A stretch of DNA of 64,000 bases from Spirochaetales bacterium. GTDB lineage: Bacteria; Spirochaetota; Leptospiria; Leptospirales; Leptonemataceae. The notes below the pieces were generated by a model that saw only the letters and a list, made by a program, of their open reading frames with translations, made no database searches and was not told the origin of the DNA. This document shows positions 1 through 64,000 of this stretch, one piece after another (positions within the stretch are counted from its first letter, which is position 1; each line of letters begins with the position of its first letter). Location of the stretch: positions 1,488,001 through 1,552,000 of the forward strand of contig JABTUL010000001.1 in NCBI GenBank assembly GCA_015075425.1, written 5' to 3'. The translations under genes and the position numbers were made by a program.

Positions 1-560
1 CGTCGGTAGAGGATGATGAAAAATGAGCCGGAGATAAAAAATAGAGCGGCAAAGATCAGATCGTAAATATCGTTCTTGAGAAATTGCCAGCTGGCATCTG
101 AAACAATCTGCAATCCCAGTGGCCCGGCTGTAATGCCGATTTGATCATAGAATTGACCCGTAATACGAATCGCGATGACATTTTCACCATTGTGAATGAG
201 TCGTCGCGGAAGGGGGTAGATGCGCGGATGTCCGTAGCCGGCTTTCCGCCTGCCGATCAGTTCGCCGTTGAAATAGGTTTCATCCTGATCGTAAACCGCT
301 CCCAGTACGAGGGCTACAGAACCATTGAATTGATCGGGAGAGAGTTCTACTCTTTTTCTGAGCCAGAAAACGCCGCCTTTACCGGCCCGGCTCAGGTTGC
401 CGGGTAACTGCACATCTGTCCAGTTCTGGTCGGCAAGATCCATGCGGCTGAAATTTTGCTGATCCACAGTGCTGAATTTCCAGGGTCCGCTCAGGGAGAA
501 AAGGTTCTCCTGGGCCAGAAGGGGCAGCGCCAGAAAGTAGATAACGTAAATAACTCTCAT
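1..560 (-). CDS. 7TMR-DISM-type membrane sensor protein, N-terminal part (cut by window edge)
   Basis: Only the first 186 codons are in the window; the gene runs off the left edge without a stop. Its ATG overlaps the TGA of the upstream gene in an ATGA, so translation is probably coupled. The product begins with a signal peptide (IYFLALPLLAQE), then a jelly-roll-like ligand domain with the same landmarks as the upstream protein: a W...LPG segment, an AL.LG..YD..ETYFNG block near residue 90, a GENVIAIRI strand, then a membrane segment near residue 170. It therefore looks like a tandem paralogue of the 612-residue protein next to it. Whether it ends in a kinase, cyclase or phosphatase module cannot be seen. 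Confidence 0.7.
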   Translation of the reverse strand, partial: MRVIYVIYFLALPLLAQENLFSLSGPWKFSTVDQQNFSRMDLADQNWTDVQLPGNLSRAGKGGVFWLRKRVELSPDQFNGSVALVLGAVYDQDETYFNGELIGRRKAGYGHPRIYPLPRRLIHNGENVIAIRITGQFYDQIGITAGPLGLQIVSDASWQFLKNDIYDLIFAALFFISGSFFIILYR

Positions 561-2395
561 GAGGCCCTGCCCGGTACTACGAAGGAAAAAACAGAATGGA
601 AGCCAGGGGCGCTGCGCAGTTCTACCTTGCCGCGTAAATGGCGCGCTATGAGCTCTACCAGAGTCAGACCGATTCCGATTCCGGGCTTTTCTTGTTCGTC
701 CGGACCGCGCACAAACTTCTGGAAAATCAAAGCCTGCTGCTCGGGGGGCAGACCCGGACCTTCGTCAACAACGTCAAAGCGAGTGCGGCCATCGTCATTA
801 CTGACAATGACCTCAACGCGTCCGGTCGAATAGAGCAGCGCATTTTCAATGAGGTGATAAAGGGCCATGCCATACAGGTCAGGATCCCCCAGGATCTCAA
901 AATCGTTCTCCGGCAGGATTGCCTGCAGGCGGCTTTTGCCGGCACCCGTGCCGAGTAGCGCGCTTTCAATCTGCTCTTTAACCAGGTTCTGGACGGAAAA
1001 ACGGACGTTACGGTCCGCGTAATCTTTTTGCTCGAGCAGGCGCATCAGATTGCTTTCATTTACAATATTATTCAGATTATGGAGCGACGATTCCAGCCTG
1101 ACCGGTCCACTACCCCCTTTCTTTCCCTGTTCCAGGGCCGTCACTCCGGCCATGAGTCCTTCAAGGAGGATCCTGAATTCGTTGGAAAAATGGAAGATGG
1201 AACGGGTCTTCTTGCGCTCCAGTTCCACGAGCCCCTTTTCCTGCTCCTGCATGGCGCGGTAGAGGCCTAAAATGGAGTCAGCGAGTTGCAGGGCAATGAA
1301 CGTTAAAAATACGGCAAAAAAATACACAGTAAGGCGGGGCCATGGCAGGGAAAGAAAGGTAACCAGCATATCGTAGAGAATGGCCGGAACAAGGCTCAGC
1401 ATGCCCATCACCACGTAGTAGAGTTTGTCTCTGTGGCTGTGGTAATACTGGCGGATAATCCAGAGGGCCAGAATCAAAGCAAATGCGATTGCTGCCAGAT
1501 TTAAGTCTATGATATAGTTCCACTGTCTGGTGGTGCGAGCAAACAAAGTGACCAGAAGTAAAAGACCGGCATAGGCATGGTAGCCCCAGATCAGCGGATG
1601 ATAATTTATCTTCAGTAAATGCACCAAATAATTTATGAAAAGGGCCGGCAGGATGATAATGAGCACCAGTTCTACCTGAAAGCTGGTAACAAAAGAGTCA
1701 AAAAGTTCATAGCGCATCCAGCTGCGGATCAGGTTGTACAATCCGAGAGTGAGTGCAAACAGAGCAAAGAACAGATTTTCCCGTTGTTCCCAGAAGAAGA
1801 CCGTGAAAAGAAAGAAAAACGCGGCGACCAGAATATAAGTAAAACTGGCGATGATTACCGGAACGTCGCGCAAAATGGTGCTGCGTCGCAATTCTCTTTC
1901 CGGCCCGATTCGCGGGACTCCCAGGATGCCGGCATCATTGACCGTGCCCTGAACCTTCACAGCTATGACGTTCAGTCCTTTTTTCCAGAGCTGTTCGGGA
2001 ATGGAGTAGATACGAACCTTCTCGATATCAACGCTTTGCGGGTTCATGGCCGTCTGACCGATTTCTTCTCCATTGAAGTACACGGTGTCCGCTTCGCGAA
2101 CCACACCCAGATAAAGAGCCACCGCAACAGGTGCCTCCGAGCGCAGGTGAATGTGGCAGCGGTAGAAGACAGTACCGCTATGTCCTTTCAGAAAGCCATG
2201 TTTCTTCCAGGCGGACGGCAGCTCGAGTTTTTGCCAGTTATGAACCGAGAGATCAGGATTCTGACCCTGAAGATTCCCCTTTTGGGTATACCAGCTACCA
2301 CTGAGCTCCAGGGGAGTTCCGTAATAATCTTTCTCGCATGCTTGAAGCGCCTGGTAACTTACCAGGAAGAGGCAAAAAAGGAACCTCAGTAGCAT
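557..2395 (-). CDS. 7TMR-DISM histidine kinase-like protein lacking the phospho-accepting His
   Basis: A membrane sensor of 612 residues. Residues 1-20 are a signal peptide, about 30-165 form a periplasmic jelly-roll (DISM-type) domain, and about 175-385 hold seven hydrophobic helices. A short helical linker follows, then a HATPase domain at about 490-610 with N box (HLIEN, N518), DEGPG (544-548) and GIGIG (572-576). Where kinases carry the SHE of the H box, this protein reads SNE (N405), so canonical His phosphorylation looks lost; H402 is the nearest histidine. It lies 6 bases downstream of rsgA and overlaps the next sensor gene by 4 bases. The role may be allosteric control of a partner kinase (inference). 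Confidence 0.82.
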   Translation of the reverse strand: MLLRFLFCLFLVSYQALQACEKDYYGTPLELSGSWYTQKGNLQGQNPDLSVHNWQKLELPSAWKKHGFLKGHSGTVFYRCHIHLRSEAPVAVALYLGVVREADTVYFNGEEIGQTAMNPQSVDIEKVRIYSIPEQLWKKGLNVIAVKVQGTVNDAGILGVPRIGPERELRRSTILRDVPVIIASFTYILVAAFFFLFTVFFWEQRENLFFALFALTLGLYNLIRSWMRYELFDSFVTSFQVELVLIIILPALFINYLVHLLKINYHPLIWGYHAYAGLLLLVTLFARTTRQWNYIIDLNLAAIAFALILALWIIRQYYHSHRDKLYYVVMGMLSLVPAILYDMLVTFLSLPWPRLTVYFFAVFLTFIALQLADSILGLYRAMQEQEKGLVELERKKTRSIFHFSNEFRILLEGLMAGVTALEQGKKGGSGPVRLESSLHNLNNIVNESNLMRLLEQKDYADRNVRFSVQNLVKEQIESALLGTGAGKSRLQAILPENDFEILGDPDLYGMALYHLIENALLYSTGRVEVIVSNDDGRTRFDVVDEGPGLPPEQQALIFQKFVRGPDEQEKPGIGIGLTLVELIARHLRGKVELRSAPGFHSVFSFVVPGRAS

Positions 2396-2401
2396 GTTAG
2401 T

Positions 2402-3349
2402 TTATCGGCCTTTTGCGGCCCGTTTATAGCCGGAATGGGATCGAATTGGTTCTTCGGCAAAGATGGCAAGGAGGCTCCTGAGTCGTTCCGGGTGCATGTT
2501 GCCCTCGCGGATTTTCCTGTCAACCGCGCAGCGAGTATCTCCTTCCCGATGCTCACAATCAAGGGGACATTCCTGCGCCGCCTGAGCCAGTTCCGGAAAG
2601 CCCTCTAAAATTTCCACACGACTCAGATGGAGGAGTCCCCAGTCTTTGATTCCCGGACTGTCAATGACCATGGTGTTTGGGCCCAGGTGGAGCAGCTCGC
2701 TGTTGGTGGTTGTATGCTTCCCCTTGCGATGAACGGAGACGCTGGCCGTGCGGAACTCGCCTCCCAGACAATTGAGCAGGGTTGATTTTCCTGTTCCGGA
2801 CCGACCGGTCAAAAGAGTGATCTGCCCCTCAAGAATGACCCGCAGTCGGCTCAAATCCTGGCCTGGTTCGAGCAGATTGATAAACATTGTCCGGTAGCCC
2901 ATATCCCCGTAAAGGGAAACATATTGAAGAGTGTCTGCCGGTACCCCCAGGTCCACCTTGGTAAACAGGAGAAAGGGCTCAACACGCCCGGCAGATGCGG
3001 CCACCAGGAATCGATCCACAAAGCGAAAGTTAACCTCCGGATGGGTGAGGCTTGAGACAAGAATTGCCTGGTCCAGGTTGGCTCCCAGTACCTGGATTTC
3101 CCCGATCCTGGCCCGGGCCAGTTCATTTCTACGCGGTTCCACAGCGGTGATCTGCCGGCCGTCATGAAGGATTTGATCCCCCACCGCCAGCAGATGGCGA
3201 TACTGGCTGTATTCTCGATGCTTGGTCAAACGCAACCGTCCGGCAAGCTTTACTGTCCAGCTTTCTTTGCTACCCGGGTCAAGAACGGTATAGACACTGC
3301 CAAAAACTTTTTGCACAATAGCAGATTGAGTCGGGGCAGAACCGATCAT
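2402..3349 (-). CDS. rsgA: Ribosome small subunit-dependent GTPase A
   Basis: RsgA is a circularly permuted GTPase that helps mature the 30S subunit. The G motifs appear in permuted order: FTKVDL (G4), GRSGTGKSTLLN (G1), then DSPGIKDWGL (G3). After them comes the zinc-binding tail with Cys, CEH and C residues near the C-terminus (CPLDCEHREGDTRC). An OB-fold segment precedes the GTPase core. The frame is open further upstream to 3475, but that would run into the divergent kinase gene. The ATG at 3349 (MIGSAPTQS) gives a normal-sized 315-residue protein; a GTG 14 codons further in is a weaker alternative. It heads the minus-strand group with the two 7TMR-DISM genes. Confidence 0.93.
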   Translation of the reverse strand: MIGSAPTQSAIVQKVFGSVYTVLDPGSKESWTVKLAGRLRLTKHREYSQYRHLLAVGDQILHDGRQITAVEPRRNELARARIGEIQVLGANLDQAILVSSLTHPEVNFRFVDRFLVAASAGRVEPFLLFTKVDLGVPADTLQYVSLYGDMGYRTMFINLLEPGQDLSRLRVILEGQITLLTGRSGTGKSTLLNCLGGEFRTASVSVHRKGKHTTTNSELLHLGPNTMVIDSPGIKDWGLLHLSRVEILEGFPELAQAAQECPLDCEHREGDTRCAVDRKIREGNMHPERLRSLLAIFAEEPIRSHSGYKRAAKGR

Positions 3350-3400
3350 AACGACAGCGAGGACGCTCCCCTGGTATTTGAGCAATACAAAAAGGACATT

Positions 3401-4999
3401 ATGCAGCTTCGCGGTGTTCCCGATGTCTGTCAGCTGGTCCTCAGCTATTTGACGGAACGCTTTCAGGTTGCCCATAGCGGGATCTATATCTGGAACCAGG
3501 AAGAGGGTGGTTTCATTTTATGGCCGGAAGGAGTCCGCGCCCCTCGCAAATTGCTGATCATTGATCCCTTCATTGTTTTCATCACTGATTACGATCGTCG
3601 CCTGCGGCGCGAACAGGTGGAAGCGGCTCATTCACCCGTTCCCGTGGCCCTGCGTCCAGGAGTCGGCGCCTTCTTTGCGGCCGCCGGGTGCAATCTGGCC
3701 ATCCCCCTGGTTTTGAACCAGTCGCTTGTGGGAGTCATTTTTCTGGAAGGTCAGATTTCTCTGGCTCTTGAGCCGGAGCTCGATGAAGTCTGTTACCTGG
3801 CCACGATGGGGCTTTCCAACGCCATTCTCTATGCCCGCTTGGAAGGGATTCTGGCCCATCTGGAGGAAAAGGTTCAGGAACGGACACGAGAGCTCGAGAA
3901 TGCTCAATCGCAGCTGGTGCATTCAGAGAAAATGGCCATGCTGGGGGTGATGGTTGCAGGTATCGCTCATGAAATCAACACGCCTTCAGCAGTCATAGAT
4001 GGCAGCGTAGAAAATGTACTGAAAAACCTGACTTATGTGCTTTTCCATTTGAAGAAAGCTTCTCGCGAAATACCCGAAGCACTGCAAATACCGTTTTTCC
4101 GTCTGGCCAATCGTATTTCCATCATGCTCAGTGCCCGTAGAACGCTCGTTATCAAGGATACTTTCAAGAAAAAGAAACAACTGCTCGCTTATCTGGAAAG
4201 CGAAGGCTGGCCCGAACCCCGGGAGCTGAGCAATTTTTTGGTGGAAACGGGCCTTTATGAGGCCGTTCGCCGTGCAAGCGATGCGGAAGGCCCCGAGGAA
4301 TTTCTCCAGAGTTCTTTGTTTCGAGATTTTCGGACTCTCAAAGAAAACGTCCCCGCCGACCACATGCGCTTTATTTATCGCTATCTGATGGAAATCGGTA
4401 GCTGTGCCCGCAGTCTACAGAACATGCGTCAGGCAATCAAATCCATCATTCGCATTGTGCGTGCGCTCAAACACTATTCGCATCTGGACCAGGGCGGGAT
4501 GGTGCGCACGGACATCCGCGAGAGTCTGGAAAACACCATTATCATTATGAACAGCGTGCTCAAAGGAGAAGTGGAAATGGAAAGGCAGTTTGGAGAGGTC
4601 GTGCCTGTCGTCTGCAATCCCGATGAGCTGGGACAGGTCTGGACCAATTTGATTACCAATGCTTACCATGCGCTCCGCCCGCAGGGCGGCGGGAAAATTC
4701 TGATTCGTACCTGGCAGGAGTCGGCAGAGGAAGTGGGCGTGAGCATTTCCGATAACGGGCCGGGGATCCCCGAGGCAATTGCCGGACGTATCTGGGATCC
4801 TTTTTTTACCACCAAGGATCAGGGCGAAGGTAGCGGGCTGGGACTCGGCATTGTGCGGGGTATTGTGCAAAAACACAATGCCCGGATCCTGATGGATACA
4901 AAGGTGGGTGAAGGGACGACCTTTAAACTTTACTTTCCCGTGGAACAGAGTGCTGAGCTCAGCCACGTGGCCACACGCGGCAATGTGCACCAGAGCTGA
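3401..4999 (+). CDS. GAF-domain sensor histidine kinase
   Basis: A soluble hybrid-type sensor kinase of 532 residues. A GAF-like domain occupies roughly residues 10-150, followed by a coiled coil (VQERTRELENAQSQL) and a DHp segment with the classical H box AHEINTP; the phospho-acceptor is H190. The stretch between DHp helices is longer than usual (about 190-370). The C-terminal HATPase has an N box (NLITNAYHAL), DNGPG, FFTTK and GSGLGLG. The ATG at 3401 was chosen because AAAGGA lies four bases upstream and longer readings would overlap rsgA on the other strand. It is divergent from rsgA, with about 50 bases for both promoters. No response regulator lies alongside it, so its partner is unknown. 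Confidence 0.88.
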   Translation: MQLRGVPDVCQLVLSYLTERFQVAHSGIYIWNQEEGGFILWPEGVRAPRKLLIIDPFIVFITDYDRRLRREQVEAAHSPVPVALRPGVGAFFAAAGCNLAIPLVLNQSLVGVIFLEGQISLALEPELDEVCYLATMGLSNAILYARLEGILAHLEEKVQERTRELENAQSQLVHSEKMAMLGVMVAGIAHEINTPSAVIDGSVENVLKNLTYVLFHLKKASREIPEALQIPFFRLANRISIMLSARRTLVIKDTFKKKKQLLAYLESEGWPEPRELSNFLVETGLYEAVRRASDAEGPEEFLQSSLFRDFRTLKENVPADHMRFIYRYLMEIGSCARSLQNMRQAIKSIIRIVRALKHYSHLDQGGMVRTDIRESLENTIIIMNSVLKGEVEMERQFGEVVPVVCNPDELGQVWTNLITNAYHALRPQGGGKILIRTWQESAEEVGVSISDNGPGIPEAIAGRIWDPFFTTKDQGEGSGLGLGIVRGIVQKHNARILMDTKVGEGTTFKLYFPVEQSAELSHVATRGNVHQS

Positions 5000-5029
5000 A
5001 TGGGCGGCCGCCTGGCGATGGGCCCGGCT

Positions 5030-6517
5030 TTAGCTTTCGCTCCAGTTGCCTGAACGTTCGACAGCTTTATGCCAGAGCCGAATTTCTCTTTCCTGCCACT
5101 CAGGGGGCCGTCCGGGAGTGAAGCGTTGCATTTGACCGGAGCCTATTTCTTGCAGGCGACTTTCATCCCAGAGACCGGCTTTCAGGCCTGCAAGATAGGC
5201 GGAGCCCACCGCCGTTGTATCGACATTGGCCGGTCGCTCCACGGTGCAGCCCAGAATATCGGCCTGGTATTGCATGAGGTAATGATTGGCGGTGGCCCCG
5301 CCATCGACTCGCAGGGTCTGAATTTTTTTGCCGGTGTCCTGTTCCATGGCCCGCACCAGATCGAGGGACTGGAGAGCAATGGATTTCAGTCCTGCGCGAA
5401 CAATTTGAGCGGGTGAGGTGTCACGGGAGAGGCCAAAGATTGCCCCGCGAGCCTGCATGTCCCAGTAGGGAGCACCAAGGCCCGCAAAAGCGGGAACCAT
5501 GACGATTTCATCATTTTCCGGAAGGCCTTGAATGATCTCTTCGCTTTCTTTTGCCTGGGCCAGAAAGTGCATATAATCACGCAACCATTGAACCACAGCC
5601 CCACCGATAAAGACGGAACCTTCCAGCGCATAGGCAACCTGTCCCTGTCCGTCCACGGCCAGAGTGGTGAGCAGGCCATTTTTACTCAGCTGAAAATCCG
5701 ATCCTGTATGGAAGAGCAGGAAGCAACCGGTACCATAGGTATTTTTTGCCTGGCCCGGTTTCGTGCAGAGTTGACCGAATAGCGCAGCCTGCTGGTCGCC
5801 CACCATGGCGAGGACCGGGATGCCATCGGGGAGAACGGAAAGGCCACGAGTCCGGCCAAATTCCGCTGCGCTGGGCAACACCTCGGGGAGTACTGTCGCG
5901 GGCACCTGGAACAGTTCCAGAAGTGTATCATCCCAGCGTTTTTCCCGTATATTAAAAAGCATGGTGCGGCTGGCATTGGTATATTCTGTGCGATGCTCCC
6001 CGGTAAGACTGAAGAGTAAAAAGGAGTCGATGGTGCCCGCTGCCAGCTCCCCTCGTGCAGCCCGCTCGCGCGCACCAGGAACGGAGTCCAAAATCCAGGC
6101 CATCTTGGTTGCAGAAAAGTAAGCATCGATCACAAGGCCCGTGCGCTCCTGGACTGTCTTTGCATGACCGGCGTCTTTGAGCTCCGTACAACGAGCCGCT
6201 GTGCGCCGGCATTGCCAGACGATGGCGTTGTGAATGGGCTGTCCGTTTTTTCGATCCCAGATGACTGTGGTTTCTCTCTGATTGGTGATCCCGATAGCCA
6301 GGACATCGGATTCCTTGATATTGCTTTCCCGCAGGGCCTGCACGATGAGAGCCTCTACCCCCTGCCAGATTTCTTTAGCGTCGTGCTCCACCCAGCCGGG
6401 CCGGGGAAAATGCTGAGTAAATTCCCGATAGGCGCTGCCCAGAATCTGCCCATCCTGGCCAAAACAAAAAACCCGGGAGCCGGTAGTCCCCTGATCGATA
6501 GATAGTATGCACTTCAT
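5030..6517 (-). CDS. glpK: Glycerol kinase
   Basis: FGGY-family kinase that phosphorylates glycerol to sn-glycerol 3-phosphate in the cytoplasm. The 495-residue length is normal for GlpK. The N-terminal phosphate loop (DQGTTGSR), the FTQHFPRPGWVEHD segment, the GTIDSFLLF region and the C-terminal LRVDGGATANHYLMQ block are all typical of glycerol kinases rather than other FGGY enzymes. The ATG start at 6517 is the first in frame. No glpF or glpD lies next to it; the neighbours are a convergent histidine kinase and a co-directional MBL hydrolase 18 bases upstream, so it may share that gene's transcript. Confidence 0.96.
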   Translation of the reverse strand: MKCILSIDQGTTGSRVFCFGQDGQILGSAYREFTQHFPRPGWVEHDAKEIWQGVEALIVQALRESNIKESDVLAIGITNQRETTVIWDRKNGQPIHNAIVWQCRRTAARCTELKDAGHAKTVQERTGLVIDAYFSATKMAWILDSVPGARERAARGELAAGTIDSFLLFSLTGEHRTEYTNASRTMLFNIREKRWDDTLLELFQVPATVLPEVLPSAAEFGRTRGLSVLPDGIPVLAMVGDQQAALFGQLCTKPGQAKNTYGTGCFLLFHTGSDFQLSKNGLLTTLAVDGQGQVAYALEGSVFIGGAVVQWLRDYMHFLAQAKESEEIIQGLPENDEIVMVPAFAGLGAPYWDMQARGAIFGLSRDTSPAQIVRAGLKSIALQSLDLVRAMEQDTGKKIQTLRVDGGATANHYLMQYQADILGCTVERPANVDTTAVGSAYLAGLKAGLWDESRLQEIGSGQMQRFTPGRPPEWQEREIRLWHKAVERSGNWSES

Positions 6518-6535
6518 ATTTTATTTCCTGTTGTT

Positions 6536-7513
6536 TTAAATATGAATTTCAAGGCCTTCGTAGGCCATGGAAATTTCCAGATTCGATGAACGATGAAAGT
6601 CAGCCATCTCTTTGTAACGCAAAGCGCGCAAATGAACCTCATCGAGTTTCTCATCATCATAGCTGGGATCGTGGTGAAAGAGCACCAGGCGCTTTACCTC
6701 TGCCTTCAGAGCAATGTCCGTGGCTATGGACGCAGAAGAATGTCCCCAATCGATCTTCTGGAGCAATTCCTCAAAGGTGTACTGGGTATCGAAAATCAGA
6801 ACATCGGCTTTGTGAAAGTAGCTGACGTATTCGTCAATGTTATCCATGTCATCGACCTTGAATTCCGCATCGCTGCCAAAAATGAGCACGTGGCCATCTT
6901 CTTCAAGCCGGTAGCTGTAGCTGTTGCCCGGATGACGCATTCCCAGAGAAGTGATTTTAACGCCAAATACCTCAAATTCTTCTCCTTCTTTGTGCTGGAT
7001 GAATTTCTTCTTAGCCGTCATCATGTCAAAAGTTACCGGAAAATGATGCTCGTGGTGCTGGTAGCGTAGCCGATTTTCAATGCCATCTGGAACAGCGTGG
7101 ATCTGGAAGGTGTTGCCTGGAATGAAGAAGGGAATGAAGTAGGGCAGGCCCTGGATGTGATCCCAGTGGGTATGGGTGAAAAGGAGTGCAGCTTCTTTGC
7201 CCCGACCAAAGCCTTCCTCCAGCATGCGGGCTCCAAGGCCGCGGATACCGGTTCCGGCATCGATGATGATAAGGTCATTGTTTTTGGTGCGTACTTCAAG
7301 GCAGGTCGTGTTTCCACCATAGGTGTGTAACAGGGAAAAGGGCAGGGATTTGATAAAGCGGTCGCGTGAAGCCGCGTCCAGTATATCCGAGGGCCGGGCA
7401 TAGTCCAGCACTCGACGAATCTTTCTTTCGATGGCTGCGCCGGTTATGGCGGAGGCCGTTGAGCCGCGCACACCCCAGAATTTTACTCGCACGGTTGCAG
7501 GGATGCAAGGCAC
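6536..7513 (-). CDS. MBL-fold metallo-hydrolase
   Basis: A 325-residue metallo-beta-lactamase-fold enzyme. It opens with a VKFWGVRGS strand and carries the dinuclear-metal signature HTHWDHIQG, a DAGTGIRGLG block, a later RHPGNSYSY histidine, an FGSDAE aspartate and FHHDPSYDD near the end. This arrangement is typical of PF12706-type hydrolases that act on phosphodiesters or cyclic nucleotides, but the substrate cannot be read from sequence. The start appears to be GTG at 7513, because no ATG precedes the conserved first strand. It lies 18 bases upstream of glpK on the same strand. A strong palindrome stands just before it. Confidence 0.85.
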   Translation of the reverse strand: MPCIPATVRVKFWGVRGSTASAITGAAIERKIRRVLDYARPSDILDAASRDRFIKSLPFSLLHTYGGNTTCLEVRTKNNDLIIIDAGTGIRGLGARMLEEGFGRGKEAALLFTHTHWDHIQGLPYFIPFFIPGNTFQIHAVPDGIENRLRYQHHEHHFPVTFDMMTAKKKFIQHKEGEEFEVFGVKITSLGMRHPGNSYSYRLEEDGHVLIFGSDAEFKVDDMDNIDEYVSYFHKADVLIFDTQYTFEELLQKIDWGHSSASIATDIALKAEVKRLVLFHHDPSYDDEKLDEVHLRALRYKEMADFHRSSNLEISMAYEGLEIHI

Positions 7514-7538
7514 TCAGTGCTGGCAAGCAAACAAAGCC

Positions 7539-7556
7539 GGGCGGCCCGGGCCGCCC
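7539..7556 (-). terminator. Perfect 18-bp GC palindrome, candidate terminator
   Basis: GGGCGGCCC followed directly by its reverse complement forms a perfect inverted repeat between the end of the SDR-like gene and the start of the MBL gene. Read on the minus strand it is followed by a moderately T-rich stretch (GGCTTTGTTTGC), so it could end transcription of the aldolase/SDR pair. The T tract is interrupted, so it could instead be a protein-binding palindrome. Confidence 0.42.
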
Positions 7557-7618
7557 ATTGCCTTTTCAAGAATCGAGCAATGCTACCGGAATATCGTAAC
7601 AGTGGCAATGAAAATACT

Positions 7619-8449
7619 TCAGGGCCACAAATCTTTGCGAATCAGGTCACCGGGAAGATCAGTGGGAACAGCTGGCATTTGCTCATCGGTCCAGAGCCAG
7701 CTACCGATTACGTTCACGATCGGCGCTTTCTCTCCCTTGAAAATAAGACTAAAGGCACGCACCAGATCTTCCGGTTCGGTGGGCCTGAATGCTTCGCCCC
7801 GGCCGTGTCCGCCGTAGTAGCTCGCTTCGTACTGGAAATTCCGGTTCCAGAAAAAGTCCTGAAATCTACCGCCCACTTTTTTCCATTCATCCCGTAAGGC
7901 TTGCAGTTCTGCATCCGGATCTCTTTGCATGCGGCGCTGCACCAGAAGGGCAATTCCGCGAACGGATCTGGATAGAAACATGCCGGCACGCAGGATCCCG
8001 AAGCGTTCAGGAAATGCAATGGCCAGGTTTTCCATGGTAAGTTTGGTGAAGGTCATGGCACCGTAGATGGAAAGCAGTGGCGGCATGGTAACAAATCCGG
8101 AGAGAGCGATGACCCGGCCGCTAAGGGCCCGGGCGAGTTTCAGGTAAGGGAGAACGCTAAAGGAAAGGCTTTCCTCTACCATGTCCTTTGTGGCCTCCCT
8201 TGCCGGCAGGGCCACAGGGCCCCGCGCCGGAGTGTAGACCAGAAAGTCGAAAGTCTGACCGCCGAGGCTCTTGACAAAACGGTCCATATCCGCGCCGCCA
8301 TCGTCGAGCCGGAGTGCCGCTGTTTCTTGGGCAAGATCTACTTTACGACCATCCGAGGACGTGGCAAAGCAGTAGGCCCCGGCAGCCCGGCCGGCCTGGA
8401 GGGCTGCCTGCCCGGATACAGCCGTGCCGCCAACGACTAGGATTCGCAT
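7619..8449 (-). CDS. SDR-like NAD(P)-binding protein, active site atypical
   Basis: A 276-residue Rossmann-fold protein. The N-terminus RILVVGGTAVSG is a dinucleotide-binding loop. The segment LSIYGAMTFTKLTMENLA sits where short-chain dehydrogenases have YxxxK, but the spacing is Y-x6-K, so the classical catalytic pair is not clearly present. The last 90 residues have no counterpart I recognise. The gene follows the DUF6986-type aldolase gene after a single base, so the two are almost certainly one operon, and it may act on the same or the next metabolite. Dehydrogenase activity is not assured. Confidence 0.65.
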   Translation of the reverse strand: MRILVVGGTAVSGQAALQAGRAAGAYCFATSSDGRKVDLAQETAALRLDDGGADMDRFVKSLGGQTFDFLVYTPARGPVALPAREATKDMVEESLSFSVLPYLKLARALSGRVIALSGFVTMPPLLSIYGAMTFTKLTMENLAIAFPERFGILRAGMFLSRSVRGIALLVQRRMQRDPDAELQALRDEWKKVGGRFQDFFWNRNFQYEASYYGGHGRGEAFRPTEPEDLVRAFSLIFKGEKAPIVNVIGSWLWTDEQMPAVPTDLPGDLIRKDLWP

Positions 8450-8450
8450 A

Positions 8451-9896
8451 TCAGGCCGGGCGACGACGATTCAGGATTTTCACAAAGGAGCGGCCGCGGA
8501 TTTCTTCCAGAGTGAGTCCGGTAGCCAGAATTTCGTTTTCCGTGATGGCTCCGCAGGAAAGGGCCCGCAAAAAGAAATTAAGCAGTCCCTGCCCGGTTGC
8601 GGCATCGTCAAAAACATCTCCGACCAGAGTGGCCTGAGCAGCTTTTTCTATAAAATTCTTTAAACGATGAGAAGCATCCGGGAGGCTTTCCAGAAAGAAA
8701 GTGTAAAGAGCTGCGTAGCGAACGATAAATTGAGCCGGGTGCAGATCCCATCCCTGGTAGAAACCATTGATGAGTGAGTGACGGACATGCCCGTAAGCCA
8801 GTCGCCAGGCGCGATGCACCACATCCCGATTCTCGGCAAGTTGCTCAAATGTCAGCTCCCCGCCTTCTTTACCGCGCCGGTGCGGTCCAACAGGCATTAC
8901 GTTTGTCGCTCCATCGGAAAGCATGAGTCCGGTAGCGGCGAGGGTGACTTTCATAACGTGCTTGGCAAAATCGCAGGCGAGATGGTCCATCGCCTGATAG
9001 GCAGCGGTGATATTACAGGATGCCGTGTAGTCGTACGTTCCAAAGTGCGCCCCACGGCAGCGGCCGCCAGCAGCCTGAACCAGCAGAGGCAGAGTGGCCA
9101 GCCCCTGGTAGGATAGAATGGACTGGGTAGTTTCCACCATGAGCTCAATCTTGAGCGTACCTTCTTTCAGGTTATACTTTTTTTCTATTATTCCCAGGAG
9201 CTGGCTAACCGTTGCAACCTGTTCCGGGATGATTACTTTAGGGATCGTGATCACAAAATTTTCCGGAAGTTTACCACCTGTTGCCTCAAGCAGGGTCGAG
9301 ACAAAGATATCCAGAGTGGCTATGGAACGGTCTTTCAGTTCTTCCGTGAGCGGCTTGACCCGGATACCGATAAAGGGTGGCAGAGTACCGTTTTTCATAC
9401 CCAGGGCCGTTTCCCGGGCAGCGATGCGGGCCTGTTCATCTTCTTCGGCATCGGGCCGATTGCCGTATCCATCTTCAAAATCAATGCGGAAATCCTCCAC
9501 CGCCTCGCGTTTGAGTTTATTCAGAACCCTTTCATAAATGGTGTGCAAAAGTACTGCGGCCGGATTTTCCCGCTTCATGAACTCAGGATTTTCTTCAATC
9601 CTGGCTTTAAGATCGTTCACCCCGCTCACACTTACCGGCAACTGTCTCTCGCCTGGTAACTGCAGGGCCCGGGCCAGGGAGGCAAAGTCCGGGGCATTGT
9701 CGCGCAGGGCATTTAAAGACAATTCACCCAGTTTGAGGGCCGTATCTGCCTTAAAAAGGTGGGCCCCTCCGTACACCGTGTGCACAGGTTGACGGTCCGG
9801 GGAATCTCCAGGATAGACCTGCATGGCTGCCAGATTGGCCTGTCCTAATTCCCTTAGCAGGGGAGCAATCTCGTCCGGATTCAGTGTCTTTGCCAT
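8451..9896 (-). CDS. CitE/HpcH-like aldolase of the DUF6986 type
   Basis: A 481-residue protein of the aldolase/citrate-lyase superfamily (TIM barrel). Landmarks include HTVYGGAHLFKADTA near residue 40, DFRIDFEDGYGNRPDAEED around 140 (acidic metal-binding strand), IPKVIIPEQ, MVETTQSI and HFGTYDYTASC. These match proteins often labelled DUF6986 or, on thin evidence, phosphoenolpyruvate kinase. Carbon-carbon lyase chemistry with Mg2+ is the best family-level guess; the substrate is unknown. It is first in a two-gene unit with the SDR-like gene and is divergent from the pseudo-receiver gene, with about 125 bases between them for promoters. Confidence 0.82.
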   Translation of the reverse strand: MAKTLNPDEIAPLLRELGQANLAAMQVYPGDSPDRQPVHTVYGGAHLFKADTALKLGELSLNALRDNAPDFASLARALQLPGERQLPVSVSGVNDLKARIEENPEFMKRENPAAVLLHTIYERVLNKLKREAVEDFRIDFEDGYGNRPDAEEDEQARIAARETALGMKNGTLPPFIGIRVKPLTEELKDRSIATLDIFVSTLLEATGGKLPENFVITIPKVIIPEQVATVSQLLGIIEKKYNLKEGTLKIELMVETTQSILSYQGLATLPLLVQAAGGRCRGAHFGTYDYTASCNITAAYQAMDHLACDFAKHVMKVTLAATGLMLSDGATNVMPVGPHRRGKEGGELTFEQLAENRDVVHRAWRLAYGHVRHSLINGFYQGWDLHPAQFIVRYAALYTFFLESLPDASHRLKNFIEKAAQATLVGDVFDDAATGQGLLNFFLRALSCGAITENEILATGLTLEEIRGRSFVKILNRRRPA

Positions 9897-10023
9897 GGGC
9901 CGGAGTTACAGAGCATCGGGCCCCTGTCACCCTTTTTGCAGAGCGGGGAGAAAAAACCCTGCTCTGGCCAAAAAAAAAGTCAAAGATTCTGCCCGGCAGG
10001 GTTCTAATGCATAGAAGGAACAG

Positions 10024-10452
10024 GTGCCAGCTATCCCCCAAAATACAAGCAGGGAACTGCTTCCCCTGGATCTCTGCCTGGCCGGAGCCGGCAATGAAGA
10101 GACTCTGGCCGTGAAGCACTTTGCCCACCATTCCCGCCTGGTAAGACGTCTTTTTTGTACTTCTTCCGCCGCAGAGACGCTTTCCTGGCTGCGAGGTTCT
10201 CGGGGTCCTGCCGTTCTTTTGCTCGATCTTGTCAGGGGTAAACCAGCAGAGGACTTTCTGGAAGAACTGGGCTGCCTCTGTGCTCAGATGGATCTTGTCC
10301 TGTTTTTCCTGACTGATCCGGGGAGTCCCGATGCATTTACGGTTTCCGGCTGCAGGGTGGGGGGCGCAATCGTTCGAGAAGACATGCATAAGACACTCGA
10401 GAAGATGCTGGAACTGGTTTCGGAATACTTCGCGAGCCCGCTGAGATCCTGA
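10024..10452 (+). CDS. Small receiver-like protein, probably a pseudo-receiver
   Basis: A 142-residue protein with an alternating strand-helix pattern resembling CheY. PAVLLLDLVRG could carry the beta-3 aspartate and FFLTDPG the beta-4 Thr, but there is no acidic pair after beta 1 (LAGAGNEE) and no Lys in beta 5 (GGAIVRED). I therefore read it as a degenerate receiver with low certainty. The start is GTG at 10024 with AAGGAACAG directly upstream. It lies 115 bases upstream of the malate dehydrogenase gene on the same strand; nothing shows a functional link. Confidence 0.5.
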   Translation: MPAIPQNTSRELLPLDLCLAGAGNEETLAVKHFAHHSRLVRRLFCTSSAAETLSWLRGSRGPAVLLLDLVRGKPAEDFLEELGCLCAQMDLVLFFLTDPGSPDAFTVSGCRVGGAIVREDMHKTLEKMLELVSEYFASPLRS

Positions 10453-10513
10453 CCGGGGTCGCGGGTCGCATCCGGCCCGCCCGGGGGCGCAGGCCAGCCG
10501 GAATTTTGGTTGA

Positions 10514-11512
<999 letters not shown>

Positions 11513-11548
11513 GCATTCCCTGCACATAAGGGATTCGTAAAAAAATCG

Positions 11549-12868
11549 CTAAATACGATAAAGATCCAGGCATATCCTGGCTTCTCTGGCATGGTCGATC
11601 ATCGGTGGCGGATAGCCCGTGATCCGTTCGCGGTCCAGTCGGTGGATTTGGCGGGGCGGAAGGCCTTGCAGCTCCGGCAGCCACCTCTTGATGTAACGGG
11701 CTTCTGGATCGAATCTCTTCTGCTGTGTCCACGGATTGAAGATTCGAAAGTACGGCGCATGATCGCAACCGGTGCCGGCGACCCATTGCCAGTTGCCATT
11801 GTTGACAGCCGGATCATAGTCCGCCAGGTTCCGGGCAAAAAAAGCCTCACCCGTCTGCCAGTTTTGATGTAAATCTTTGATCAGGAAAGAAGCCGTGACC
11901 ATTCGCAGTCGATTGTGCATAAAGCCTGTGGATCGAAGTTCGCGCATTCCTGCGTCCACCAGAGGAAAACCTGTGGTTCCCTCGCACCAGCGCTGGAAGG
12001 CTTCTGCGTTCGTCTGCCAGTGGATGTGGCGCCTTTTTTCCTGGAAGGCTGTTTCAAAAACAAAGGGGAAGTACCAGGCTATGGTGGTAAAAAAATCCCT
12101 CCAGATTAAAGCTCTCTGTAGAGTTTCCTGACCCTTCAGCGCATGGAAGACTTCCCGTACCGATAGTGTGCCGAATTTAAGATGAGCAGAGAGTCGCGAC
12201 GTGGGCAGGTCCAGATTATCGCGTTCGTTTTGCGGCTGGCTCGCTGTCTGATGCAGAAGGTGCAGACCTTCGCGGCGACCGCCTGTTACGGCCAGAGAGC
12301 CCGCTTTTGCCATTTCCAGCGTTGTCGAATGTATCCTTGCCCGGAAAAAAGAGCATTCCAGATTTTGTGGCCGGTCTGCTCGCCGGAGCAGAGTTTTCTT
12401 ATAGTAGGGAGTGAATACGGTGTAAGGTTCTTTGTTTTCTTTAAGGATTGATCCAGGCGGCATAAGCAGGGCATCGTGAAAGGATTGACAGGCTACCCCA
12501 CTTCTCCGGCAAAGTTTCTCGATCTCTTCATCCCTTTTGCGGGCAAAAGGTGTATAATCTTTATTAAAATAAATAGCTTCAATGGATTCTGCGGCAAAAA
12601 CCTGGCCGAGTTTTTCCGCGGGATGACCCTCAAGAAGCAAGAGTTCGCCGCCTCGCTCGCGCAGGCTCTCATTAAGAATCGCCAGGCTCTGGCGCATGAA
12701 AACGGAGCCGGGGACACTGAAATAGGGATGGTTCTTTTGCCGCGGATCCAGAATAAAGCAGGCAAGGACAGCCGCTGCATTTTGCCCGGCTTCCCGCAGA
12801 GCAACATTGTCTTCGAGCCGCAAATCGCGGCGGAAGAGGAAAAGCGCCCTCCTGTAGCGTTTTTGCAA
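11549..12868 (-). CDS. phr: Deoxyribodipyrimidine photolyase (class I CPD type)
   Basis: Light-driven repair of cyclobutane pyrimidine dimers using FAD. The N-terminal antenna-binding Rossmann domain begins ALFLFRRDLRLEDN, and the C-terminal FAD domain includes LKFGTLSVREV, MHNRLRM, DYDPAVNNGNWQWVAGTG and FNPWTQQKRFDP, the standard class I signatures. The 439-residue length is slightly short for the family. No ATG precedes the conserved first strand; the only candidate is TTG at 12868, without a Shine-Dalgarno sequence and at the edge of a hairpin loop. It follows the DsbA-like gene after 14 bases. Confidence 0.93.
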   Translation of the reverse strand: MQKRYRRALFLFRRDLRLEDNVALREAGQNAAAVLACFILDPRQKNHPYFSVPGSVFMRQSLAILNESLRERGGELLLLEGHPAEKLGQVFAAESIEAIYFNKDYTPFARKRDEEIEKLCRRSGVACQSFHDALLMPPGSILKENKEPYTVFTPYYKKTLLRRADRPQNLECSFFRARIHSTTLEMAKAGSLAVTGGRREGLHLLHQTASQPQNERDNLDLPTSRLSAHLKFGTLSVREVFHALKGQETLQRALIWRDFFTTIAWYFPFVFETAFQEKRRHIHWQTNAEAFQRWCEGTTGFPLVDAGMRELRSTGFMHNRLRMVTASFLIKDLHQNWQTGEAFFARNLADYDPAVNNGNWQWVAGTGCDHAPYFRIFNPWTQQKRFDPEARYIKRWLPELQGLPPRQIHRLDRERITGYPPPMIDHAREARICLDLYRI

Positions 12869-12880
12869 GAGGGCTTTTTA
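12846..12880 (-). promoter_or_regulatory. Hairpin enclosing the photolyase TTG start
   Basis: GCCCTC at 12846-12851 pairs with GAGGGC at 12869-12874, leaving a 17-base loop. On the minus strand the TTG start of the photolyase gene is the first codon of the loop, right after the stem. Read on the plus strand the stem is followed by TTTTTA, the shape of an intrinsic terminator, but no plus-strand gene ends here. It may limit translation initiation or end part of the transcript coming from the upstream gene. Confidence 0.4.
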
Positions 12881-12882
12881 GA

Positions 12883-13887
12883 TCAGGATCCGCCGAGCTC
12901 GGCGGATATCAGGCGATCGAATTCGGAAAAGGGCAGAGCACCCTTGATGGGGCGACCGTTGATGAAGAACGATGGTGTAGAATTGACCCCTGCCTTACTA
13001 CCGTCCTGCATGCTCTCCTCTACAAGTTTGCGGGCCTTTTCCCCGGACACACAGGCATCGTACTTTTCCAGATTCACATTGAGTCTGCCAGCCAGTTTAC
13101 GCAGGGCAGCCGGTTCCAGAAAGTTTTCCGGGCGGTCGGCACTGAAGAGAGCATCGAAAAACTCCCAGAAACGGCCTTTGTCCTGTTCCTGAACGCAGCG
13201 ACCGGCCACATGCCCGTTCATCGCGTTGGGATGGAAGCTCAGCGGGAAATCTTTAAAAACCCAGCGAATGCGGTCACCGTATTTGGCCCGAATCTGGGCT
13301 GCGGTACCCTGAAAGCGTGTGCAGTAAGGACATTCATAATCGGTAAATTCAACAACCGTAACTTTTGCTGAAGGGTTCAATCGCACGGGATCCGTTTCTC
13401 GCACGGTAACTTCGACCCGGGGTACATCATAGCGGTACTTAGCCTTGAGCTCACCGATTTTATTTTGCACGGCGATCTGACCGGCTTCTTGCTGCATGTA
13501 AGCGGCGAGCTGCCGGCGCAGGTCTTTTTCCGGGGCATCGGGCGGTAACCGGCCGGCTTTTTTCAACTGGTCGAAGCGTTCAGCAACTTCGGCCTCTGTG
13601 GGAGCCGTCGCGCCTTCACGGAGTTTTTGCACAAACTCATCGACACTCTGCCCGGCCTCTCTGGCACCTTTTTCCAGAACCTTTTGATTCACCAGTTCTT
13701 CCAGGGCATCGACCACTTTTTCTTCATATTCCTTGCGGAGCTGTGAGTAACGGTCCGGCATTTCACTTTTCAGGTCTGCTTCCGTGTAACGTTTTCCATC
13801 CAGCATGATATAACCGCCGGGTTCTTTGCAGAAAGCAACCTGGCAGGTCACGATTCCGATGAGGAGGAGGCGCAGGGGGATTTTCAT
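12883..13887 (-). CDS. Secreted DsbA-like thioredoxin-fold protein with helical N-terminal domain
   Basis: A 334-residue exported protein. The signal peptide (MKIPLRLLLIGIVTCQVAFC) is followed by a helical region, about residues 30-160, reminiscent of SurA/PpiC chaperone helices. The C-terminal half is a DsbA-type thioredoxin fold with active site CPYC (in TDYECPYCTRF) and the cis-proline segment NSTPSFFINGR. It probably forms or shuffles disulfides, or holds clients, in the periplasm. I chose ATG 13887 because AAGGAAAAG precedes it and it starts the signal peptide; the frame extends further upstream but would overlap thrB. The photolyase gene follows. Confidence 0.87.
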   Translation of the reverse strand: MKIPLRLLLIGIVTCQVAFCKEPGGYIMLDGKRYTEADLKSEMPDRYSQLRKEYEEKVVDALEELVNQKVLEKGAREAGQSVDEFVQKLREGATAPTEAEVAERFDQLKKAGRLPPDAPEKDLRRQLAAYMQQEAGQIAVQNKIGELKAKYRYDVPRVEVTVRETDPVRLNPSAKVTVVEFTDYECPYCTRFQGTAAQIRAKYGDRIRWVFKDFPLSFHPNAMNGHVAGRCVQEQDKGRFWEFFDALFSADRPENFLEPAALRKLAGRLNVNLEKYDACVSGEKARKLVEESMQDGSKAGVNSTPSFFINGRPIKGALPFSEFDRLISAELGGS

Positions 13888-13958
13888 TTTCTTTTCCTTG
13901 ATGAAATTCTTATCGTGATCGAACTGAGGCGACAGATTCTTTGAAGCCGCCTGGTTGA

Positions 13959-14885
13959 CTACTGTTTTGCATCTTCGAGCAACCCCTGCAAAGAAGGAGC
14001 GGCGGAAACCAGTGAGAGTCCAGCCTGCCGGGCCTTTTCCTGCAACTGCGGCTCTATCCGGGCAAGATCCTCTGCCAGACAAAAGGCGATGAGTCCGGGC
14101 CCGGAACCGGAAATCGTCAGACCAAGGCAACCCAGAGCCTGGCAGGCGTTTCGAAACGATTCAAAATGAGGAATGTTGACTGCGCGGTAGGATTCATGCA
14201 GGCAGTCCAGATGCAAAGCTTGGCGCAGATACTCTGCGTTCCCGCTGTTGAGATATTCGAGCCAGTAGAGCGCCCCGGACATGGTCTTTAAGATAGGCGG
14301 CATGGCATAGTGAGCCGGCAAAATGGCTCGACTTTCGCGGGTAGAAACGCTGTATTCCGGAAAGAGCAGTAGACAACGCAATTCCGGGGGAACGGGTTTT
14401 TGAATGATGTTTTGGGGTAGAAGGGGCAGGCCGGCCGGAATGAAAACCCAACCCCCCAGGCGTGATGCGATGATATTATCTGCATGCCCTTCCAGTTCAA
14501 CCAGCAGGTTGAGTTCTTCTGTAAGTGTGAGATCCCCTTTTCCCTGTGAACGTAATGCCAGACAGGCTGCCCGGATGCCTGCCAGATAGGCGACAGCCGA
14601 TGAGCCAAACCCCCTCCCGGATGGCAGATCGAGTTCAAAGCGACAATCAAGACCCGGGTAGTCCGGAAGAGCGGCCCGATCCAGAAGAAAGCGGTAGGAC
14701 CGATAAACATAATTGTGTTCGAGCGGCATTCGCAGCGGACCTTCGGCGTCGGAAAAGCGGTACTGTTCCGGGGGTAATAAGGAAAGATCAAAACGGGCCA
14801 CCTTGTTCAAGGCAAGGCCAAACAAATCAAATCCTGGGCCCAGATTGGCGCTGGTAAAGGGAATGCACAGGGAGAGGCGGGACAT
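13959..14885 (-). CDS. thrB: Homoserine kinase
   Basis: GHMP-superfamily kinase that phosphorylates L-homoserine in threonine synthesis. At 308 residues it has normal size. PFTSANLGPGFDLFGLAL at the N-terminus is the homoserine-kinase first motif, LPSGRGFGSSAV is the ATP-binding GHMP loop, and TISGSGPG is the third motif. The ATG at 14885 starts exactly at the conserved SLCIPFTSANLG strand; longer readings run into the bactofilin gene. The bactofilin gene ends one base upstream, so the two are co-transcribed. No other threonine gene is near. Confidence 0.92.
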   Translation of the reverse strand: MSRLSLCIPFTSANLGPGFDLFGLALNKVARFDLSLLPPEQYRFSDAEGPLRMPLEHNYVYRSYRFLLDRAALPDYPGLDCRFELDLPSGRGFGSSAVAYLAGIRAACLALRSQGKGDLTLTEELNLLVELEGHADNIIASRLGGWVFIPAGLPLLPQNIIQKPVPPELRCLLLFPEYSVSTRESRAILPAHYAMPPILKTMSGALYWLEYLNSGNAEYLRQALHLDCLHESYRAVNIPHFESFRNACQALGCLGLTISGSGPGLIAFCLAEDLARIEPQLQEKARQAGLSLVSAAPSLQGLLEDAKQ

Positions 14886-14886
14886 T

Positions 14887-15210
14887 TCAGTCCATGATAC
14901 AGTTGCCGCTGAAACGTGATCCGGATTCGATTGAAAGATCCGGTGCCCGGAAATCGCCGCGAACCACAGCTGTTTCGCGCACATGGATTTTCTGGCGGGC
15001 GATGACGTTGCCTTTGAGGCGGCCCTCAATGGTCACTACAGCGGCTTCAATATCTGCGGTCACGTCCGCAGATGGACCGATGATCAGATGACCGGTCGTA
15101 TTGATTTTTCCCTGGAAACGGCCGTTGATCTGCAGGTTGTTGGTAAATTCCAGCTTTCCCCTGAACTTAATATCGTCATTGAGTACTGTTTCAACATCCA
15201 CAGATTGCAT
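14887..15210 (-). CDS. Bactofilin (polymer-forming cytoskeletal protein)
   Basis: A 107-residue protein made almost wholly of the bactofilin beta-helix: repeating short strands such as LQINGRFQGKI, GHLIIGPSADVTADI, VTIEGRLKGNVIA and TAVVRGDFRAPDLSI, with the usual GxxxG turns. Bactofilins polymerise without nucleotides and act as cytoplasmic scaffolds for cell shape and wall synthesis; in spirochaetes they affect helical form. The flanking tails are very short. It is the first gene of a pair with thrB and is divergent from a membrane-protein gene, with 88 bases between the two starts. Confidence 0.9.
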   Translation of the reverse strand: MQSVDVETVLNDDIKFRGKLEFTNNLQINGRFQGKINTTGHLIIGPSADVTADIEAAVVTIEGRLKGNVIARQKIHVRETAVVRGDFRAPDLSIESGSRFSGNCIMD

Positions 15211-15298
15211 TGGGGCAGGGGCCCGTTTTAGGGCCTTCCGTCAAGTTTTATCCGCAAAAAAACCGGCCTCGAAGGCAGGCTTTGCCGTTAATAGGCCT

Positions 15299-16027
15299 AT
15301 GGATGAGCATGCCCTGCGATCGCTCTGGAAAGGGCGACCTTCCCGAATCCACGGTTACACACGCTCCTATTTTTCGCAAACAGAGGAAGGAGATGAGATC
15401 CAGGTAGACTTCAATTTTGCCCGGCAGATGGTTCGTATTGAGCTCACTCTTGCCGCAGAAAATGGACGGAAGTACGCGGCCATTGTGAAATCCGGCACCA
15501 TCATTCAGGAACGCGATTTAAACACGAACCAGACGCTGGATCTGACTTCACGATTCTGGCCCATTCGCAATCAATTCCTTTACCTGCCCGATGAAACGCT
15601 GCTACGTGCGCTGGGTGGCGCCTTTGGAACTCCGCTGGCCCCGCAGTTACCCCGGCGAAGCTTTGAGAGACGCCCTTATGTGTTTCGCAAACTCAATCTT
15701 CGCGAGCGGTTGCAGAACTATTTACGCAAGCGAAAGGAGGAGGAAGAAGCGCCGGCCCCTTTCTTCCAGCGGTTGCTCCGCCGGCTTCCCGCAGAGTTGC
15801 GCGACCTGACCCTGATTCCGATTTGTTTGCTTCTCTATGCCGGCAGCATGATATCCCTGGAAGAACTGGCCTTTTTTGCGGGCTTTGCCGGACTCATGAC
15901 CGGAGCCATCGACTGGGTCCTCCGTCAGAGAGCTCCGTTTTTGCCTAAAGTTGGCTTTTTTCTTGCCACCAGTGTCCTGGCCATTTTTCATCTGGTCGAA
16001 TACAGACAATGGGCCATCTTTCTTTAA
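15299..16027 (+). CDS. Membrane protein of unknown function
   Basis: A 242-residue protein I do not recognise. The first 150 residues are soluble and contain a strand-rich block (DEIQVDFNFARQMVRIEL, then YAAIVKSG). A basic and acidic stretch (RKRKEEEEA) follows, then three hydrophobic segments at about 178-198, 200-215 and 220-240 in the C-terminus. The ATG at 15299 was chosen to avoid overlap with the divergent bactofilin gene. The cheW gene starts only seven bases after its stop, so it is probably co-expressed with a chemosensory-type adaptor. Confidence 0.6.
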   Translation: MDEHALRSLWKGRPSRIHGYTRSYFSQTEEGDEIQVDFNFARQMVRIELTLAAENGRKYAAIVKSGTIIQERDLNTNQTLDLTSRFWPIRNQFLYLPDETLLRALGGAFGTPLAPQLPRRSFERRPYVFRKLNLRERLQNYLRKRKEEEEAPAPFFQRLLRRLPAELRDLTLIPICLLLYAGSMISLEELAFFAGFAGLMTGAIDWVLRQRAPFLPKVGFFLATSVLAIFHLVEYRQWAIFL

Positions 16028-16034
16028 AAACGAC

Positions 16035-16493
16035 ATGAAAACAGAGAAGAAAAGTGATGAATCCCAGTACATCGTCTTTGCCGCCGGCGAGGAAGAGTAC
16101 GGTCTGCCGGTGGACCAGGTTGTTGAAATTATCAAGATTGAGGGTTTGATTCCGGTACCCAATGCCCGGGCAGATCTTCTGGGTCTCGTTGATTTGCGGG
16201 AACGGGTGCTGCCCGTTTTTCTGTTACAGCAAAGGCTCGGAGTGAGGCGCGAGCAAAAGCTTTCGCAATCAGCACGGGCCATCGTCGTGGAGCGCAAAAA
16301 CCGGAGGGTAGGACTGGCCGTGGATCGAGTTTTGTCAGTACTTACCTTCAAGCATGAGCACATTGAAGCCAGTCCGCCGGCGCTGCGCACAACGGTAAAT
16401 CAGCATGTAACCGGTGTGGGCAAACACAATGACCAGTTTATCATTCTCCTGAATTTGACCTTTCTGGATGAAGACGACTTCACACAAGAATAG
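16035..16493 (+). CDS. cheW: CheW-like chemosensory adaptor
   Basis: CheW couples chemoreceptors to the CheA kinase under the membrane. The 152-residue protein is one SH3-like CheW domain: YIVFAAGEEEYGLPVDQVVEII at the N-terminus, the conserved GLVDLRERVLPVF segment, AIVVERKNRRVGLAVDRV and the closing GKHNDQFIILLNL. It is isolated from other che genes here and sits between a membrane-protein gene and two tRNA genes, so it may serve a separate array or a non-chemotaxis output. The ATG at 16035 lies just after the previous stop. Confidence 0.9.
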   Translation: MKTEKKSDESQYIVFAAGEEEYGLPVDQVVEIIKIEGLIPVPNARADLLGLVDLRERVLPVFLLQQRLGVRREQKLSQSARAIVVERKNRRVGLAVDRVLSVLTFKHEHIEASPPALRTTVNQHVTGVGKHNDQFIILLNLTFLDEDDFTQE

Positions 16494-16495
16494 TA

Positions 16496-16530
16496 TTGAC
16501 AGACCGGCTCCGGCAAGAAACTTGACTTGG
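16496..16530 (+). promoter_or_regulatory. Possible promoter for the tRNA-Lys/tRNA-Glu pair
   Basis: A perfect TTGACA stands at 16496-16501, just after the cheW stop and about 35 bases before the mature tRNA-Lys. The expected -10 position holds AACTTG, a poor match, so only the -35 element is convincing. Confidence 0.33.
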
Positions 16531-16534
16531 CGTA

Positions 16535-16607
16535 GAGGCGTTAGCTCAGTCGGTAGAGCATTTCCCTTTTAAGGAAGTGGTCCGGGGTTCGAATCCCCGA
16601 CGCCTCA
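16535..16607 (+). tRNA. tRNA-Lys (anticodon TTT)
   Basis: The acceptor stem GAGGCGT pairs with ACGCCTC, with discriminator A. The D arm TTAGCTCAGTCGGTAGAGCA and the T arm GGGGTTCGAATCCCC are canonical. The anticodon loop CTTTTAA carries TTT. CCA is not encoded. It lies 10 bases before tRNA-Glu, with which it is surely co-transcribed. Confidence 0.96.
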
Positions 16608-16617
16608 AGATTGACAT

Positions 16618-16689
16618 GTCCCGTTCGTCTAGCGGTCAGGACTCTGGATTTTCATTCCAGCAACAGGGGTTCGATTCCCCTACGGGATA
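16618..16689 (+). tRNA. tRNA-Glu (anticodon TTC)
   Basis: The acceptor GTCCCGT pairs with ACGGGAT (first pair G-T), with discriminator A. The anticodon stem-loop CTGGA-TTTTCAT-TCCAG carries TTC. The T arm AGGGGTTCGATTCCCCT is complete. CCA is not encoded. Confidence 0.95.
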
Positions 16690-16782
16690 AAAAAGTCTCT
16701 CCAATATATCTGCTCTTAAAACTTGACGTGTCAGGGCGCGCAGAAAAGCTGCCCCGCAAGCCTCGATCCAAAAGCGATTTCC

Positions 16783-18330
16783 ATGCTCGACATTATCAAT
16801 ATCATAATCATCACCGTATACTCCCTGGATATACTCCTTTTGTTTCTGTTCGGGTTACACGCCTACGGCATGGTTGTCCTCTATCGCAAGAACAATCGCT
16901 TTTGCCAGTCTGGCAGCGAGCAGGGTTACGATCCGATTGATTTGAGCGCTGTGCGTGATAGAGATTTGCCGGTTGTCACTGTGCAACTTCCCATATACAA
17001 TGAGTTCTACGTAGTGGACCGCCTGCTCAAGGGTGTTGCAGATCTGCAGTGGCCGTCCAGTCGCCTGGAGATCCAGGTGCTCGATGACTCAACGGATGAG
17101 ACCCGTGAAAAGATTAGCCGGCTGGTAGCTTTCTACCGGCAGAGAAAATTAAACATCGTCCATCTGCACCGTGAGAACAGGGAAGGACATAAAGCCGGCG
17201 CCCTGAAGGCCGGGCTGGAAAAAGCCCGCGGGCGTTACATTGCCGTATTTGACGCCGATTTTGTTCCGGCACCCGATTTTCTCCTGCGCACCATTCCTTA
17301 CTTTCAGGAAGAAGACGTGGGAATGGTGCAGACGCGCTGGGGTCATATCAATGCGGATTATTCCATGTTGACGCGCGCTCAATCCCTGGGCATTGACGGC
17401 CATTTCATGATTGAACAGGTGGCTCGCAATTGCAATAATTTGTGGATGAATTTCAATGGAACAGGTGGGATCTGGCGGCGAGAATGCATTCTGGAAGCTG
17501 GAAACTGGCAGTCGGATACCCTGACGGAAGATTTTGACCTTTCTTACCGCGCAGAACTTGCCGGCTGGCGTTTTCGCTATCTGATGGATGTTGTAAATCC
17601 TGCAGAGCTTCCGGCGACCATCGCAGCCTTCAAGTCCCAGCAGTTCCGCTGGTGCAAGGGTTCCATCCAGACTGCCGTGAAGCTCATTCCTCGCATCCTG
17701 CGCTCCAAATTCAGCCCTTCCATTAAAACTGAGGCGATTGTGCATCTGCTCAACTACAGTGTGCATCCGCTCATGATGATCAATATTCTGCTGGCGCTGC
17801 CCCTCCTGATGATGGATAGCTGGTCTGGCTGGAGTATCTACGATCTTTCCATGATGGTCCTGTTTGGTGCGGCTGCCTTTCTTTCCCTGGGGACTTTTGG
17901 TCCGGCTTTCTTCTATATATATTCCCAGCGTGAGCTTTACCGCGACTGGTTTCGTCGGATCATCTGGCTTCCCGTACTCATGATGATTGGAACCGGAATA
18001 GCCATCAACAATACTCGGGCGTTTCTGGAAGCAATCCTCGGGATTCAGTCTGCATTCAAGCGGACCCCAAAATACAGAATTGAAAATAAGAAGGACCGGC
18101 TGGCCGAACGAATGCGCTACAAGCTCCCGTTTGATCGGCTGATTGTGCTGGAATTTTTTATGGGTTCCTATTGTTTACTTTGTGTTCTTGTTTCTATCTG
18201 GTATGAGAGACTGTTCATCATGCCTTTTATGCTCCTGTATGCTGCCGGTTTCTTTTATATCGGGGTTAAGGGCATCCTGGAATCCATGACTTCCGTAACG
18301 GCTTTCAAGTTGGCAGGTCAGGAAAATTGA
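16783..18330 (+). CDS. Family 2 processive-type membrane glycosyltransferase
   Basis: A 515-residue inner-membrane glycosyltransferase of the cellulose-synthase-like type. There is one N-terminal helix (IINIIIITVYSLDILLLFLF), a cytoplasmic GT-A domain, and about four C-terminal helices. Catalytic landmarks are QLPIYNE, LDDSTDE (D101/D102), DADF (157-160, metal-binding), TEDFDLSYR (catalytic base) and QQFRWCKGS (QxxRW). This set marks processive beta-glycan synthases, such as glucomannan or cellulose-like polymers, but the sugar is unknown. The ATG at 16783 places the start at the membrane helix. It heads a co-directional group with the CHAT, PilZ and RnfC-like genes. Confidence 0.86.
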   Translation: MLDIINIIIITVYSLDILLLFLFGLHAYGMVVLYRKNNRFCQSGSEQGYDPIDLSAVRDRDLPVVTVQLPIYNEFYVVDRLLKGVADLQWPSSRLEIQVLDDSTDETREKISRLVAFYRQRKLNIVHLHRENREGHKAGALKAGLEKARGRYIAVFDADFVPAPDFLLRTIPYFQEEDVGMVQTRWGHINADYSMLTRAQSLGIDGHFMIEQVARNCNNLWMNFNGTGGIWRRECILEAGNWQSDTLTEDFDLSYRAELAGWRFRYLMDVVNPAELPATIAAFKSQQFRWCKGSIQTAVKLIPRILRSKFSPSIKTEAIVHLLNYSVHPLMMINILLALPLLMMDSWSGWSIYDLSMMVLFGAAAFLSLGTFGPAFFYIYSQRELYRDWFRRIIWLPVLMMIGTGIAINNTRAFLEAILGIQSAFKRTPKYRIENKKDRLAERMRYKLPFDRLIVLEFFMGSYCLLCVLVSIWYERLFIMPFMLLYAAGFFYIGVKGILESMTSVTAFKLAGQEN

Positions 18331-18385
18331 CTCAAGCGTCCTGAGTATCAGCCCCGGCCGGGCTGATTTATTTCTTCCAGAGGGA

Positions 18386-19186
18386 GTGCTGCACTATCCG
18401 GATCTGGTTGCCGGGGAGTCCCGGCAGAGTAGCCTGGAGCAGGCAGAAGAACGTCTTGCCCGGGGCCGACACCCGGAAGATCTCAGCTGGCAACCGGTAT
18501 CCGTCAATTTGCGCGGTTACCTGCGTGATTGTATTTCGGTCGCAAGTTCGAGCAGCCGGTTACTCGTCAATCTCCGTCCGCCGCTTGATCTACCCCTGGA
18601 AAGCTTTGGCACACCTCCGCTTTCTGTAACCCTTCCTGTTGTCCGCCTTACTCCTCAAAAACGAAACTTCCTGAAAGAAGAGGGAACGCGGGTACTGGTA
18701 TTTTGCAACCCGGCCGCAGATCTAAAAGAACACCTGCCAGAAGCGGAGGCGATTTCCGGAAACTTTCCCGGCTGCACGTTTTTGCACCGTCAGCTCCGGG
18801 CGGAAGAATGGTGGGAGCTGGCCCGCTCTCACGATGTGATTTTTTATCTGGGTCACGGACGGTTGGTGGAAGGGCTGCCGGTTATTTCCGGAAGGGAGGG
18901 GCTATTCAGTCTCTTACCACGCACCTTAAACAATCGTAAGTTGATTGTTTTTGGTGCCTGCCTTGAAGGAAAGGGTCAGTGGCAGGTAACCAATTGCAGT
19001 TTCCTGGGACCCATCTGCCGCATTGCCGACCGTAAAAGCGATTTTTTAAGCGACTTTTCCCGTGCTCTTTCCCGGGGCCAGCCGGTTGACCGGGCTTACT
19101 TGCATGCCTGCCAGCTGAGTATGGGTAAAGGTGATGCCCGCCACCACATTTTTCGTCTGCATGGATATTTTTCAGGTTCGATTTGA
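18386..19186 (+). CDS. CHAT-type cysteine peptidase-like protein
   Basis: A 266-residue soluble protein whose second half matches the CHAT (caspase HAT/TPR-associated) peptidase fold. It has a VLVFCNPAADL strand, LPEAEAISGNF, the His motif VIFYLGHG (H157), a serine turn LPVISG, and the Cys motif LIVFGACLEG (C192). The usual ALSRGQPVDRAYLHA and HIFRLHGYF ending follows. Both catalytic residues of the Cys-His dyad are present. The first 80 residues lack recognisable TPRs. The only standard start is GTG at 18386, with a purine run immediately before it; the frame remains open upstream to an ATT near the previous stop. Substrates may be neighbours' products (inference). Confidence 0.72.
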   Translation: MLHYPDLVAGESRQSSLEQAEERLARGRHPEDLSWQPVSVNLRGYLRDCISVASSSSRLLVNLRPPLDLPLESFGTPPLSVTLPVVRLTPQKRNFLKEEGTRVLVFCNPAADLKEHLPEAEAISGNFPGCTFLHRQLRAEEWWELARSHDVIFYLGHGRLVEGLPVISGREGLFSLLPRTLNNRKLIVFGACLEGKGQWQVTNCSFLGPICRIADRKSDFLSDFSRALSRGQPVDRAYLHACQLSMGKGDARHHIFRLHGYFSGSI

Positions 19187-19216
19187 CAGCACGCACGGGA
19201 GGCGGGAAAAGATCCC

Positions 19217-19600
19217 ATGGCTGGAGATAAGACGCTGTTCAATGAATCCTTCTCAGTGCGCGAGGCTGCCCAGCAAAAACGTAAGAAGGCTCGTGCTCAG
19301 GTCAACATTCCTGCAGAAATCCTGCTTGATGGTGGAACAGCAAACCAGCCGGCCACTTTAACGGACCTGGGCACCGGTGGGCTCTCACTCCAGTGCAGGA
19401 CTACACTCTATCCCGGTGACAAACTCAAGGTGCTGTTTAAACTGAAAGGCACGGCCATGTCACTACCGGGTTCTGTGGCTCGCGTTTCTGGAAAATCCAT
19501 AGGCGTGCAATTTACCTCCATTTCAGATGAGCAGATGGAATCCATCCAGAGTTTCATCCATTCGACGTTCTTTGATAAGGACAAGCGTTCCCTCACATGA
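19217..19600 (+). CDS. PilZ-domain protein, candidate c-di-GMP receptor
   Basis: A 127-residue single-domain PilZ protein. The two binding motifs are visible: an arginine-rich RKKARAQ near residue 23 (RxxxR) and DLGTGGLSL near 52, a variant of D/NxSxxG with Thr for Ser. The remaining strands (GDKLKVLFKL, SVARVSGKSIGVQF) fit the beta barrel. Binding of cyclic di-GMP is therefore likely but not certain. Because it lies 30 bases after the CHAT-type gene and downstream of a processive glycosyltransferase, control of polymer synthesis is a natural guess. GGGAAAAG precedes the ATG. Confidence 0.85.
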   Translation: MAGDKTLFNESFSVREAAQQKRKKARAQVNIPAEILLDGGTANQPATLTDLGTGGLSLQCRTTLYPGDKLKVLFKLKGTAMSLPGSVARVSGKSIGVQFTSISDEQMESIQSFIHSTFFDKDKRSLT

Positions 19601-19616
19601 CGGGGACTCACTGCTG

Positions 19617-20648
19617 GTGAATCTTTTACCCGGGCGCCGCCCGCGCGCAGTCCGGCAACCGGTACTTTCAGGGGAGCTGTCCATTGCTCTGCGTTCCCGG
19701 CGTCTGCACTTCAAACCTGAGGGGGTATTGCCGCGCAGGGTTCAGATCGGGGAGATCATTGCCCTTGACCAGGATTTCCCGCTACTTTCACCGGTGTCCG
19801 GCCTTTTGCTGCGCGAAGAGAATGAGCATTGTATTCTGCGCATTGAGGGTCGGATCGATTTTACGGCCACAGAGAAGGATTTTCGCACGCAAAAGGCTGA
19901 CTATTTCTTAGAGCAGCTCAGAAGCCACGGGATCTACAATTTTGCCGTAGACGAGCCATTGCACCGGGTATTTCAGCAGCTTTCTACACCCGAACCGCTC
20001 ATATTGCTCTGCCTGACTGATATTCAAAATCAAATGCACTGGAAATCGATTCTTCCTTCTGCAGCTCTTCAGAAGATAAAGGAAATTTTAATTCATTTTT
20101 ACCCGGGAGCGCGCCTGGAAGTCCGGGAAGAGAAGCGCTATCCGTTTAAAAAGAAACTGGTGACAATGCGCGATCACCTCCCGGAAAGGCATGCTTTTTT
20201 GAACCTCGGATCGTACCGTCATAGCAAAAGCCTGGCCGCACAGGGGATGGTTATCCTTGATCCGGCCACATTGATCGCCCTGTATGAATGTTTTATCCAG
20301 GGGCGTCCCTTCGTTTCAACTTACTACGTAATCAAGAAAGATCTCTTTCCCGCAGCTTACCGTGTGGTGAATGGATATCCTCTTAGCGGGATTCATTCTG
20401 ATGAGAGACACACTTTTAACCTGTTTGATGCCTTCACCCCCGTCACTTACACCCCGAAAGGCGGATCCGGACTCTGTCATGGCTGTCAGAGCTGTAATAA
20501 GATCTGTCCGGTAGATGCCCGCCCGCTGTCGCTTCTGGAAGATCCGACTCACTTTGCTGTTCAGAGTTGTTCGCTCTGTCAACTGTGCAGTCAGGCCTGT
20601 CCAGCACAGATTGATCTCATGCAGTTCCATCCGGAGCGGCAATCATGA
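19617..20648 (+). CDS. RnfC/NqrA-like iron-sulfur protein
   Basis: A 343-residue protein resembling RnfC. The N-terminal barrel-sandwich part has VQIGEIIAL and LLSPVSGLLL, as in RnfC and NqrA. The middle region carries a GIYNFAVDEPLH segment. The C-terminus has eight cysteines in two CxxCxxCxxxC sets (C287/290/293/297 and C318/321/324/328), enough for two 4Fe-4S clusters. No other rnf or nqr subunit is nearby. The GTG at 19617 is preferred because it avoids a long overlap with the PilZ gene; a TTG at 19572 is possible. Its stop overlaps the next ATG. Electron transfer to a membrane partner is inferred. Confidence 0.7.
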   Translation: MNLLPGRRPRAVRQPVLSGELSIALRSRRLHFKPEGVLPRRVQIGEIIALDQDFPLLSPVSGLLLREENEHCILRIEGRIDFTATEKDFRTQKADYFLEQLRSHGIYNFAVDEPLHRVFQQLSTPEPLILLCLTDIQNQMHWKSILPSAALQKIKEILIHFYPGARLEVREEKRYPFKKKLVTMRDHLPERHAFLNLGSYRHSKSLAAQGMVILDPATLIALYECFIQGRPFVSTYYVIKKDLFPAAYRVVNGYPLSGIHSDERHTFNLFDAFTPVTYTPKGGSGLCHGCQSCNKICPVDARPLSLLEDPTHFAVQSCSLCQLCSQACPAQIDLMQFHPERQS

Positions 20649-21292
20649 AGCAGAAAATCGGCATCTTTTTCTATTTCGCCTTTCTGATCGGCGTGTTTGG
20701 TCGGGATTTTCCATCGGAGAAGGTTACTGTATTTGTTACGGCTTTCGCCTTGATGCTGGTCCTGGGGTATGTCGCTTTACGCCAGTCTCATTCCCTGAGG
20801 AGAAATGGCGGACTCCTTTTCACTTTGCTGGGCCTCGGGATTTTGTTTACGGTTGCGGCGAATGCCTGGAGCATGCTCCTGCTCCCGTTCCTTCTGGCCC
20901 TGTATGCGCGGCAGGAAGGGCAACTCAGCGGCGCCGCCCTTTCGATCCTCTGGCTTTTTCTCTGGGGGGACCTTGAGGTTTTTGAGCACCGGAGCTTTGA
21001 GCTGGTCCTTCTGGCTGTGGCCGGCATACTGGTCAATCCCCGGAGACTGCGAACCTACTGGCCTCTCATTATTGCCATCGGATTCTATGTAATTTTACCG
21101 GGCCAACTTCACGCCGACAATCTTGCTTTGATCAGCATCCTGTGCTTCTTTCCCGGCCGGCCGGCCAGCCTGAGTGCTGTCACATTCACCCTGCCGGCTT
21201 CTTTTTTCTATCCGGATCTATGGCCTTTTGCCATAATTGCCGGCCTGGTGCTGGACCAGGGCTTTGCTTTATTTACAAAGCGCCGGGCTTGA
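20645..21292 (+). CDS. Polytopic membrane protein of unknown family
   Basis: A 215-residue very hydrophobic protein with six or seven predicted membrane segments, starting KIGIFFYFAFLIGVFG and ending in a basic FTKRRA tail. It overlaps the RnfC-like gene by four bases (ATGA), so the two products are made together and may form a complex. It is much shorter than RnfD or NqrB, and I see no flavin-attachment motif, so calling it an Rnf subunit would be a guess. Its last 20 bases overlap the end of the convergent clpP gene. Confidence 0.6.
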   Translation: MKQKIGIFFYFAFLIGVFGRDFPSEKVTVFVTAFALMLVLGYVALRQSHSLRRNGGLLFTLLGLGILFTVAANAWSMLLLPFLLALYARQEGQLSGAALSILWLFLWGDLEVFEHRSFELVLLAVAGILVNPRRLRTYWPLIIAIGFYVILPGQLHADNLALISILCFFPGRPASLSAVTFTLPASFFYPDLWPFAIIAGLVLDQGFALFTKRRA

Positions 21293-21848
21293 TCACCCCG
21301 TCTACCAGACCGTAAGCAACCGATTCTTCTGCATTCAGGTAGTAGTCCCGATCGGTATCGAGCTCGACCTGCTCTACGGTTTTGTTGCTGGCCGTTGCAA
21401 TCATACGATTGATTTCTTCCCGGGTTTTACGAATTTCATCAGCATGAATCTTAATATCAATCGCTGGCGCGATGATCTGCCCGGATATGAGTGGCTGGTG
21501 GATCATGACCCGGCTGTGCGGCCAGACATATCTTTTCCCGCGGGTACCTTTACAGAGTATGAGCGCTCCCATACTGGCGGCAAGACCAATGCAAACGGTA
21601 GAGACGTCCGAGCGGATCAGATCCATAGTGTCGATCACAGCCATTCCTGAGGTGATTACCCCGCCGGGGCTGTTGATGTAAAGGGTGATATCCTGACCCG
21701 GGCTTTCTTGATCCAGATAGAGCATCCGTTCTACCAGATGCCGGGCTGAGCGATCGTCGACGCCACCCCAGAGAAAAAGTTTCCTCTGTTTTAAAAAATT
21801 TGCTTCAATTTCATTCTGAACAAAATTCAGTTCTTCAGCCAGTTTCAA
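21273..21848 (-). CDS. clpP: ATP-dependent Clp protease proteolytic subunit
   Basis: Serine peptidase that forms the ClpP barrel and degrades proteins fed by Clp ATPases. The 191-residue protein has the complete triad: S92 in GLAASMGA, H117 in RVMIHQP and D168 in DTDRDYY. The INSPGG substrate-binding strand and YGLVD ending are present. The start is TTG at 21848 with GGAGGA five bases upstream; it lies inside the end of the divIC-like gene, so translation is coupled. It is the third gene of an eno-divIC-clpP unit. There is no clpX next to it. Confidence 0.94.
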   Translation of the reverse strand: MKLAEELNFVQNEIEANFLKQRKLFLWGGVDDRSARHLVERMLYLDQESPGQDITLYINSPGGVITSGMAVIDTMDLIRSDVSTVCIGLAASMGALILCKGTRGKRYVWPHSRVMIHQPLISGQIIAPAIDIKIHADEIRKTREEINRMIATASNKTVEQVELDTDRDYYLNAEESVAYGLVDGVIKPGAL

Positions 21849-22311
21849 CGCTTCCTCCGGTTAATTCCTCTAAATTCAGATCATCCGCAGTATCTGCGAA
21901 GACATAGTTTAAAAGAGCAAGGCCAAGTAAAGAAAGGAAAACCCAACCGACCAGAAAAAAAGCGCGCCATTCCAGAAGACTCAGGCGGTGTTCCAGAAAA
22001 GGTCCCCCGCTGGCCGCAGTCTTTTCCGGGGGTGGTTCATCTTCAATGCGAATGATTGTGGCGCCGGGTGAGAGAAAGTAGTACTGGCTCGCAGTCATTG
22101 CCAGAGCCCGGGAATCATCGGAAAGCAGATGGTATCGTTCTGACAGGTGTTTGTTTTCTTCCTTGAGATCTTCGATTTTTTGCTTGATTTCAGAAACCTG
22201 GGTTTTCAGCCGCAGGTGGACAATGTAGCCGGAATTTCCAAAGACCACAATGTAGATGAGCCCCCCGAGGAGCAGGTTCAGAGTGGCGTACAGGCGATAG
22301 GGTGCCTTCAA
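21835..22311 (-). CDS. DivIC/FtsB-like septum formation protein
   Basis: A 158-residue membrane protein with one N-terminal helix (LLLGGLIYIVVFG). A coiled coil (residues 35-62, KIEDLKEENKHLSERYHLL) and an ALAMTASQYYFLSPGATIIRI segment match the septum formation initiator family. It differs from standard FtsB in having a second hydrophobic helix (AFFLVGWVFLSLLGLALL) near the C-terminus. The eno-ftsB order seen in many bacteria is conserved here. The start appears to be TTG at 22311, lying in the loop of a strong hairpin. It overlaps clpP by 14 bases. Confidence 0.75.
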   Translation of the reverse strand: MKAPYRLYATLNLLLGGLIYIVVFGNSGYIVHLRLKTQVSEIKQKIEDLKEENKHLSERYHLLSDDSRALAMTASQYYFLSPGATIIRIEDEPPPEKTAASGGPFLEHRLSLLEWRAFFLVGWVFLSLLGLALLNYVFADTADDLNLEELTGGSVETG

Positions 22312-22321
22312 AAGGGCACCC
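22300..22321 (-). promoter_or_regulatory. Hairpin with the divIC-like TTG start in its loop
   Basis: GGGTGCC and GGCACCC form a perfect 7-bp stem with an 8-base loop between the eno stop and the divIC-like reading frame. On the minus strand the TTG start lies in the loop, and the G-run that could serve as a ribosome-binding site is part of the first stem arm. This could lower initiation unless ribosomes finishing eno melt it. There is no T tract, so termination is unlikely. Confidence 0.45.
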
Positions 22322-22326
22322 CCACT

Positions 22327-23676
<1,350 letters not shown>

Positions 23677-23750
23677 CTACAGTAAAGGAAAATTCGATTT
23701 TTCGTTTGCCTGGCCACAGGGATGCGCAATGCCGGTGTATGGTTGGCGGC

Positions 23751-24257
23751 ATGGCAACTGTAGAAATTGAAAAGCTCAATACGGTCGCAACAAGCGTGGA
23801 GTCCTGGCTGGAGTTCTGCGAATACAGTATGCAGACGCCTTTCTACAGGCTGGCCATGGAGCGGCTCAAGGATCCGGAAAAAGCGGCCGCACTCACGCTT
23901 TTACGCAGTTATCTGTCCACTTTTTCCCAGCTGGAAAGGCTGCGTCTGGAGCGCGATGCCGAATATTTCTACGGTTATGCCCGTGGATTCATTAATGAAC
24001 TGGCAACCTATCGCTATTCAAAAGACGGCTATGATCATGATGTGCGGGCCGTTTTTATTGGCAAAATCCGCAAACTTTTGAATGAGCAAAAAGGCGAGTC
24101 CGGTGCCATCAAAGATTATGCGCGCTATGTATTTATCCGGACCATTGTTCGCTTTTGTTCGTCGCTGGAATACATATTAGAGATACATGATCTTTACAAA
24201 GAATTTCTTTTCCGTGAGCTGCCCCAGATTCCCGAATCACGCCGACCCCGGGACTGA
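23751..24257 (+). CDS. Helical protein of unknown function
   Basis: A 168-residue, almost wholly alpha-helical soluble protein that I do not recognise. It is rich in Leu, Arg and Tyr, with no signal peptide, membrane helix or metal motif. Its stop codon overlaps the start of the DUF455/ATP-grasp fusion gene (TGATG), so the two are translated together and probably work together. The ATG at 23751 was chosen over one 45 bases upstream because it begins the helical region and lies further from the eno promoter. It could be a small partner or adaptor (inference). Confidence 0.55.
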   Translation: MATVEIEKLNTVATSVESWLEFCEYSMQTPFYRLAMERLKDPEKAAALTLLRSYLSTFSQLERLRLERDAEYFYGYARGFINELATYRYSKDGYDHDVRAVFIGKIRKLLNEQKGESGAIKDYARYVFIRTIVRFCSSLEYILEIHDLYKEFLFRELPQIPESRRPRD

Positions 24258-26167
24258 TGTCAGGCCTTTTACGGATCTTAGAAGGCCGCAGTTTACAGGA
24301 GAAGCTGATCCCCCCCTCAGCAGAGGATCTGGATTTAATCCGGAAAGGACCGCTGCCGGTTTTACCCGGCCGCCCGGTAGAGCTTGCCCCGCGAGTGGAG
24401 CGTCCCCCGCCATTTCGCGAATTTTTGGTTCGCGATGATCCGCAATCACATGGCCGCATACTGCACCACTTTGCCAATCATGAACTGCAGGCCATTGAAC
24501 TGGCGGCCGCGGCCCTGCTCCGCCACCAGTCGGCTCCGTCAGGCTACAGGCTGGAGTTGCTGCAGCTTCTGATCGACGAACAAAAGCATTTACACTTCTA
24601 CTTGCAGCGAATGCAGGAACTGGGTGTTACCTTTGGTGAGCTGCCGCTCAGCTTTCACTTCTGGAATTCACTCCATAATACGCCAGACTACAGGTCCTTT
24701 ATTTGTGGTATGAATCTCACTTTCGAGCAGGCGAATCTGGATTTTGCCGTGGAGTATCGCTGGCTTTTCCACAAAAGGCATGATCATGCCAGCGCCCGCA
24801 TCCTTTCCCGCATTCTTCACGATGAGATACGGCATGTGAGTCACGGGCTTCGCCATCTGGATGCGGATACCCGGGAACAGTGGACTCTTTACCGGAAAAA
24901 TTTATCGCCGCAACTGAGCCCGATTCGGGGGAAGGGGTCTTTGTTCAGTAAAGCCGCCCGCCGCCGCGCAGGGTTTGGCGAAGAATATATAAATACTATT
25001 TTTTTATTTTCTGATTCGCGAGGCCGGCGGTCCACGGTCTATTATTTCAACCCGCCGGCGCAGGGCAAGCTCCATCAGATTCTAAGCTCTGATTTTGGTA
25101 TGCTCATGTCGCTTCTGGCAGCCCCCGATGATGTGGTTCTTTACCCGGGAGTGCGACCGGAATTTCTGCTGGAAAGTCGCAAACTCGGTCTGCACCATTG
25201 CCGCTTCAGTACTCTTTCAGAACTCGACCGCACTCCGGGGGGCTTTGTCCCTTTCGAGCAGAACGAGCGAGCCCGGCAGATGGTCGAGCAACTCTTCCGT
25301 CAATTCACGGGCTTCTCAGGGGCAATGCCGATTTCTATCCCGGGCCGCAGTGAATTGCTCCGCCTGGCGATGCAGGTAGTTGGCCCGACAGAAGGTCCCT
25401 TTGAGCGAGCCCTTTTCCCTGATCTCAAGTCGCAGTTGATTTCCCTTGTTAAACGCTGGCCTGGTAAACTGGTACTCAAGCGGGAGAGAGGAGCTTCAGG
25501 CCACGGGTTTGCTTTCACGGAATCCGGAGAGATGCCGCAAGATCTTACCCCTTTCAGTGTTGTGGAGACCTGGGTCGATCGGCTCGCCGATGTTTCCTGT
25601 CTTTTTGATGTTTGCGCAGACGGAAAGATCCGGCATACGGGCTTTACCCGCTTTTTTACCAGCAACGGTCTTTACCGGGGCACGGCCATCGGGCCGGCCC
25701 TTCCGGGGAGAGATTTTTCCAGGCTGATGGGCCGGATGGAGGAGCTGGCCACGAGAATCGGGCCACTCCTTGCTGCATCGGGCTACCAGGGTCCTGCGGG
25801 CATCGATGGCTATCTATACGCCCATCGGGGCGAGATTTTTGTGCAGCCGTGCTCGGAGATCAATTTGAGGTTTACTTTTGGTCATCTGTCCTTGCGCCTG
25901 CAGCGCATCCGGAGTGGACCGGGTCTTTTCTGGATCCTGCCGGCCAGACGGGCTCTGGAGCTATACCGAACAAAGCCAACCGGAGTCCTTTTTCTGACCG
26001 ATCCCTTGCTGGCCAGGCGATTTGCAGCCGTTCTTCTCGAAGGAGGCCCGCTGCCGGAACTATTCGATCGGGCTCTCCAGCTGGAAAGTCCGGCAGGCGC
26101 GGAAAAAAGCTGGCGGCAATCGGCAACTGACTCGAAATTGAGTCTATGGCTGCCGTCTGGAAGATGA
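24257..26167 (+). CDS. DUF455 ferritin-like domain fused to an ATP-grasp domain
   Basis: A 636-residue two-domain protein. Residues about 60-205 form a DUF455/MiaE-like four-helix bundle with diiron-type ligands: E76 or E81 in NHELQAIE, E108 and H111 (DEQKH), E157 or E166, and E190 and H193 (DEIRH). Residues about 240-550 resemble an ATP-grasp ligase: a pre-ATP-grasp part, GKLVLKRERGASGHGF (K404/K408, glycine-rich loop), VVETWV, then metal-binding EINLRFTFG (E534, N536). This pairs a possible oxygenase with a possible carboxylate-amine ligase in one chain. Neither substrate is known. Its stop overlaps the next start. Confidence 0.72.
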   Translation: MSGLLRILEGRSLQEKLIPPSAEDLDLIRKGPLPVLPGRPVELAPRVERPPPFREFLVRDDPQSHGRILHHFANHELQAIELAAAALLRHQSAPSGYRLELLQLLIDEQKHLHFYLQRMQELGVTFGELPLSFHFWNSLHNTPDYRSFICGMNLTFEQANLDFAVEYRWLFHKRHDHASARILSRILHDEIRHVSHGLRHLDADTREQWTLYRKNLSPQLSPIRGKGSLFSKAARRRAGFGEEYINTIFLFSDSRGRRSTVYYFNPPAQGKLHQILSSDFGMLMSLLAAPDDVVLYPGVRPEFLLESRKLGLHHCRFSTLSELDRTPGGFVPFEQNERARQMVEQLFRQFTGFSGAMPISIPGRSELLRLAMQVVGPTEGPFERALFPDLKSQLISLVKRWPGKLVLKRERGASGHGFAFTESGEMPQDLTPFSVVETWVDRLADVSCLFDVCADGKIRHTGFTRFFTSNGLYRGTAIGPALPGRDFSRLMGRMEELATRIGPLLAASGYQGPAGIDGYLYAHRGEIFVQPCSEINLRFTFGHLSLRLQRIRSGPGLFWILPARRALELYRTKPTGVLFLTDPLLARRFAAVLLEGGPLPELFDRALQLESPAGAEKSWRQSATDSKLSLWLPSGR

Positions 26168-26694
26168 TTGATCGACTCACCGCTTTAATCCCGGAACGAT
26201 TCCTGAAATTCGTACGCTTTGGAGCCCTGTTTGTATGGGTGATACTTGCCGCTATCGTAACGTTTACGGCCTACGGTAAGGGATCGCAGAATGTGCCCGC
26301 TCAGGGCCAGGATCTTTCTTTAGCCAATATCATGGAGCGGGTCACGGTTGAAGAGAATCGCAAGAAAAAGCCGGGTGTTGTGATACCCGATACGGGCGAG
26401 TTACTCTATGAGAAGTTTCAGCCGGAGACACCATCGATGGAGAGCGTCCCGCGAGCGCAGCCCCTTCTGGAGGAGAATCGCCCGATCGAATCAGCACAGT
26501 TGCCACCCTTTGCCGGCGAAAAGGGCGTGCATATTTTCCCCGGACAATCGCCTCCGGTTGAGGGACTCAAACGGGAACCTGATTCTGTAGAGCTTTTGCC
26601 GCTGAAGGAGGCACCACAGGCGCCACCTGCAAAACAACCGGGCACGGTGGGGCCGGGTCAGGGGAAGAAGATTGATCTTTTGCCGATTGACTGA
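26164..26694 (+). CDS. Proline-rich single-pass membrane protein
   Basis: A 176-residue protein with one membrane helix near the N-terminus (FGALFVWVILAAIVTFTAY). A long, low-complexity tail rich in Pro, Glu and Gln follows, with repeated short acidic and proline segments (ELLPLKEAPQAPPAK). The topology suggests a cytoplasmic N-terminus and a periplasmic spacer, similar to anchor or TonB-like spacer proteins, but there is no family match I can name. ATG 26164 overlaps the previous stop as ATGA; ATG 26146 is also possible. It overlaps the next gene's start. Confidence 0.55.
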   Translation: MIDRLTALIPERFLKFVRFGALFVWVILAAIVTFTAYGKGSQNVPAQGQDLSLANIMERVTVEENRKKKPGVVIPDTGELLYEKFQPETPSMESVPRAQPLLEENRPIESAQLPPFAGEKGVHIFPGQSPPVEGLKREPDSVELLPLKEAPQAPPAKQPGTVGPGQGKKIDLLPID

Positions 26695-27307
26695 AAGGAT
26701 CTGCCTCTGGGCTCTCTGCCTGAGTCTTCCCCTTCTGGCTCAGGAGGAAACCGATCAGCTGGCCCGGCTCGACGTGGCCTATGCCCGGATCAGCTCCGGT
26801 GATGCACGTGGAGCTATGACGCTCCTCGAAGAACTGAAGACCGGACCCTTTGCTGATCTGGCCCGGCTCGAGATCGTTCGACTCGGTGCGACCCTGGGTC
26901 AGAAAAAAGCAGATCTGGAAACCGAAATGCGCGCCATCGAGTCGCAGGAGATCCGCGATGTGGCCCGTCTTACCCTGGTGCGCCAGCTTATGGACCGTGG
27001 CGAAGATGCGACGGGCCTCGCGCTGGAAGCGACGGGAAATCAGGCCTCCGCAAGGCTTCTTGCCGCAGAGATGTATTTCTACCGTGGAGAGCTAAAGAGT
27101 GCCGAGCGCCTGCTGCTGGATCTACGCGAAAACCCGCAGGCCCGGCTTTTACTCGGAAGGTTGTATCTTGATCAGCGTCTTTACAGCAGGCGGAGGGCCC
27201 GATCCGTCCTTGCGGAACTCCTTGCCCGCGAGAATCTTGAGCCGGAAGTCCGACGGGCAGGGCTTCGGCTGTGGATCCAGGCCCGGGGCTTCCCGTACAG
27301 TCCTTGA
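26672..27307 (+). CDS. Exported helical-repeat (TPR-like) protein
   Basis: A 211-residue protein with a signal peptide (LWALCLSLPLLA, cleavage before QEE) and a body of paired helices such as AYARISSGDARGAMTLLEEL and MYFYRGELKSAERLLLDL, the usual look of TPR or Sel1-type repeats. It probably works as a periplasmic binding scaffold. TTG 26672 is supported by AGGGGA seven bases upstream and overlaps the preceding gene by 23 bases; a second TTG at 26687 would give a shorter signal peptide. Confidence 0.6.
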   Translation: MIFCRLTERICLWALCLSLPLLAQEETDQLARLDVAYARISSGDARGAMTLLEELKTGPFADLARLEIVRLGATLGQKKADLETEMRAIESQEIRDVARLTLVRQLMDRGEDATGLALEATGNQASARLLAAEMYFYRGELKSAERLLLDLRENPQARLLLGRLYLDQRLYSRRRARSVLAELLARENLEPEVRRAGLRLWIQARGFPYSP

Positions 27308-27421
27308 GCCCTCCGGTCGCTGTTTTATTCTTAAATCCTGCAAAACGCGGGTGCGCCCGCTCTCTGCCTTTGCTGCGGAAATATCCTTGCAACTGTGAGC
27401 AGCCAGCGGAAGGTGTGAAGA

Positions 27422-29023
27422 ATGCTGTTCAAACTTTTACTCGAAAATCCCGAGCTTTCGAGCACAGACACTTCTCTGGCCCACCTTCTGATCCAGCTGG
27501 AAACACCGCCGGTTTCGGAGTCGCCCAATCGACGGCCCCTGGTTGTGGGACTGGCCATCGATAAGTCTAAATCGATGTACGGTGAGAAGATGAATGCCAC
27601 CATTGAGGCAGCGTCTGCTCTGGTGAACTGGCTGACCCGCCATGACCACCTGGCCATCGTGGCTTATGACTCAAACGTTGAAGTTGTTCAGCCGCTGATT
27701 CCGTTGACAGATAAATTTTCCGTCATCAAAAAGCTGGAAAATATCCGCGTGGGAACTTCCACGAATCTGAGCGGTGGCTGGTTGCAGGCGCTTAAATCGG
27801 TCGAAGCGGCAGATGTAGAGAATGCTTTCCGTCGCGTGATTCTTCTAACAGATGGAATGGCCAATACGGGTGTGGTCAGCACCAAGGATCTGGTGGGCAT
27901 TGCCGCCGATCATTACAAGCGCGGGATCAGTACCACCACGATCGGTTTTGGCCAGGATTTCTCTGAGAACTTGCTGCGCGAAATTTCCGTTTCCGGTGGC
28001 GGGAATTTCTATTTTGTGGCCGGGCCGGAACAGGCCCATGAAGTTTTTTTCCGGGAATTTGGCGACATCGCTGCTCTCTTTGGCCAGGGCCTGGAGATCA
28101 AGCTCCGGCCCGCGCCAGGTGTCTCCATCAAAGAAATCATCAACGATGTCCCCTACAACAGCACCGAAGATGGGGCCTATGTACTCCGCCCGGGGGATCT
28201 GCGGTCAGATGATTTACGTAATATCGTTGTGGTCCTTGAAGTCAATGGGGGCGAAGCCGGTGATGCTGTCTCTCTGATTACCGCCGAGCTTTCCTTTTAC
28301 AACCTGATTGAAGGTTCACGGCTGGAAAAGCACGATGCGGCCGTGATGGTGAATTTCAAGGCACGGCCATCAGACGGGTACAACAAAACGGTACGAATGG
28401 AGGCGCTCATCGCCGCTTCCAGCAGGGCCATGATTGAGGCCTCGCGCATCACCAATGAAAAGGATCTTTCTGCGGCCAGAGATGTGCTTAACGGTATGAT
28501 TCGTCGACTGGAAAGTCACGTGACTCTCGACAAAGAAACGATAGAGCGACTGATCCGGCGCCTGCAGGAGATGGAACGCAATCTGGAAGAGAATTTGAAT
28601 CTGGCACGCAAGCACCTCATGGCCAGCGCCTCAGAGATGGGCCGCAGCTTTGTGTATGACTACCATTTCTCTGGCAACGTCCATGACCGCATTCTGGAAA
28701 CACAGCTTAAAGGGCAGCTCGATCTCTACCGCTGTCCGGAACTCAAGGCAGATATCAAGCGCCAGATCGATGCAGGGTACCGTTACGTGATCTTTGACCT
28801 CACGGATCTTCAGTATGTCGATTCTTCCGGCATAGGCACACTCATCCAGATCAGTAACTGGATGAAAAAGCGGGCCGGCCTCATGGTTCTTGCCAATACT
28901 CAGGGAAGCGTGGACAAAGTCTTTGCCATGAGCAAGCTGGACGAGTTTTTCGTTTTCAAAGATACGGTTTCTGAGTCGCGATTATTCCTCGAAGAACACA
29001 TCGCCGCTCAGGGCAGGGTATAA
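27422..29023 (+). CDS. VWA-STAS fusion protein
   Basis: A 533-residue soluble protein that joins two regulatory domains. Residues about 35-230 are a von Willebrand A domain with an intact metal site: DKSKS (D47/S49/S51), the Thr in GTSTNLSGG, and LLTDGMANTG. A beta-rich section and a coiled coil (about 365-415) follow. The C-terminus, about 420-530, is a STAS domain of the anti-sigma-factor-antagonist type, with the phosphorylation turn YVDSSGIGTL (S468). A VWA module tied to a STAS switch suggests adhesion-type assembly controlled by a serine kinase. No kinase or phosphatase partner lies nearby. Confidence 0.82.
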   Translation: MLFKLLLENPELSSTDTSLAHLLIQLETPPVSESPNRRPLVVGLAIDKSKSMYGEKMNATIEAASALVNWLTRHDHLAIVAYDSNVEVVQPLIPLTDKFSVIKKLENIRVGTSTNLSGGWLQALKSVEAADVENAFRRVILLTDGMANTGVVSTKDLVGIAADHYKRGISTTTIGFGQDFSENLLREISVSGGGNFYFVAGPEQAHEVFFREFGDIAALFGQGLEIKLRPAPGVSIKEIINDVPYNSTEDGAYVLRPGDLRSDDLRNIVVVLEVNGGEAGDAVSLITAELSFYNLIEGSRLEKHDAAVMVNFKARPSDGYNKTVRMEALIAASSRAMIEASRITNEKDLSAARDVLNGMIRRLESHVTLDKETIERLIRRLQEMERNLEENLNLARKHLMASASEMGRSFVYDYHFSGNVHDRILETQLKGQLDLYRCPELKADIKRQIDAGYRYVIFDLTDLQYVDSSGIGTLIQISNWMKKRAGLMVLANTQGSVDKVFAMSKLDEFFVFKDTVSESRLFLEEHIAAQGRV

Positions 29024-29036
29024 AAATTCAGGCCAT

Positions 29037-29050
29037 GGGGAAAAGTCCCC
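29037..29050 (+). promoter_or_regulatory. Short hairpin before the outer-membrane protein gene
   Basis: GGGGA and TCCCC pair around an AAAG loop, 12 bases before the ATG of the barrel gene. The only strong purine run there is inside the stem, so it could limit ribosome access. It is not followed by a T tract. Confidence 0.28.
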
Positions 29051-29061
29051 GAAAATAGAAT

Positions 29062-30885
29062 ATGCCGGCCATAAGGAACAGGGCACTCTGGATCTTCCTT
29101 GTGGCAACTTCACTGCCGGCTTACAGCGACGGCTACAAATACCTGCCACCTGGCTTCTACCCCTCGGCTCCAGGCTTTGGGCTCAACACCAGCTACAAGA
29201 AAGTAGCCGATGACTACTACGTTACCCTCAATCCGGTTTATGGTCTGGCGCTTACACCTACATTTGAGGTGGGTGTGCAGTTCCCTCTGGAAATCCTGAT
29301 TCTCGACCGGGAACCCAAAACCGGAGAGAAGGTGCCATCCGTCCGTCAGGGCACCTACGACACACCGGAAGATGCCTCCAAACTGATTCGTTATGTGAAG
29401 CGGGGGACCCATCTGTATTTTAATCCCTCAGATCTGTTTAACTGGTCACTTTTTTACGGAGCGATGAACGGTGGCTACATTGGCCACAAGACGATTATCA
29501 ATCGCTTTGTGACCAGTTATGATCCCGCCGTCTATAAATCCGGCCTCATGTTTGATTTGAATAATTCCTGGGGCGGAGTGGAGCATTTCCAGTCCAATGT
29601 CACCAGCCGCGAAGTAGTGGGGAACCGGGTCTACATCCGTCCATTCCGGATCTTTGGTTCGAGTACTGCCTACCATCAGGCGCCGGCCGGCTATGAAATG
29701 GCCCGGGCCGATTATGGCGAATACCTTTTTGTTGAGCCCATTCCCGAACGCAAGGGTGGCCGTATGGGTCAGTACTTTCACGGTCGATTCAAGGACCAGT
29801 TCGAGGAAGAAGATGGGACCGATCCGGCAAATCAGACCGAGCCGGTAGATACCCGGGGCGCACCCCTGGATGCCAGCAAGAAAAGCAGCTCAAGCTGGCC
29901 CTGGTTTACGCGCTTTGCCATTGGCACGACAGTTGTGACGGACTATGATGCCCCTCTGGCTCTCGAAACGGATGGCTCGGGGGAACTCGTTGTGGATCCA
30001 GATACGAAATTGCCCCGTCCGGCGCGGAAGGCCCCGGCCATCATTGATGGTTATGCCGTCTGCGGCAAAATCGGTAGCTACGATGCCTGCGGGGTGGAAG
30101 GGGAGAACCTGACCATTCGTGGCGTTGATATGGAGTTGCGCCTGTCCCTCTCGCGAAACCTGGACTTTACGCCTTACGTAGATTACAATGAGATTCGCAA
30201 TCTTTACAATCCCAACCAGCTACCGGTTACCTACAATCAGTCACTGGAAATTACCGGTTTAAACACTACCGACCCGGACGCGCGGGCCACAGGTCTGCAT
30301 GCAGGCATTGATATTGTCTGGAGGCTATCGGATAAGTTCATTTTGAGCCTGCGACCCGAATACAGGGAGATGGAATCAAATTACGTGCCTTCCTATTTTG
30401 ATGGTTACTATGCAATTGAGCGCACCATCTACAATCCGGGTGGCACGGGCAGCGGCTCCGGGGAGACCAGCAGCATTCCCAAACTGGGTTACCTGCGCAG
30501 CCTTGAGGCCGATGGCGGCAAAAAAAAAGGCGGATTTCTGGAATCAAGGCTGGAGTACGATCGCAACTATATCCTGGACTTGATGTATGAGGACTATGAC
30601 GGTCCCACCAATTCCCGGGTGCTTCTGGGGCTGTACGTTCAGAGTATTCTGGGAACAGGGTTCTACACCAATGGTTACTATGCCAAAGCAAATTTTGAAG
30701 AACCGGAAGAGTCTTTCATTTATGATGATCGCTCGCTCGCGGCCGCTGAATTTGGCTACAAATTCAGCTTTGGACTGCAGCTGGGTGTGGCCTATGAACG
30801 CACCTGGGAATTCGATGATGATAGCGGGGTTTACGTGGCTCAGGATGAGAAATCGTTTGTGTTTCGCTTCAGCAATGTGCTTTAG
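29062..30885 (+). CDS. Predicted outer-membrane beta-barrel protein
   Basis: A 607-residue exported protein. The signal peptide (ALWIFLVATSLPAYS) is followed by sequence dominated by alternating aromatic/polar strands, such as DYYVTLNPVYGLALTPTFEVGVQF, FGYKFSFGLQLGVAYERTWEF and SFVFRFSNVL at the end. This is typical of a porin-like barrel of 12 or more strands. It is rich in Tyr, Gly and Asp and nearly free of Cys. No TonB box or plug domain is visible. The function (channel, assembly factor or receptor) is open. It follows the VWA-STAS gene after 38 bases and is probably co-transcribed with it. Confidence 0.72.
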   Translation: MPAIRNRALWIFLVATSLPAYSDGYKYLPPGFYPSAPGFGLNTSYKKVADDYYVTLNPVYGLALTPTFEVGVQFPLEILILDREPKTGEKVPSVRQGTYDTPEDASKLIRYVKRGTHLYFNPSDLFNWSLFYGAMNGGYIGHKTIINRFVTSYDPAVYKSGLMFDLNNSWGGVEHFQSNVTSREVVGNRVYIRPFRIFGSSTAYHQAPAGYEMARADYGEYLFVEPIPERKGGRMGQYFHGRFKDQFEEEDGTDPANQTEPVDTRGAPLDASKKSSSSWPWFTRFAIGTTVVTDYDAPLALETDGSGELVVDPDTKLPRPARKAPAIIDGYAVCGKIGSYDACGVEGENLTIRGVDMELRLSLSRNLDFTPYVDYNEIRNLYNPNQLPVTYNQSLEITGLNTTDPDARATGLHAGIDIVWRLSDKFILSLRPEYREMESNYVPSYFDGYYAIERTIYNPGGTGSGSGETSSIPKLGYLRSLEADGGKKKGGFLESRLEYDRNYILDLMYEDYDGPTNSRVLLGLYVQSILGTGFYTNGYYAKANFEEPEESFIYDDRSLAAAEFGYKFSFGLQLGVAYERTWEFDDDSGVYVAQDEKSFVFRFSNVL

Positions 30886-30929
30886 TTTTTTTTCTGCTCC
30901 ATACCCGCGGTCCTGCCGATGGTCAGTCT

Positions 30930-31448
30930 ATGATGCAAGGCCTGAATCCCGCACTCTCTGAAATGGTTGCCCGCGGGCAACTCGATGCCCCAAAGATTCA
31001 CGGACTCATTCGGTTAAAGAATTTTATTGATGGATATGCAAAATCGAATTTTGTCAGCACGGAACAGGAAAACGAGCAGCAGCAGAAGTTCGGCACCACC
31101 ACGGATATTAAGACCTGGGGTGATTATTTCCAGACAGAGATTGCCAGTCGCTTTTTTGATGCCCCTGCTGCAGATTTTGAGCGGATCCTTGAAACGGTTC
31201 GTTACGATGTGATTGCTGCGTTGCTTGTTTTTTCCGGTAAGCCGGAATCCTTTCTAAAAGAGGCGGTGCAGAAAGGGCATCTGGCCATCGCTTTAACAGA
31301 GGATCAGTGGTCCGCGGAAGATCGGGAAGATGCTCACCTGGGAATTCTGGCGCAGTACTTTGTAGATATGAAGCTGGACGGTGTGGCGCTCAAAACTCAG
31401 GATCGGGAATGGTTTGATCGTTTTGCCCGGGCCGCAGAAGTCGTCTGA
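30930..31448 (+). CDS. Soluble helical protein of unknown function
   Basis: A 172-residue protein without a signal peptide or membrane segments. It is helix-rich and acidic, with no motif that I recognise. Two ATG codons in a row at 30930 form the start; no clear Shine-Dalgarno sequence is present. The stop overlaps the ATG of the following TPR gene in TGATG, so the two are translationally coupled. It sits in the same run as the VWA-STAS and barrel genes. Confidence 0.5.
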   Translation: MMQGLNPALSEMVARGQLDAPKIHGLIRLKNFIDGYAKSNFVSTEQENEQQQKFGTTTDIKTWGDYFQTEIASRFFDAPAADFERILETVRYDVIAALLVFSGKPESFLKEAVQKGHLAIALTEDQWSAEDREDAHLGILAQYFVDMKLDGVALKTQDREWFDRFARAAEVV

Positions 31449-31939
31449 TGAAGTTCCTTTTTTTTCTTGCGCTCCTTCTGGTGCTCGCCCCGGGTATGGC
31501 CCAGGATCAGTCAGAGAGCAAGGAAAACAAAGAGAGCGCTTTTGAGAAAAACAAAGTAGAGCAGGGGCAAAAGTCGCTGCGCTATGCAGGAAGCTTGATC
31601 GCCGCCGGTCAGGTAGCCCAGGCTACCCGGATCCTTGAAGATCTCCTGATTCTTTATCCTTTTCACCCGGACAATGCCACGATGCTTACTCTTCTGGGGG
31701 ACCTCGCCAGTGGGCGCGGGGAACTGGAGCGCGCCCTCAGCTGGTACAGACGGGCCTACCTGGAAGGGCGCAACAAGGAAACCGGAAGTAAAGCCTACTT
31801 GAAGGCGGGCGAACTGGCAGTAGAAATGGGAGAAGTGGACCAGGCCCGCAGTATCTTTCTCGATCTTGCCCGGGAGCGCAAGCACGAGGAAATCGGACGG
31901 GATGCGGAGAATCGGCTGAAGGCTCTTTCGAGTTCTTGA
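31448..31939 (+). CDS. Exported TPR-repeat protein
   Basis: A 163-residue protein with a clear signal peptide (KFLFFLALLLVLAPGMAQ). After it come a Lys/Glu/Asn/Ser-rich linker and about three TPR-like helical hairpins: LIAAGQVAQATRILEDLLILYPFHP, LASGRGELERALSWYRRAYLEG and LAVEMGEVDQARSIFLDLA. It is probably periplasmic and binds another protein. It is coupled by overlap to the preceding gene and closes the run that begins with the helical gene at 23751. A second exported helical-repeat protein occurs in the same run at 26672. Confidence 0.68.
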   Translation: MKFLFFLALLLVLAPGMAQDQSESKENKESAFEKNKVEQGQKSLRYAGSLIAAGQVAQATRILEDLLILYPFHPDNATMLTLLGDLASGRGELERALSWYRRAYLEGRNKETGSKAYLKAGELAVEMGEVDQARSIFLDLARERKHEEIGRDAENRLKALSSS

Positions 31940-32048
31940 CTTGCCTGATGGTCCTGGCAGAAGTGCTTCCAACAACGAGCTTTGAACCTTTGAAATCGGC
32001 TCTGGCTATCAATTGAACCATAAAAGGGAACGATACTCTAACTAACGT

Positions 32049-33266
32049 ATGTCCGGCGTCTTTCAAATGGCCAATTACAACGGCGGCTCCTATGTCGTTA
32101 TTGAGGGCAAACGGGAAGCGCAAAACTTCTTCATCATCATGAAGGGGAAATTGCGGACCCAGAAAGAGATGCAGTACGCCGGTGAGGAAGCAAGTCAGGT
32201 CCTTGGCCCGGGCGACTTCTTTGGCGTGGAAAGTGCCATGTCCGGGCACAGCCGCATTGAGACCGTGGTGGCTCTTTCCGATTGCAGCCTGATTGTGGTG
32301 AATCACGACCAGTTCGGGCTTTTGATCCAGAAGAATACACCCGTAGCCATGAAGATCATCCGCTCCTTCTCCGTGAAATTGCGCTCGTTCGATAACACAA
32401 TTACCCGGCTTTCTTTCCGCAATGCGGTGGAGGAAGATCCCCAGCACCTGTTTGAAGTGGCGGAATTCTGGTTCAACCAGAAGCGATTCAACCACGCAGC
32501 TTACGGATTTCAGAAATATTTGCAGTGGTGCCCTACCGGGGAGAAGGTCAGTCAGGCAAAGATGCGCCTGCAGAACATGAACAAGCCCATGGTGGCCCCG
32601 GCCGTTCCCGAGTCCAATATCAATCGGACATTCAAAGAAGATGAAATGGTCTTTGCCGAAAACGAGCCAGGGCGTGAACTGTATATCATCCAGAGCGGAC
32701 GGGTCAAAATCACCAAAATGGTAAACGGTCAGGAAGTTATGTTGGCAGTATTGCAACCCGGTGATATCTTTGGGGAGATGGCGCTGCTCGATAACAAGCC
32801 ACGCAGTGCTTCCGCCATCATTGCGGAAGACGCGACCATGCTGGCCATCAACAAAACTAACTTTGAAGGTATGGTAAAAGCGCAGCCTCAACTGGCGACC
32901 CGCTTGATTACGATTCTCTCCGAGCGTATCTGGATGGCCTATCGTCAACTTTCCAATCTCATGATAACCGATCCTCTGGGCCGGCTGTTTGACACGCTTT
33001 TGACCCTGGCGGAGAAGAATCATGTGAAGATTGGTCCCAAGGCTTCGCACAATTTCGATATTGGTGGCAAGGATCTGCTCAAGATGGTAGGCTTCGATGA
33101 AAAAAAAGACGAGCGCTATCTTATGGATCTGCTCAAAAACCGCTGGATGCGACTGGATGAAGGTAAATTGATTTGCCTGGATTTACAGGAGCTTGAGAAG
33201 CAGGTTGCTTTCCATAAAAAGAAAGTGAGCATGGACCGCAAACGCGAGAAGGCTGCGGCCCGTTAG
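32049..33266 (+). CDS. Two-domain cyclic-nucleotide-binding (Crp/Fnr-type) regulator
   Basis: A 405-residue protein with two cNMP-binding barrels: residues about 5-105 (LGPGDFFGVESAM, less conserved) and about 195-310 (LQPGDIFGEMALLDNKPRSASAII, with the phosphate-binding R-S-A). A helical insert separates them. The C-terminal 70 residues resemble a Crp winged helix (DLLKMVGFDEKKDERYLMDLL) but the DNA-recognition helix is not clear. It may be a transcription factor or an allosteric protein. No good Shine-Dalgarno sequence precedes the ATG. It is 51 bases upstream of the methylmalonyl-CoA mutase gene. Confidence 0.78.
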   Translation: MSGVFQMANYNGGSYVVIEGKREAQNFFIIMKGKLRTQKEMQYAGEEASQVLGPGDFFGVESAMSGHSRIETVVALSDCSLIVVNHDQFGLLIQKNTPVAMKIIRSFSVKLRSFDNTITRLSFRNAVEEDPQHLFEVAEFWFNQKRFNHAAYGFQKYLQWCPTGEKVSQAKMRLQNMNKPMVAPAVPESNINRTFKEDEMVFAENEPGRELYIIQSGRVKITKMVNGQEVMLAVLQPGDIFGEMALLDNKPRSASAIIAEDATMLAINKTNFEGMVKAQPQLATRLITILSERIWMAYRQLSNLMITDPLGRLFDTLLTLAEKNHVKIGPKASHNFDIGGKDLLKMVGFDEKKDERYLMDLLKNRWMRLDEGKLICLDLQELEKQVAFHKKKVSMDRKREKAAAR

Positions 33267-33317
33267 TCCATCTGGCACTGCTCTTGACAGGAAGAGCCAT
33301 ATCCATCATCCAGCCGT

Positions 33318-35441
33318 ATGGATTCTGTGGAACGCTGGAAAGAAGAATTAAAGAAAGACCTTAAAGGCAAGAGCTTTGAGGATCTGATCCGTCAGACTCC
33401 AGAAAATATACCGATCAAACCGCTTTATACGGGGGAAGATACTGCTGACCTCGAGGAGCAACTGCGCTCGCTGCCTGGATTTTTCCCGTATGTCCGCGGC
33501 CCGTATACTTCGATGTATGCCCATCGCCCCTGGACCATCCGGCAGTATGCTGGCTTTTCTACAGCGGAGGATTCCAATGCTTTTTACCGCCGCAACCTGG
33601 CCATGGGCCAGAAAGGACTTTCCGTGGCTTTTGATCTGGCCACCCATCGTGGCTATGACAGTGACCATCCGCGGGTTGTCGGAGATGTGGGTAAAGCCGG
33701 GGTGGCCATTGACTCCGTGGAAGACATGAAAGTGCTGTTTGCCGGCATACCGCTGGGGGAAATGTCCGTATCGATGACCATGAATGGCGCTGTGATTCCG
33801 GTTATGGCGGCCTACATTGTGGCCGCAGAAGAGCAGGGCGTAAAGCCGGCGGAACTATCCGGTACCATCCAGAACGATATTTTAAAAGAATTTATGGTAA
33901 GAAATACCTATATTTACCCGCCGGCACCATCCATGCGTCTTGTCGCTGATATCATTGAATACACAAGTGAGCACATGCCCCGGTTCAACAGCATCAGCAT
34001 TTCTGGCTATCACATGCAGGAAGCCGGAGCCACGGCGGACCTGGAACTGGGTTTTACGATAGCCGATGGTCTGGAATACGTACGTCAGGCATTGGCCCGG
34101 GGGCTGCCTGTGGACGCTTTTGCGCCCCGCCTTTCTTTTTTCTTTTCTATAGGTATGAATTTTTATATGGAAATAGCCAAGCTCAGGGCGGCCCGTATGA
34201 TCTGGGCCGAGCGGATGAAAGCCTTTGCGCCCCAAAGCGCCAAATCCCTCCTGCTGCGTACGCACTGCCAGACCAGCGGAGTCAGCCTGACAGAGCAGGA
34301 CCCGTACAATAATGTGATCCGCACAACCCTTGAGGCCCTGGCTGCCGTTTTTGGTGGCACGCAAAGTCTGCATACCAATGCTCTGGATGAAGCGATCGCA
34401 CTGCCCACCGATTTTTCCGCACGCATTGCCCGAAATACCCAGCTCATCATTGCGGAAGAATCAGGGATACCATCTGTCATTGATCCCTGGGGTGGCTCGC
34501 ATTTCATGGAAAGGCTTACGGCTGATCTTGCCGCCCGGGCCAATGCTCTGATTGATGAAGTGGAAGCACTGGGCGGCATGACGCGGGCGATCGAATCAGG
34601 TATGCCCAAATTGCGCATTGAAGAATGTGCAGCGCGCCGGCAGGCCAGGGTGGACAGTAAGGAAGAAGTTATCGTTGGCGTGAATAAGTACCGGGTGGAA
34701 TCTGACGAGGAGCTTCAGATTCTCGAGGTGGATAACTCCGCTGTTCTTTCGAGCCAGCTGGCGCGCCTTCAGTCGATTCGGGCCACGCGGAACCAGGCTG
34801 CAGTGGATGCCTCTCTCAGGAAAATACAGGAAGCAGCTCGTAGCGGGCAGGGGAACCTTTTGTCTATGGCCATTGAGGCCACGCGGTTACGCGCAACACT
34901 CGGGGAAATTTCTCAGGCAATGGAAACGGTATTTACCCGCTACAATGCTCCGGTCCAGACGATAAGCAACGTGTACGGGGCAACTTTTTCCGGTGACCAG
35001 GAGTGGCAGGCCCTGCATGCCAGAGTGGAAGCTTTTGCACGACGTGAAGGTCGGCGCCCGCGGATGCTCGTGGCTAAAATGGGACAGGACGGTCATGACC
35101 GCGGGGCGCATGTGATTGCCACAGCCTTTTCCGACCTGGGATTCGATGTGGACATTGGTGCTTTGTTTCAAACTCCCGCAGAGGTGGCCCGTCAGGCGGT
35201 GGAAAATGATGTCCACGTAATCGGGGTTTCCACACAGGCAGCCGGCCATAAGACGCTCATTCCGGAACTCCTGCGCTGCCTGAAGGATGAAGAAGCGACC
35301 GACATCAAAGTCGTTTGTGGAGGAGTCATACCGCGGCAGGATTATCCATTTTTGCGGGAGGCTGGCGTGGGGTTGATTTTTGGACCGGGAACGCCAGTAA
35401 AAGAATCGGCGGCAGCCATACTCACTATGCTCGGGGCCTGA
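33318..35441 (+). CDS. scpA: Methylmalonyl-CoA mutase, single-chain type
   Basis: Adenosylcobalamin enzyme that interconverts (R)-methylmalonyl-CoA and succinyl-CoA. The 707-residue chain has both parts: the TIM-barrel catalytic domain ([25 protein letters not shown] motif region, TRTHCQTSG-like [28 protein letters not shown]) and the C-terminal B12 domain with DGHDRG (the cobalt-ligating His) and [11 protein letters not shown]. The size fits the homodimeric ScpA/MutB form rather than the small subunit. It is followed one base later by rpiA. No meaB or epimerase gene is next to it. A TTGACA lies 34 bases upstream of the ATG. Confidence 0.95.
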
Positions 35442-35442
35442 T

Positions 35443-36156
35443 ATGCGTAATGATCCTCTCGATAACCCGTCCCGGCTGAACGCAGTGCGGGAAGCATTGA
35501 AGCTCGTCTCTGACGGGATGACCATTGGACTGGGAACGGGTTCGACTACCTCGCTTTTTATTCGTGAACTGGCTCTGCGTGTAAAAAAGGAGAAGCTGCG
35601 CCTGGATTTTTTTGCCAGTTCTTTTGCCACCGTGCATCTGGCCAAATCACTGGGACTTACTGTTCTGGAGAGCTCCGCCCTGGGTGAACTGGATGTCAGC
35701 TTCGATGGAGCCGATGAAGTCGATCCTGCACTGCACCTCATCAAAGGTGGTGGGGCAGCCCACACCCGCGAAAAGATCCTGCATGCTGCTTCCCGGGCCT
35801 TTTATTGTCTGGTGGATGAGACCAAGCGGGTATCCGTGCTTGGAGAGAGGACTGCCGTTCCCCTGGAAGTCCTGCCGATGGCCCGATCCCCGGTCATACG
35901 CAAACTACAGGACCTGGGCGCTATGGATGTAGAGTTGCGCCTGGCCCGAATGAAGGATGGACCGGTGGTAACCGACAATGGAAACCTGATCCTTGATGCA
36001 AAGCTGCCCTTGGCGGACCCTCCGGCCATGGAAGAGTCTCTGGCCCGGATTCCCGGAGTTGTAGAAAGCGGAATCTTTGCCCTGCCGCATTGCCACCTGG
36101 CCGGTGTATTTGTGGGCAGTCCGGATGGGGTCGTTTATCTAAAAAAAGAAATATAA
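35443..36156 (+). CDS. rpiA: Ribose-5-phosphate isomerase A
   Basis: Interconverts ribulose 5-phosphate and ribose 5-phosphate in the pentose phosphate pathway. The 237-residue protein shows the phosphate loop GTGSTTSLF, the catalytic DGADEVD and KGGGAAHTREKI segments, and VTDNGNLILD near the C-terminus; all are RpiA signatures. The ATG lies one base after the mutase stop, so translation is coupled. Isomerase supply fits with the 6-phosphogluconate dehydrogenase gene 10 kb downstream. Confidence 0.95.
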   Translation: MRNDPLDNPSRLNAVREALKLVSDGMTIGLGTGSTTSLFIRELALRVKKEKLRLDFFASSFATVHLAKSLGLTVLESSALGELDVSFDGADEVDPALHLIKGGGAAHTREKILHAASRAFYCLVDETKRVSVLGERTAVPLEVLPMARSPVIRKLQDLGAMDVELRLARMKDGPVVTDNGNLILDAKLPLADPPAMEESLARIPGVVESGIFALPHCHLAGVFVGSPDGVVYLKKEI

Positions 36157-36170
36157 AAGGTGCTTTTCCT

Positions 36171-37106
36171 GTGAGCTTGACGGAATTTACTCCCTCCATG
36201 GCCCGGCAAATTACGGATCTGGATCTGGAAACGGCCATCCAGGCCGGCAAGGCTTTTGAGCTGCGCGGAACCAATCTGTCCGTTCAGTTGCAACAGAACC
36301 TGGAAAGGGTTCTGCTTTCGATTCTGCGCTACTATGATCGTTCTGAGCTGCTTCCGGTAATTTTTTCTGTGGTACAGGAACTGGCACTGTGGGCCAGCCT
36401 TGCCAATATGCGGCAGATCTACTTTGAAGAAGAAGACCTGGATCTTGCTGACGATGAGCACATCGACCGTAATGAAGAGCTCTTTCAGGCCAGTCTGAAA
36501 GATCGCGGTGCCACAGACTACGGTCGGCGCATTCATGAGCGGGGGCTGTATCTGGTGATCCGCCTGAGCCACACCGTGTCCGGGTTACGCTTTGTGATTC
36601 GCAATAACGCCATTCACAGTGTGGCCCTTGAAGACAGGATGCGACGCTTTTTGCGGCAGGCAATGAATTACAATGATATCATGGATTACTACAAGGACAA
36701 CCCCGCAGATGCCGATGGCCGTCAGGTCGGTTTTGCCTATTCCATTTTGATGCTAAAGGATGCAGGGTTGCGCCCCGAGCTCATGCGTCTGGGCCAGGTG
36801 GAGGACGAGAACATTTCCCGGCTGGAAATTCCTTTTGATCCAACATTTCATTCCATTCGCGATCGTCTGGCGCGCAATGAAGTGCTCACTCCCTTTGATC
36901 CTGCTCAGAGTCTCTTCCCGGATACCCTCGAGCCATCACCGGTGCAAACGGTGATCTGTCCCGTTTGCCAGGAGATCGTCGATGAAAGGATATTCTTTGA
37001 CGTTCTGGACCCAGGGATGATTAACGCGGAGCGCCTGCTTTACCATAAACCTGACTGGAGGATAGAAGATGGTGCCTGTGCCAGCTGCGTGGCCAGCCAC
37101 GGATGA
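36171..37106 (+). CDS. Uncharacterised protein with C-terminal CxxC pairs
   Basis: A 311-residue cytoplasmic protein. The central 60-200 region resembles a degenerate GHKL ATPase: VVQELALWASLANM (E70, N79) looks like an N box, SGLRFVIRNN like the D box without Asp, and GRQVGFAYSIL like the G2 box. The C-terminus has CPVC (C263/C266) and CASC (C303/C306), probably a zinc site. I cannot name a family. The start is GTG at 36171, with AAAAGG ten bases upstream. Its last 38 bases overlap the OsmC-like gene, so the two are coupled. Confidence 0.5.
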   Translation: MSLTEFTPSMARQITDLDLETAIQAGKAFELRGTNLSVQLQQNLERVLLSILRYYDRSELLPVIFSVVQELALWASLANMRQIYFEEEDLDLADDEHIDRNEELFQASLKDRGATDYGRRIHERGLYLVIRLSHTVSGLRFVIRNNAIHSVALEDRMRRFLRQAMNYNDIMDYYKDNPADADGRQVGFAYSILMLKDAGLRPELMRLGQVEDENISRLEIPFDPTFHSIRDRLARNEVLTPFDPAQSLFPDTLEPSPVQTVICPVCQEIVDERIFFDVLDPGMINAERLLYHKPDWRIEDGACASCVASHG

Positions 37107-37575
37107 TGAAAGCATAGAGTTTCAGGTGAGCGTGGCCTGGAAGCTGATTCTTGACGGTCAGCATACAGAACGCGAACATTATGCCAATTTTAAGGGTCAG
37201 CATATGCTTCCCCTTGCTCGCGCTGTGTGCAATGGCAGTGGATCCCTGCGGATCAACCCGGAAGAATTGTTTGTAGCTTCCATTGCTTCCTGTCAGATGA
37301 TGACCTACGTGGGCCTTGCCAGTAACAACGGACTTCAGGTTCTGGCCTATCATGATGAGGCCCGTGCACTGCGGGTCCGGCGTCTGGAAGGCGTCAGCGA
37401 ACTGGTAGAAATTGTAATGAACCCCGTGGTCACTTTTCAGGAAGAGGAAAATGAAGGCCTCAGATCGCTGGCCATTCGCCTGGTCAGTGAGGCTCAGCAG
37501 GAAAACCATTTGATGAGGATGGTGAAGGCCAATTTCATTGTGCGTCCACTGTTTATGTTCGGCGGGTTGATATAG
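37069..37575 (+). CDS. OsmC-family protein lacking the resolving cysteine
   Basis: A 168-residue OsmC-fold protein. INPEELFVASIASCQMM carries the first, peroxide-reactive Cys (C75) at its usual place. The second Cys, normally in a NCP-type turn, is replaced by ENHL (about 145-148). It can therefore not form the standard disulfide; a one-cysteine mechanism or a different ligand is needed. GGAGG lies seven bases before the ATG. It overlaps both neighbours: the CxxC protein (38 bases) and the radical SAM gene (one base). Confidence 0.8.
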   Translation: MVPVPAAWPATDDESIEFQVSVAWKLILDGQHTEREHYANFKGQHMLPLARAVCNGSGSLRINPEELFVASIASCQMMTYVGLASNNGLQVLAYHDEARALRVRRLEGVSELVEIVMNPVVTFQEEENEGLRSLAIRLVSEAQQENHLMRMVKANFIVRPLFMFGGLI

Positions 37576-38714
37576 TGCTCGCTCCGGATAGCTTGAGTAA
37601 GATCTACATTGACCGTCGGCTGACCGAAACGCCGCTTGTCGCAAACATCAGCGAACGGGCCGGAAATACCCCCCTCGTTTTCACGGATGATCCGGAAGGT
37701 GTGCTGCGTCACTACCGGGAGAATTCGGCGGCAACCCAGAAGGATATCCTGATCGTACGCCATTTCCCCGGTCGGTTTCTTTCTGCCTGCCCTGGTTCCG
37801 ATGGCATGGTCTGCTGCAACTATGCTGTTTTCAATCTGGGCTATGGCTGCCTGTTTGATTGTCATTATTGTTACTTACAACAGTTTTTAAACAGTCCGGT
37901 GCAAACCCTGTACGGGAATTTAGACGACCTGTTCGCTGAACTGGATTTCAAAACACGGAATCCCCGGGTGCATTTCCGAATCGGAACCGGAGAGTACACG
38001 GACTCCCTGGCGCTGGACCCATTGACCGGGTTGTCCCGGTTCCTTGTGAATTATTTTGCATCCCTGCCTAACGCAACCCTTGAGCTCAAGACAAAATCAT
38101 CCAATGTGGAACTCTTGCTCGACCTGGATCATCGTGGACATACTGTAGTTGCCTGGTCGATCAATCCCGAGTCTGTGATTGAGAATCTGGAACCGGGAAC
38201 GGCCAGTTTGAGCGAGCGTCTGGCTGCTGCCTGTAAGGTCGTGGAAGCAGGCTATCAGGTGGCCCTGCATTTAGATCCGCTGATCTATTTTGAGGGTTGG
38301 GAGAAGGAGTACCATAACTTGCTGGACCAGGTTTTCGATGCTATCAGTCCGGACCGGGTCCGCTGGATTTCTCTGGGCACATACCGCTACGCACCGGGTC
38401 TCAAAGAGAAAGTCCAGGCTCGCGGTCCGGACAGGATGCTTACCGGTCCTGAAATGGTTCAAGCAAAGGATGGAAAGTACCGTTACTTAAAAACGATACG
38501 CTCACAGATGTATGTCTCAGTCCGTAAGAAAATCGAAACGATTGATCCTGCCCTCTTTTCCTACCTTTGCATGGAGACCAGGCGCACATGGCAGGATGTG
38601 GTGGGATCAGTGCCGGACTCAAAGAAAAATCTGGATCTCCTGTTTGAAGATCGTCGTCGCGCTCTGGCCTCTGCTGATAGCTCCTCTGGCTCCGGAAGAG
38701 TTACCCCGGCATGA
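37575..38714 (+). CDS. Spore photoproduct lyase-like radical SAM protein
   Basis: A 379-residue radical S-adenosylmethionine enzyme. The cluster motif GCLFDCHYCYLQQF (C92, C96, C99; CxxxCxxC) and the surrounding spacing match the spore photoproduct lyase (SplB) family. That family repairs 5-thyminyl-5,6-dihydrothymine in spores, but this is a diderm, presumably non-sporulating organism, and similar genes occur there with unknown substrate. The start is GTG at 37575, sharing a base with the OsmC-like TAG stop. Its end overlaps the PD40-OmpA gene by 71 bases. Confidence 0.8.
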   Translation: MLAPDSLSKIYIDRRLTETPLVANISERAGNTPLVFTDDPEGVLRHYRENSAATQKDILIVRHFPGRFLSACPGSDGMVCCNYAVFNLGYGCLFDCHYCYLQQFLNSPVQTLYGNLDDLFAELDFKTRNPRVHFRIGTGEYTDSLALDPLTGLSRFLVNYFASLPNATLELKTKSSNVELLLDLDHRGHTVVAWSINPESVIENLEPGTASLSERLAAACKVVEAGYQVALHLDPLIYFEGWEKEYHNLLDQVFDAISPDRVRWISLGTYRYAPGLKEKVQARGPDRMLTGPEMVQAKDGKYRYLKTIRSQMYVSVRKKIETIDPALFSYLCMETRRTWQDVVGSVPDSKKNLDLLFEDRRRALASADSSSGSGRVTPA

Positions 38715-40542
38715 TGCAGAGCTTTTGCTCATGCCCTCCTGGGCCGGACATGACTATGCACCGTTCATCAGTCCGGACGGGCGTTATTTAATATACCAGT
38801 CGGATCGTCCGGCACCCTATGAAGAGAGCAATCTCTGGTACGTCATCAATGAAAATAGTGCTGACCGTCTGGGGAGTGCCAACTGGACTGTTCCGCGACC
38901 CTTGCGTTTTCCTCTGGAAGGGTTGCCTTCTGCAACGATGCAGACCGCAGGCGGTTATTTTGAAACAAATAGCAACGGATTTGAAGGGATGCCCTTTGTG
39001 CTCTTTGCCGGTGGAAAACCCGTGGAATTCTTTTTTACGTCTGTTGCCGATTCACATACCGGTCGCAGCGGTTACGCGGGACTGAACATTTACAGCAGTC
39101 GTTATCTGAATGAGCGCTGGGAAGTGCCCGAGCATTTGAATCTGGTCAATTCCGATTTTGATGACCGGATGCCCGCGCTATCACCGGACGGACGCAAACT
39201 CTTTTTCGCGAGCAATCGACCCGGGGGCTACGGCGGTTTTGATCTTTGGTATACAGAGAGGGATCTTACGACAGGTCGTTGGGCCCCGCCTGTGAATGCC
39301 GGGTCAAGTATCAACAGTCCTTACGATGAAAATTCTCCATCGCTTGTGGATGATCTTCTAGTTTTCAGCTCGAACCGTCCCGGCGGAATCGGGCATTTTG
39401 ACCTGTATGGCAGCCACTGGGATGGCGAACGCTGGTCCACGCCGGCCAATCTGGGTGCTCCCTTCAATTCGCCGCATGATGATGAATACTTTTCTGTAAC
39501 AAACGATCGTGCCTGGGTCTATTTCACAAGTGATCGCAGTAACCTGAAGGCCCCCGGCGAAATGGATCTGTATCGCGCCTCTTTTCCCGAACGTCTCAGG
39601 ACCATTTTTACCGTTCTTTTTACCGGACAGATCATCGATGGTAGCACAAGAAAGCTTCTGGGTGTGGAAGCGACTCTCACCATTGAGAATGACCAGGAAA
39701 AGCGAGTGATCCGCAGCCAGATCTTTATCAAAAACCCGGGCGAAAATACGGACAACTTTGCCATTGAACTTAAAACCGGTCGCTACCATAAAGTGACCAT
39801 TAGCGCACCGGGTTTTCATCCAGCCACCCTGGAACTCGATTACAAGGGTAACATTCCATCTGGCCGCATAGATCGGCATACGGTGGTGCTGCAACCTGTT
39901 GTTACGGGTTCGGAAACCCAGGGTCAACGTGTCACCGGCATTGTCATTGACGATGAAACAGAAGTTCGTCTGCCGGATGCGACGATTAAGGTGCTGAGTG
40001 GCTCGTTGGAGCAAAGCATTGCTCTGTCCCGCGAGGCAACATTTGCTCTTGCCTTCCAAACACCGCAGACATTTCGCCTGCGGGCCAGTCATCCCCTTTA
40101 TCTGCCCTATGAGGCCGATTTCCCGGCCGATGCCAGGACACTCATCATTCGGTTGAAAAAGGATCCGGCCAAACATCCCCGGGTGGAGGGGGATTGTAAA
40201 GATGATGAACCAATTTGCCTGGAAAGCCTGCGTGTCTATTTTGAACTGGACAGAAGCAATCTGAATGCCGGGGCGCTTCAGGTTCTGGATCGGGCCGCTG
40301 GCATTCTCAAGAAGCATCCGACCGTGAAAATCGAGATTGAGGGCCATGCAGACCGCCGCTTTACTTTTCAGTACAATCAGGCCCTCTCCGAGGCACGCGC
40401 CCGCAGTGTGGAAAAGGCGCTCATCGAAAGGGGCATAGCTGCGGACCGGTTAACTGTGCGTGGTTACAGCTTCAGTCGGCCACTGAGTCCCTCCGATGAT
40501 GATAGAAACCGCCGGGTCAGCTTCAAGGTGCTGGAACGTTAG
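38644..40542 (+). CDS. PD40-repeat OmpA-like outer-membrane protein
   Basis: A 632-residue exported protein. From TTG 38644 it has a clear signal peptide (KIVVALWPLLIAPLA), then four or more PD40/WD40-like beta-propeller repeats (ISPDGRYLIYQSDR, LSPDGRKLFFASNRPGGYGG, LVFSSNRPGG, YFTSDRSN). Two Ig-like sections follow, then a C-terminal OmpA peptidoglycan-binding domain with VYFELDRSNL, IEIEGHAD and RNRRVSF. It is probably anchored to peptidoglycan and displays the propeller in the periplasm. ATG starts further in would lose the signal peptide. Confidence 0.82.
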   Translation: MKIVVALWPLLIAPLAPEELPRHDAELLLMPSWAGHDYAPFISPDGRYLIYQSDRPAPYEESNLWYVINENSADRLGSANWTVPRPLRFPLEGLPSATMQTAGGYFETNSNGFEGMPFVLFAGGKPVEFFFTSVADSHTGRSGYAGLNIYSSRYLNERWEVPEHLNLVNSDFDDRMPALSPDGRKLFFASNRPGGYGGFDLWYTERDLTTGRWAPPVNAGSSINSPYDENSPSLVDDLLVFSSNRPGGIGHFDLYGSHWDGERWSTPANLGAPFNSPHDDEYFSVTNDRAWVYFTSDRSNLKAPGEMDLYRASFPERLRTIFTVLFTGQIIDGSTRKLLGVEATLTIENDQEKRVIRSQIFIKNPGENTDNFAIELKTGRYHKVTISAPGFHPATLELDYKGNIPSGRIDRHTVVLQPVVTGSETQGQRVTGIVIDDETEVRLPDATIKVLSGSLEQSIALSREATFALAFQTPQTFRLRASHPLYLPYEADFPADARTLIIRLKKDPAKHPRVEGDCKDDEPICLESLRVYFELDRSNLNAGALQVLDRAAGILKKHPTVKIEIEGHADRRFTFQYNQALSEARARSVEKALIERGIAADRLTVRGYSFSRPLSPSDDDRNRRVSFKVLER

Positions 40543-40625
40543 TTTTTTTTCACTGGAAGGCAGGTAGGCAGTGTTGATTTCTCGTCTCATAACACAGGAA
40601 CGGCCCGCTTGTGGCAGGTAAGAGC

Positions 40626-41750
40626 ATGAAGAACGAGCGCGAATGGGAATACATACGTGAACCGGACAAAGTCGCTTATCTACTAAAAGAGAAGATTACA
40701 ACCAAGACCTTCTACATGAAGGGCACTTCACCGCCAGCCGAATTCTATCCGGGAGCAGTCCAGGGGTTGCTGCACGAGTACTACACCCCTCCCGATATTG
40801 AACTCGGCGCTGGTGTTACCCTCTATGCCACACTAAAACGGCAGATTGAAATTGACTTTGAGGTGGAAGACAGGCCTGAAGCGGGCCGGGTACTGCTTCG
40901 ACCCCAGCAAGCCCGCATTAGCAAAGTGATCCGCGGTGCCCCCAGGTTCAGTAAAAAGGATTCCCTTCTGGCCAGCAATTTTCTGGTCAGCAAAGACAGG
41001 ATAGAGATCAATCAGACGCTACCTCAGGTAGCCCACCGGGTGATCTACGCCGCTTTTGAGAAGGAACTGGGCCGCGAATTTCCCGGGTTACGTATATTCG
41101 ATTTTGCCAGCAAAGACCGGCCGGATTACACTCGCTTGCTCAACCGGAGCGGACTGGGTATTTTCGTTTCTGACGTTACCGAAGCCGCTGCCTACACGCC
41201 GGGAAGAGAGGATTTATTTGATTACGGGGCAGAGCTGCGGTCGGAGAACCGGCTGGACTCTGTGATGCGCAAATACAAAGAAGAGCATATCAAATCCCTG
41301 CTGGTTTTGCCCATCGTTTATGCGCCCGATGAGCAAAGAAAAATCGTTCTGGGCTTTATGGTTCTGGAGTCTCGCGATCGCAATTTAACGGTGATCGATC
41401 TGGATCGTTTGAAATCCAGTCAGGGAGAAATCATTCAGAGGATTCTTGATTCCAACACGGTAACCATCAAAAGCAAGCAGGAAGTTTTGAATTTCTCGGC
41501 CGGCGGTGTGGCTATTCTCATTACCGATCCAGAGCTAAAAAAATATTTACCCAATCGTCCCACAGTAGTTTTTGACCTTGTGTTCAGAATGCAGGCACCG
41601 ATTCGCTTCCACGGTAAAATAAGGCACATACAAACCACGCCCCAGGGTGATGTGGTTGTTGGGCTCGAGCTTGAGGGTTCCGGGCATTCGGATTCGCGCC
41701 AGGATGTTATCCAGCGCTATCGATCTCTTGTGAGTCTTCTGGCCAGTTAA
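40626..41750 (+). CDS. DUF1577-like protein with PilZ-type C-terminus
   Basis: A 374-residue cytoplasmic protein. The first part has two weakly related beta-rich sections (YIREPDKVAYLLKEKI; ILRPQ-type) and a GAF-like middle (RSGLGIFVSDVTEA, KSLLVLPIVYAP). The last 110 residues form a PilZ-like barrel with NFSAGGVAILITD. It resembles proteins named DUF1577 in Leptospira; that match is from memory, not from a search. The PilZ arginine motif is not clear, so c-di-GMP binding is uncertain. ATG 40626 has AGG seven bases upstream; GTG 40611 is possible. hisS follows with no gap. Confidence 0.6.
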   Translation: MKNEREWEYIREPDKVAYLLKEKITTKTFYMKGTSPPAEFYPGAVQGLLHEYYTPPDIELGAGVTLYATLKRQIEIDFEVEDRPEAGRVLLRPQQARISKVIRGAPRFSKKDSLLASNFLVSKDRIEINQTLPQVAHRVIYAAFEKELGREFPGLRIFDFASKDRPDYTRLLNRSGLGIFVSDVTEAAAYTPGREDLFDYGAELRSENRLDSVMRKYKEEHIKSLLVLPIVYAPDEQRKIVLGFMVLESRDRNLTVIDLDRLKSSQGEIIQRILDSNTVTIKSKQEVLNFSAGGVAILITDPELKKYLPNRPTVVFDLVFRMQAPIRFHGKIRHIQTTPQGDVVVGLELEGSGHSDSRQDVIQRYRSLVSLLAS

Positions 41751-43025
41751 ATGGCCGGAGGGTTTTCCGCGTATCCCGGCACACGGGACTTTTTTCCAGA
41801 AGAAATGCGCGTACGGCAGTGGATGTTCGACTGCCAGCAGTCTGTGTGTGAATCCTATGGCTACGAACCGTACGGTGCCCCCATTCTCGAGCTGATGGAC
41901 CTGTACCGGCAAAAATCGTCTGAAGAAATAGTAAATGAACAACTCTATTCTTTTATAGACAGGGGAGAAAGAGAGGTCGCTATTCGTCCAGAGATGACCC
42001 CCACGGTGGCCCGCATGGTCGTAGCCCGGTCAGCCCGGCTGCAGCGTCCCGTCCGCTGGTACAGCATTGCAAACTTTATGCGCTACGAACGTCCTGGCCG
42101 CGGCCGCCTGCGCGAATTTTACCAGCTCAATGTCGATCTTCTGGGAGCTTCAGGAATGCTGGCCGATGCAGAAGTATTGTGCCTGGCAGTGGCACTGATG
42201 CAGTCCTACGGTGCGCGCAGAGATCAGTTCGTGATACGGATCAACCACCGCTCCCTGTACGACACGTTCTTTGCCGATTTAAGTGTGGATCTGAAGCTTC
42301 TGGGGCGATTGCTGGATAAACGAGAAAAGCTGACGGCAGAGAATTTTGCCCGCGAATTAAAAGAGCTTGGCCTGGATGATAGGGAAGAGGCCAGGGTAAA
42401 AGAGTATCTGGACCTTGACCGGGAGAAATTAAAATCATTGGATTCACCGGCGGCCCGGGAGCTCTCCATCCTCCTTGATTACCTGGGTGATACGGATGCG
42501 GCAGAATCAGTGGTCTTTGATCCAGGCATTATGCGGGGCTTTGACTATTATACCGGTCTTATTTTTGAAGTCAATGACTGTCATCCGGAAAATAAAAGGG
42601 CGCTCTTTGGCGGCGGTCGCTATGATGCCCTGCTCAAACAGATGGGTGGCCCGGATTGGCCGGCCGTGGGATTCGGAATGGGTGATGTGACTCTCGAAAA
42701 TTTTTTACGGTCACACGATCTTTTACCGGCAGCAGGCAACAGGAGCGGTTTCTTTTTTGCGAGTCTTGAGGCGGAGCTGGATCTGGAGAATCAGCGCCTG
42801 GCGGATAAACTGCGTCCGGCCGTGCCCGTAGAATTTTACCTGGGCGGGCGAAGCAAATTTGGCAAACAACTCGAGCTTGCGGAGAAGAAAGGATATCGCT
42901 ATGTTCTTTTACGGGGTTCAACAGAAAAGGCGGAGGGAAACGTGGCCCTGAAAGATCTGACGACTGGAAAGCAAGAAAGTCTTCCTCTTGAAGGGCTGGC
43001 AGCGGCTCTGAAAGCGCGATGTTGA
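41751..43025 (+). CDS. hisS: Histidine--tRNA ligase
   Basis: Charges tRNA-His. The 424-residue class II synthetase has [15 protein letters not shown] at the N-terminus, LRPEMTPT-type motif ([11 protein letters not shown]), motif 2 ([23 protein letters not shown]), the histidine-specific [13 protein letters not shown] and FGGGRYDAL, and a C-terminal anticodon-binding domain. The intact motif 2 and RGFDYYTG argue for a true synthetase rather than HisZ. It overlaps hisF by seven bases, so tRNA charging and histidine synthesis are linked in one transcript. Confidence 0.93.
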
Positions 43026-43804
43026 CCTGTAGAATCATTCCCTGTCTCGATATCAAAGACGGCCGCGTGGTGAAAGGTGTAAATTTTCTGAACCTTGTGG
43101 ATGCCGGGGACCCGGTAGAGAATGCCCGATTCTACGCAGAGGAGGGTGCGGATGAACTCTGCTTTCTGGATATTACGGCGTCATCGGATCGCCGGGCCAC
43201 AGTCAGGGATCTGGTAAGGCGGGTCGCGGAAGAGATTTTCATTCCTTTTACCGTTGGCGGCGGGATTCGTAGCGTTCAGGATGTGGATGCTATACTTCAT
43301 TCCGGCGCCGACAAAGTCTCCATCAATACCGCTGCTTTTGAAAAACCGGAAATCCTGGAAGAGTGTGCCCGCCGCTTTGGTTCTCAGTGCATAGTATGCG
43401 CGATTGATGCCCGCCGGCGGACCCGGGACGGTAATCTCGATTTTGAAGTGTTTTTGCACGGCGGGCGGACCGGGACGGGAGTTTCCGCTCTGACCTGGGC
43501 TCAAGAAGCCCAGAATCGGGGGGCCGGGGAGATTCTCTTGACGAGCATGGACCGCGATGGCACCCGTGCAGGATACGATCTTGAATTGACACGGATGGTG
43601 CGGGAGAGGTTGCATATTCCGGTGATTGCCAGCGGTGGCGTGGGTGAGCCCGAGCACCTGCTCCGCGCGGCCCGGGAGGCCGGAGCCGATGCATTGCTCG
43701 CCGCATCCATTTTTCATTTTCGGGAATACAGTATAAGCCAGGTCAAGGATATTCTCGCCCGGGGCGGGGTTTTGGTGCGGCAGGAGGAATCGTGGACTAC
43801 TTAA
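43019..43804 (+). CDS. hisF: Imidazole glycerol phosphate synthase, cyclase subunit
   Basis: With HisH it forms imidazole glycerol phosphate and AICAR from PRFAR and ammonia. The 261-residue TIM barrel has both catalytic acids, in [13 protein letters not shown] (D11) and CAIDAR (D about 130), and the phosphate-binding VGGGIRS and ASGGVG loops. It overlaps hisS at the start and hisE by 13 bases at the end. Its HisH partner lies 6 kb away in the hisB-hisH-hisA group. Confidence 0.97.
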
Positions 43805-44070
43805 AAGAACTGGAAGAGGTTTTGAAAGAACGTAAGGCCAGACTTCCTGAGAAATCGTATACCGCCAATCTGTTTCGCGACGGTCGCGATCGGATCTTAA
43901 AGAAAATTGGAGAAGAAGCAGGGGAGCTGATTATTGCCGCAAAAAATACCGATCGCGAGGAGTTCCTCCATGAGGCGGCAGATCTTCTCTTCCATATGAT
44001 GGTCCTTTGTGTAAACGAGGGAGTTTCATTTGTAGAAATCGTCAAAGAACTGGAATTGCGCCATCGCTGA
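43792..44070 (+). CDS. hisE: Phosphoribosyl-ATP pyrophosphatase
   Basis: Second step of histidine synthesis, hydrolysing PR-ATP to PR-AMP. The 92-residue protein is the single MazG-like HisE domain with the metal-binding [14 protein letters not shown] and [13 protein letters not shown] helices. It is stand-alone; HisI is not fused or nearby. The GTG at 43792 has AGGAGG five bases upstream and lies inside the end of hisF. Confidence 0.94.
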
Positions 44071-44137
44071 AGCATGTTAGGCTTGTCAGCCCGGTTAGAA
44101 AAAAAATTCTGACCTCTAAAATCACGAGGTGCCCAGC

Positions 44138-45121
44138 ATGAACCATCCCCGAGAAGCTCTATTTTCTGGAGAGAAACCGTTTCCCGTAATTCCCAGTTGC
44201 GAACACTTTGCCGGCAATGAAAAAATGATCACCAAGGCCCTGGCACTACAGGAGGAAAAAGGTCCGGTTTTTGATATCACCCAGGATTGTGAAGACGGTG
44301 CTCCGCAGGGTCAGGAAGAAGAGCATGCGCGGATGATTGTGCGCCTCACCAATTCTGAGCTCAATCGTCATAAAATGGCCGGTGCGCGCATTCATGACTA
44401 TTCCAATCGCTTCTGGAAGAAAGATGTAGAAATACTGGTTTCCGGCGCAGGAGAAAATTTAGCCTACATCACGATTCCCAAGCCTACCAGCGTCGATCAG
44501 GTCAAGGAAATGATTGAGGCCATACAGGGTACAGCTGTGCGTGCGGGGATCAAAAGAGAAATTCCCATTCACGTGCTTGTTGAAACGCACGGTGCTTTAC
44601 GGGATGCGGAGGCAATCGCTGCTCTGCCCTGGATGCAGGTGCTGGATTTTGGCTTGATGGATTTTATCAGCGGTCATCAGGGTGCCATCCCCCTTGGCTG
44701 TATGAAGAGTCCGGGTCAATTCGAGCACGAACTCCTGCGTCGTGCCAAGGCCAATGTGGTTGCGGCCGCTCTTGCCCGCGGCATTGTTCCCGCTCACAAC
44801 GTGACTCTTGACCTTAAAAATTATGAGCAGACTCTTTCGGATGCCCGTCGTGCGCGTTATGAGTTTGGTTTCCTGCGTATGTGGTCCATCTACCCCACCC
44901 AGATTGATGCCATTGTGGAAGCAATGAAACCGGATCACTCTGAGGTGGAAAAAGGAGTGGCCGTGCTTCTGAAAGCACAGGATGCCAGTTGGGGTCCTAT
45001 CCAGCATGATGGTGAGCTGCATGATCGCGCCACGTATCGCGGGTTCTGGACTCTTGTGCAGCGAGCACGATTGTCCGGTGAAAAGCTACCCGCAGAGGCC
45101 CAGTCACGCTGGTTTAGTTAG
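44138..45121 (+). CDS. CitE/HpcH-family CoA-ester lyase-like enzyme
   Basis: A 327-residue TIM-barrel aldolase of the CitE family, which cleaves or forms malyl-CoA, citramalyl-CoA or related esters with Mg2+. VFDITQDCEDGAPQ carries the acidic segment, YITIPKPTS the substrate strand, HVLVETHGAL the catalytic acid, and MDFISGHQG the metal-binding region. The active substrate cannot be read from sequence. ATG 44138 has GAGG eight bases upstream. It leads a four-gene unit: the cyclase-family gene starts at the base after its stop. It is only distantly like the DUF6986 protein at 8451. Confidence 0.78.
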   Translation: MNHPREALFSGEKPFPVIPSCEHFAGNEKMITKALALQEEKGPVFDITQDCEDGAPQGQEEEHARMIVRLTNSELNRHKMAGARIHDYSNRFWKKDVEILVSGAGENLAYITIPKPTSVDQVKEMIEAIQGTAVRAGIKREIPIHVLVETHGALRDAEAIAALPWMQVLDFGLMDFISGHQGAIPLGCMKSPGQFEHELLRRAKANVVAAALARGIVPAHNVTLDLKNYEQTLSDARRARYEFGFLRMWSIYPTQIDAIVEAMKPDHSEVEKGVAVLLKAQDASWGPIQHDGELHDRATYRGFWTLVQRARLSGEKLPAEAQSRWFS

Positions 45122-45745
45122 TTGTACGATATTTCTGTAGCGCTGAGTTCTGAACTGGTCCACTGGCCCGGGGAGGCTGGTTTTGCCCTGGACTCGCGCA
45201 AGAAAAAGGCTGAAGTTGTCGTTTCTGAATTGCATTGCGGTGCCCACACCGGAACGCATATTGATGCACCCTATCATTTTCTCGCCGCCGGACAGCGGGT
45301 GCACGAGCTGAGTCTGGTTCCTTTCCTTGGCCGGGTCCGTGTTTTGCCCATCGAAGGATTGCATGTGACCCGCTCAGAGCTTTCCGGTCATTCTTTTGCC
45401 GGAGTCCAGCGAGTCCTTTTTGTCACACGCAATAGCCGACAAAAGTGGTGGAATTGCGAGTTTGATCCGGAATTTGCCGGGCTTGAGCTGGATGCCGCAG
45501 AATTTCTGACGGAAAAGGGCTGCCTTTTGGTCGGCATTGACTACCTCTCCATTGAGCCGCGGCATAGCGATGGATCCGTGCACCGTTTGCTACTGGGATC
45601 CGGCGTGGCTATTCTCGAAGGTCTGAATTTGCGTGACGTACCTCAGGGAGACTATTTTCTTTCGGCCTTGCCGCTCAAAGTACAGGACGGCGATGGAACT
45701 CCGGTGCGCGCCGTGCTTCTGGAAGAGCACGAGTTGCAATGGTAA
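45122..45745 (+). CDS. Cyclase-family (kynurenine formamidase-like) metal hydrolase
   Basis: A 207-residue protein with the metal-binding motif HTGTHIDAPYH (H42, H46, D48, H52) that defines the cyclase/kynurenine formamidase family, and a supporting GIDYLSIE segment. It may hydrolyse an amide or lactone. In a unit with 6-phosphogluconate dehydrogenase and an FGGY kinase, a sugar-acid lactonase-like role is possible but unproven. The start is TTG at 45122, immediately after the lyase stop; the end overlaps the next start by seven bases. Confidence 0.78.
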   Translation: MYDISVALSSELVHWPGEAGFALDSRKKKAEVVVSELHCGAHTGTHIDAPYHFLAAGQRVHELSLVPFLGRVRVLPIEGLHVTRSELSGHSFAGVQRVLFVTRNSRQKWWNCEFDPEFAGLELDAAEFLTEKGCLLVGIDYLSIEPRHSDGSVHRLLLGSGVAILEGLNLRDVPQGDYFLSALPLKVQDGDGTPVRAVLLEEHELQW

Positions 45746-46596
45746 AACGTCCGCTGGTAGTGGGCCTGGGTCGGATGGGCCTGGGTGTTGCCCAATTGTT
45801 AAAGGACCATAACTATGAAGTAGTAGCCTGGGATACACAGGAAGTATGTCGGGAGCGAGCCCGATCAGCCGGTATTGCTGTGGTGGGCCCGGATCAGGTG
45901 ACCGGGAGCGATTGTACGCTTCTTTTTGTCCCGCACCAGGCCGTTGATGGACTGATCTCTGTCTGTCGAACGGAAATTCTTCTGGATTGTGGCAATTCGC
46001 ATTATAAAGATAGCATCCGCCGGCACACTGTCTGCCAGGAGCGCGGCATCATATTCTTTGATGTGGGAACCTCCGGCGGGGTTCTGGGGGCGCGTCAGGG
46101 GCCGTGTCTTACGGTGGGTGGACGGGCCAGCGAGTACGAACGCATCAGGAATTTTTTGCATTCTTTTGCCCGCTCTGTCTATTTTGGCGGCGCACCGGGG
46201 GCCGGTCATCTGATCAAAACGGTTCACAACGGCATCGAATATGGTTACTTACAGGCTCTGGGCGAAGGACTTGAGCTGCTGCAGCGGGCCGCACAGCATG
46301 AGAATTTTTCTTTAGATTTACCGGAAATTTGCCGGGTCTGGAACGAAGGCAGCATCATTGAGTCCAGATTACTCCAGGATGCTGCCCAGGCGCTACAGCT
46401 GAGTATGCCGGAGGCCACGAAAATTGGTGGAGGTGAAACCGGTGGCTGGGCCTGTGAGCTGGCGGAAAAAATCGGTATTCCCGTTCCTGTGTTACAGGCT
46501 GCTCTTTTAGCAAGGCAGGAATCGCAGAAAAGCCCGGGGATTGCCAGCGGAATCATCGCTCGCATTCGCTATGTTTTTGGCCGACATGCACCCTGA
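45739..46596 (+). CDS. 6-phosphogluconate dehydrogenase (short, NAD-type) homologue
   Basis: A 285-residue dehydrogenase of the decarboxylating 6-phosphogluconate family. It has the Rossmann loop GLGRMGLG, DCGNSHYKDS, DVGTSGGVLGA (substrate-binding) and KTVHNGIEYG with the catalytic Lys. It matches the short GndA-like group (about 300 residues) that often uses NAD. It would turn 6-phosphogluconate into ribulose 5-phosphate, the substrate of RpiA. It overlaps both neighbours, so all four genes from 44138 are tightly coupled. Confidence 0.88.
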   Translation: MVKRPLVVGLGRMGLGVAQLLKDHNYEVVAWDTQEVCRERARSAGIAVVGPDQVTGSDCTLLFVPHQAVDGLISVCRTEILLDCGNSHYKDSIRRHTVCQERGIIFFDVGTSGGVLGARQGPCLTVGGRASEYERIRNFLHSFARSVYFGGAPGAGHLIKTVHNGIEYGYLQALGEGLELLQRAAQHENFSLDLPEICRVWNEGSIIESRLLQDAAQALQLSMPEATKIGGGETGGWACELAEKIGIPVPVLQAALLARQESQKSPGIASGIIARIRYVFGRHAP

Positions 46597-47869
46597 TATC
46601 GTTGCGCTCGATGCCGGTAGCAGCGGCTGCCGCGCCGCCCGATTTTCTTCTTCAGGGCAAATAATCTGTAGCTCTGAGGAGATTTACGGTCGCGAGACAG
46701 ACGAAAGCCTGGACCCGCAACAAGTGCTGCAAGCCGTAGAGAGTGTCCTTGCCCGGTGCGACTGGCGTTCGGGCCTTTTGTCTCCGGGGTCAATCATGCA
46801 CAGCCTGCTGCGCCTGGACGGTAAGGGGAAACCGCACGGTGGCTGTACCCTCTGGAGTGATCGTAGCGCAAGGTTAAATGATTTAGAGCATATCTGGCTA
46901 CCTGGAAACGGGTGTCCCCCGGGAGCACATATTCCCTTATACCGGTTGCTGGCCCGGCCGGAATCCTACAGAGGTTACCGGCTCGTTTCTTTGAAAAATT
47001 ATATTTTAAGTGAACTTCTTGGAATTTCTGCCCCGGAGGACTGGACAACGGCTGCAGCCAGTGGTTGTCTGGACATTGGCTCTCGACGCTGGAAATTGCC
47101 GGATCAATTGCAGGATTTTCTCCCCTTCTTTCCAGAAGTGGTGAGCCCGCTAACGGATCTGGGTGGATCCCTGGCGGGATCCAGTGATGGCGCATTGGCC
47201 CATCTGGGTTCTTGTGGCAGCCAGAGAAAGGCAATCAGTCTTACCATGGGTACAACGACAGCGGTGCGGCTCATTGCCGGCAGGTCAGAACCACAGTCAG
47301 GGCAGTTTCAATACCCTTTATGGGGAGAGGATTTTTTGCACGGTATGGCCAGCAACCATGCGGGTTACAGACTGTCGTCGGAAGAAATCAAATCCCTTCA
47401 GGTTCTGCCCGCCCAGGCCCTTTTGGAAAGAAGGGGATCCTTTTTCGATCTATCAACTTTCGAAGATCGTGCCCGTTATGTGCGACCGCTAAAAGCGAAA
47501 GACGAGACCCTTTCTGGCAAGCTGGAGGCGATGGCCTTTCTCGCCGTGGCTCTGTGTGAAGAACTCGCCCGCTCCCGTGCAATTCAGCCGGAGCGAATCG
47601 TCCTGTCCGGAAGTCTTGCCCTGGCTCCGGCCATCGTTGAACTCATGGCCCGGATCACCCCTTTTCCCCTCTTTCTCGCGGATCGCCGGGCCGGCCTTTA
47701 CGGGTCCTTCTTCCTTGCCAGGCTTGCCCTCAAAGAGGAATCCTTTCTCTTCCCGGAGCAAAGAGTCCAGGTTGTCCGGACCATGGAGATCAATCGTTTT
47801 GAAACCTGGAAAAGAGAAGCTTTTCTATCAATGAATGCCGAGGAAGAGCATTGCCGTCCCAAAGTATAG
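46586..47869 (+). CDS. FGGY-family carbohydrate kinase (possible gluconokinase)
   Basis: A 428-residue kinase of the FGGY type. The N-terminal phosphate loop is ALDAGSSGCRAARF (Ser for the second Thr); LTMGTTTAVR is the second phosphate-binding block and IVLSGSLALAPA the adenosine region. Coupling to a 6-phosphogluconate dehydrogenase suggests that it makes 6-phosphogluconate from gluconate (inference). It is slightly shorter than usual. ATG 46586 is preferred, 46571 is possible; both overlap the dehydrogenase gene. The last 42 bases overlap the end of the convergent mgtE gene. Confidence 0.76.
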   Translation: MHPDIVALDAGSSGCRAARFSSSGQIICSSEEIYGRETDESLDPQQVLQAVESVLARCDWRSGLLSPGSIMHSLLRLDGKGKPHGGCTLWSDRSARLNDLEHIWLPGNGCPPGAHIPLYRLLARPESYRGYRLVSLKNYILSELLGISAPEDWTTAAASGCLDIGSRRWKLPDQLQDFLPFFPEVVSPLTDLGGSLAGSSDGALAHLGSCGSQRKAISLTMGTTTAVRLIAGRSEPQSGQFQYPLWGEDFLHGMASNHAGYRLSSEEIKSLQVLPAQALLERRGSFFDLSTFEDRARYVRPLKAKDETLSGKLEAMAFLAVALCEELARSRAIQPERIVLSGSLALAPAIVELMARITPFPLFLADRRAGLYGSFFLARLALKEESFLFPEQRVQVVRTMEINRFETWKREAFLSMNAEEEHCRPKV

Positions 47870-49213
47870 CAGGAGTCCGGTAATGTCCACGATGGTCGTT
47901 ATGGCCGGGCTGGCAGCCACTGCCGGGTCACCACCCAGCTGTCGCACGAGTAGCGGCAACCCCGCCCCGATCAACGTGGCGGATACCACCTGCAAGGCCA
48001 GGGCCAGGGAGATGGCCGTAGCAATGTCGATCAAATTGTAGGCTGCTGGAATTTCTGCTTCATAAGAAAGAAAAAGTATTTTTCCAAACGATAAAATTCC
48101 GAGAACCAGACAGAGCATCAGGGCAATTTTTAACTCTTTCCAGATTACGAGCCCCCATTCTTTGAGTGTGATCTGACCCAGAGCCAGAGCGCGCACGACA
48201 ACTGTGGCCGCCTGGCTGCCCGCGTTGCCACCCGTGTCTGCCACCATGGGCATATAAAGCGCGAGAACCACAAGGCTCGAAATGGCATTTTCAAAGCGAT
48301 GAATGATCATGCCGGAGATGACACCCACACCGGCCAATGAAACCAACCAGACGACACGATTCTTAAAATGCATCCAGGCAGGTCGATCCAGGTATTCCAG
48401 TTCCGGCTCGCCGGGAAGAATACCCATGAATTTTTCCAGGTCTTCTGTGTGCTCCGCCCGGATGACACTGATGGCCTCGTCATGGTTGACGATACCCACC
48501 AGTTGCCCCAGAAAATTGAGCACCGGGATGGCCACGAGGTCGTATTTTTCGATTTTGCGGGCTACGCTCTCCTGGTCTTCATTTACATCCGCATAAACAA
48601 AATCTTTTCTTACAATTTTTTTTACTCTAGTTGAAGGCCGGGCCAGGATCAGATCTTTCAGAGTGAAAAATCCCTCCATCTTCATTTCTTGATTCACAGC
48701 ATAGATATAATAGATCATCTTCCGGGACGGCGAGTCGTGTCGGATTTTCTCAATCGCTTCATCGACAGTCATTTCCATATCCACCGTGGCAAAATCGGTG
48801 GTCATAATGCCGCCCGCAGTTTCCGGCTCATAGGAACTTAAATGAATCACATCTTCGCGGGTTTGCTTATCGAGAAACGGTAAGAGTTGCAGCTGATTTT
48901 CCCGGCTCAGGTCCTGGTAGAGGTCCGCGCGGACGTCCGTGTCCATTGCTACGAAAGCCCGGGAAAAGGTCCTCCGGTCCATGGCATCAAAGATTTGATG
49001 CAGCATAGGAATGTCGAAGTAGGAGAGGGTCAACCCCTGTAATTCCGCCGGGAGTCCCAGTAGAATTTCCAGCGTAGCGGGCAATTCCAATTCCCCGAGC
49101 AATTCAGCGATTTCTACCGGCGGAAGTTTCTTGAGCCGCTCCAGCAGTTCTTCCACCTGCCGGGCTTCCAGTAAAGCCGCGAACTCTTCTTGCTGATTCT
49201 CAATGCCGTTCAT
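47828..49213 (-). CDS. mgtE: Magnesium transporter MgtE
   Basis: Inner-membrane Mg2+ channel. The 461-residue protein has the cytoplasmic MgtE-N helical domain (LKKLPPVEIAELLGEL), a pair of CBS domains (about 140-265; GFFTLKDLI, FVYADVNEDQESVA, LVGIVNHDEAI) and five membrane helices at about 285-461. MPMVADTGGNAGSQAATVVVRALAL is the pore-helix signature. The ATG at 49213 is the natural domain start; longer readings run into tRNA-Leu. The leader is only 29 bases, so there is no room for an M-box riboswitch. Confidence 0.93.
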   Translation of the reverse strand: MNGIENQQEEFAALLEARQVEELLERLKKLPPVEIAELLGELELPATLEILLGLPAELQGLTLSYFDIPMLHQIFDAMDRRTFSRAFVAMDTDVRADLYQDLSRENQLQLLPFLDKQTREDVIHLSSYEPETAGGIMTTDFATVDMEMTVDEAIEKIRHDSPSRKMIYYIYAVNQEMKMEGFFTLKDLILARPSTRVKKIVRKDFVYADVNEDQESVARKIEKYDLVAIPVLNFLGQLVGIVNHDEAISVIRAEHTEDLEKFMGILPGEPELEYLDRPAWMHFKNRVVWLVSLAGVGVISGMIIHRFENAISSLVVLALYMPMVADTGGNAGSQAATVVVRALALGQITLKEWGLVIWKELKIALMLCLVLGILSFGKILFLSYEAEIPAAYNLIDIATAISLALALQVVSATLIGAGLPLLVRQLGGDPAVAASPAITTIVDITGLLLYFGTAMLFLGIH

Positions 49214-49242
49214 GAGAGAGTCCAGGATCAGGGGAAAAGTTA

Positions 49243-49326
49243 TGCCCAGGAGAGGACTTGAACCTCCACGGCCTTGCGACCACCAGTACCTGAAACTGGC
49301 GCGTATACCAGTTCCGCCACCTGGGC
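49243..49326 (-). tRNA. tRNA-Leu (anticodon CAG)
   Basis: On the minus strand the acceptor GCCCAGG pairs with CCTGGGC, with discriminator A. The anticodon stem-loop CCAGT-TTCAGGT-ACTGG carries CAG. A long variable arm (type II) and a T arm GAGGTTCAAGTCCTC are present. CCA is not encoded. It lies 29 bases upstream of mgtE and may share its transcript. Confidence 0.94.
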
Positions 49327-49438
49327 ATAGAGCCATGCGCCGGCTCACACTCAGGCGGGCAATAATTTTCTGGTCTGTTGATCCGCGATTCTTTTTCTGG
49401 CGATTGGACTGGCAGGCCTGCCAGGCCGATGGGAAAGT

Positions 49439-50026
49439 ATGCGCAAAGCCTCTCTACAAAGGAATACCCAGGAAACCCGTATCCGCATGGAACTGGATCT
49501 GGACGGTAGTGGACAGTGGGATTTGAAAACGGGCATACCGTTTTTTGATCATATGCTTTCTCATATTATTAAACAAAGTGGCATGGACTGTCGTCTGGAC
49601 CTTGATGGTGATCTGGGTATTGATTGCCACCACTCCGTTGAAGATACGGCAATTGTAATGGGTCAGCTGATTCATCAGGCTCTGGGAGACAAGGCCGGTA
49701 TTGAGCGTTATGGACACTCGGTTCTGCCTATGGATGAAACTCTCACGACAGTAGCCATTGACCTGAGCGGGCGATTCGCCTTTCGCTACCAGGGACCGGA
49801 CACCATAAAGGAAGGAAAATTTGGTATCTATGATGCAGAGCTCAGTCTTGAGTTTTTGCAGAAACTGGCCATGAATGGGCGCATGAATTTACACGTGATT
49901 GTCCATTATGGCGATAACAGACACCATATCCATGAAAGCATTTTCAAGGCACTGGGTCGCTCCTTTAAGATGGCCTTTCAAAAAACGGGTTCTGCCATTT
50001 TATCCACCAAGGGTTTGCTTGAGTGA
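49439..50026 (+). CDS. hisB: Imidazoleglycerol-phosphate dehydratase
   Basis: Sixth enzymatic step of histidine synthesis. The 195-residue monofunctional enzyme has the manganese-binding motifs [19 protein letters not shown] and [20 protein letters not shown] lies just before the ATG. It overlaps hisH by four bases and heads the hisB-hisH-hisA group. It lacks the phosphatase domain of the enterobacterial fusion. Confidence 0.97.
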
Positions 50027-50619
50027 TTGGTGTGCTCGATTACGGGATGGGAAACATCCATTCTATCCTCAAGGCCCTGCGCCGTTTTGATCCAGACGTC
50101 GTATTCAGCAGGGACGCCGATCTTCTGGCCCGGTCCCGGGCACTTGTTCTACCCGGCGATGGGGCATTTTGCGCGGCGATGGAAAATCTGACCGCTTCGG
50201 GGCTTGATGTTTTTTTGCGGGACTGGGCCGGCAAGGATCTTCCCTTGCTCGGGATTTGCATTGGATTTCAGGTTCTGTTTGAAGATTCCACGGAAGATGC
50301 GCCGCAGGGGATGCCTGGCCTTGCGATTTTGCCTGGCAAGATCAGACGGTTTGCCTTTTCTAACAGCACAAGAGTGCCGCACATGGGTTGGAACCGCTTG
50401 ATTGATGCCGACGGTTCAATAAAGGATTATATGTATTTTGTCCATTCTTACCATGCTAAGGATGTTCCCCGGGAGATCATCGAGTACTGTTGTCGTTACG
50501 ATTCGTGTTTATTCCCGGCAGCCGTGCGTCGGGGGCGACTCATGGCCTACCAGTTTCATCCGGAAAAATCGGGAAAGCGTGGCCTGCAATTACTGGAAAA
50601 CTGGGTAAAGAGTATTTGA
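50023..50619 (+). CDS. hisH: Imidazole glycerol phosphate synthase, glutaminase subunit
   Basis: Glutamine amidotransferase that supplies ammonia to HisF. The 198-residue class I amidotransferase has LDYGMGN at the N-terminus, the nucleophile in [12 protein letters not shown] and the catalytic His and Glu in YQFHPEKSG. It starts with GTG at 50023, inside the hisB stop region, and its own TGA overlaps the hisA TTG. Confidence 0.95.
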
Positions 50620-51344
50620 AGCTAATCCCGGCAATCGATTTACTGGGCGGAAAGGTGGTTCGCCTTTACCGGGGGAACTATCAGGAAGTTACCGAGTACC
50701 GCCTGGAAGCAACGGAAGTGTTGCACGAGTTTGCCCTTGCCGGTGCGCGGCTTGTCCACATCGTCGACCTGAATGCGGCGCGTTCCGGGGATAGACGGAC
50801 CAACGAGGAAGTGATCGCTTCTCTGTCGACGGCACCCGTGGATCTGCAACTGGGTGGTGGTCTGCGCAGCATGGCTGACCTGGAAGCTGTTTTCTCCATG
50901 GGAGTCAAGCGGGCCATCCTGGGAACGGCGGCTGCAACCCATCCGGATTTTTTGCGCGAAGCTGTAAGGGTTTATGGCCCGGAGCAAATTCTCGTTGGTG
51001 TGGATGTTCTCGGGGAACAGGTGCGCATTTCTGGATGGGAGCGGGACAGCGGTAGATCTCTGGGGGAATTCTTACAGGAAATAGAAAACGCCGGCATTAC
51101 GCAGATCATTTTTACAGAGATTTCTCGCGATGGAGCGATGAGCGGGCCTCCCCTGGCATTGATACGCCAAATTCTGGATGCCTGCAGCCTGGGCGTCATT
51201 GCTTCAGGAGGAGTGTCCAGCCTTGCCGATTTACAGGAAATCAAAAATCTGGGCCATGAGCGTTTGCTGGGCGTGATCAGCGGGCGCGCGCTATATGAGG
51301 GCAAACTTGACCTTGCTGAGGGCATTCGGCTCCTCGGGGAATAA
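50616..51344 (+). CDS. hisA: ProFAR isomerase
   Basis: Isomerises ProFAR to PRFAR. The 242-residue TIM barrel has the catalytic pair in IPAIDLLGGKVVRL (D8) and LVGVDVLGEQVRISGW, and phosphate loops LGGGLRS and ASGGVS. The start is TTG at 50616, overlapping the hisH stop; upstream codons do not match the family. It ends two bases before the end of the convergent RNase Z-like gene. The paralogous hisF is 7 kb upstream. Confidence 0.96.
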   Translation: MKLIPAIDLLGGKVVRLYRGNYQEVTEYRLEATEVLHEFALAGARLVHIVDLNAARSGDRRTNEEVIASLSTAPVDLQLGGGLRSMADLEAVFSMGVKRAILGTAAATHPDFLREAVRVYGPEQILVGVDVLGEQVRISGWERDSGRSLGEFLQEIENAGITQIIFTEISRDGAMSGPPLALIRQILDACSLGVIASGGVSSLADLQEIKNLGHERLLGVISGRALYEGKLDLAEGIRLLGE

Positions 51345-51345
51345 T

Positions 51346-52113
51346 TCAATCACGCGGTAAAACGGGCACAGTACGATCGGCAAGCCAATCAGGCAACAAT
51401 TGCCGCAGTGCAGCCCGTACATCTGACGGACGATACCGGGGAGAAAAGTGGATCAAGAAAAGCTGCTCAATGCTGCGGAAGGCTTCAGCATGAGCGGCGA
51501 TTTCCAGCAGGTGGGTATGTCCCCACATCCGTGCTCTTTCCACGGGCCTTTTATCATCAATATAGGTACATTCAAGAAATAGTATTTTGCTTTGCTGAAC
51601 AAGGGGATTATCCAGAACGAATTCGATTTTTGTGTCACCGGAAAAAGTGATCAGTGGCAGGTCAAATTCGTGAAATAGATCCGTTCGCTCCTGTTTCAGC
51701 CGGGCGATCTGCGGGCCACTCAGACTCTTGAATTCCTCTTTGAGTCGCTTCGTTTTTTCAAAAAGCAGATACCCATTGGAAGCGATACGATGGACGCTGC
51801 GGATGGCGCGGAAAAAGACATTTCCTTTGAGAGGATAGTCCCGCGAGTAGTCCACTCCTTCGATGCTGCCCTGAATTTCGTAGTCTTCGATTTCTGACCA
51901 GACTGCAAGCATCCTTTGCAGGGGTTCTGCTATTTCCGGGGGACAAAACAGTTTCCCGGGAAGGAGTTTGCGCAGATTCCGCTGGGAAAAATAGTAAGGA
52001 ATCCCTGATGCATGATCCAGATGTCCGTGTGTTAGGAGTATGAGGGGAATTTCAATGAAATCGACAGGTCCGCGCCCAATATCAAAGGTCAGCCCGAACT
52101 GCGGACAGGCCAT
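51346..52113 (-). CDS. RNase Z-like MBL-fold hydrolase, N-terminus upstream of first ATG
   Basis: A metallo-beta-lactamase-fold protein with LLTHGHLDHASG, later histidines in SVHRI, GDTKIEF (bridging Asp) and IHFSPRY, as in the RNase Z/ElaC superfamily. From ATG 52113 it has 255 residues. The in-frame sequence just upstream (KFEGFSVGGIQTS) is the usual first strand of such proteins, leading into CPQFGLTFDIGRGP. So the true start probably lies near 52165 and uses a rare codon such as ATA or ATC; no ATG, GTG or TTG was found there. tRNA 3' processing is a family-level guess. It follows the M16 gene. Confidence 0.75.
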   Translation of the reverse strand: MACPQFGLTFDIGRGPVDFIEIPLILLTHGHLDHASGIPYYFSQRNLRKLLPGKLFCPPEIAEPLQRMLAVWSEIEDYEIQGSIEGVDYSRDYPLKGNVFFRAIRSVHRIASNGYLLFEKTKRLKEEFKSLSGPQIARLKQERTDLFHEFDLPLITFSGDTKIEFVLDNPLVQQSKILFLECTYIDDKRPVERARMWGHTHLLEIAAHAEAFRSIEQLFLIHFSPRYRPSDVRAALRQLLPDWLADRTVPVLPRD

Positions 52114-52189
52114 GCTGGTCTGGATCCCCCCTACGCTGAACCCTTCAAATTTATAATTTTTATATATGTACTGTTGTGGTTTGATGCTT

Positions 52190-53587
52190 TTAGTCCGGCT
52201 GTACTACTTTCACCGGCCGCACCCGCCCCAGCTCCTGCGCCAGAGTTTGTGGTCCAACCACAACAATCTGCATCCGCTCGGGGCGTATATAACGCGAAAA
52301 GGCGCTTCTAATCGTGCTTGCCTGCATTTTTTCCAGGCGTGCACGGAAAATTTCCAGAAAATTCTGAGACACACCGTTGTGAAAAAAGCGAACCTGCTGT
52401 TGTGCGTAGCGGGCCGGATCATCCTGCTGAAAGATCAGCGAGTTGAGAATGGCCTCCCGGGCCAGTTTGAGCTCGGCGTCACTGACATCCTTTTGCATTT
52501 TCTGGATTTCTTCCAGCATCAGACGAACGGAAGTGGCCGCGCTGTCCGTGCGGGTTCCAGCCGCAGCGTGGAACCGACCAGAATCTCTCTGGAAGGAATT
52601 AGCCGAATAGGCATAGTAGGCAAGCCCTCTCCGCGCCCGGATTTCCTGCATGAGACGGGAATTGAAGCTTCCGCCTCCCAGAATGTAGTTCCCGTGCTGG
52701 AGCGCAAAAAAATCGGCGTGCGGTTGCCCGGGCAAATGGAGTCCCATGAAAATGACCGCCTGGCGGGCGGAGGGGACGTCCACCAGAAGGATTTCGCGTG
52801 GATCCACCTGCTTTATAGACTCAAAACGAAGGGTTTCCCTCGGGAGCGCTGCCTTAATCGGGACTTTCTCCAGAATTTTCGCAAGAGCCTGTTTCATTTC
52901 CAGAGCCCCGTAACCGGAAAGGGCCACACAGAGGTCACGCCTGGAAAGTCGGCGGCTGTATTCGTCTTTGATCTGCGCTATTTCTACCCTTTCCACATCT
53001 TTCTCCTGGAGAAAGTAGCCGGCGCGCAGTCCCGGATAGAGCAGTTCGTTCAGTTTCCGGCGGGCAATGTCCTCCGGGCGGTCATTGCGTTGTTTGATGG
53101 TCGCAAGCATTTTGTTTTTGATGGCCGCAAGCCGATCCGCTTCAAATCGGGGAGAAAGGAGCAAGGCCTCAAGCAAGGCAAGGGCGCGCTCCTGATCGGA
53201 GGCCAGAAAAGAAAAAGACACCTGCCAGCTTTCCGGATGTTGCGAAATGTTCAGTCGGGCGCCCATTTGAGAGAGAGCCCGGGAGAACTCATCACCGCTG
53301 TAAGGTCCGGCTCCGCCCACAGGAAGGAGGGAGGTCATGGCCTGGAGGAGTCCCGCCCGGGCAACAGGTTCAGCATCCAGACCACCGGAGAAATACAGAT
53401 CAATTGTGGCGAAGGGCAGGGAATCATCGCCGGCCAGAAAGTAATCTATGCCACCGGCATTTTGCTGCTCAAACGGAGGCCGGCTCAAGGTCAGTTCGGG
53501 CAGAGAAAGATTCTTCATCAATGTGTTTTCACGGGACATCAGGACCATCCAGGGTAGAGTCAGGAGCAGCAAAAAAGGTCGCATCAC
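52190..53587 (-). CDS. M16-family peptidase homologue without zinc site (R/Y-type partner)
   Basis: A 465-residue exported protein with the M16 fold. In place of HxxEH it has GLLQAMTSLL, so it cannot bind the catalytic zinc. It keeps the substrate-binding R/Y motif in MQEIRARRGLAYYAYSANS. Such chains pair with a catalytic M16 subunit. It overlaps the zinc-bearing M16 gene by four bases (ATGA), so a heterodimer is the obvious reading. A signal peptide (LLLLTLPWMVLM) suggests a periplasmic or surface location. Confidence 0.86.
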   Translation of the reverse strand: MMRPFLLLLTLPWMVLMSRENTLMKNLSLPELTLSRPPFEQQNAGGIDYFLAGDDSLPFATIDLYFSGGLDAEPVARAGLLQAMTSLLPVGGAGPYSGDEFSRALSQMGARLNISQHPESWQVSFSFLASDQERALALLEALLLSPRFEADRLAAIKNKMLATIKQRNDRPEDIARRKLNELLYPGLRAGYFLQEKDVERVEIAQIKDEYSRRLSRRDLCVALSGYGALEMKQALAKILEKVPIKAALPRETLRFESIKQVDPREILLVDVPSARQAVIFMGLHLPGQPHADFFALQHGNYILGGGSFNSRLMQEIRARRGLAYYAYSANSFQRDSGRFHAAAGTRTDSAATSVRLMLEEIQKMQKDVSDAELKLAREAILNSLIFQQDDPARYAQQQVRFFHNGVSQNFLEIFRARLEKMQASTIRSAFSRYIRPERMQIVVVGPQTLAQELGRVRPVKVVQPD

Positions 53588-55107
53588 TGTCCATCTCCAA
53601 TGATTCGCCCGATCATTCTCTCTTTAAATACCAGATGACGGCGCGCTGCTTCGTTCACGTCTTCAACATCAATGGTTTCCAGGTTTTCGAATTCCCGGAA
53701 CAGAATGCGATAATCGCCAGCCACTGTTTCATAGAAGGATAGTAGATCAGCCATACCTGCGTTGCTGCGCATCCGATAGATAATGTCCGATTCGAAAGAC
53801 CGACGGGCTCTCTGCAATTCATCAGCTGTGACGCCCTGCGTTGTTAGCAATTGCATTTCCTTTTCGATGGCCGCTTCCAGACGCTCGTAAGAGATTCCCG
53901 GTGCCGGAACGGCCATCAAAACAAATAAATTTTCATGACGATCTCCCGGAAAGGAAGCATAGGCACTGATAGATGCGGCGATCTTTTGTTCCATGACCAG
54001 GCTGCGATTCAGTCGTGAATCACTTGAGCCTGCCAGAATACTCGACAGAAGTTCCATACGCAAATTGTCCGGGTGCGGCAAAGCGGGCTTGAACCAGCCC
54101 ATCAGGAGAAAAGGAGAGCCAGGACTTTTCAGATCCACTTCCAAAAAGCGACGGGGCGGAGCGGGATGCCGGGCATGGTCGATGTACTGGCTTTCCATGG
54201 AGCCAAAGTAGCGGCGCACCAGCGCTTCGGAAGAAGAGAAATCAAGGTCTCCCACCAGTGCAATTGTTGTGTTATTGGGCGCGTAGTATTTCCGATAAAA
54301 ATCATAGGCGCTATCGTAATCAAAATATATAATGTTTTCCATGGGACCGATTACCGGTCGTCCGTAGGGATGGTCGGCATAGACGCGAGCAAGATACTGT
54401 TCAATCAGCAGATTGCGGGCGATGTTCTCCGTGCGCATTCGCCTTTCTTCGGCAACCACGTCTCTTTCTGTGTAAAATTCCCGCAGTACGGAATGGGCAA
54501 TCCGATCCGATTCCAGGCGGGCCCACACTTCCAGCCGATTTGCTGGCAATTCAATCTGGTAATTGGTCAGATCCCGTGAAGTATAGGCATTGTATCCCCG
54601 CTGGCCGTGCTCCGAATAGATCAAAGAATCCTCATCGGGGACGCGATAAGCCTGGGCCATCTGCTGGATCATCTGTATTCTTTTTTGCCAGCGCTCTACA
54701 TCTTTCAGGGCTTTTTTTTCTCCTACCGGATCTCCGGCAGCACGCAAACGATCTGCTTCCCGGCGTGCCTGATCCATTTTGCGTGCCCAGCTATTGATTA
54801 AGAAAAGGTATTTCTCTTCCTTCGCGTAATCCAGCGTTCCAACCTGCCGGGTTCCCTTAAATAGCATGTGTTCCAGCATGTGGGCAATGCCGCTGGTGAC
54901 CGGACTTTCATCGACAGATCCGGCCTTAAATTTAATGTAGGCAGCAACTGTGGGTGCATAGTCCCTTCTCAGGAGCAGAAGCTTGAGACCATTTTCAAAT
55001 TCTATTTTTTTTATTTGTTTTTCAAAATTCCGAATGAATTCGGATGGCCCGGCGGCCAGCATTGCGGTAGATTTCATGAATAAAAGAACTGCCAGTACAT
55101 ATTTCAT
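53584..55107 (-). CDS. M16-family zinc metallopeptidase, catalytic subunit
   Basis: A 507-residue exported peptidase. After a signal peptide (KYVLAVLLFMKSTAMLAA) the active site HMLEH (H76, E79, H80) is intact, with the distal Glu in VVAEERR (about 219-222). About 75 charged helical residues (95-165) are inserted between the active site and the NAYTSRDLTNY strand, which is unusual for this family. It probably cleaves peptides or small proteins in the periplasm with the R/Y partner encoded downstream. ATG 55107 is chosen over a GTG 12 bases upstream. Confidence 0.9.
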   Translation of the reverse strand: MKYVLAVLLFMKSTAMLAAGPSEFIRNFEKQIKKIEFENGLKLLLLRRDYAPTVAAYIKFKAGSVDESPVTSGIAHMLEHMLFKGTRQVGTLDYAKEEKYLFLINSWARKMDQARREADRLRAAGDPVGEKKALKDVERWQKRIQMIQQMAQAYRVPDEDSLIYSEHGQRGYNAYTSRDLTNYQIELPANRLEVWARLESDRIAHSVLREFYTERDVVAEERRMRTENIARNLLIEQYLARVYADHPYGRPVIGPMENIIYFDYDSAYDFYRKYYAPNNTTIALVGDLDFSSSEALVRRYFGSMESQYIDHARHPAPPRRFLEVDLKSPGSPFLLMGWFKPALPHPDNLRMELLSSILAGSSDSRLNRSLVMEQKIAASISAYASFPGDRHENLFVLMAVPAPGISYERLEAAIEKEMQLLTTQGVTADELQRARRSFESDIIYRMRSNAGMADLLSFYETVAGDYRILFREFENLETIDVEDVNEAARRHLVFKERMIGRIIGDGQ

Positions 55108-55179
55108 CAGCGCAGCCACTGCGGTTCAATCCCTGTTTTGAGCAATGAAAAAAAGACCTGATGCAAAAAGGAGGCCACT

Positions 55180-56430
55180 TTGTTAAAAAGGGATCTTGAC
55201 CTTACCCATGCCACCGCTGTGGGTCTGGGTGCCATTATCGGGGCCGGGATTTTTGTTGTCACCGGAATAGCCGCTGGCGCAGCAGGCCCCGCATTCCTGC
55301 TTGCTCTGCTGATTGCCGGGCTTGCCGCCGTCTGCAATGCACTCAGTTCAGCAGAGCTCGCGGCTCGCTATCCCCTTTCGGGCGGGACGTATGAGTATGG
55401 TTACCAGCTTTTGGGTCCTTCCCTGGGATTTTCTGCCGGCTGGATGTTTCTCGCAAGCAAGCTGGCTGCTGGAGGGACCGTTGCCCTGGGCCTCGGAGGT
55501 TATCTGAGTGAGCTGATCCCCGGCCTTCCTCCCCGTGCCGTTGCGATTACGGTTGCCTTACTTTTAACCTGGGCCAACTACTCCGGAATCAAGAAAGTTG
55601 GGCGGATCAATGCCTTCATCGTGGCCGTGACCATTCTGGTTCTGCTGTACTTCATTCTGGCAGGTATCGGTTCCTTCGACGCGGATAACCTGCAACCTTT
55701 TGCGCCTTTTGGCCTGCGCGGCGTGATGGAGGCGGCGGCTTTGTTTTTCTTTGCCTATACGGGTTACGCGCGCATTGCCACACTGGGCGAAGAGGTATCG
55801 GAGCCCCGAACCACCATTCCGCGGGCCATCATTCTCTCCATTGGCATTTCCCTTTTTCTTTATATTGCCGTGTGTATCGTTGCCACAGGTGCTGTTGGAT
55901 CGGTGGCCCTGGCCGGGGCTCCTTCACCTCTTGCCCGCGCTGCCCGGGGATGGAGCTGGCCCTGGGTCGTAGCGGTTGTTGGCCTGGGCGCGACGACAGC
56001 CATGGTGGGCGTCCTGCTGAGCCAGATCCTCGGGATCAGTCGCATGATGTACGCCATGGCAAGGAGAGGTGATCTTCCGGCAGCCCTGGGCCACCTCAAC
56101 GTGGAAAGGGGTGTGCCGGACCGTGGCATCTTTCTGACCGGGGCTGTCATTGTTGCTCTTGCCTGGTTCGGGACGATCGAATGGGTGGTTTCTGCGGCGT
56201 CCTTTACCATTCTGCTCTATTACACGCTCACGAACTTAGCGGCCCTGAGGATGGTGGTCACCGATAAACTCTTTCCCGACTGGATTGCCTGGCTCGGCCT
56301 GATCCTGTGCCTCCTGCTTTCTTTCTCCTTGAAACTGCAGACTGTGGCTTTTGGGCTGGGTTTGCTGGGCACCGGGCATGTCTTGCGGCTGCTGTTCCGG
56401 CTTGACTTACACCGTCGCCCGGATCCGTAA
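55180..56430 (+). CDS. APC-family amino acid permease
   Basis: A 416-residue inner-membrane transporter with about 12 helices. The family signature GLGAIIGAGIFVVTG stands in the first helix, and AELAARYPLSGGTYEYGY follows helix two; FFFAYTGYARIATLGEEVSEP marks helix six. The substrate is probably an amino acid or amine but cannot be assigned. The start is TTG at 55180, with AGGAGG six bases upstream. It is divergent from the M16 pair, which might feed it with amino acids (inference). Confidence 0.9.
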   Translation: MLKRDLDLTHATAVGLGAIIGAGIFVVTGIAAGAAGPAFLLALLIAGLAAVCNALSSAELAARYPLSGGTYEYGYQLLGPSLGFSAGWMFLASKLAAGGTVALGLGGYLSELIPGLPPRAVAITVALLLTWANYSGIKKVGRINAFIVAVTILVLLYFILAGIGSFDADNLQPFAPFGLRGVMEAAALFFFAYTGYARIATLGEEVSEPRTTIPRAIILSIGISLFLYIAVCIVATGAVGSVALAGAPSPLARAARGWSWPWVVAVVGLGATTAMVGVLLSQILGISRMMYAMARRGDLPAALGHLNVERGVPDRGIFLTGAVIVALAWFGTIEWVVSAASFTILLYYTLTNLAALRMVVTDKLFPDWIAWLGLILCLLLSFSLKLQTVAFGLGLLGTGHVLRLLFRLDLHRRPDP

Positions 56431-56438
56431 GGTGAATT

Positions 56439-56948
56439 ATGCGTTTTTTTCGTGGAGTGATCTTTTTTTTTCTGGCAGGGGCGCTCATGGCTGACGATCG
56501 GGGCCGGTTCGCCTTGCCGGCAGAGGTTTCCGGTTACTGGCAGATGATTCCCCTGTCGGCAGAGCTACAGGCCAAAAACAAAATCAACCCCTTTCCCTTA
56601 CCGCATCAGTACTTTGCTTTCTATGCCGATGGGAGTATTGTCGTGCACATGTCGAGCCACAAAACCGGGCACACGGCCGGATCGATGGATCGTTTGAAAA
56701 AGATTCTGCCTGTGGTTTCCAGCTACACTTTTGAAAATGGATTTATGGTGATTCGGTACAGGGACACGGGAGCGACGGAACGCTGGGCGGTGAATATATT
56801 CAGTAAAAGCTTCACCTCAGGGGGAACGGATTTTGAAAAGGGAGATATCCTCATGAGTCTTGACGACGGAGCCGGTAACCCCGTTTACCGGCGGCTCCTC
56901 CGCCGCATCCCCGTCGCTGATGGCAAGAAGCCGGCAGATGGTGTTTGA
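56439..56948 (+). CDS. Small exported protein of unknown function
   Basis: A 169-residue protein with a signal peptide (FFRGVIFFFLAGALMA). The mature part is probably all-beta (YWQMIPLSAEL, YFAFYADGSIVVHM, NGFMVIRYRDTGATERWAV) and may be a lipocalin- or lipoprotein-like fold, but I do not recognise it and there is no lipobox Cys. It starts eight bases after the permease stop, so the two probably share a transcript. Confidence 0.58.
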   Translation: MRFFRGVIFFFLAGALMADDRGRFALPAEVSGYWQMIPLSAELQAKNKINPFPLPHQYFAFYADGSIVVHMSSHKTGHTAGSMDRLKKILPVVSSYTFENGFMVIRYRDTGATERWAVNIFSKSFTSGGTDFEKGDILMSLDDGAGNPVYRRLLRRIPVADGKKPADGV

Positions 56949-56982
56949 CGGCCAGGGAAATCAAAAATCTGTGGTTATCACC

Positions 56983-57056
56983 GGGCCAGTAGCTCAGTTG
57001 GTTAGAGCACTTCTCTGATAAGGAAGGGGTCGGTAGTTCGAGTCTACCCTGGCCCA
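56983..57056 (+). tRNA. tRNA-Ile (anticodon GAT)
   Basis: The acceptor GGGCCAG pairs with CTGGCCC, with discriminator A. The anticodon stem-loop TTCT-CTGATAA-GGAA carries GAT. The D arm TAGCTCAGTTGGTTAGAGCA and the T arm are canonical. CCA is not encoded. It stands alone, not next to tRNA-Ala or rRNA. Confidence 0.95.
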
Positions 57057-57074
57057 GATCTCTTTCTTATCCTG

Positions 57075-60000
57075 TCAGTTCGTTTTTAAGAGTGGGCGGT
57101 TCTCCAGATTCCAGCGGATCAAAATGGCGTGACCGTGTCCGTTTTCATCACGACTGAAATCCACACTGCCTCCTGTGAACAGTGCCAGATTGCGAATGGC
57201 CTGCAAACCCTGACCGTCAGGTTTTTCTGAGCCCGTGGTGCGAATGAGACCTTCGCCGTTATCGAGTATGGAAAAAGAAATCCAGGAATCGGTCAATTTG
57301 AGTTCCAGTTGCATCATGGTTGCTTGCGAGTGTCGAATGATGTTTTCGATGGACTCACTTACCAGATAGAAAAGAAACTTAAAGGCGTGCCCCAGTGCGG
57401 CAGAAAGTAGCCGCAGCGCTTTTTCTTCCAGATCAATGCGTGTTTCGATGTTGGTTCGCTCTGCGGCGCTGCGGGCCAGATGGCGGATCCAGCCGGCAAA
57501 ATCGCTGGCGTCGCGACCCTGTGATGTATAACTGAGCAGTGGCAGGTCACTGTAAAGCTTCAGGTTGTACAGAGCCGACTCATCGACATTTCCCTCCAGC
57601 TTCTCTTTCATGCTCGATGCTATGTGAACAATTTCCTGACCGGCCCGATTGAAGCGATTGTTCAGGTAGGTCAGAACACCATCCTGGTAGCGCATGGCCG
57701 TATAGAGGCCTTCAAGTTCTTTCATGTGCTGTTCATGACGCAGGGCGATGGCGAGGAGCGGGGCTGTATTGTGCAAGAGGCGGATATGGCGATCATCAAA
57801 GGCATTGTGTTTCACAGAAGCTATGGTCAGAACGCCGATCACCTGATCGCGTTCCCGGAGGGGAACTGTGATGAAAGACTTCATGGCCGGAACCTCACCG
57901 AGTTCCTGCTTGAGTCGTGCATAGACCACTTCCGGCAAATCGGCCTTTTTGGTGCGCTCCACTTCAATGCGGGCGGCACTGCCAGAGGCTATGGTATTGC
58001 CGAATGTAGTTTCTTTAAGAGCAAGACTGAAATTGCGCAAGAATGCCAGGGATTTTCCCTGCTGCATACCATCCTCCAGGCGCAGAGTTGACTCATCTGT
58101 CAGCGAATAGGCAAGGATTCGATCAATTTGTGTGTCTTCAAAGGCGCCGCTGAGCAAGAACTGAATCCGGCTGCTGAGTCCCTCAACGTGGGAAATGCTG
58201 TGGACGAGGCGTGCCAGCAGTGCCCCTTCTTCCTTGGAGCCGCGTTCGCGTTCCAGAGCTTGCGAAAGTTCTGTCTTGAGTTTTTGTTCGCGATCTTTGC
58301 TTGCAGAGAGCTCGCGACGCAATTCCTGCAATTCTTCATTTAATTTGTTTATTGTTGTTTTTAATGTTTTTTCGCGCTCAACACCGGCGGCAATTTTGTT
58401 CTTGAGGCTATGGATCTCTGCTTGCAGTCCGGCAATATCCTGCTCCAGTCGCGCCTGCCTTTCGCGATGGATACCAATTTCCACGCGCAGCTGGCTTAAG
58501 TCGGCGTGGGCCAGATTCAGGCTTTCCTGTTCATTTTTGAGCTGCCCTTCCAGGCGCTCTATGGTGCTGCGCAGCTGCCCTACCTGTCCCTTGCTTGCCG
58601 CAAGAGACTCTTCCATTTTGCGAAGCTCCTGGTTCTTCTCCTGTAAGTTAGATTCCAGCTTCTGCCGTGCGCCCCTTATCTCCGAAAGATCGGCCATCAA
58701 CTGCTGAATTCGTGCTTCGCGCTTCTTCAGTTCAGAATCGATTTCACTGTTCTTTTTTTGTTCTACCTGAAGTTCCAGATTAAGGCTTGTGTTCTTGTCC
58801 TGCCAGATTTTCTCGATGGCCAGTTTTTCTTGACTGAATTGTGCTTTGAGTTCTTCGAGCCGGCCGGTGATGACCTGGTTTTCGCTGCGCAAAGCCTGAG
58901 CATCTCTTTCCAGTTTTCCGGCCATTTCCCGGGCCGCGTCGAGATCCTGACGCAGCTGGCTGCTGCGTTGTTCCAGATCCCGGCTGCGGCCTTCGATCTT
59001 TTCACGTTCCTTTTCCCGTCGCAAAAGTTCCTGATCGTATTCGATTTTTTTCTGCTCGGCCACTTGTTCGCCTTCTCTCAGGCGGGCTGTGAGATTCTGA
59101 TTTTCTGCTTCCAGACTGTTTTTTTGCCGATTGAGCTTTTCATTCAGAGCGCTGAGCCGTGACGTTTCTTCATAAATGCGGTTGTGGTAGTTGGTTTCAG
59201 CCTGAATGAGTCGCTCTTCCAGTTCCGCAATTTTTCCGGTAGCTTCAGACAGGCGCGATTCCAGTGCTTTGCGCTCCGTTTCTGTCTTTTGCTGGTTCGC
59301 CTGCAGTTCACGGGTCAGCGCGGTGCGTTCTCCCACACTGTCCGCGAGTTCTTGCTTTAGCGTGGACAGGGTTGCCTCTAATTCTTTTTGAGTCCGGCTG
59401 GAATTGCTCTGTAGAATTTCATGTTCTTTCCGCAGTGCGGCCAGAGTGCCCGTTTCTGCTTCAAGTCTGGCACGCGTCGCTTCCAGCTCCTCGCCAAGCG
59501 ATTGATTCTTTGCGATGGATGCTTTCTTTTCAGTCTCAAGTTCTTCGCGGGTGCGCGTCAGAAGCTCACCGAGTTTCTGGATTCGCTCCTGGTAGGATTT
59601 TTCATCATCACCCATGCGACTGCGGGTCTGCTGCAATTCCTGCCGGCTGCGGGTAAGTTCCTCTTTGAGTTGTTCACGTTCGCTGCTGCCAGCATCTTTT
59701 TCCTGGCGCAATTTCTGCACGGTCGCCTCAAGCTGCCCGATAGCTCTAGCTTGCTCTTCCTTTTCTGCCTGGAGCACTTCTCCGCGTTCCTGCAATTCCG
59801 CTGCCATTTTACGAAATTCGGCTACCTGAGCCTGCACAGCGCTTATTTCCTGCGCATGGGTTTCCCTTTGCTCCGTTAGCAGCCTGGAAATTTCCGATTC
59901 TTTACCATCGAGCAGTGCTCTCTGGTCGCGTGCGGCCTCTTCGAGTTTATTGCGTAATTCCGTCGCTTCCATCCGGGCCAGCGACACATCTTCAGTGAGT

Positions 60001-61373
60001 TTCTTCTGGGCCGCCGACCTTGATTCTATCTCCGTCCTCAGTTTCTCGCATTCCGATTCAAAACCGGCCAGACGCCTTTTCTCCGTTTCCAGGGTCTGGA
60101 TGCGATGAGCTCTTGCTTCCATTTCGTCCTGGATGAGCTTGATCTGCTGACGGTATTCCTCGGCCGTGCGGATTTTATCGGCGGCGTTCTGCTCCTTAAT
60201 CCGGGCAACTTCTTCTGTGTAATGTGTTTTCAGGTTGGCGAGTTCGTCTTCATATTCCTGTCGGGCCGCCCGGCTCGCGCTATCATGGCTGGCGCGCAGT
60301 TCACGCAGTGCTTCCTCCTGGCCGGATTTCAGGCTCGATAGACGGGTTTCGTAATCCGCTCTCGTTTCTTTGAGCTGGTTCTCAATGAACTGGTCGCGGC
60401 TGGCTTCCACTTCAGCGAGCTGTTTGCGAACCTGGCCCAGATCAGACTCAAGGGTCTTTAGCTGCTCCCTCTGCTTGCTTTGTTCGTGCTCCGCGAGTGC
60501 TTTCAGGGCCGCTTCCCGCTCTGCATCCTTGGACCGGCGCAGGTCTTCCAGATCTTTGACGTAACGATCCTCCCAGCTTTTCAGGGAAGTGCTGAGTTCT
60601 TTATTTTCTTTCTTGAGACCGGAAAGCTGTGCGGAAAGTTCGCTTTGCGCTGCCTTCACACTGGCCTGTGCCTCTGCGCGGGCGCTTTCGATCTGTGCTG
60701 CCGCCTCCGAACGAACGCTTTGCAGTTCTGCTTTCTGGCTGCGAGCGATGTTCTGGAGTTCGTTCTTTAGCGCACTGTTCTCCTGTTGCAAAAGAATTTC
60801 AAGCAGAAGAGGAAGAAAAGCCAGAGCAAAGTCACGATCCGCATTGGTGTACGCGGGAGTTCCTGTGGCGAGAACAGCCAGTCCGACTACCGAGCCACCG
60901 GTCTCCAGCGGAATCAGCAGCAGGGAACCCGTCCAGCCCGCAAAAGACGGACTGCCCTGGCTTAAACGACAAACTGGCACTCCATCGCTTTTCTTGATTA
61001 CTTCCGTGCCCTCCAGGGATTTCTTGAGCACCGGGCTGCGCTCCGGAGAAACGGAGGCGAAAACGATCTGCCCTTCATCGTAGAGGGCGACGATGGCGCT
61101 CAGCTGGGATTTCTCTGCTCGATACAGATTCAGGGCCGTGAGTCCGATTCGATCATGCAGTGCCTGGCAGACCGTAGATAGAATTTTCTCCGGCCGGGGA
61201 TCTTTACGAAGGAGGGCAAGGTCCGGGGTGTCAGAAACAATCGCACGAGGGGAGCTGCGTACGGGCGCTTTTTTGGCCGCCCGGGCGGGCACGGCTTTCT
61301 TGACGGTTTTAGCGGCGCCGCTCTTCTTCGCTACCTTCTTGCTGGCTGCCGGCCCTTTCTTCTTCACGGCCAC
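57075..61373 (-). CDS. Giant coiled-coil GAF/HATPase sensor with lysine-rich N-terminal tail
   Basis: A 1,432-residue soluble protein. Residues 1-45 are a Lys/Ala/Pro-rich tail (KKGPAASKKVAKKSGAAK) like histone H1-type tails. A GAF domain follows at about 60-200, then an unbroken coiled coil of about 850 residues (205-1050), a second GAF at about 1070-1215, and a GHKL ATPase at the end (SESIENIIRHSQA N box near 1340, DNGEGL, GQGLQAI). No clear DHp His box is visible between the second GAF and the ATPase. The start is GTG at 61373, with AGGACAG five bases upstream. It may work as a long-range scaffold that binds DNA or an acidic partner (inference). Confidence 0.78.
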   Translation of the reverse strand: MAVKKKGPAASKKVAKKSGAAKTVKKAVPARAAKKAPVRSSPRAIVSDTPDLALLRKDPRPEKILSTVCQALHDRIGLTALNLYRAEKSQLSAIVALYDEGQIVFASVSPERSPVLKKSLEGTEVIKKSDGVPVCRLSQGSPSFAGWTGSLLLIPLETGGSVVGLAVLATGTPAYTNADRDFALAFLPLLLEILLQQENSALKNELQNIARSQKAELQSVRSEAAAQIESARAEAQASVKAAQSELSAQLSGLKKENKELSTSLKSWEDRYVKDLEDLRRSKDAEREAALKALAEHEQSKQREQLKTLESDLGQVRKQLAEVEASRDQFIENQLKETRADYETRLSSLKSGQEEALRELRASHDSASRAARQEYEDELANLKTHYTEEVARIKEQNAADKIRTAEEYRQQIKLIQDEMEARAHRIQTLETEKRRLAGFESECEKLRTEIESRSAAQKKLTEDVSLARMEATELRNKLEEAARDQRALLDGKESEISRLLTEQRETHAQEISAVQAQVAEFRKMAAELQERGEVLQAEKEEQARAIGQLEATVQKLRQEKDAGSSEREQLKEELTRSRQELQQTRSRMGDDEKSYQERIQKLGELLTRTREELETEKKASIAKNQSLGEELEATRARLEAETGTLAALRKEHEILQSNSSRTQKELEATLSTLKQELADSVGERTALTRELQANQQKTETERKALESRLSEATGKIAELEERLIQAETNYHNRIYEETSRLSALNEKLNRQKNSLEAENQNLTARLREGEQVAEQKKIEYDQELLRREKEREKIEGRSRDLEQRSSQLRQDLDAAREMAGKLERDAQALRSENQVITGRLEELKAQFSQEKLAIEKIWQDKNTSLNLELQVEQKKNSEIDSELKKREARIQQLMADLSEIRGARQKLESNLQEKNQELRKMEESLAASKGQVGQLRSTIERLEGQLKNEQESLNLAHADLSQLRVEIGIHRERQARLEQDIAGLQAEIHSLKNKIAAGVEREKTLKTTINKLNEELQELRRELSASKDREQKLKTELSQALERERGSKEEGALLARLVHSISHVEGLSSRIQFLLSGAFEDTQIDRILAYSLTDESTLRLEDGMQQGKSLAFLRNFSLALKETTFGNTIASGSAARIEVERTKKADLPEVVYARLKQELGEVPAMKSFITVPLRERDQVIGVLTIASVKHNAFDDRHIRLLHNTAPLLAIALRHEQHMKELEGLYTAMRYQDGVLTYLNNRFNRAGQEIVHIASSMKEKLEGNVDESALYNLKLYSDLPLLSYTSQGRDASDFAGWIRHLARSAAERTNIETRIDLEEKALRLLSAALGHAFKFLFYLVSESIENIIRHSQATMMQLELKLTDSWISFSILDNGEGLIRTTGSEKPDGQGLQAIRNLALFTGGSVDFSRDENGHGHAILIRWNLENRPLLKTN

Positions 61374-61455
61374 CTGTCCTTTTTCCGCGGTGGCCCTTTG
61401 CCGTAAAATACAAAATTGACTTTACGCGGAAGCTCTTAAGCGCAGACTGGCTGCA

Positions 61456-61528
<73 letters not shown>

Positions 61529-61532
61529 TAAA

Positions 61533-61898
61533 TCAATCCTGTCCCAGAGCCTCACGGATGCGAGTAAGAACGCCCGGACTGGAAAGTTCGTTTTTGCCAA
61601 AACCGGGGAGCGCCCCCAGCTGTACCGCTTCTGCCTGCGCCGAAGGATAGTTGGAGATGAGCATGATCGGTGTGCTGATCCCCTGCCTTTGCATTTCCTG
61701 GATGAGTTCCGTGCCATCGCTATAGTCAGCGTCGATTTTTCGATTCACAAAAACAAGGTCGATGGGCTCTTCCCGGAGAATTTGCAGGGCCTCCTGGGTC
61801 CGGGCCACACGGACAACTTCCGCTCCTGCCCGCCTGGCCAGTGCTGCCAGCGCAGAATGGTCGGGATTGCATTGACCCACATCAAGAATGCGTTTCAT
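61533..61898 (-). CDS. Degenerate single-domain receiver protein
   Basis: A 121-residue CheY-fold protein. LDVGQCNPD lies where the acidic pair belongs, LVFVNRKIDADYSDG has Asn where the phospho-acceptor Asp should be, IMLISNYPS supplies the Ser/Thr switch, and GFGKNEL keeps the Lys. The lost acceptor means no standard phosphorylation. It may act as a binding module. It is adjacent to, and on the same strand as, the giant GAF/HATPase sensor gene, with tRNA-Ala between them on the other strand. Confidence 0.72.
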   Translation of the reverse strand: MKRILDVGQCNPDHSALAALARRAGAEVVRVARTQEALQILREEPIDLVFVNRKIDADYSDGTELIQEMQRQGISTPIMLISNYPSAQAEAVQLGALPGFGKNELSSPGVLTRIREALGQD

Positions 61899-61975
61899 CC
61901 ATTTTTGGATGAGCGGCTTTCCTTGCGGTAACAGTTTTTTTCTATCTTGGGCGGACTGCGTGCAAAATCTGGTTT

Positions 61976-63070
61976 ATGGCTCTGCGCTGTGGTATAGTCG
62001 GCTTACCCAATGTGGGCAAGTCTACCATCTTCAATGCCCTCACCTCAGCCGGCGCGCAATCGGCCAACTATCCATTCTGCACGATCGAGCCCAATGTCGG
62101 CATGGTCAGTGTTCCCGATCCACGGCTGGATCGTCTGGTCAGCATGATCGAACCGGCTAAAATCACGCCGGCCACATTTGAATTTGTTGATATTGCCGGA
62201 CTTGTGGAAGGAGCAAGTAAAGGGGAGGGGCTGGGTAACCAGTTTCTTGCTCATATCCGCGAGACCAACGCGATTGCTCATGTGGTTCGCTGTTTTGAAA
62301 ATGATGATATCATCCATGTGCGCGGAAAAATCGATCCGTTATCGGACATTGGCATTATCAATCTGGAATTGATTCTTGCAGATATGGACTCCCTGGAAAA
62401 GCAATTGCAGAAACTGGAAAAAAAGGCGCGCGGTGCCGATCCAGAAAGTAAAAAATCCTATGAACTTGCCCGCCACATTCAAAAAACACTGGAGCAGGAA
62501 AAACCGGCTCGCGCAACCGTTCTGAACCCGGAAGATCAGGCCCTGGTGGCGTCCTTTGGTTTATTGACCATGAAACCTGTTCTGTATGTCTGCAATGTTA
62601 ATGAAGAAGATGCGGCCCGGGGCAATGCAGAGACCCGCCGCGTTGCCGATTTTGCCCGGACGGAAGGGAGCCATCACCTGATCATTTCCGGCAAAATTGA
62701 AGAAGAACTCATAGGCCTGCCGCCAGCCGACAGAGAGCCCTTTCTTGAGAGTCTGTCTTTGAGCGAACCAGGATTGAATCGTTTGATCCGTTCCGGTTAC
62801 GCTTTACTTGATTATATTACTTTTTTTACTGCCGGAGAGCAGGAGGTACGGGCCTGGCCCATAGCTGCTGGAACCCGGGCCCCGGCGGCTGCCGGAACCA
62901 TTCACTCCGATATGGAAAGGGGGTTTATCCGGGCAGAAATCATGACCTGCGAGGATGTCTTTTCTCTGGGATCCATGAACCGGGTAAAGGAAGCCGGTCG
63001 CATGCGCCTCGAGGGTAAGGACTATGTCATGCAGGATGGTGATGTGGCCTACTTCCGATTCAACGTGTAA
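61976..63070 (+). CDS. ychF: Ribosome-binding ATPase YchF
   Basis: OBG-family P-loop NTPase, preferring ATP, that binds ribosomes and affects stress responses. The 364-residue protein has GLPNVGKST (P-loop), [17 protein letters not shown] (G3, with the usual loss of the GTP-specific G4), NVNEED, and a C-terminal TGS domain ([37 protein letters not shown]). It starts with ATG 61976 and is followed by the carbonic anhydrase gene. Confidence 0.96.
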
Positions 63071-63099
63071 CTGATGCTTTGTTCTCAAAAGGAAATTTT

Positions 63100-63633
63100 A
63101 TGATCTATCGTGTAATGGATAAGAGTCCACAGATAGGTGAGGGTGTTTTCATCGCTCCGGATGCGAGCGTTATGGGAGATGTAGTGATCGGCCCGGAAAC
63201 ATCCATCTGGTTTGGATGTGTGGTGCGGGGTGACGTTCACCACATCCGTCTGGGAGAGCGCTGCAACATCCAGGATCTATCGCTTTTGCATGTCACCGGC
63301 GGCCGCTTCCCGCTCCTTATGGAGGATTGTGTCAGTGTGGGGCATCGCGCCCTTTTGCACGGTTGCACGCTGCGCCGCTGGTCCTTTGTGGGCATGGGAG
63401 CCATTGTGATGGACGATGCAGAGCTCGGAGAATGGGCCATGCTCGCGGCCGGAAGCCTTCTTCCCCCCGGCAAAAAAATTCCGCCGCGCATGCTGGCCAT
63501 GGGGAGTCCGGCTCGAGTTGTGCGGGAAATTACAGAGGAAGAAGAAGCTATGTTCCGTCGCACCATTGATCGCTATGTAGAATTAAAAAAAAATTATCTT
63601 TCCCCCGAATTCACAGTGCAAACCCATGCTTAG
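63100..63633 (+). CDS. Gamma-class carbonic anhydrase-family protein
   Basis: A 177-residue left-handed beta-helix protein of the gamma-carbonic anhydrase/acetyltransferase-like family (YrdA type). The hexapeptide repeats (VFIAPDASVMGDVVIGPETSIW) carry CVVRGDVHHIRLG, and metal-binding His residues appear in SVGHRALLHGCTL. The key residues (R, D, three His) look present, but many YrdA-like proteins have low or no activity. ATG 63100 has AAGGAA five bases upstream. It overlaps the DUF2752 gene by eight bases. Confidence 0.88.
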   Translation: MIYRVMDKSPQIGEGVFIAPDASVMGDVVIGPETSIWFGCVVRGDVHHIRLGERCNIQDLSLLHVTGGRFPLLMEDCVSVGHRALLHGCTLRRWSFVGMGAIVMDDAELGEWAMLAAGSLLPPGKKIPPRMLAMGSPARVVREITEEEEAMFRRTIDRYVELKKNYLSPEFTVQTHA

Positions 63634-64000
63634 AACCGCAGAAGATCTGCGCATTTTGCGGGGGCTTGCCCTTTTTGTTTTTGCGCTGGCTTTTATTTCC
63701 GCCATCTTTGAACCACGATTTTCCTTCTGTATGTTTTACAATCTGACCGGATTGCCCTGTCCGGGTTGCGGCTTCACCCGGTCTTTAGCAGCGCTTCTCC
63801 TGTTAGACCCGGCCCGCTCCGTTTATCTGCATCCTTTTGGTGTGCCGGGCTTTTTTGCTTTGCTCCTTCTTTTTCTGCCGGCATCGTGGCTACTGCGTCC
63901 CGGGATGCATTTGAGCCGGCTCCTTCTTGGGGGGGCGATTGTACTGATTGGCTTCGGTACAGTCCGGGCAGCGCTGCTCTTGATTGATCGGTCCTTTTAC
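63626..64000 (+). CDS. DUF2752-like membrane protein, partial
   Basis: The first 125 codons of a gene that runs off the right edge. LTGLPCPGCGFTRSLAALLL contains the CPGCGxTR motif that defines DUF2752, next to three predicted membrane helices (LALFVFALAFISAIF; FFALLLLFLPASWLL; IVLIGFGTVRAALLLI). The function of the family is unknown. The ATG lies inside the end of the carbonic anhydrase gene, so translation is coupled. Confidence 0.75.
   Translation, partial: MLRTAEDLRILRGLALFVFALAFISAIFEPRFSFCMFYNLTGLPCPGCGFTRSLAALLLLDPARSVYLHPFGVPGFFALLLLFLPASWLLRPGMHLSRLLLGGAIVLIGFGTVRAALLLIDRSFY

Follow-up and report, generated by a model that had tools for sequence, protein, structure and literature searches.

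Why should a single bacterial gene join a DUF455 domain to an ATP-grasp ligase, and do the two parts act on the same molecule? The question is raised by a gene at positions 24257..26167 (+ strand, as are all features described below) of the window, i.e., the whole stretch of 64,000 nucleotides that was analysed, which comes from a Spirochaetales bacterium of the order Leptospirales. Translation yields an uninterrupted open reading frame of 636 aa, with an ATG at 24257 and a stop codon ending at 26167; the start overlaps the stop codon of the upstream gene (TGATG), and at the 3' end there is an overlap with the next gene (26146). A genome search identified it as the only DUF455 gene of the source genome, none was found in 14 control genomes, and plasmid copies were looked for and not found. 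The original prediction for this locus, a DUF455 bundle fused to an ATP-grasp ligase, was borne out by Pfam, by relatives and by profile and fold searches.

The surroundings of the gene include two proteins that merit a remark. The upstream gene (23706-24257), encoding a 183 aa protein with no family match, is found in conserved form in most of the window's family; it was considered as a partner of the fusion and rejected, as it is unlinked to it elsewhere. Further downstream (27422-29023), a 533 aa protein shows an unusual pairing of a VWA domain (1.5e-18) with a STAS domain (5.3e-19).

Two domains with conserved active-site residues

Residues 1-262 (24257..25042) form a DUF455 ferritin-like four-helix domain, as assigned by Pfam, AlphaFold2 and Foldseek. 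PF04305 (DUF455) matches residues 49-245 with an E-value of 2.9e-39 (135.6 bits against a cut-off of 34.3), and a separate AlphaFold2 model of this half (pLDDT 81, pTM 0.86) contains four helices, at 62-89, 95-121, 145-173 and 177-201. Each helix bears predicted metal ligands: E76 in the first (24482..24484), E108xxH111 in the second (24578..24589), E157 in the third (24725..24727) and E190xxH193 in the fourth (24824..24835). E, ExxH, E and ExxH, one set per helix, is the usual diiron pattern, and the full putative set is invariant in 75/75 relatives. It had been proposed that E108, H111, E190 and H193 are the key residues; all four are right, and to this incomplete list E76 and E157 must be added. 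A check for ligand loss revealed none, with close and distant homologues retaining all ligands, including the stand-alone DUF455 proteins in the alignment, which also keep all six.

The N-terminal half is probably a ferritin-like domain, judged from its modelled helices and ligand pattern, and most likely a diiron, O2-dependent oxidase or oxygenase, where "oxygenase" is a label that we infer from its ligands and class of fold. The best single Foldseek match is an aldehyde-deformylating oxygenase, and the match is weak (E 8.7e-3, probability 1.00, TM <=0.49 by query length). Bacterioferritins, including a mini-bacterioferritin, follow at similar scores. Both the weakness of these matches and the occurrence of the same ligands in ferritins count against the oxygenase reading. 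Alternatively, the domain might serve to regulate or protect the ligase, as a metal-binding, ferroxidase-like or redox-sensing module, an assignment consistent with the bacterioferritin matches and with the ferritin-type ligand motif, by which iron oxidation or storage would be possible. However, in addition to the ligands, H75, E81, N160 and D162 are invariant (75/75 relatives), suggesting a substrate-shaped site, and the best single fold match is to an oxygenase; we regard such a regulatory or protective role as unlikely. Profile matches of this half to viral nucleoproteins in the PDB were taken as chance.

The second half, comprising the ATP-grasp domain and a preceding subdomain (residues 263-636; 25043..26164), is supported by the A2 profile and Foldseek, the ligase being assigned to residues 263-631. 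The A2 profile matches residues 259-631 at 2.4e-98, a value to be read in the light of the window protein itself having contributed one of the nine sequences in A2. Neither Pfam nor NCBIfam matched the C-terminal half of the window protein itself. Nonetheless, L026, a homologue that is split off as a separate gene, reaches 28.5 bits in Pfam's ATP-grasp family, above the gathering score of 27 bits, two further homologues lie near this cut-off, and a nine-relative profile finds solved ATP-grasp enzymes, the best being 7r8p (9.7e-7). With the AlphaFold2 model, Foldseek returns ATP-grasp peptide ligases, PurK, BesA and 7r8p, from 2e-7; the confidence of the model is modest in this half (blocks of approx. 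35-76 pLDDT), and its detailed geometry is not usable. Because of the L026 score, the nine-relative profile and the Foldseek match, this half is, as judged from profiles and a predicted fold, an ATP-grasp ligase; a C-terminal fold of another kind, which would have spoken against the original prediction, was tested for and was not what these three lines of evidence indicated.

Two basic residues predicted to bind ATP and a set of acidic or Asn residues predicted to bind Mg are in place. R364 (25346..25348) occupies the site of the first ATP-binding Lys (a Lys in 70/77 relatives, Arg in 4/77), followed by the predicted ATP-binding lysine K408 (25478..25480; 76/77), the predicted adenine-side hinge residue E437 (25565..25567; 74/77), the predicted first Mg ligand D517 (25805..25807; 77/77) and E534-x-N536-x-R538 (25856..25870; 76/77, 77/77 and 77/77), which is predicted to supply further Mg ligands and an arginine. 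Of the residues originally named for this site, K408, E534 and N536 stand; K404, found in 8/77 relatives, does not, and R364, E437, D517 and R538 were missing from the list. A common W-G motif at 333-334 is absent from the window protein. The conservation of key residues over three deep groups is far beyond chance.

Fused and adjacent genes with a shared history

It had been suggested that genomes should exist in which the domains are separate neighbouring genes, and such genomes were found. Sampling covered three bacterial groups, i.e., Bdellovibrionota, a deltaproteobacterial group and Leptospirales, with phylum labels that rest on a few loci. Among 111 related loci, 45 encode fused proteins, 48 encode pairs, 17 encode the ligase only (5 at contig ends) and 1 encodes DUF455 only. 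In the pairs, DUF455 comes first, and nearly all of the genes overlap or abut; four pairs with large apparent overlaps were read as over-extended open reading frames. Family f2 (Leptospiraceae, of the window's order) has two genes, DUF455 first, overlapping by 22-35 bases. Distribution within the window's own family is patchy, with the fusion in 4/22 genomes. The ligase half finds matches in 62/291 genomes of the phylum of a Bdellovibrionia genome, in both fused and paired forms, and in 95/237 genomes of the phylum of the deltaproteobacterial UBA6601 genome (E <= 1e-15). In the latter phylum, all of the best 20 loci, which were those examined, are fused, and a lower-scoring group of ligases of roughly 310-500 aa stands alone.

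Some loci depart from this arrangement. Stand-alone relatives of the ligase half (L164-L171, L173, L174 and L178; roughly 310-500 aa) have no adjoining DUF455, and one of them matches LdmS weakly. Three genomes from one genus of the window's family (loci L012, L017 and L019) contain a short DUF455-like open reading frame (165-179 aa) with no adjoining ligase. In genome G024 (L040, L035), the DUF455 gene has no ligase next to it, and a relative of the ligase half lies on a different contig.

The two halves were likewise compared by trees. In that of the DUF455 half, a fully supported long branch parts the ligase-partnered domains, which form one clade, from stand-alone DUF455, and a single clade (support 96) contains every true split pair of Bdellovibrionota and family f2. 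The ligase-half tree independently contains exactly one change between fused and split states (support 98). L058, a "split" case in the first tree, was rejected as a broken frame in a draft assembly. The halves have thus been co-inherited, and a single fission or fusion followed by joint inheritance would explain the pattern of one split clade in both trees. The window protein is among the most divergent members and has the longest branch in the first tree of the N-terminal half. Since members of two phyla are united in the split clade, and since a topology that keeps every spirochaete ligase half in one group is mildly rejected (p-AU 0.0175), transfer between phyla is suggested, tentatively so owing to the long branches.

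Could the two halves have unrelated jobs and have been joined or kept adjacent by chance? Many bacterial neighbours are functionally unrelated. However, this explanation is already contradicted by the distribution and can hardly be right: there are 45 fusions and 48 pairs, the latter nearly always overlapping, the order of the halves is the same, and the three deep groups in which they occur differ otherwise in their neighbours. Because fused or overlapping neighbours occur in approx. 90 relatives from three groups, the two parts very probably act together as one two-step enzyme.

A proposed two-step enzyme

Bdellovibrionota pairs lie in a near-fixed order of peptidase M28, SUV3-like helicase, DUF455, ATP-grasp and a divergent class II aldolase, an order not found with fused forms or in other groups. 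Loci L090-L112 have the pair directly behind the SUV3-like RNA helicase. No third gene is conserved among the neighbours across groups, no conserved precursor-peptide or transporter gene was found nearby, and the fused proteins have no recognisable third domain, their N-terminal extensions being probably mis-called starts. With no third gene or domain in common, the two-domain unit looks self-sufficient. Cytochrome oxidase is encoded in 46/48 genomes of the class, which makes a link to aerobic respiration uninformative as to oxygen dependence.

Our preferred reading, to which we assign a probability of approx. 0.6, is that of a bifunctional enzyme that would form an amide or peptide bond with ATP and oxidise its substrate or product at a diiron site. 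The ATP-grasp half would use ATP to activate a carboxylate as an acyl phosphate and then couple it to an amine, whereas the DUF455 half, presumably with bound iron, would carry out an O2-dependent oxidation of the same molecule, either preceding or following ligation. The two active sites would constitute one obligate unit for which no other dedicated gene is needed; hence, the substrate would more probably be an amino acid, small peptide or other ordinary metabolite of wide availability than a dedicated precursor. Among the solved ligases that come closest in profile and fold are amino-acid/peptide ligases (7r8p, 8ynd, 3wvq and BesA 8yi6). Against an amide ligase, it must be noted that the fold search gives PurK-type ligases scores as good as those of peptide ligases and thus does not settle the bond type.

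A different target is conceivable, in that the ligase half might modify a macromolecule (protein, tRNA or wall component), with the diiron half hydroxylating the same site. This would agree with the lack of a conserved precursor-peptide or transporter gene and with the Bdellovibrionota pair almost always following the RNA helicase. Nevertheless, the helicase linkage is absent from other groups, and the substrates of the nearest solved ligases are free amino acids or peptides, which makes a macromolecular target quite improbable.

The bifunctional enzyme could be specified further. The original prediction read the fusion as a sign of a new modification or small-molecule pathway; the fusion itself stands, and neither partner genes nor a substrate were identified for a pathway. 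It is possible, and no more than tentatively proposed, that the protein acts by itself as an oxidative amide ligase of two domains, with a hitherto undescribed modified peptide or amino-acid conjugate as its product, and that this enzyme has spread across Bdellovibrionota, a deltaproteobacterial group and Leptospirales. This would tie the uncharacterised DUF455 family to a specific enzyme chemistry. Moreover, the fused form is a single gene, apparently partner-free, which allows direct expression and screening and makes the function of this DUF455 branch testable.

Comparison with known systems

The N-terminal half is a clear member of DUF455 (PF04305), and its ligands occupy the positions seen in stand-alone members. 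Stand-alone DUF455 proteins in the window's class differ in having no adjoining ligase and lie across a very long branch from the window's type. In the literature searched, with most subscription journals outside coverage, no function for DUF455 is described; queries on DUF455, COG2833, 7R8P and ferritin-like domains with ATP-grasp yielded nothing functional and no paper on the combination. The aldehyde-deformylating oxygenase, the weak best fold match of this half, has no ATP-grasp partner.

On the ligase side, we equate 7r8p (SAOUHSC_02373) with LdmS (L-aspartate--L-methionine ligase), because the weak NCBIfam match of the relatives is to LdmS. This best profile match shares a similar G-x-Y-x-G stretch with the ligase half; however, it lacks a diiron half. 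The LdmS equivalog NF047900 (NCBIfam cut-off 475 bits) does not match the window protein, and the relatives score 12-25 bits. The PGM1-type and BesA ATP-grasp peptide ligases (3wvq, 8ynd and 8yi6) have the same fold and catalytic layout as those predicted for the ligase half. BesA belongs to the same pathway as BesC, a diiron enzyme of haem-oxygenase-like fold, and the Bes enzymes are encoded by separate genes in a larger cluster. In the window protein, by contrast, the diiron part appears to be ferritin-like and is fused to the ligase. The pairing of BesA with BesC may nonetheless be regarded, by analogy, as the closest conceptual parallel to the two-domain protein described here.
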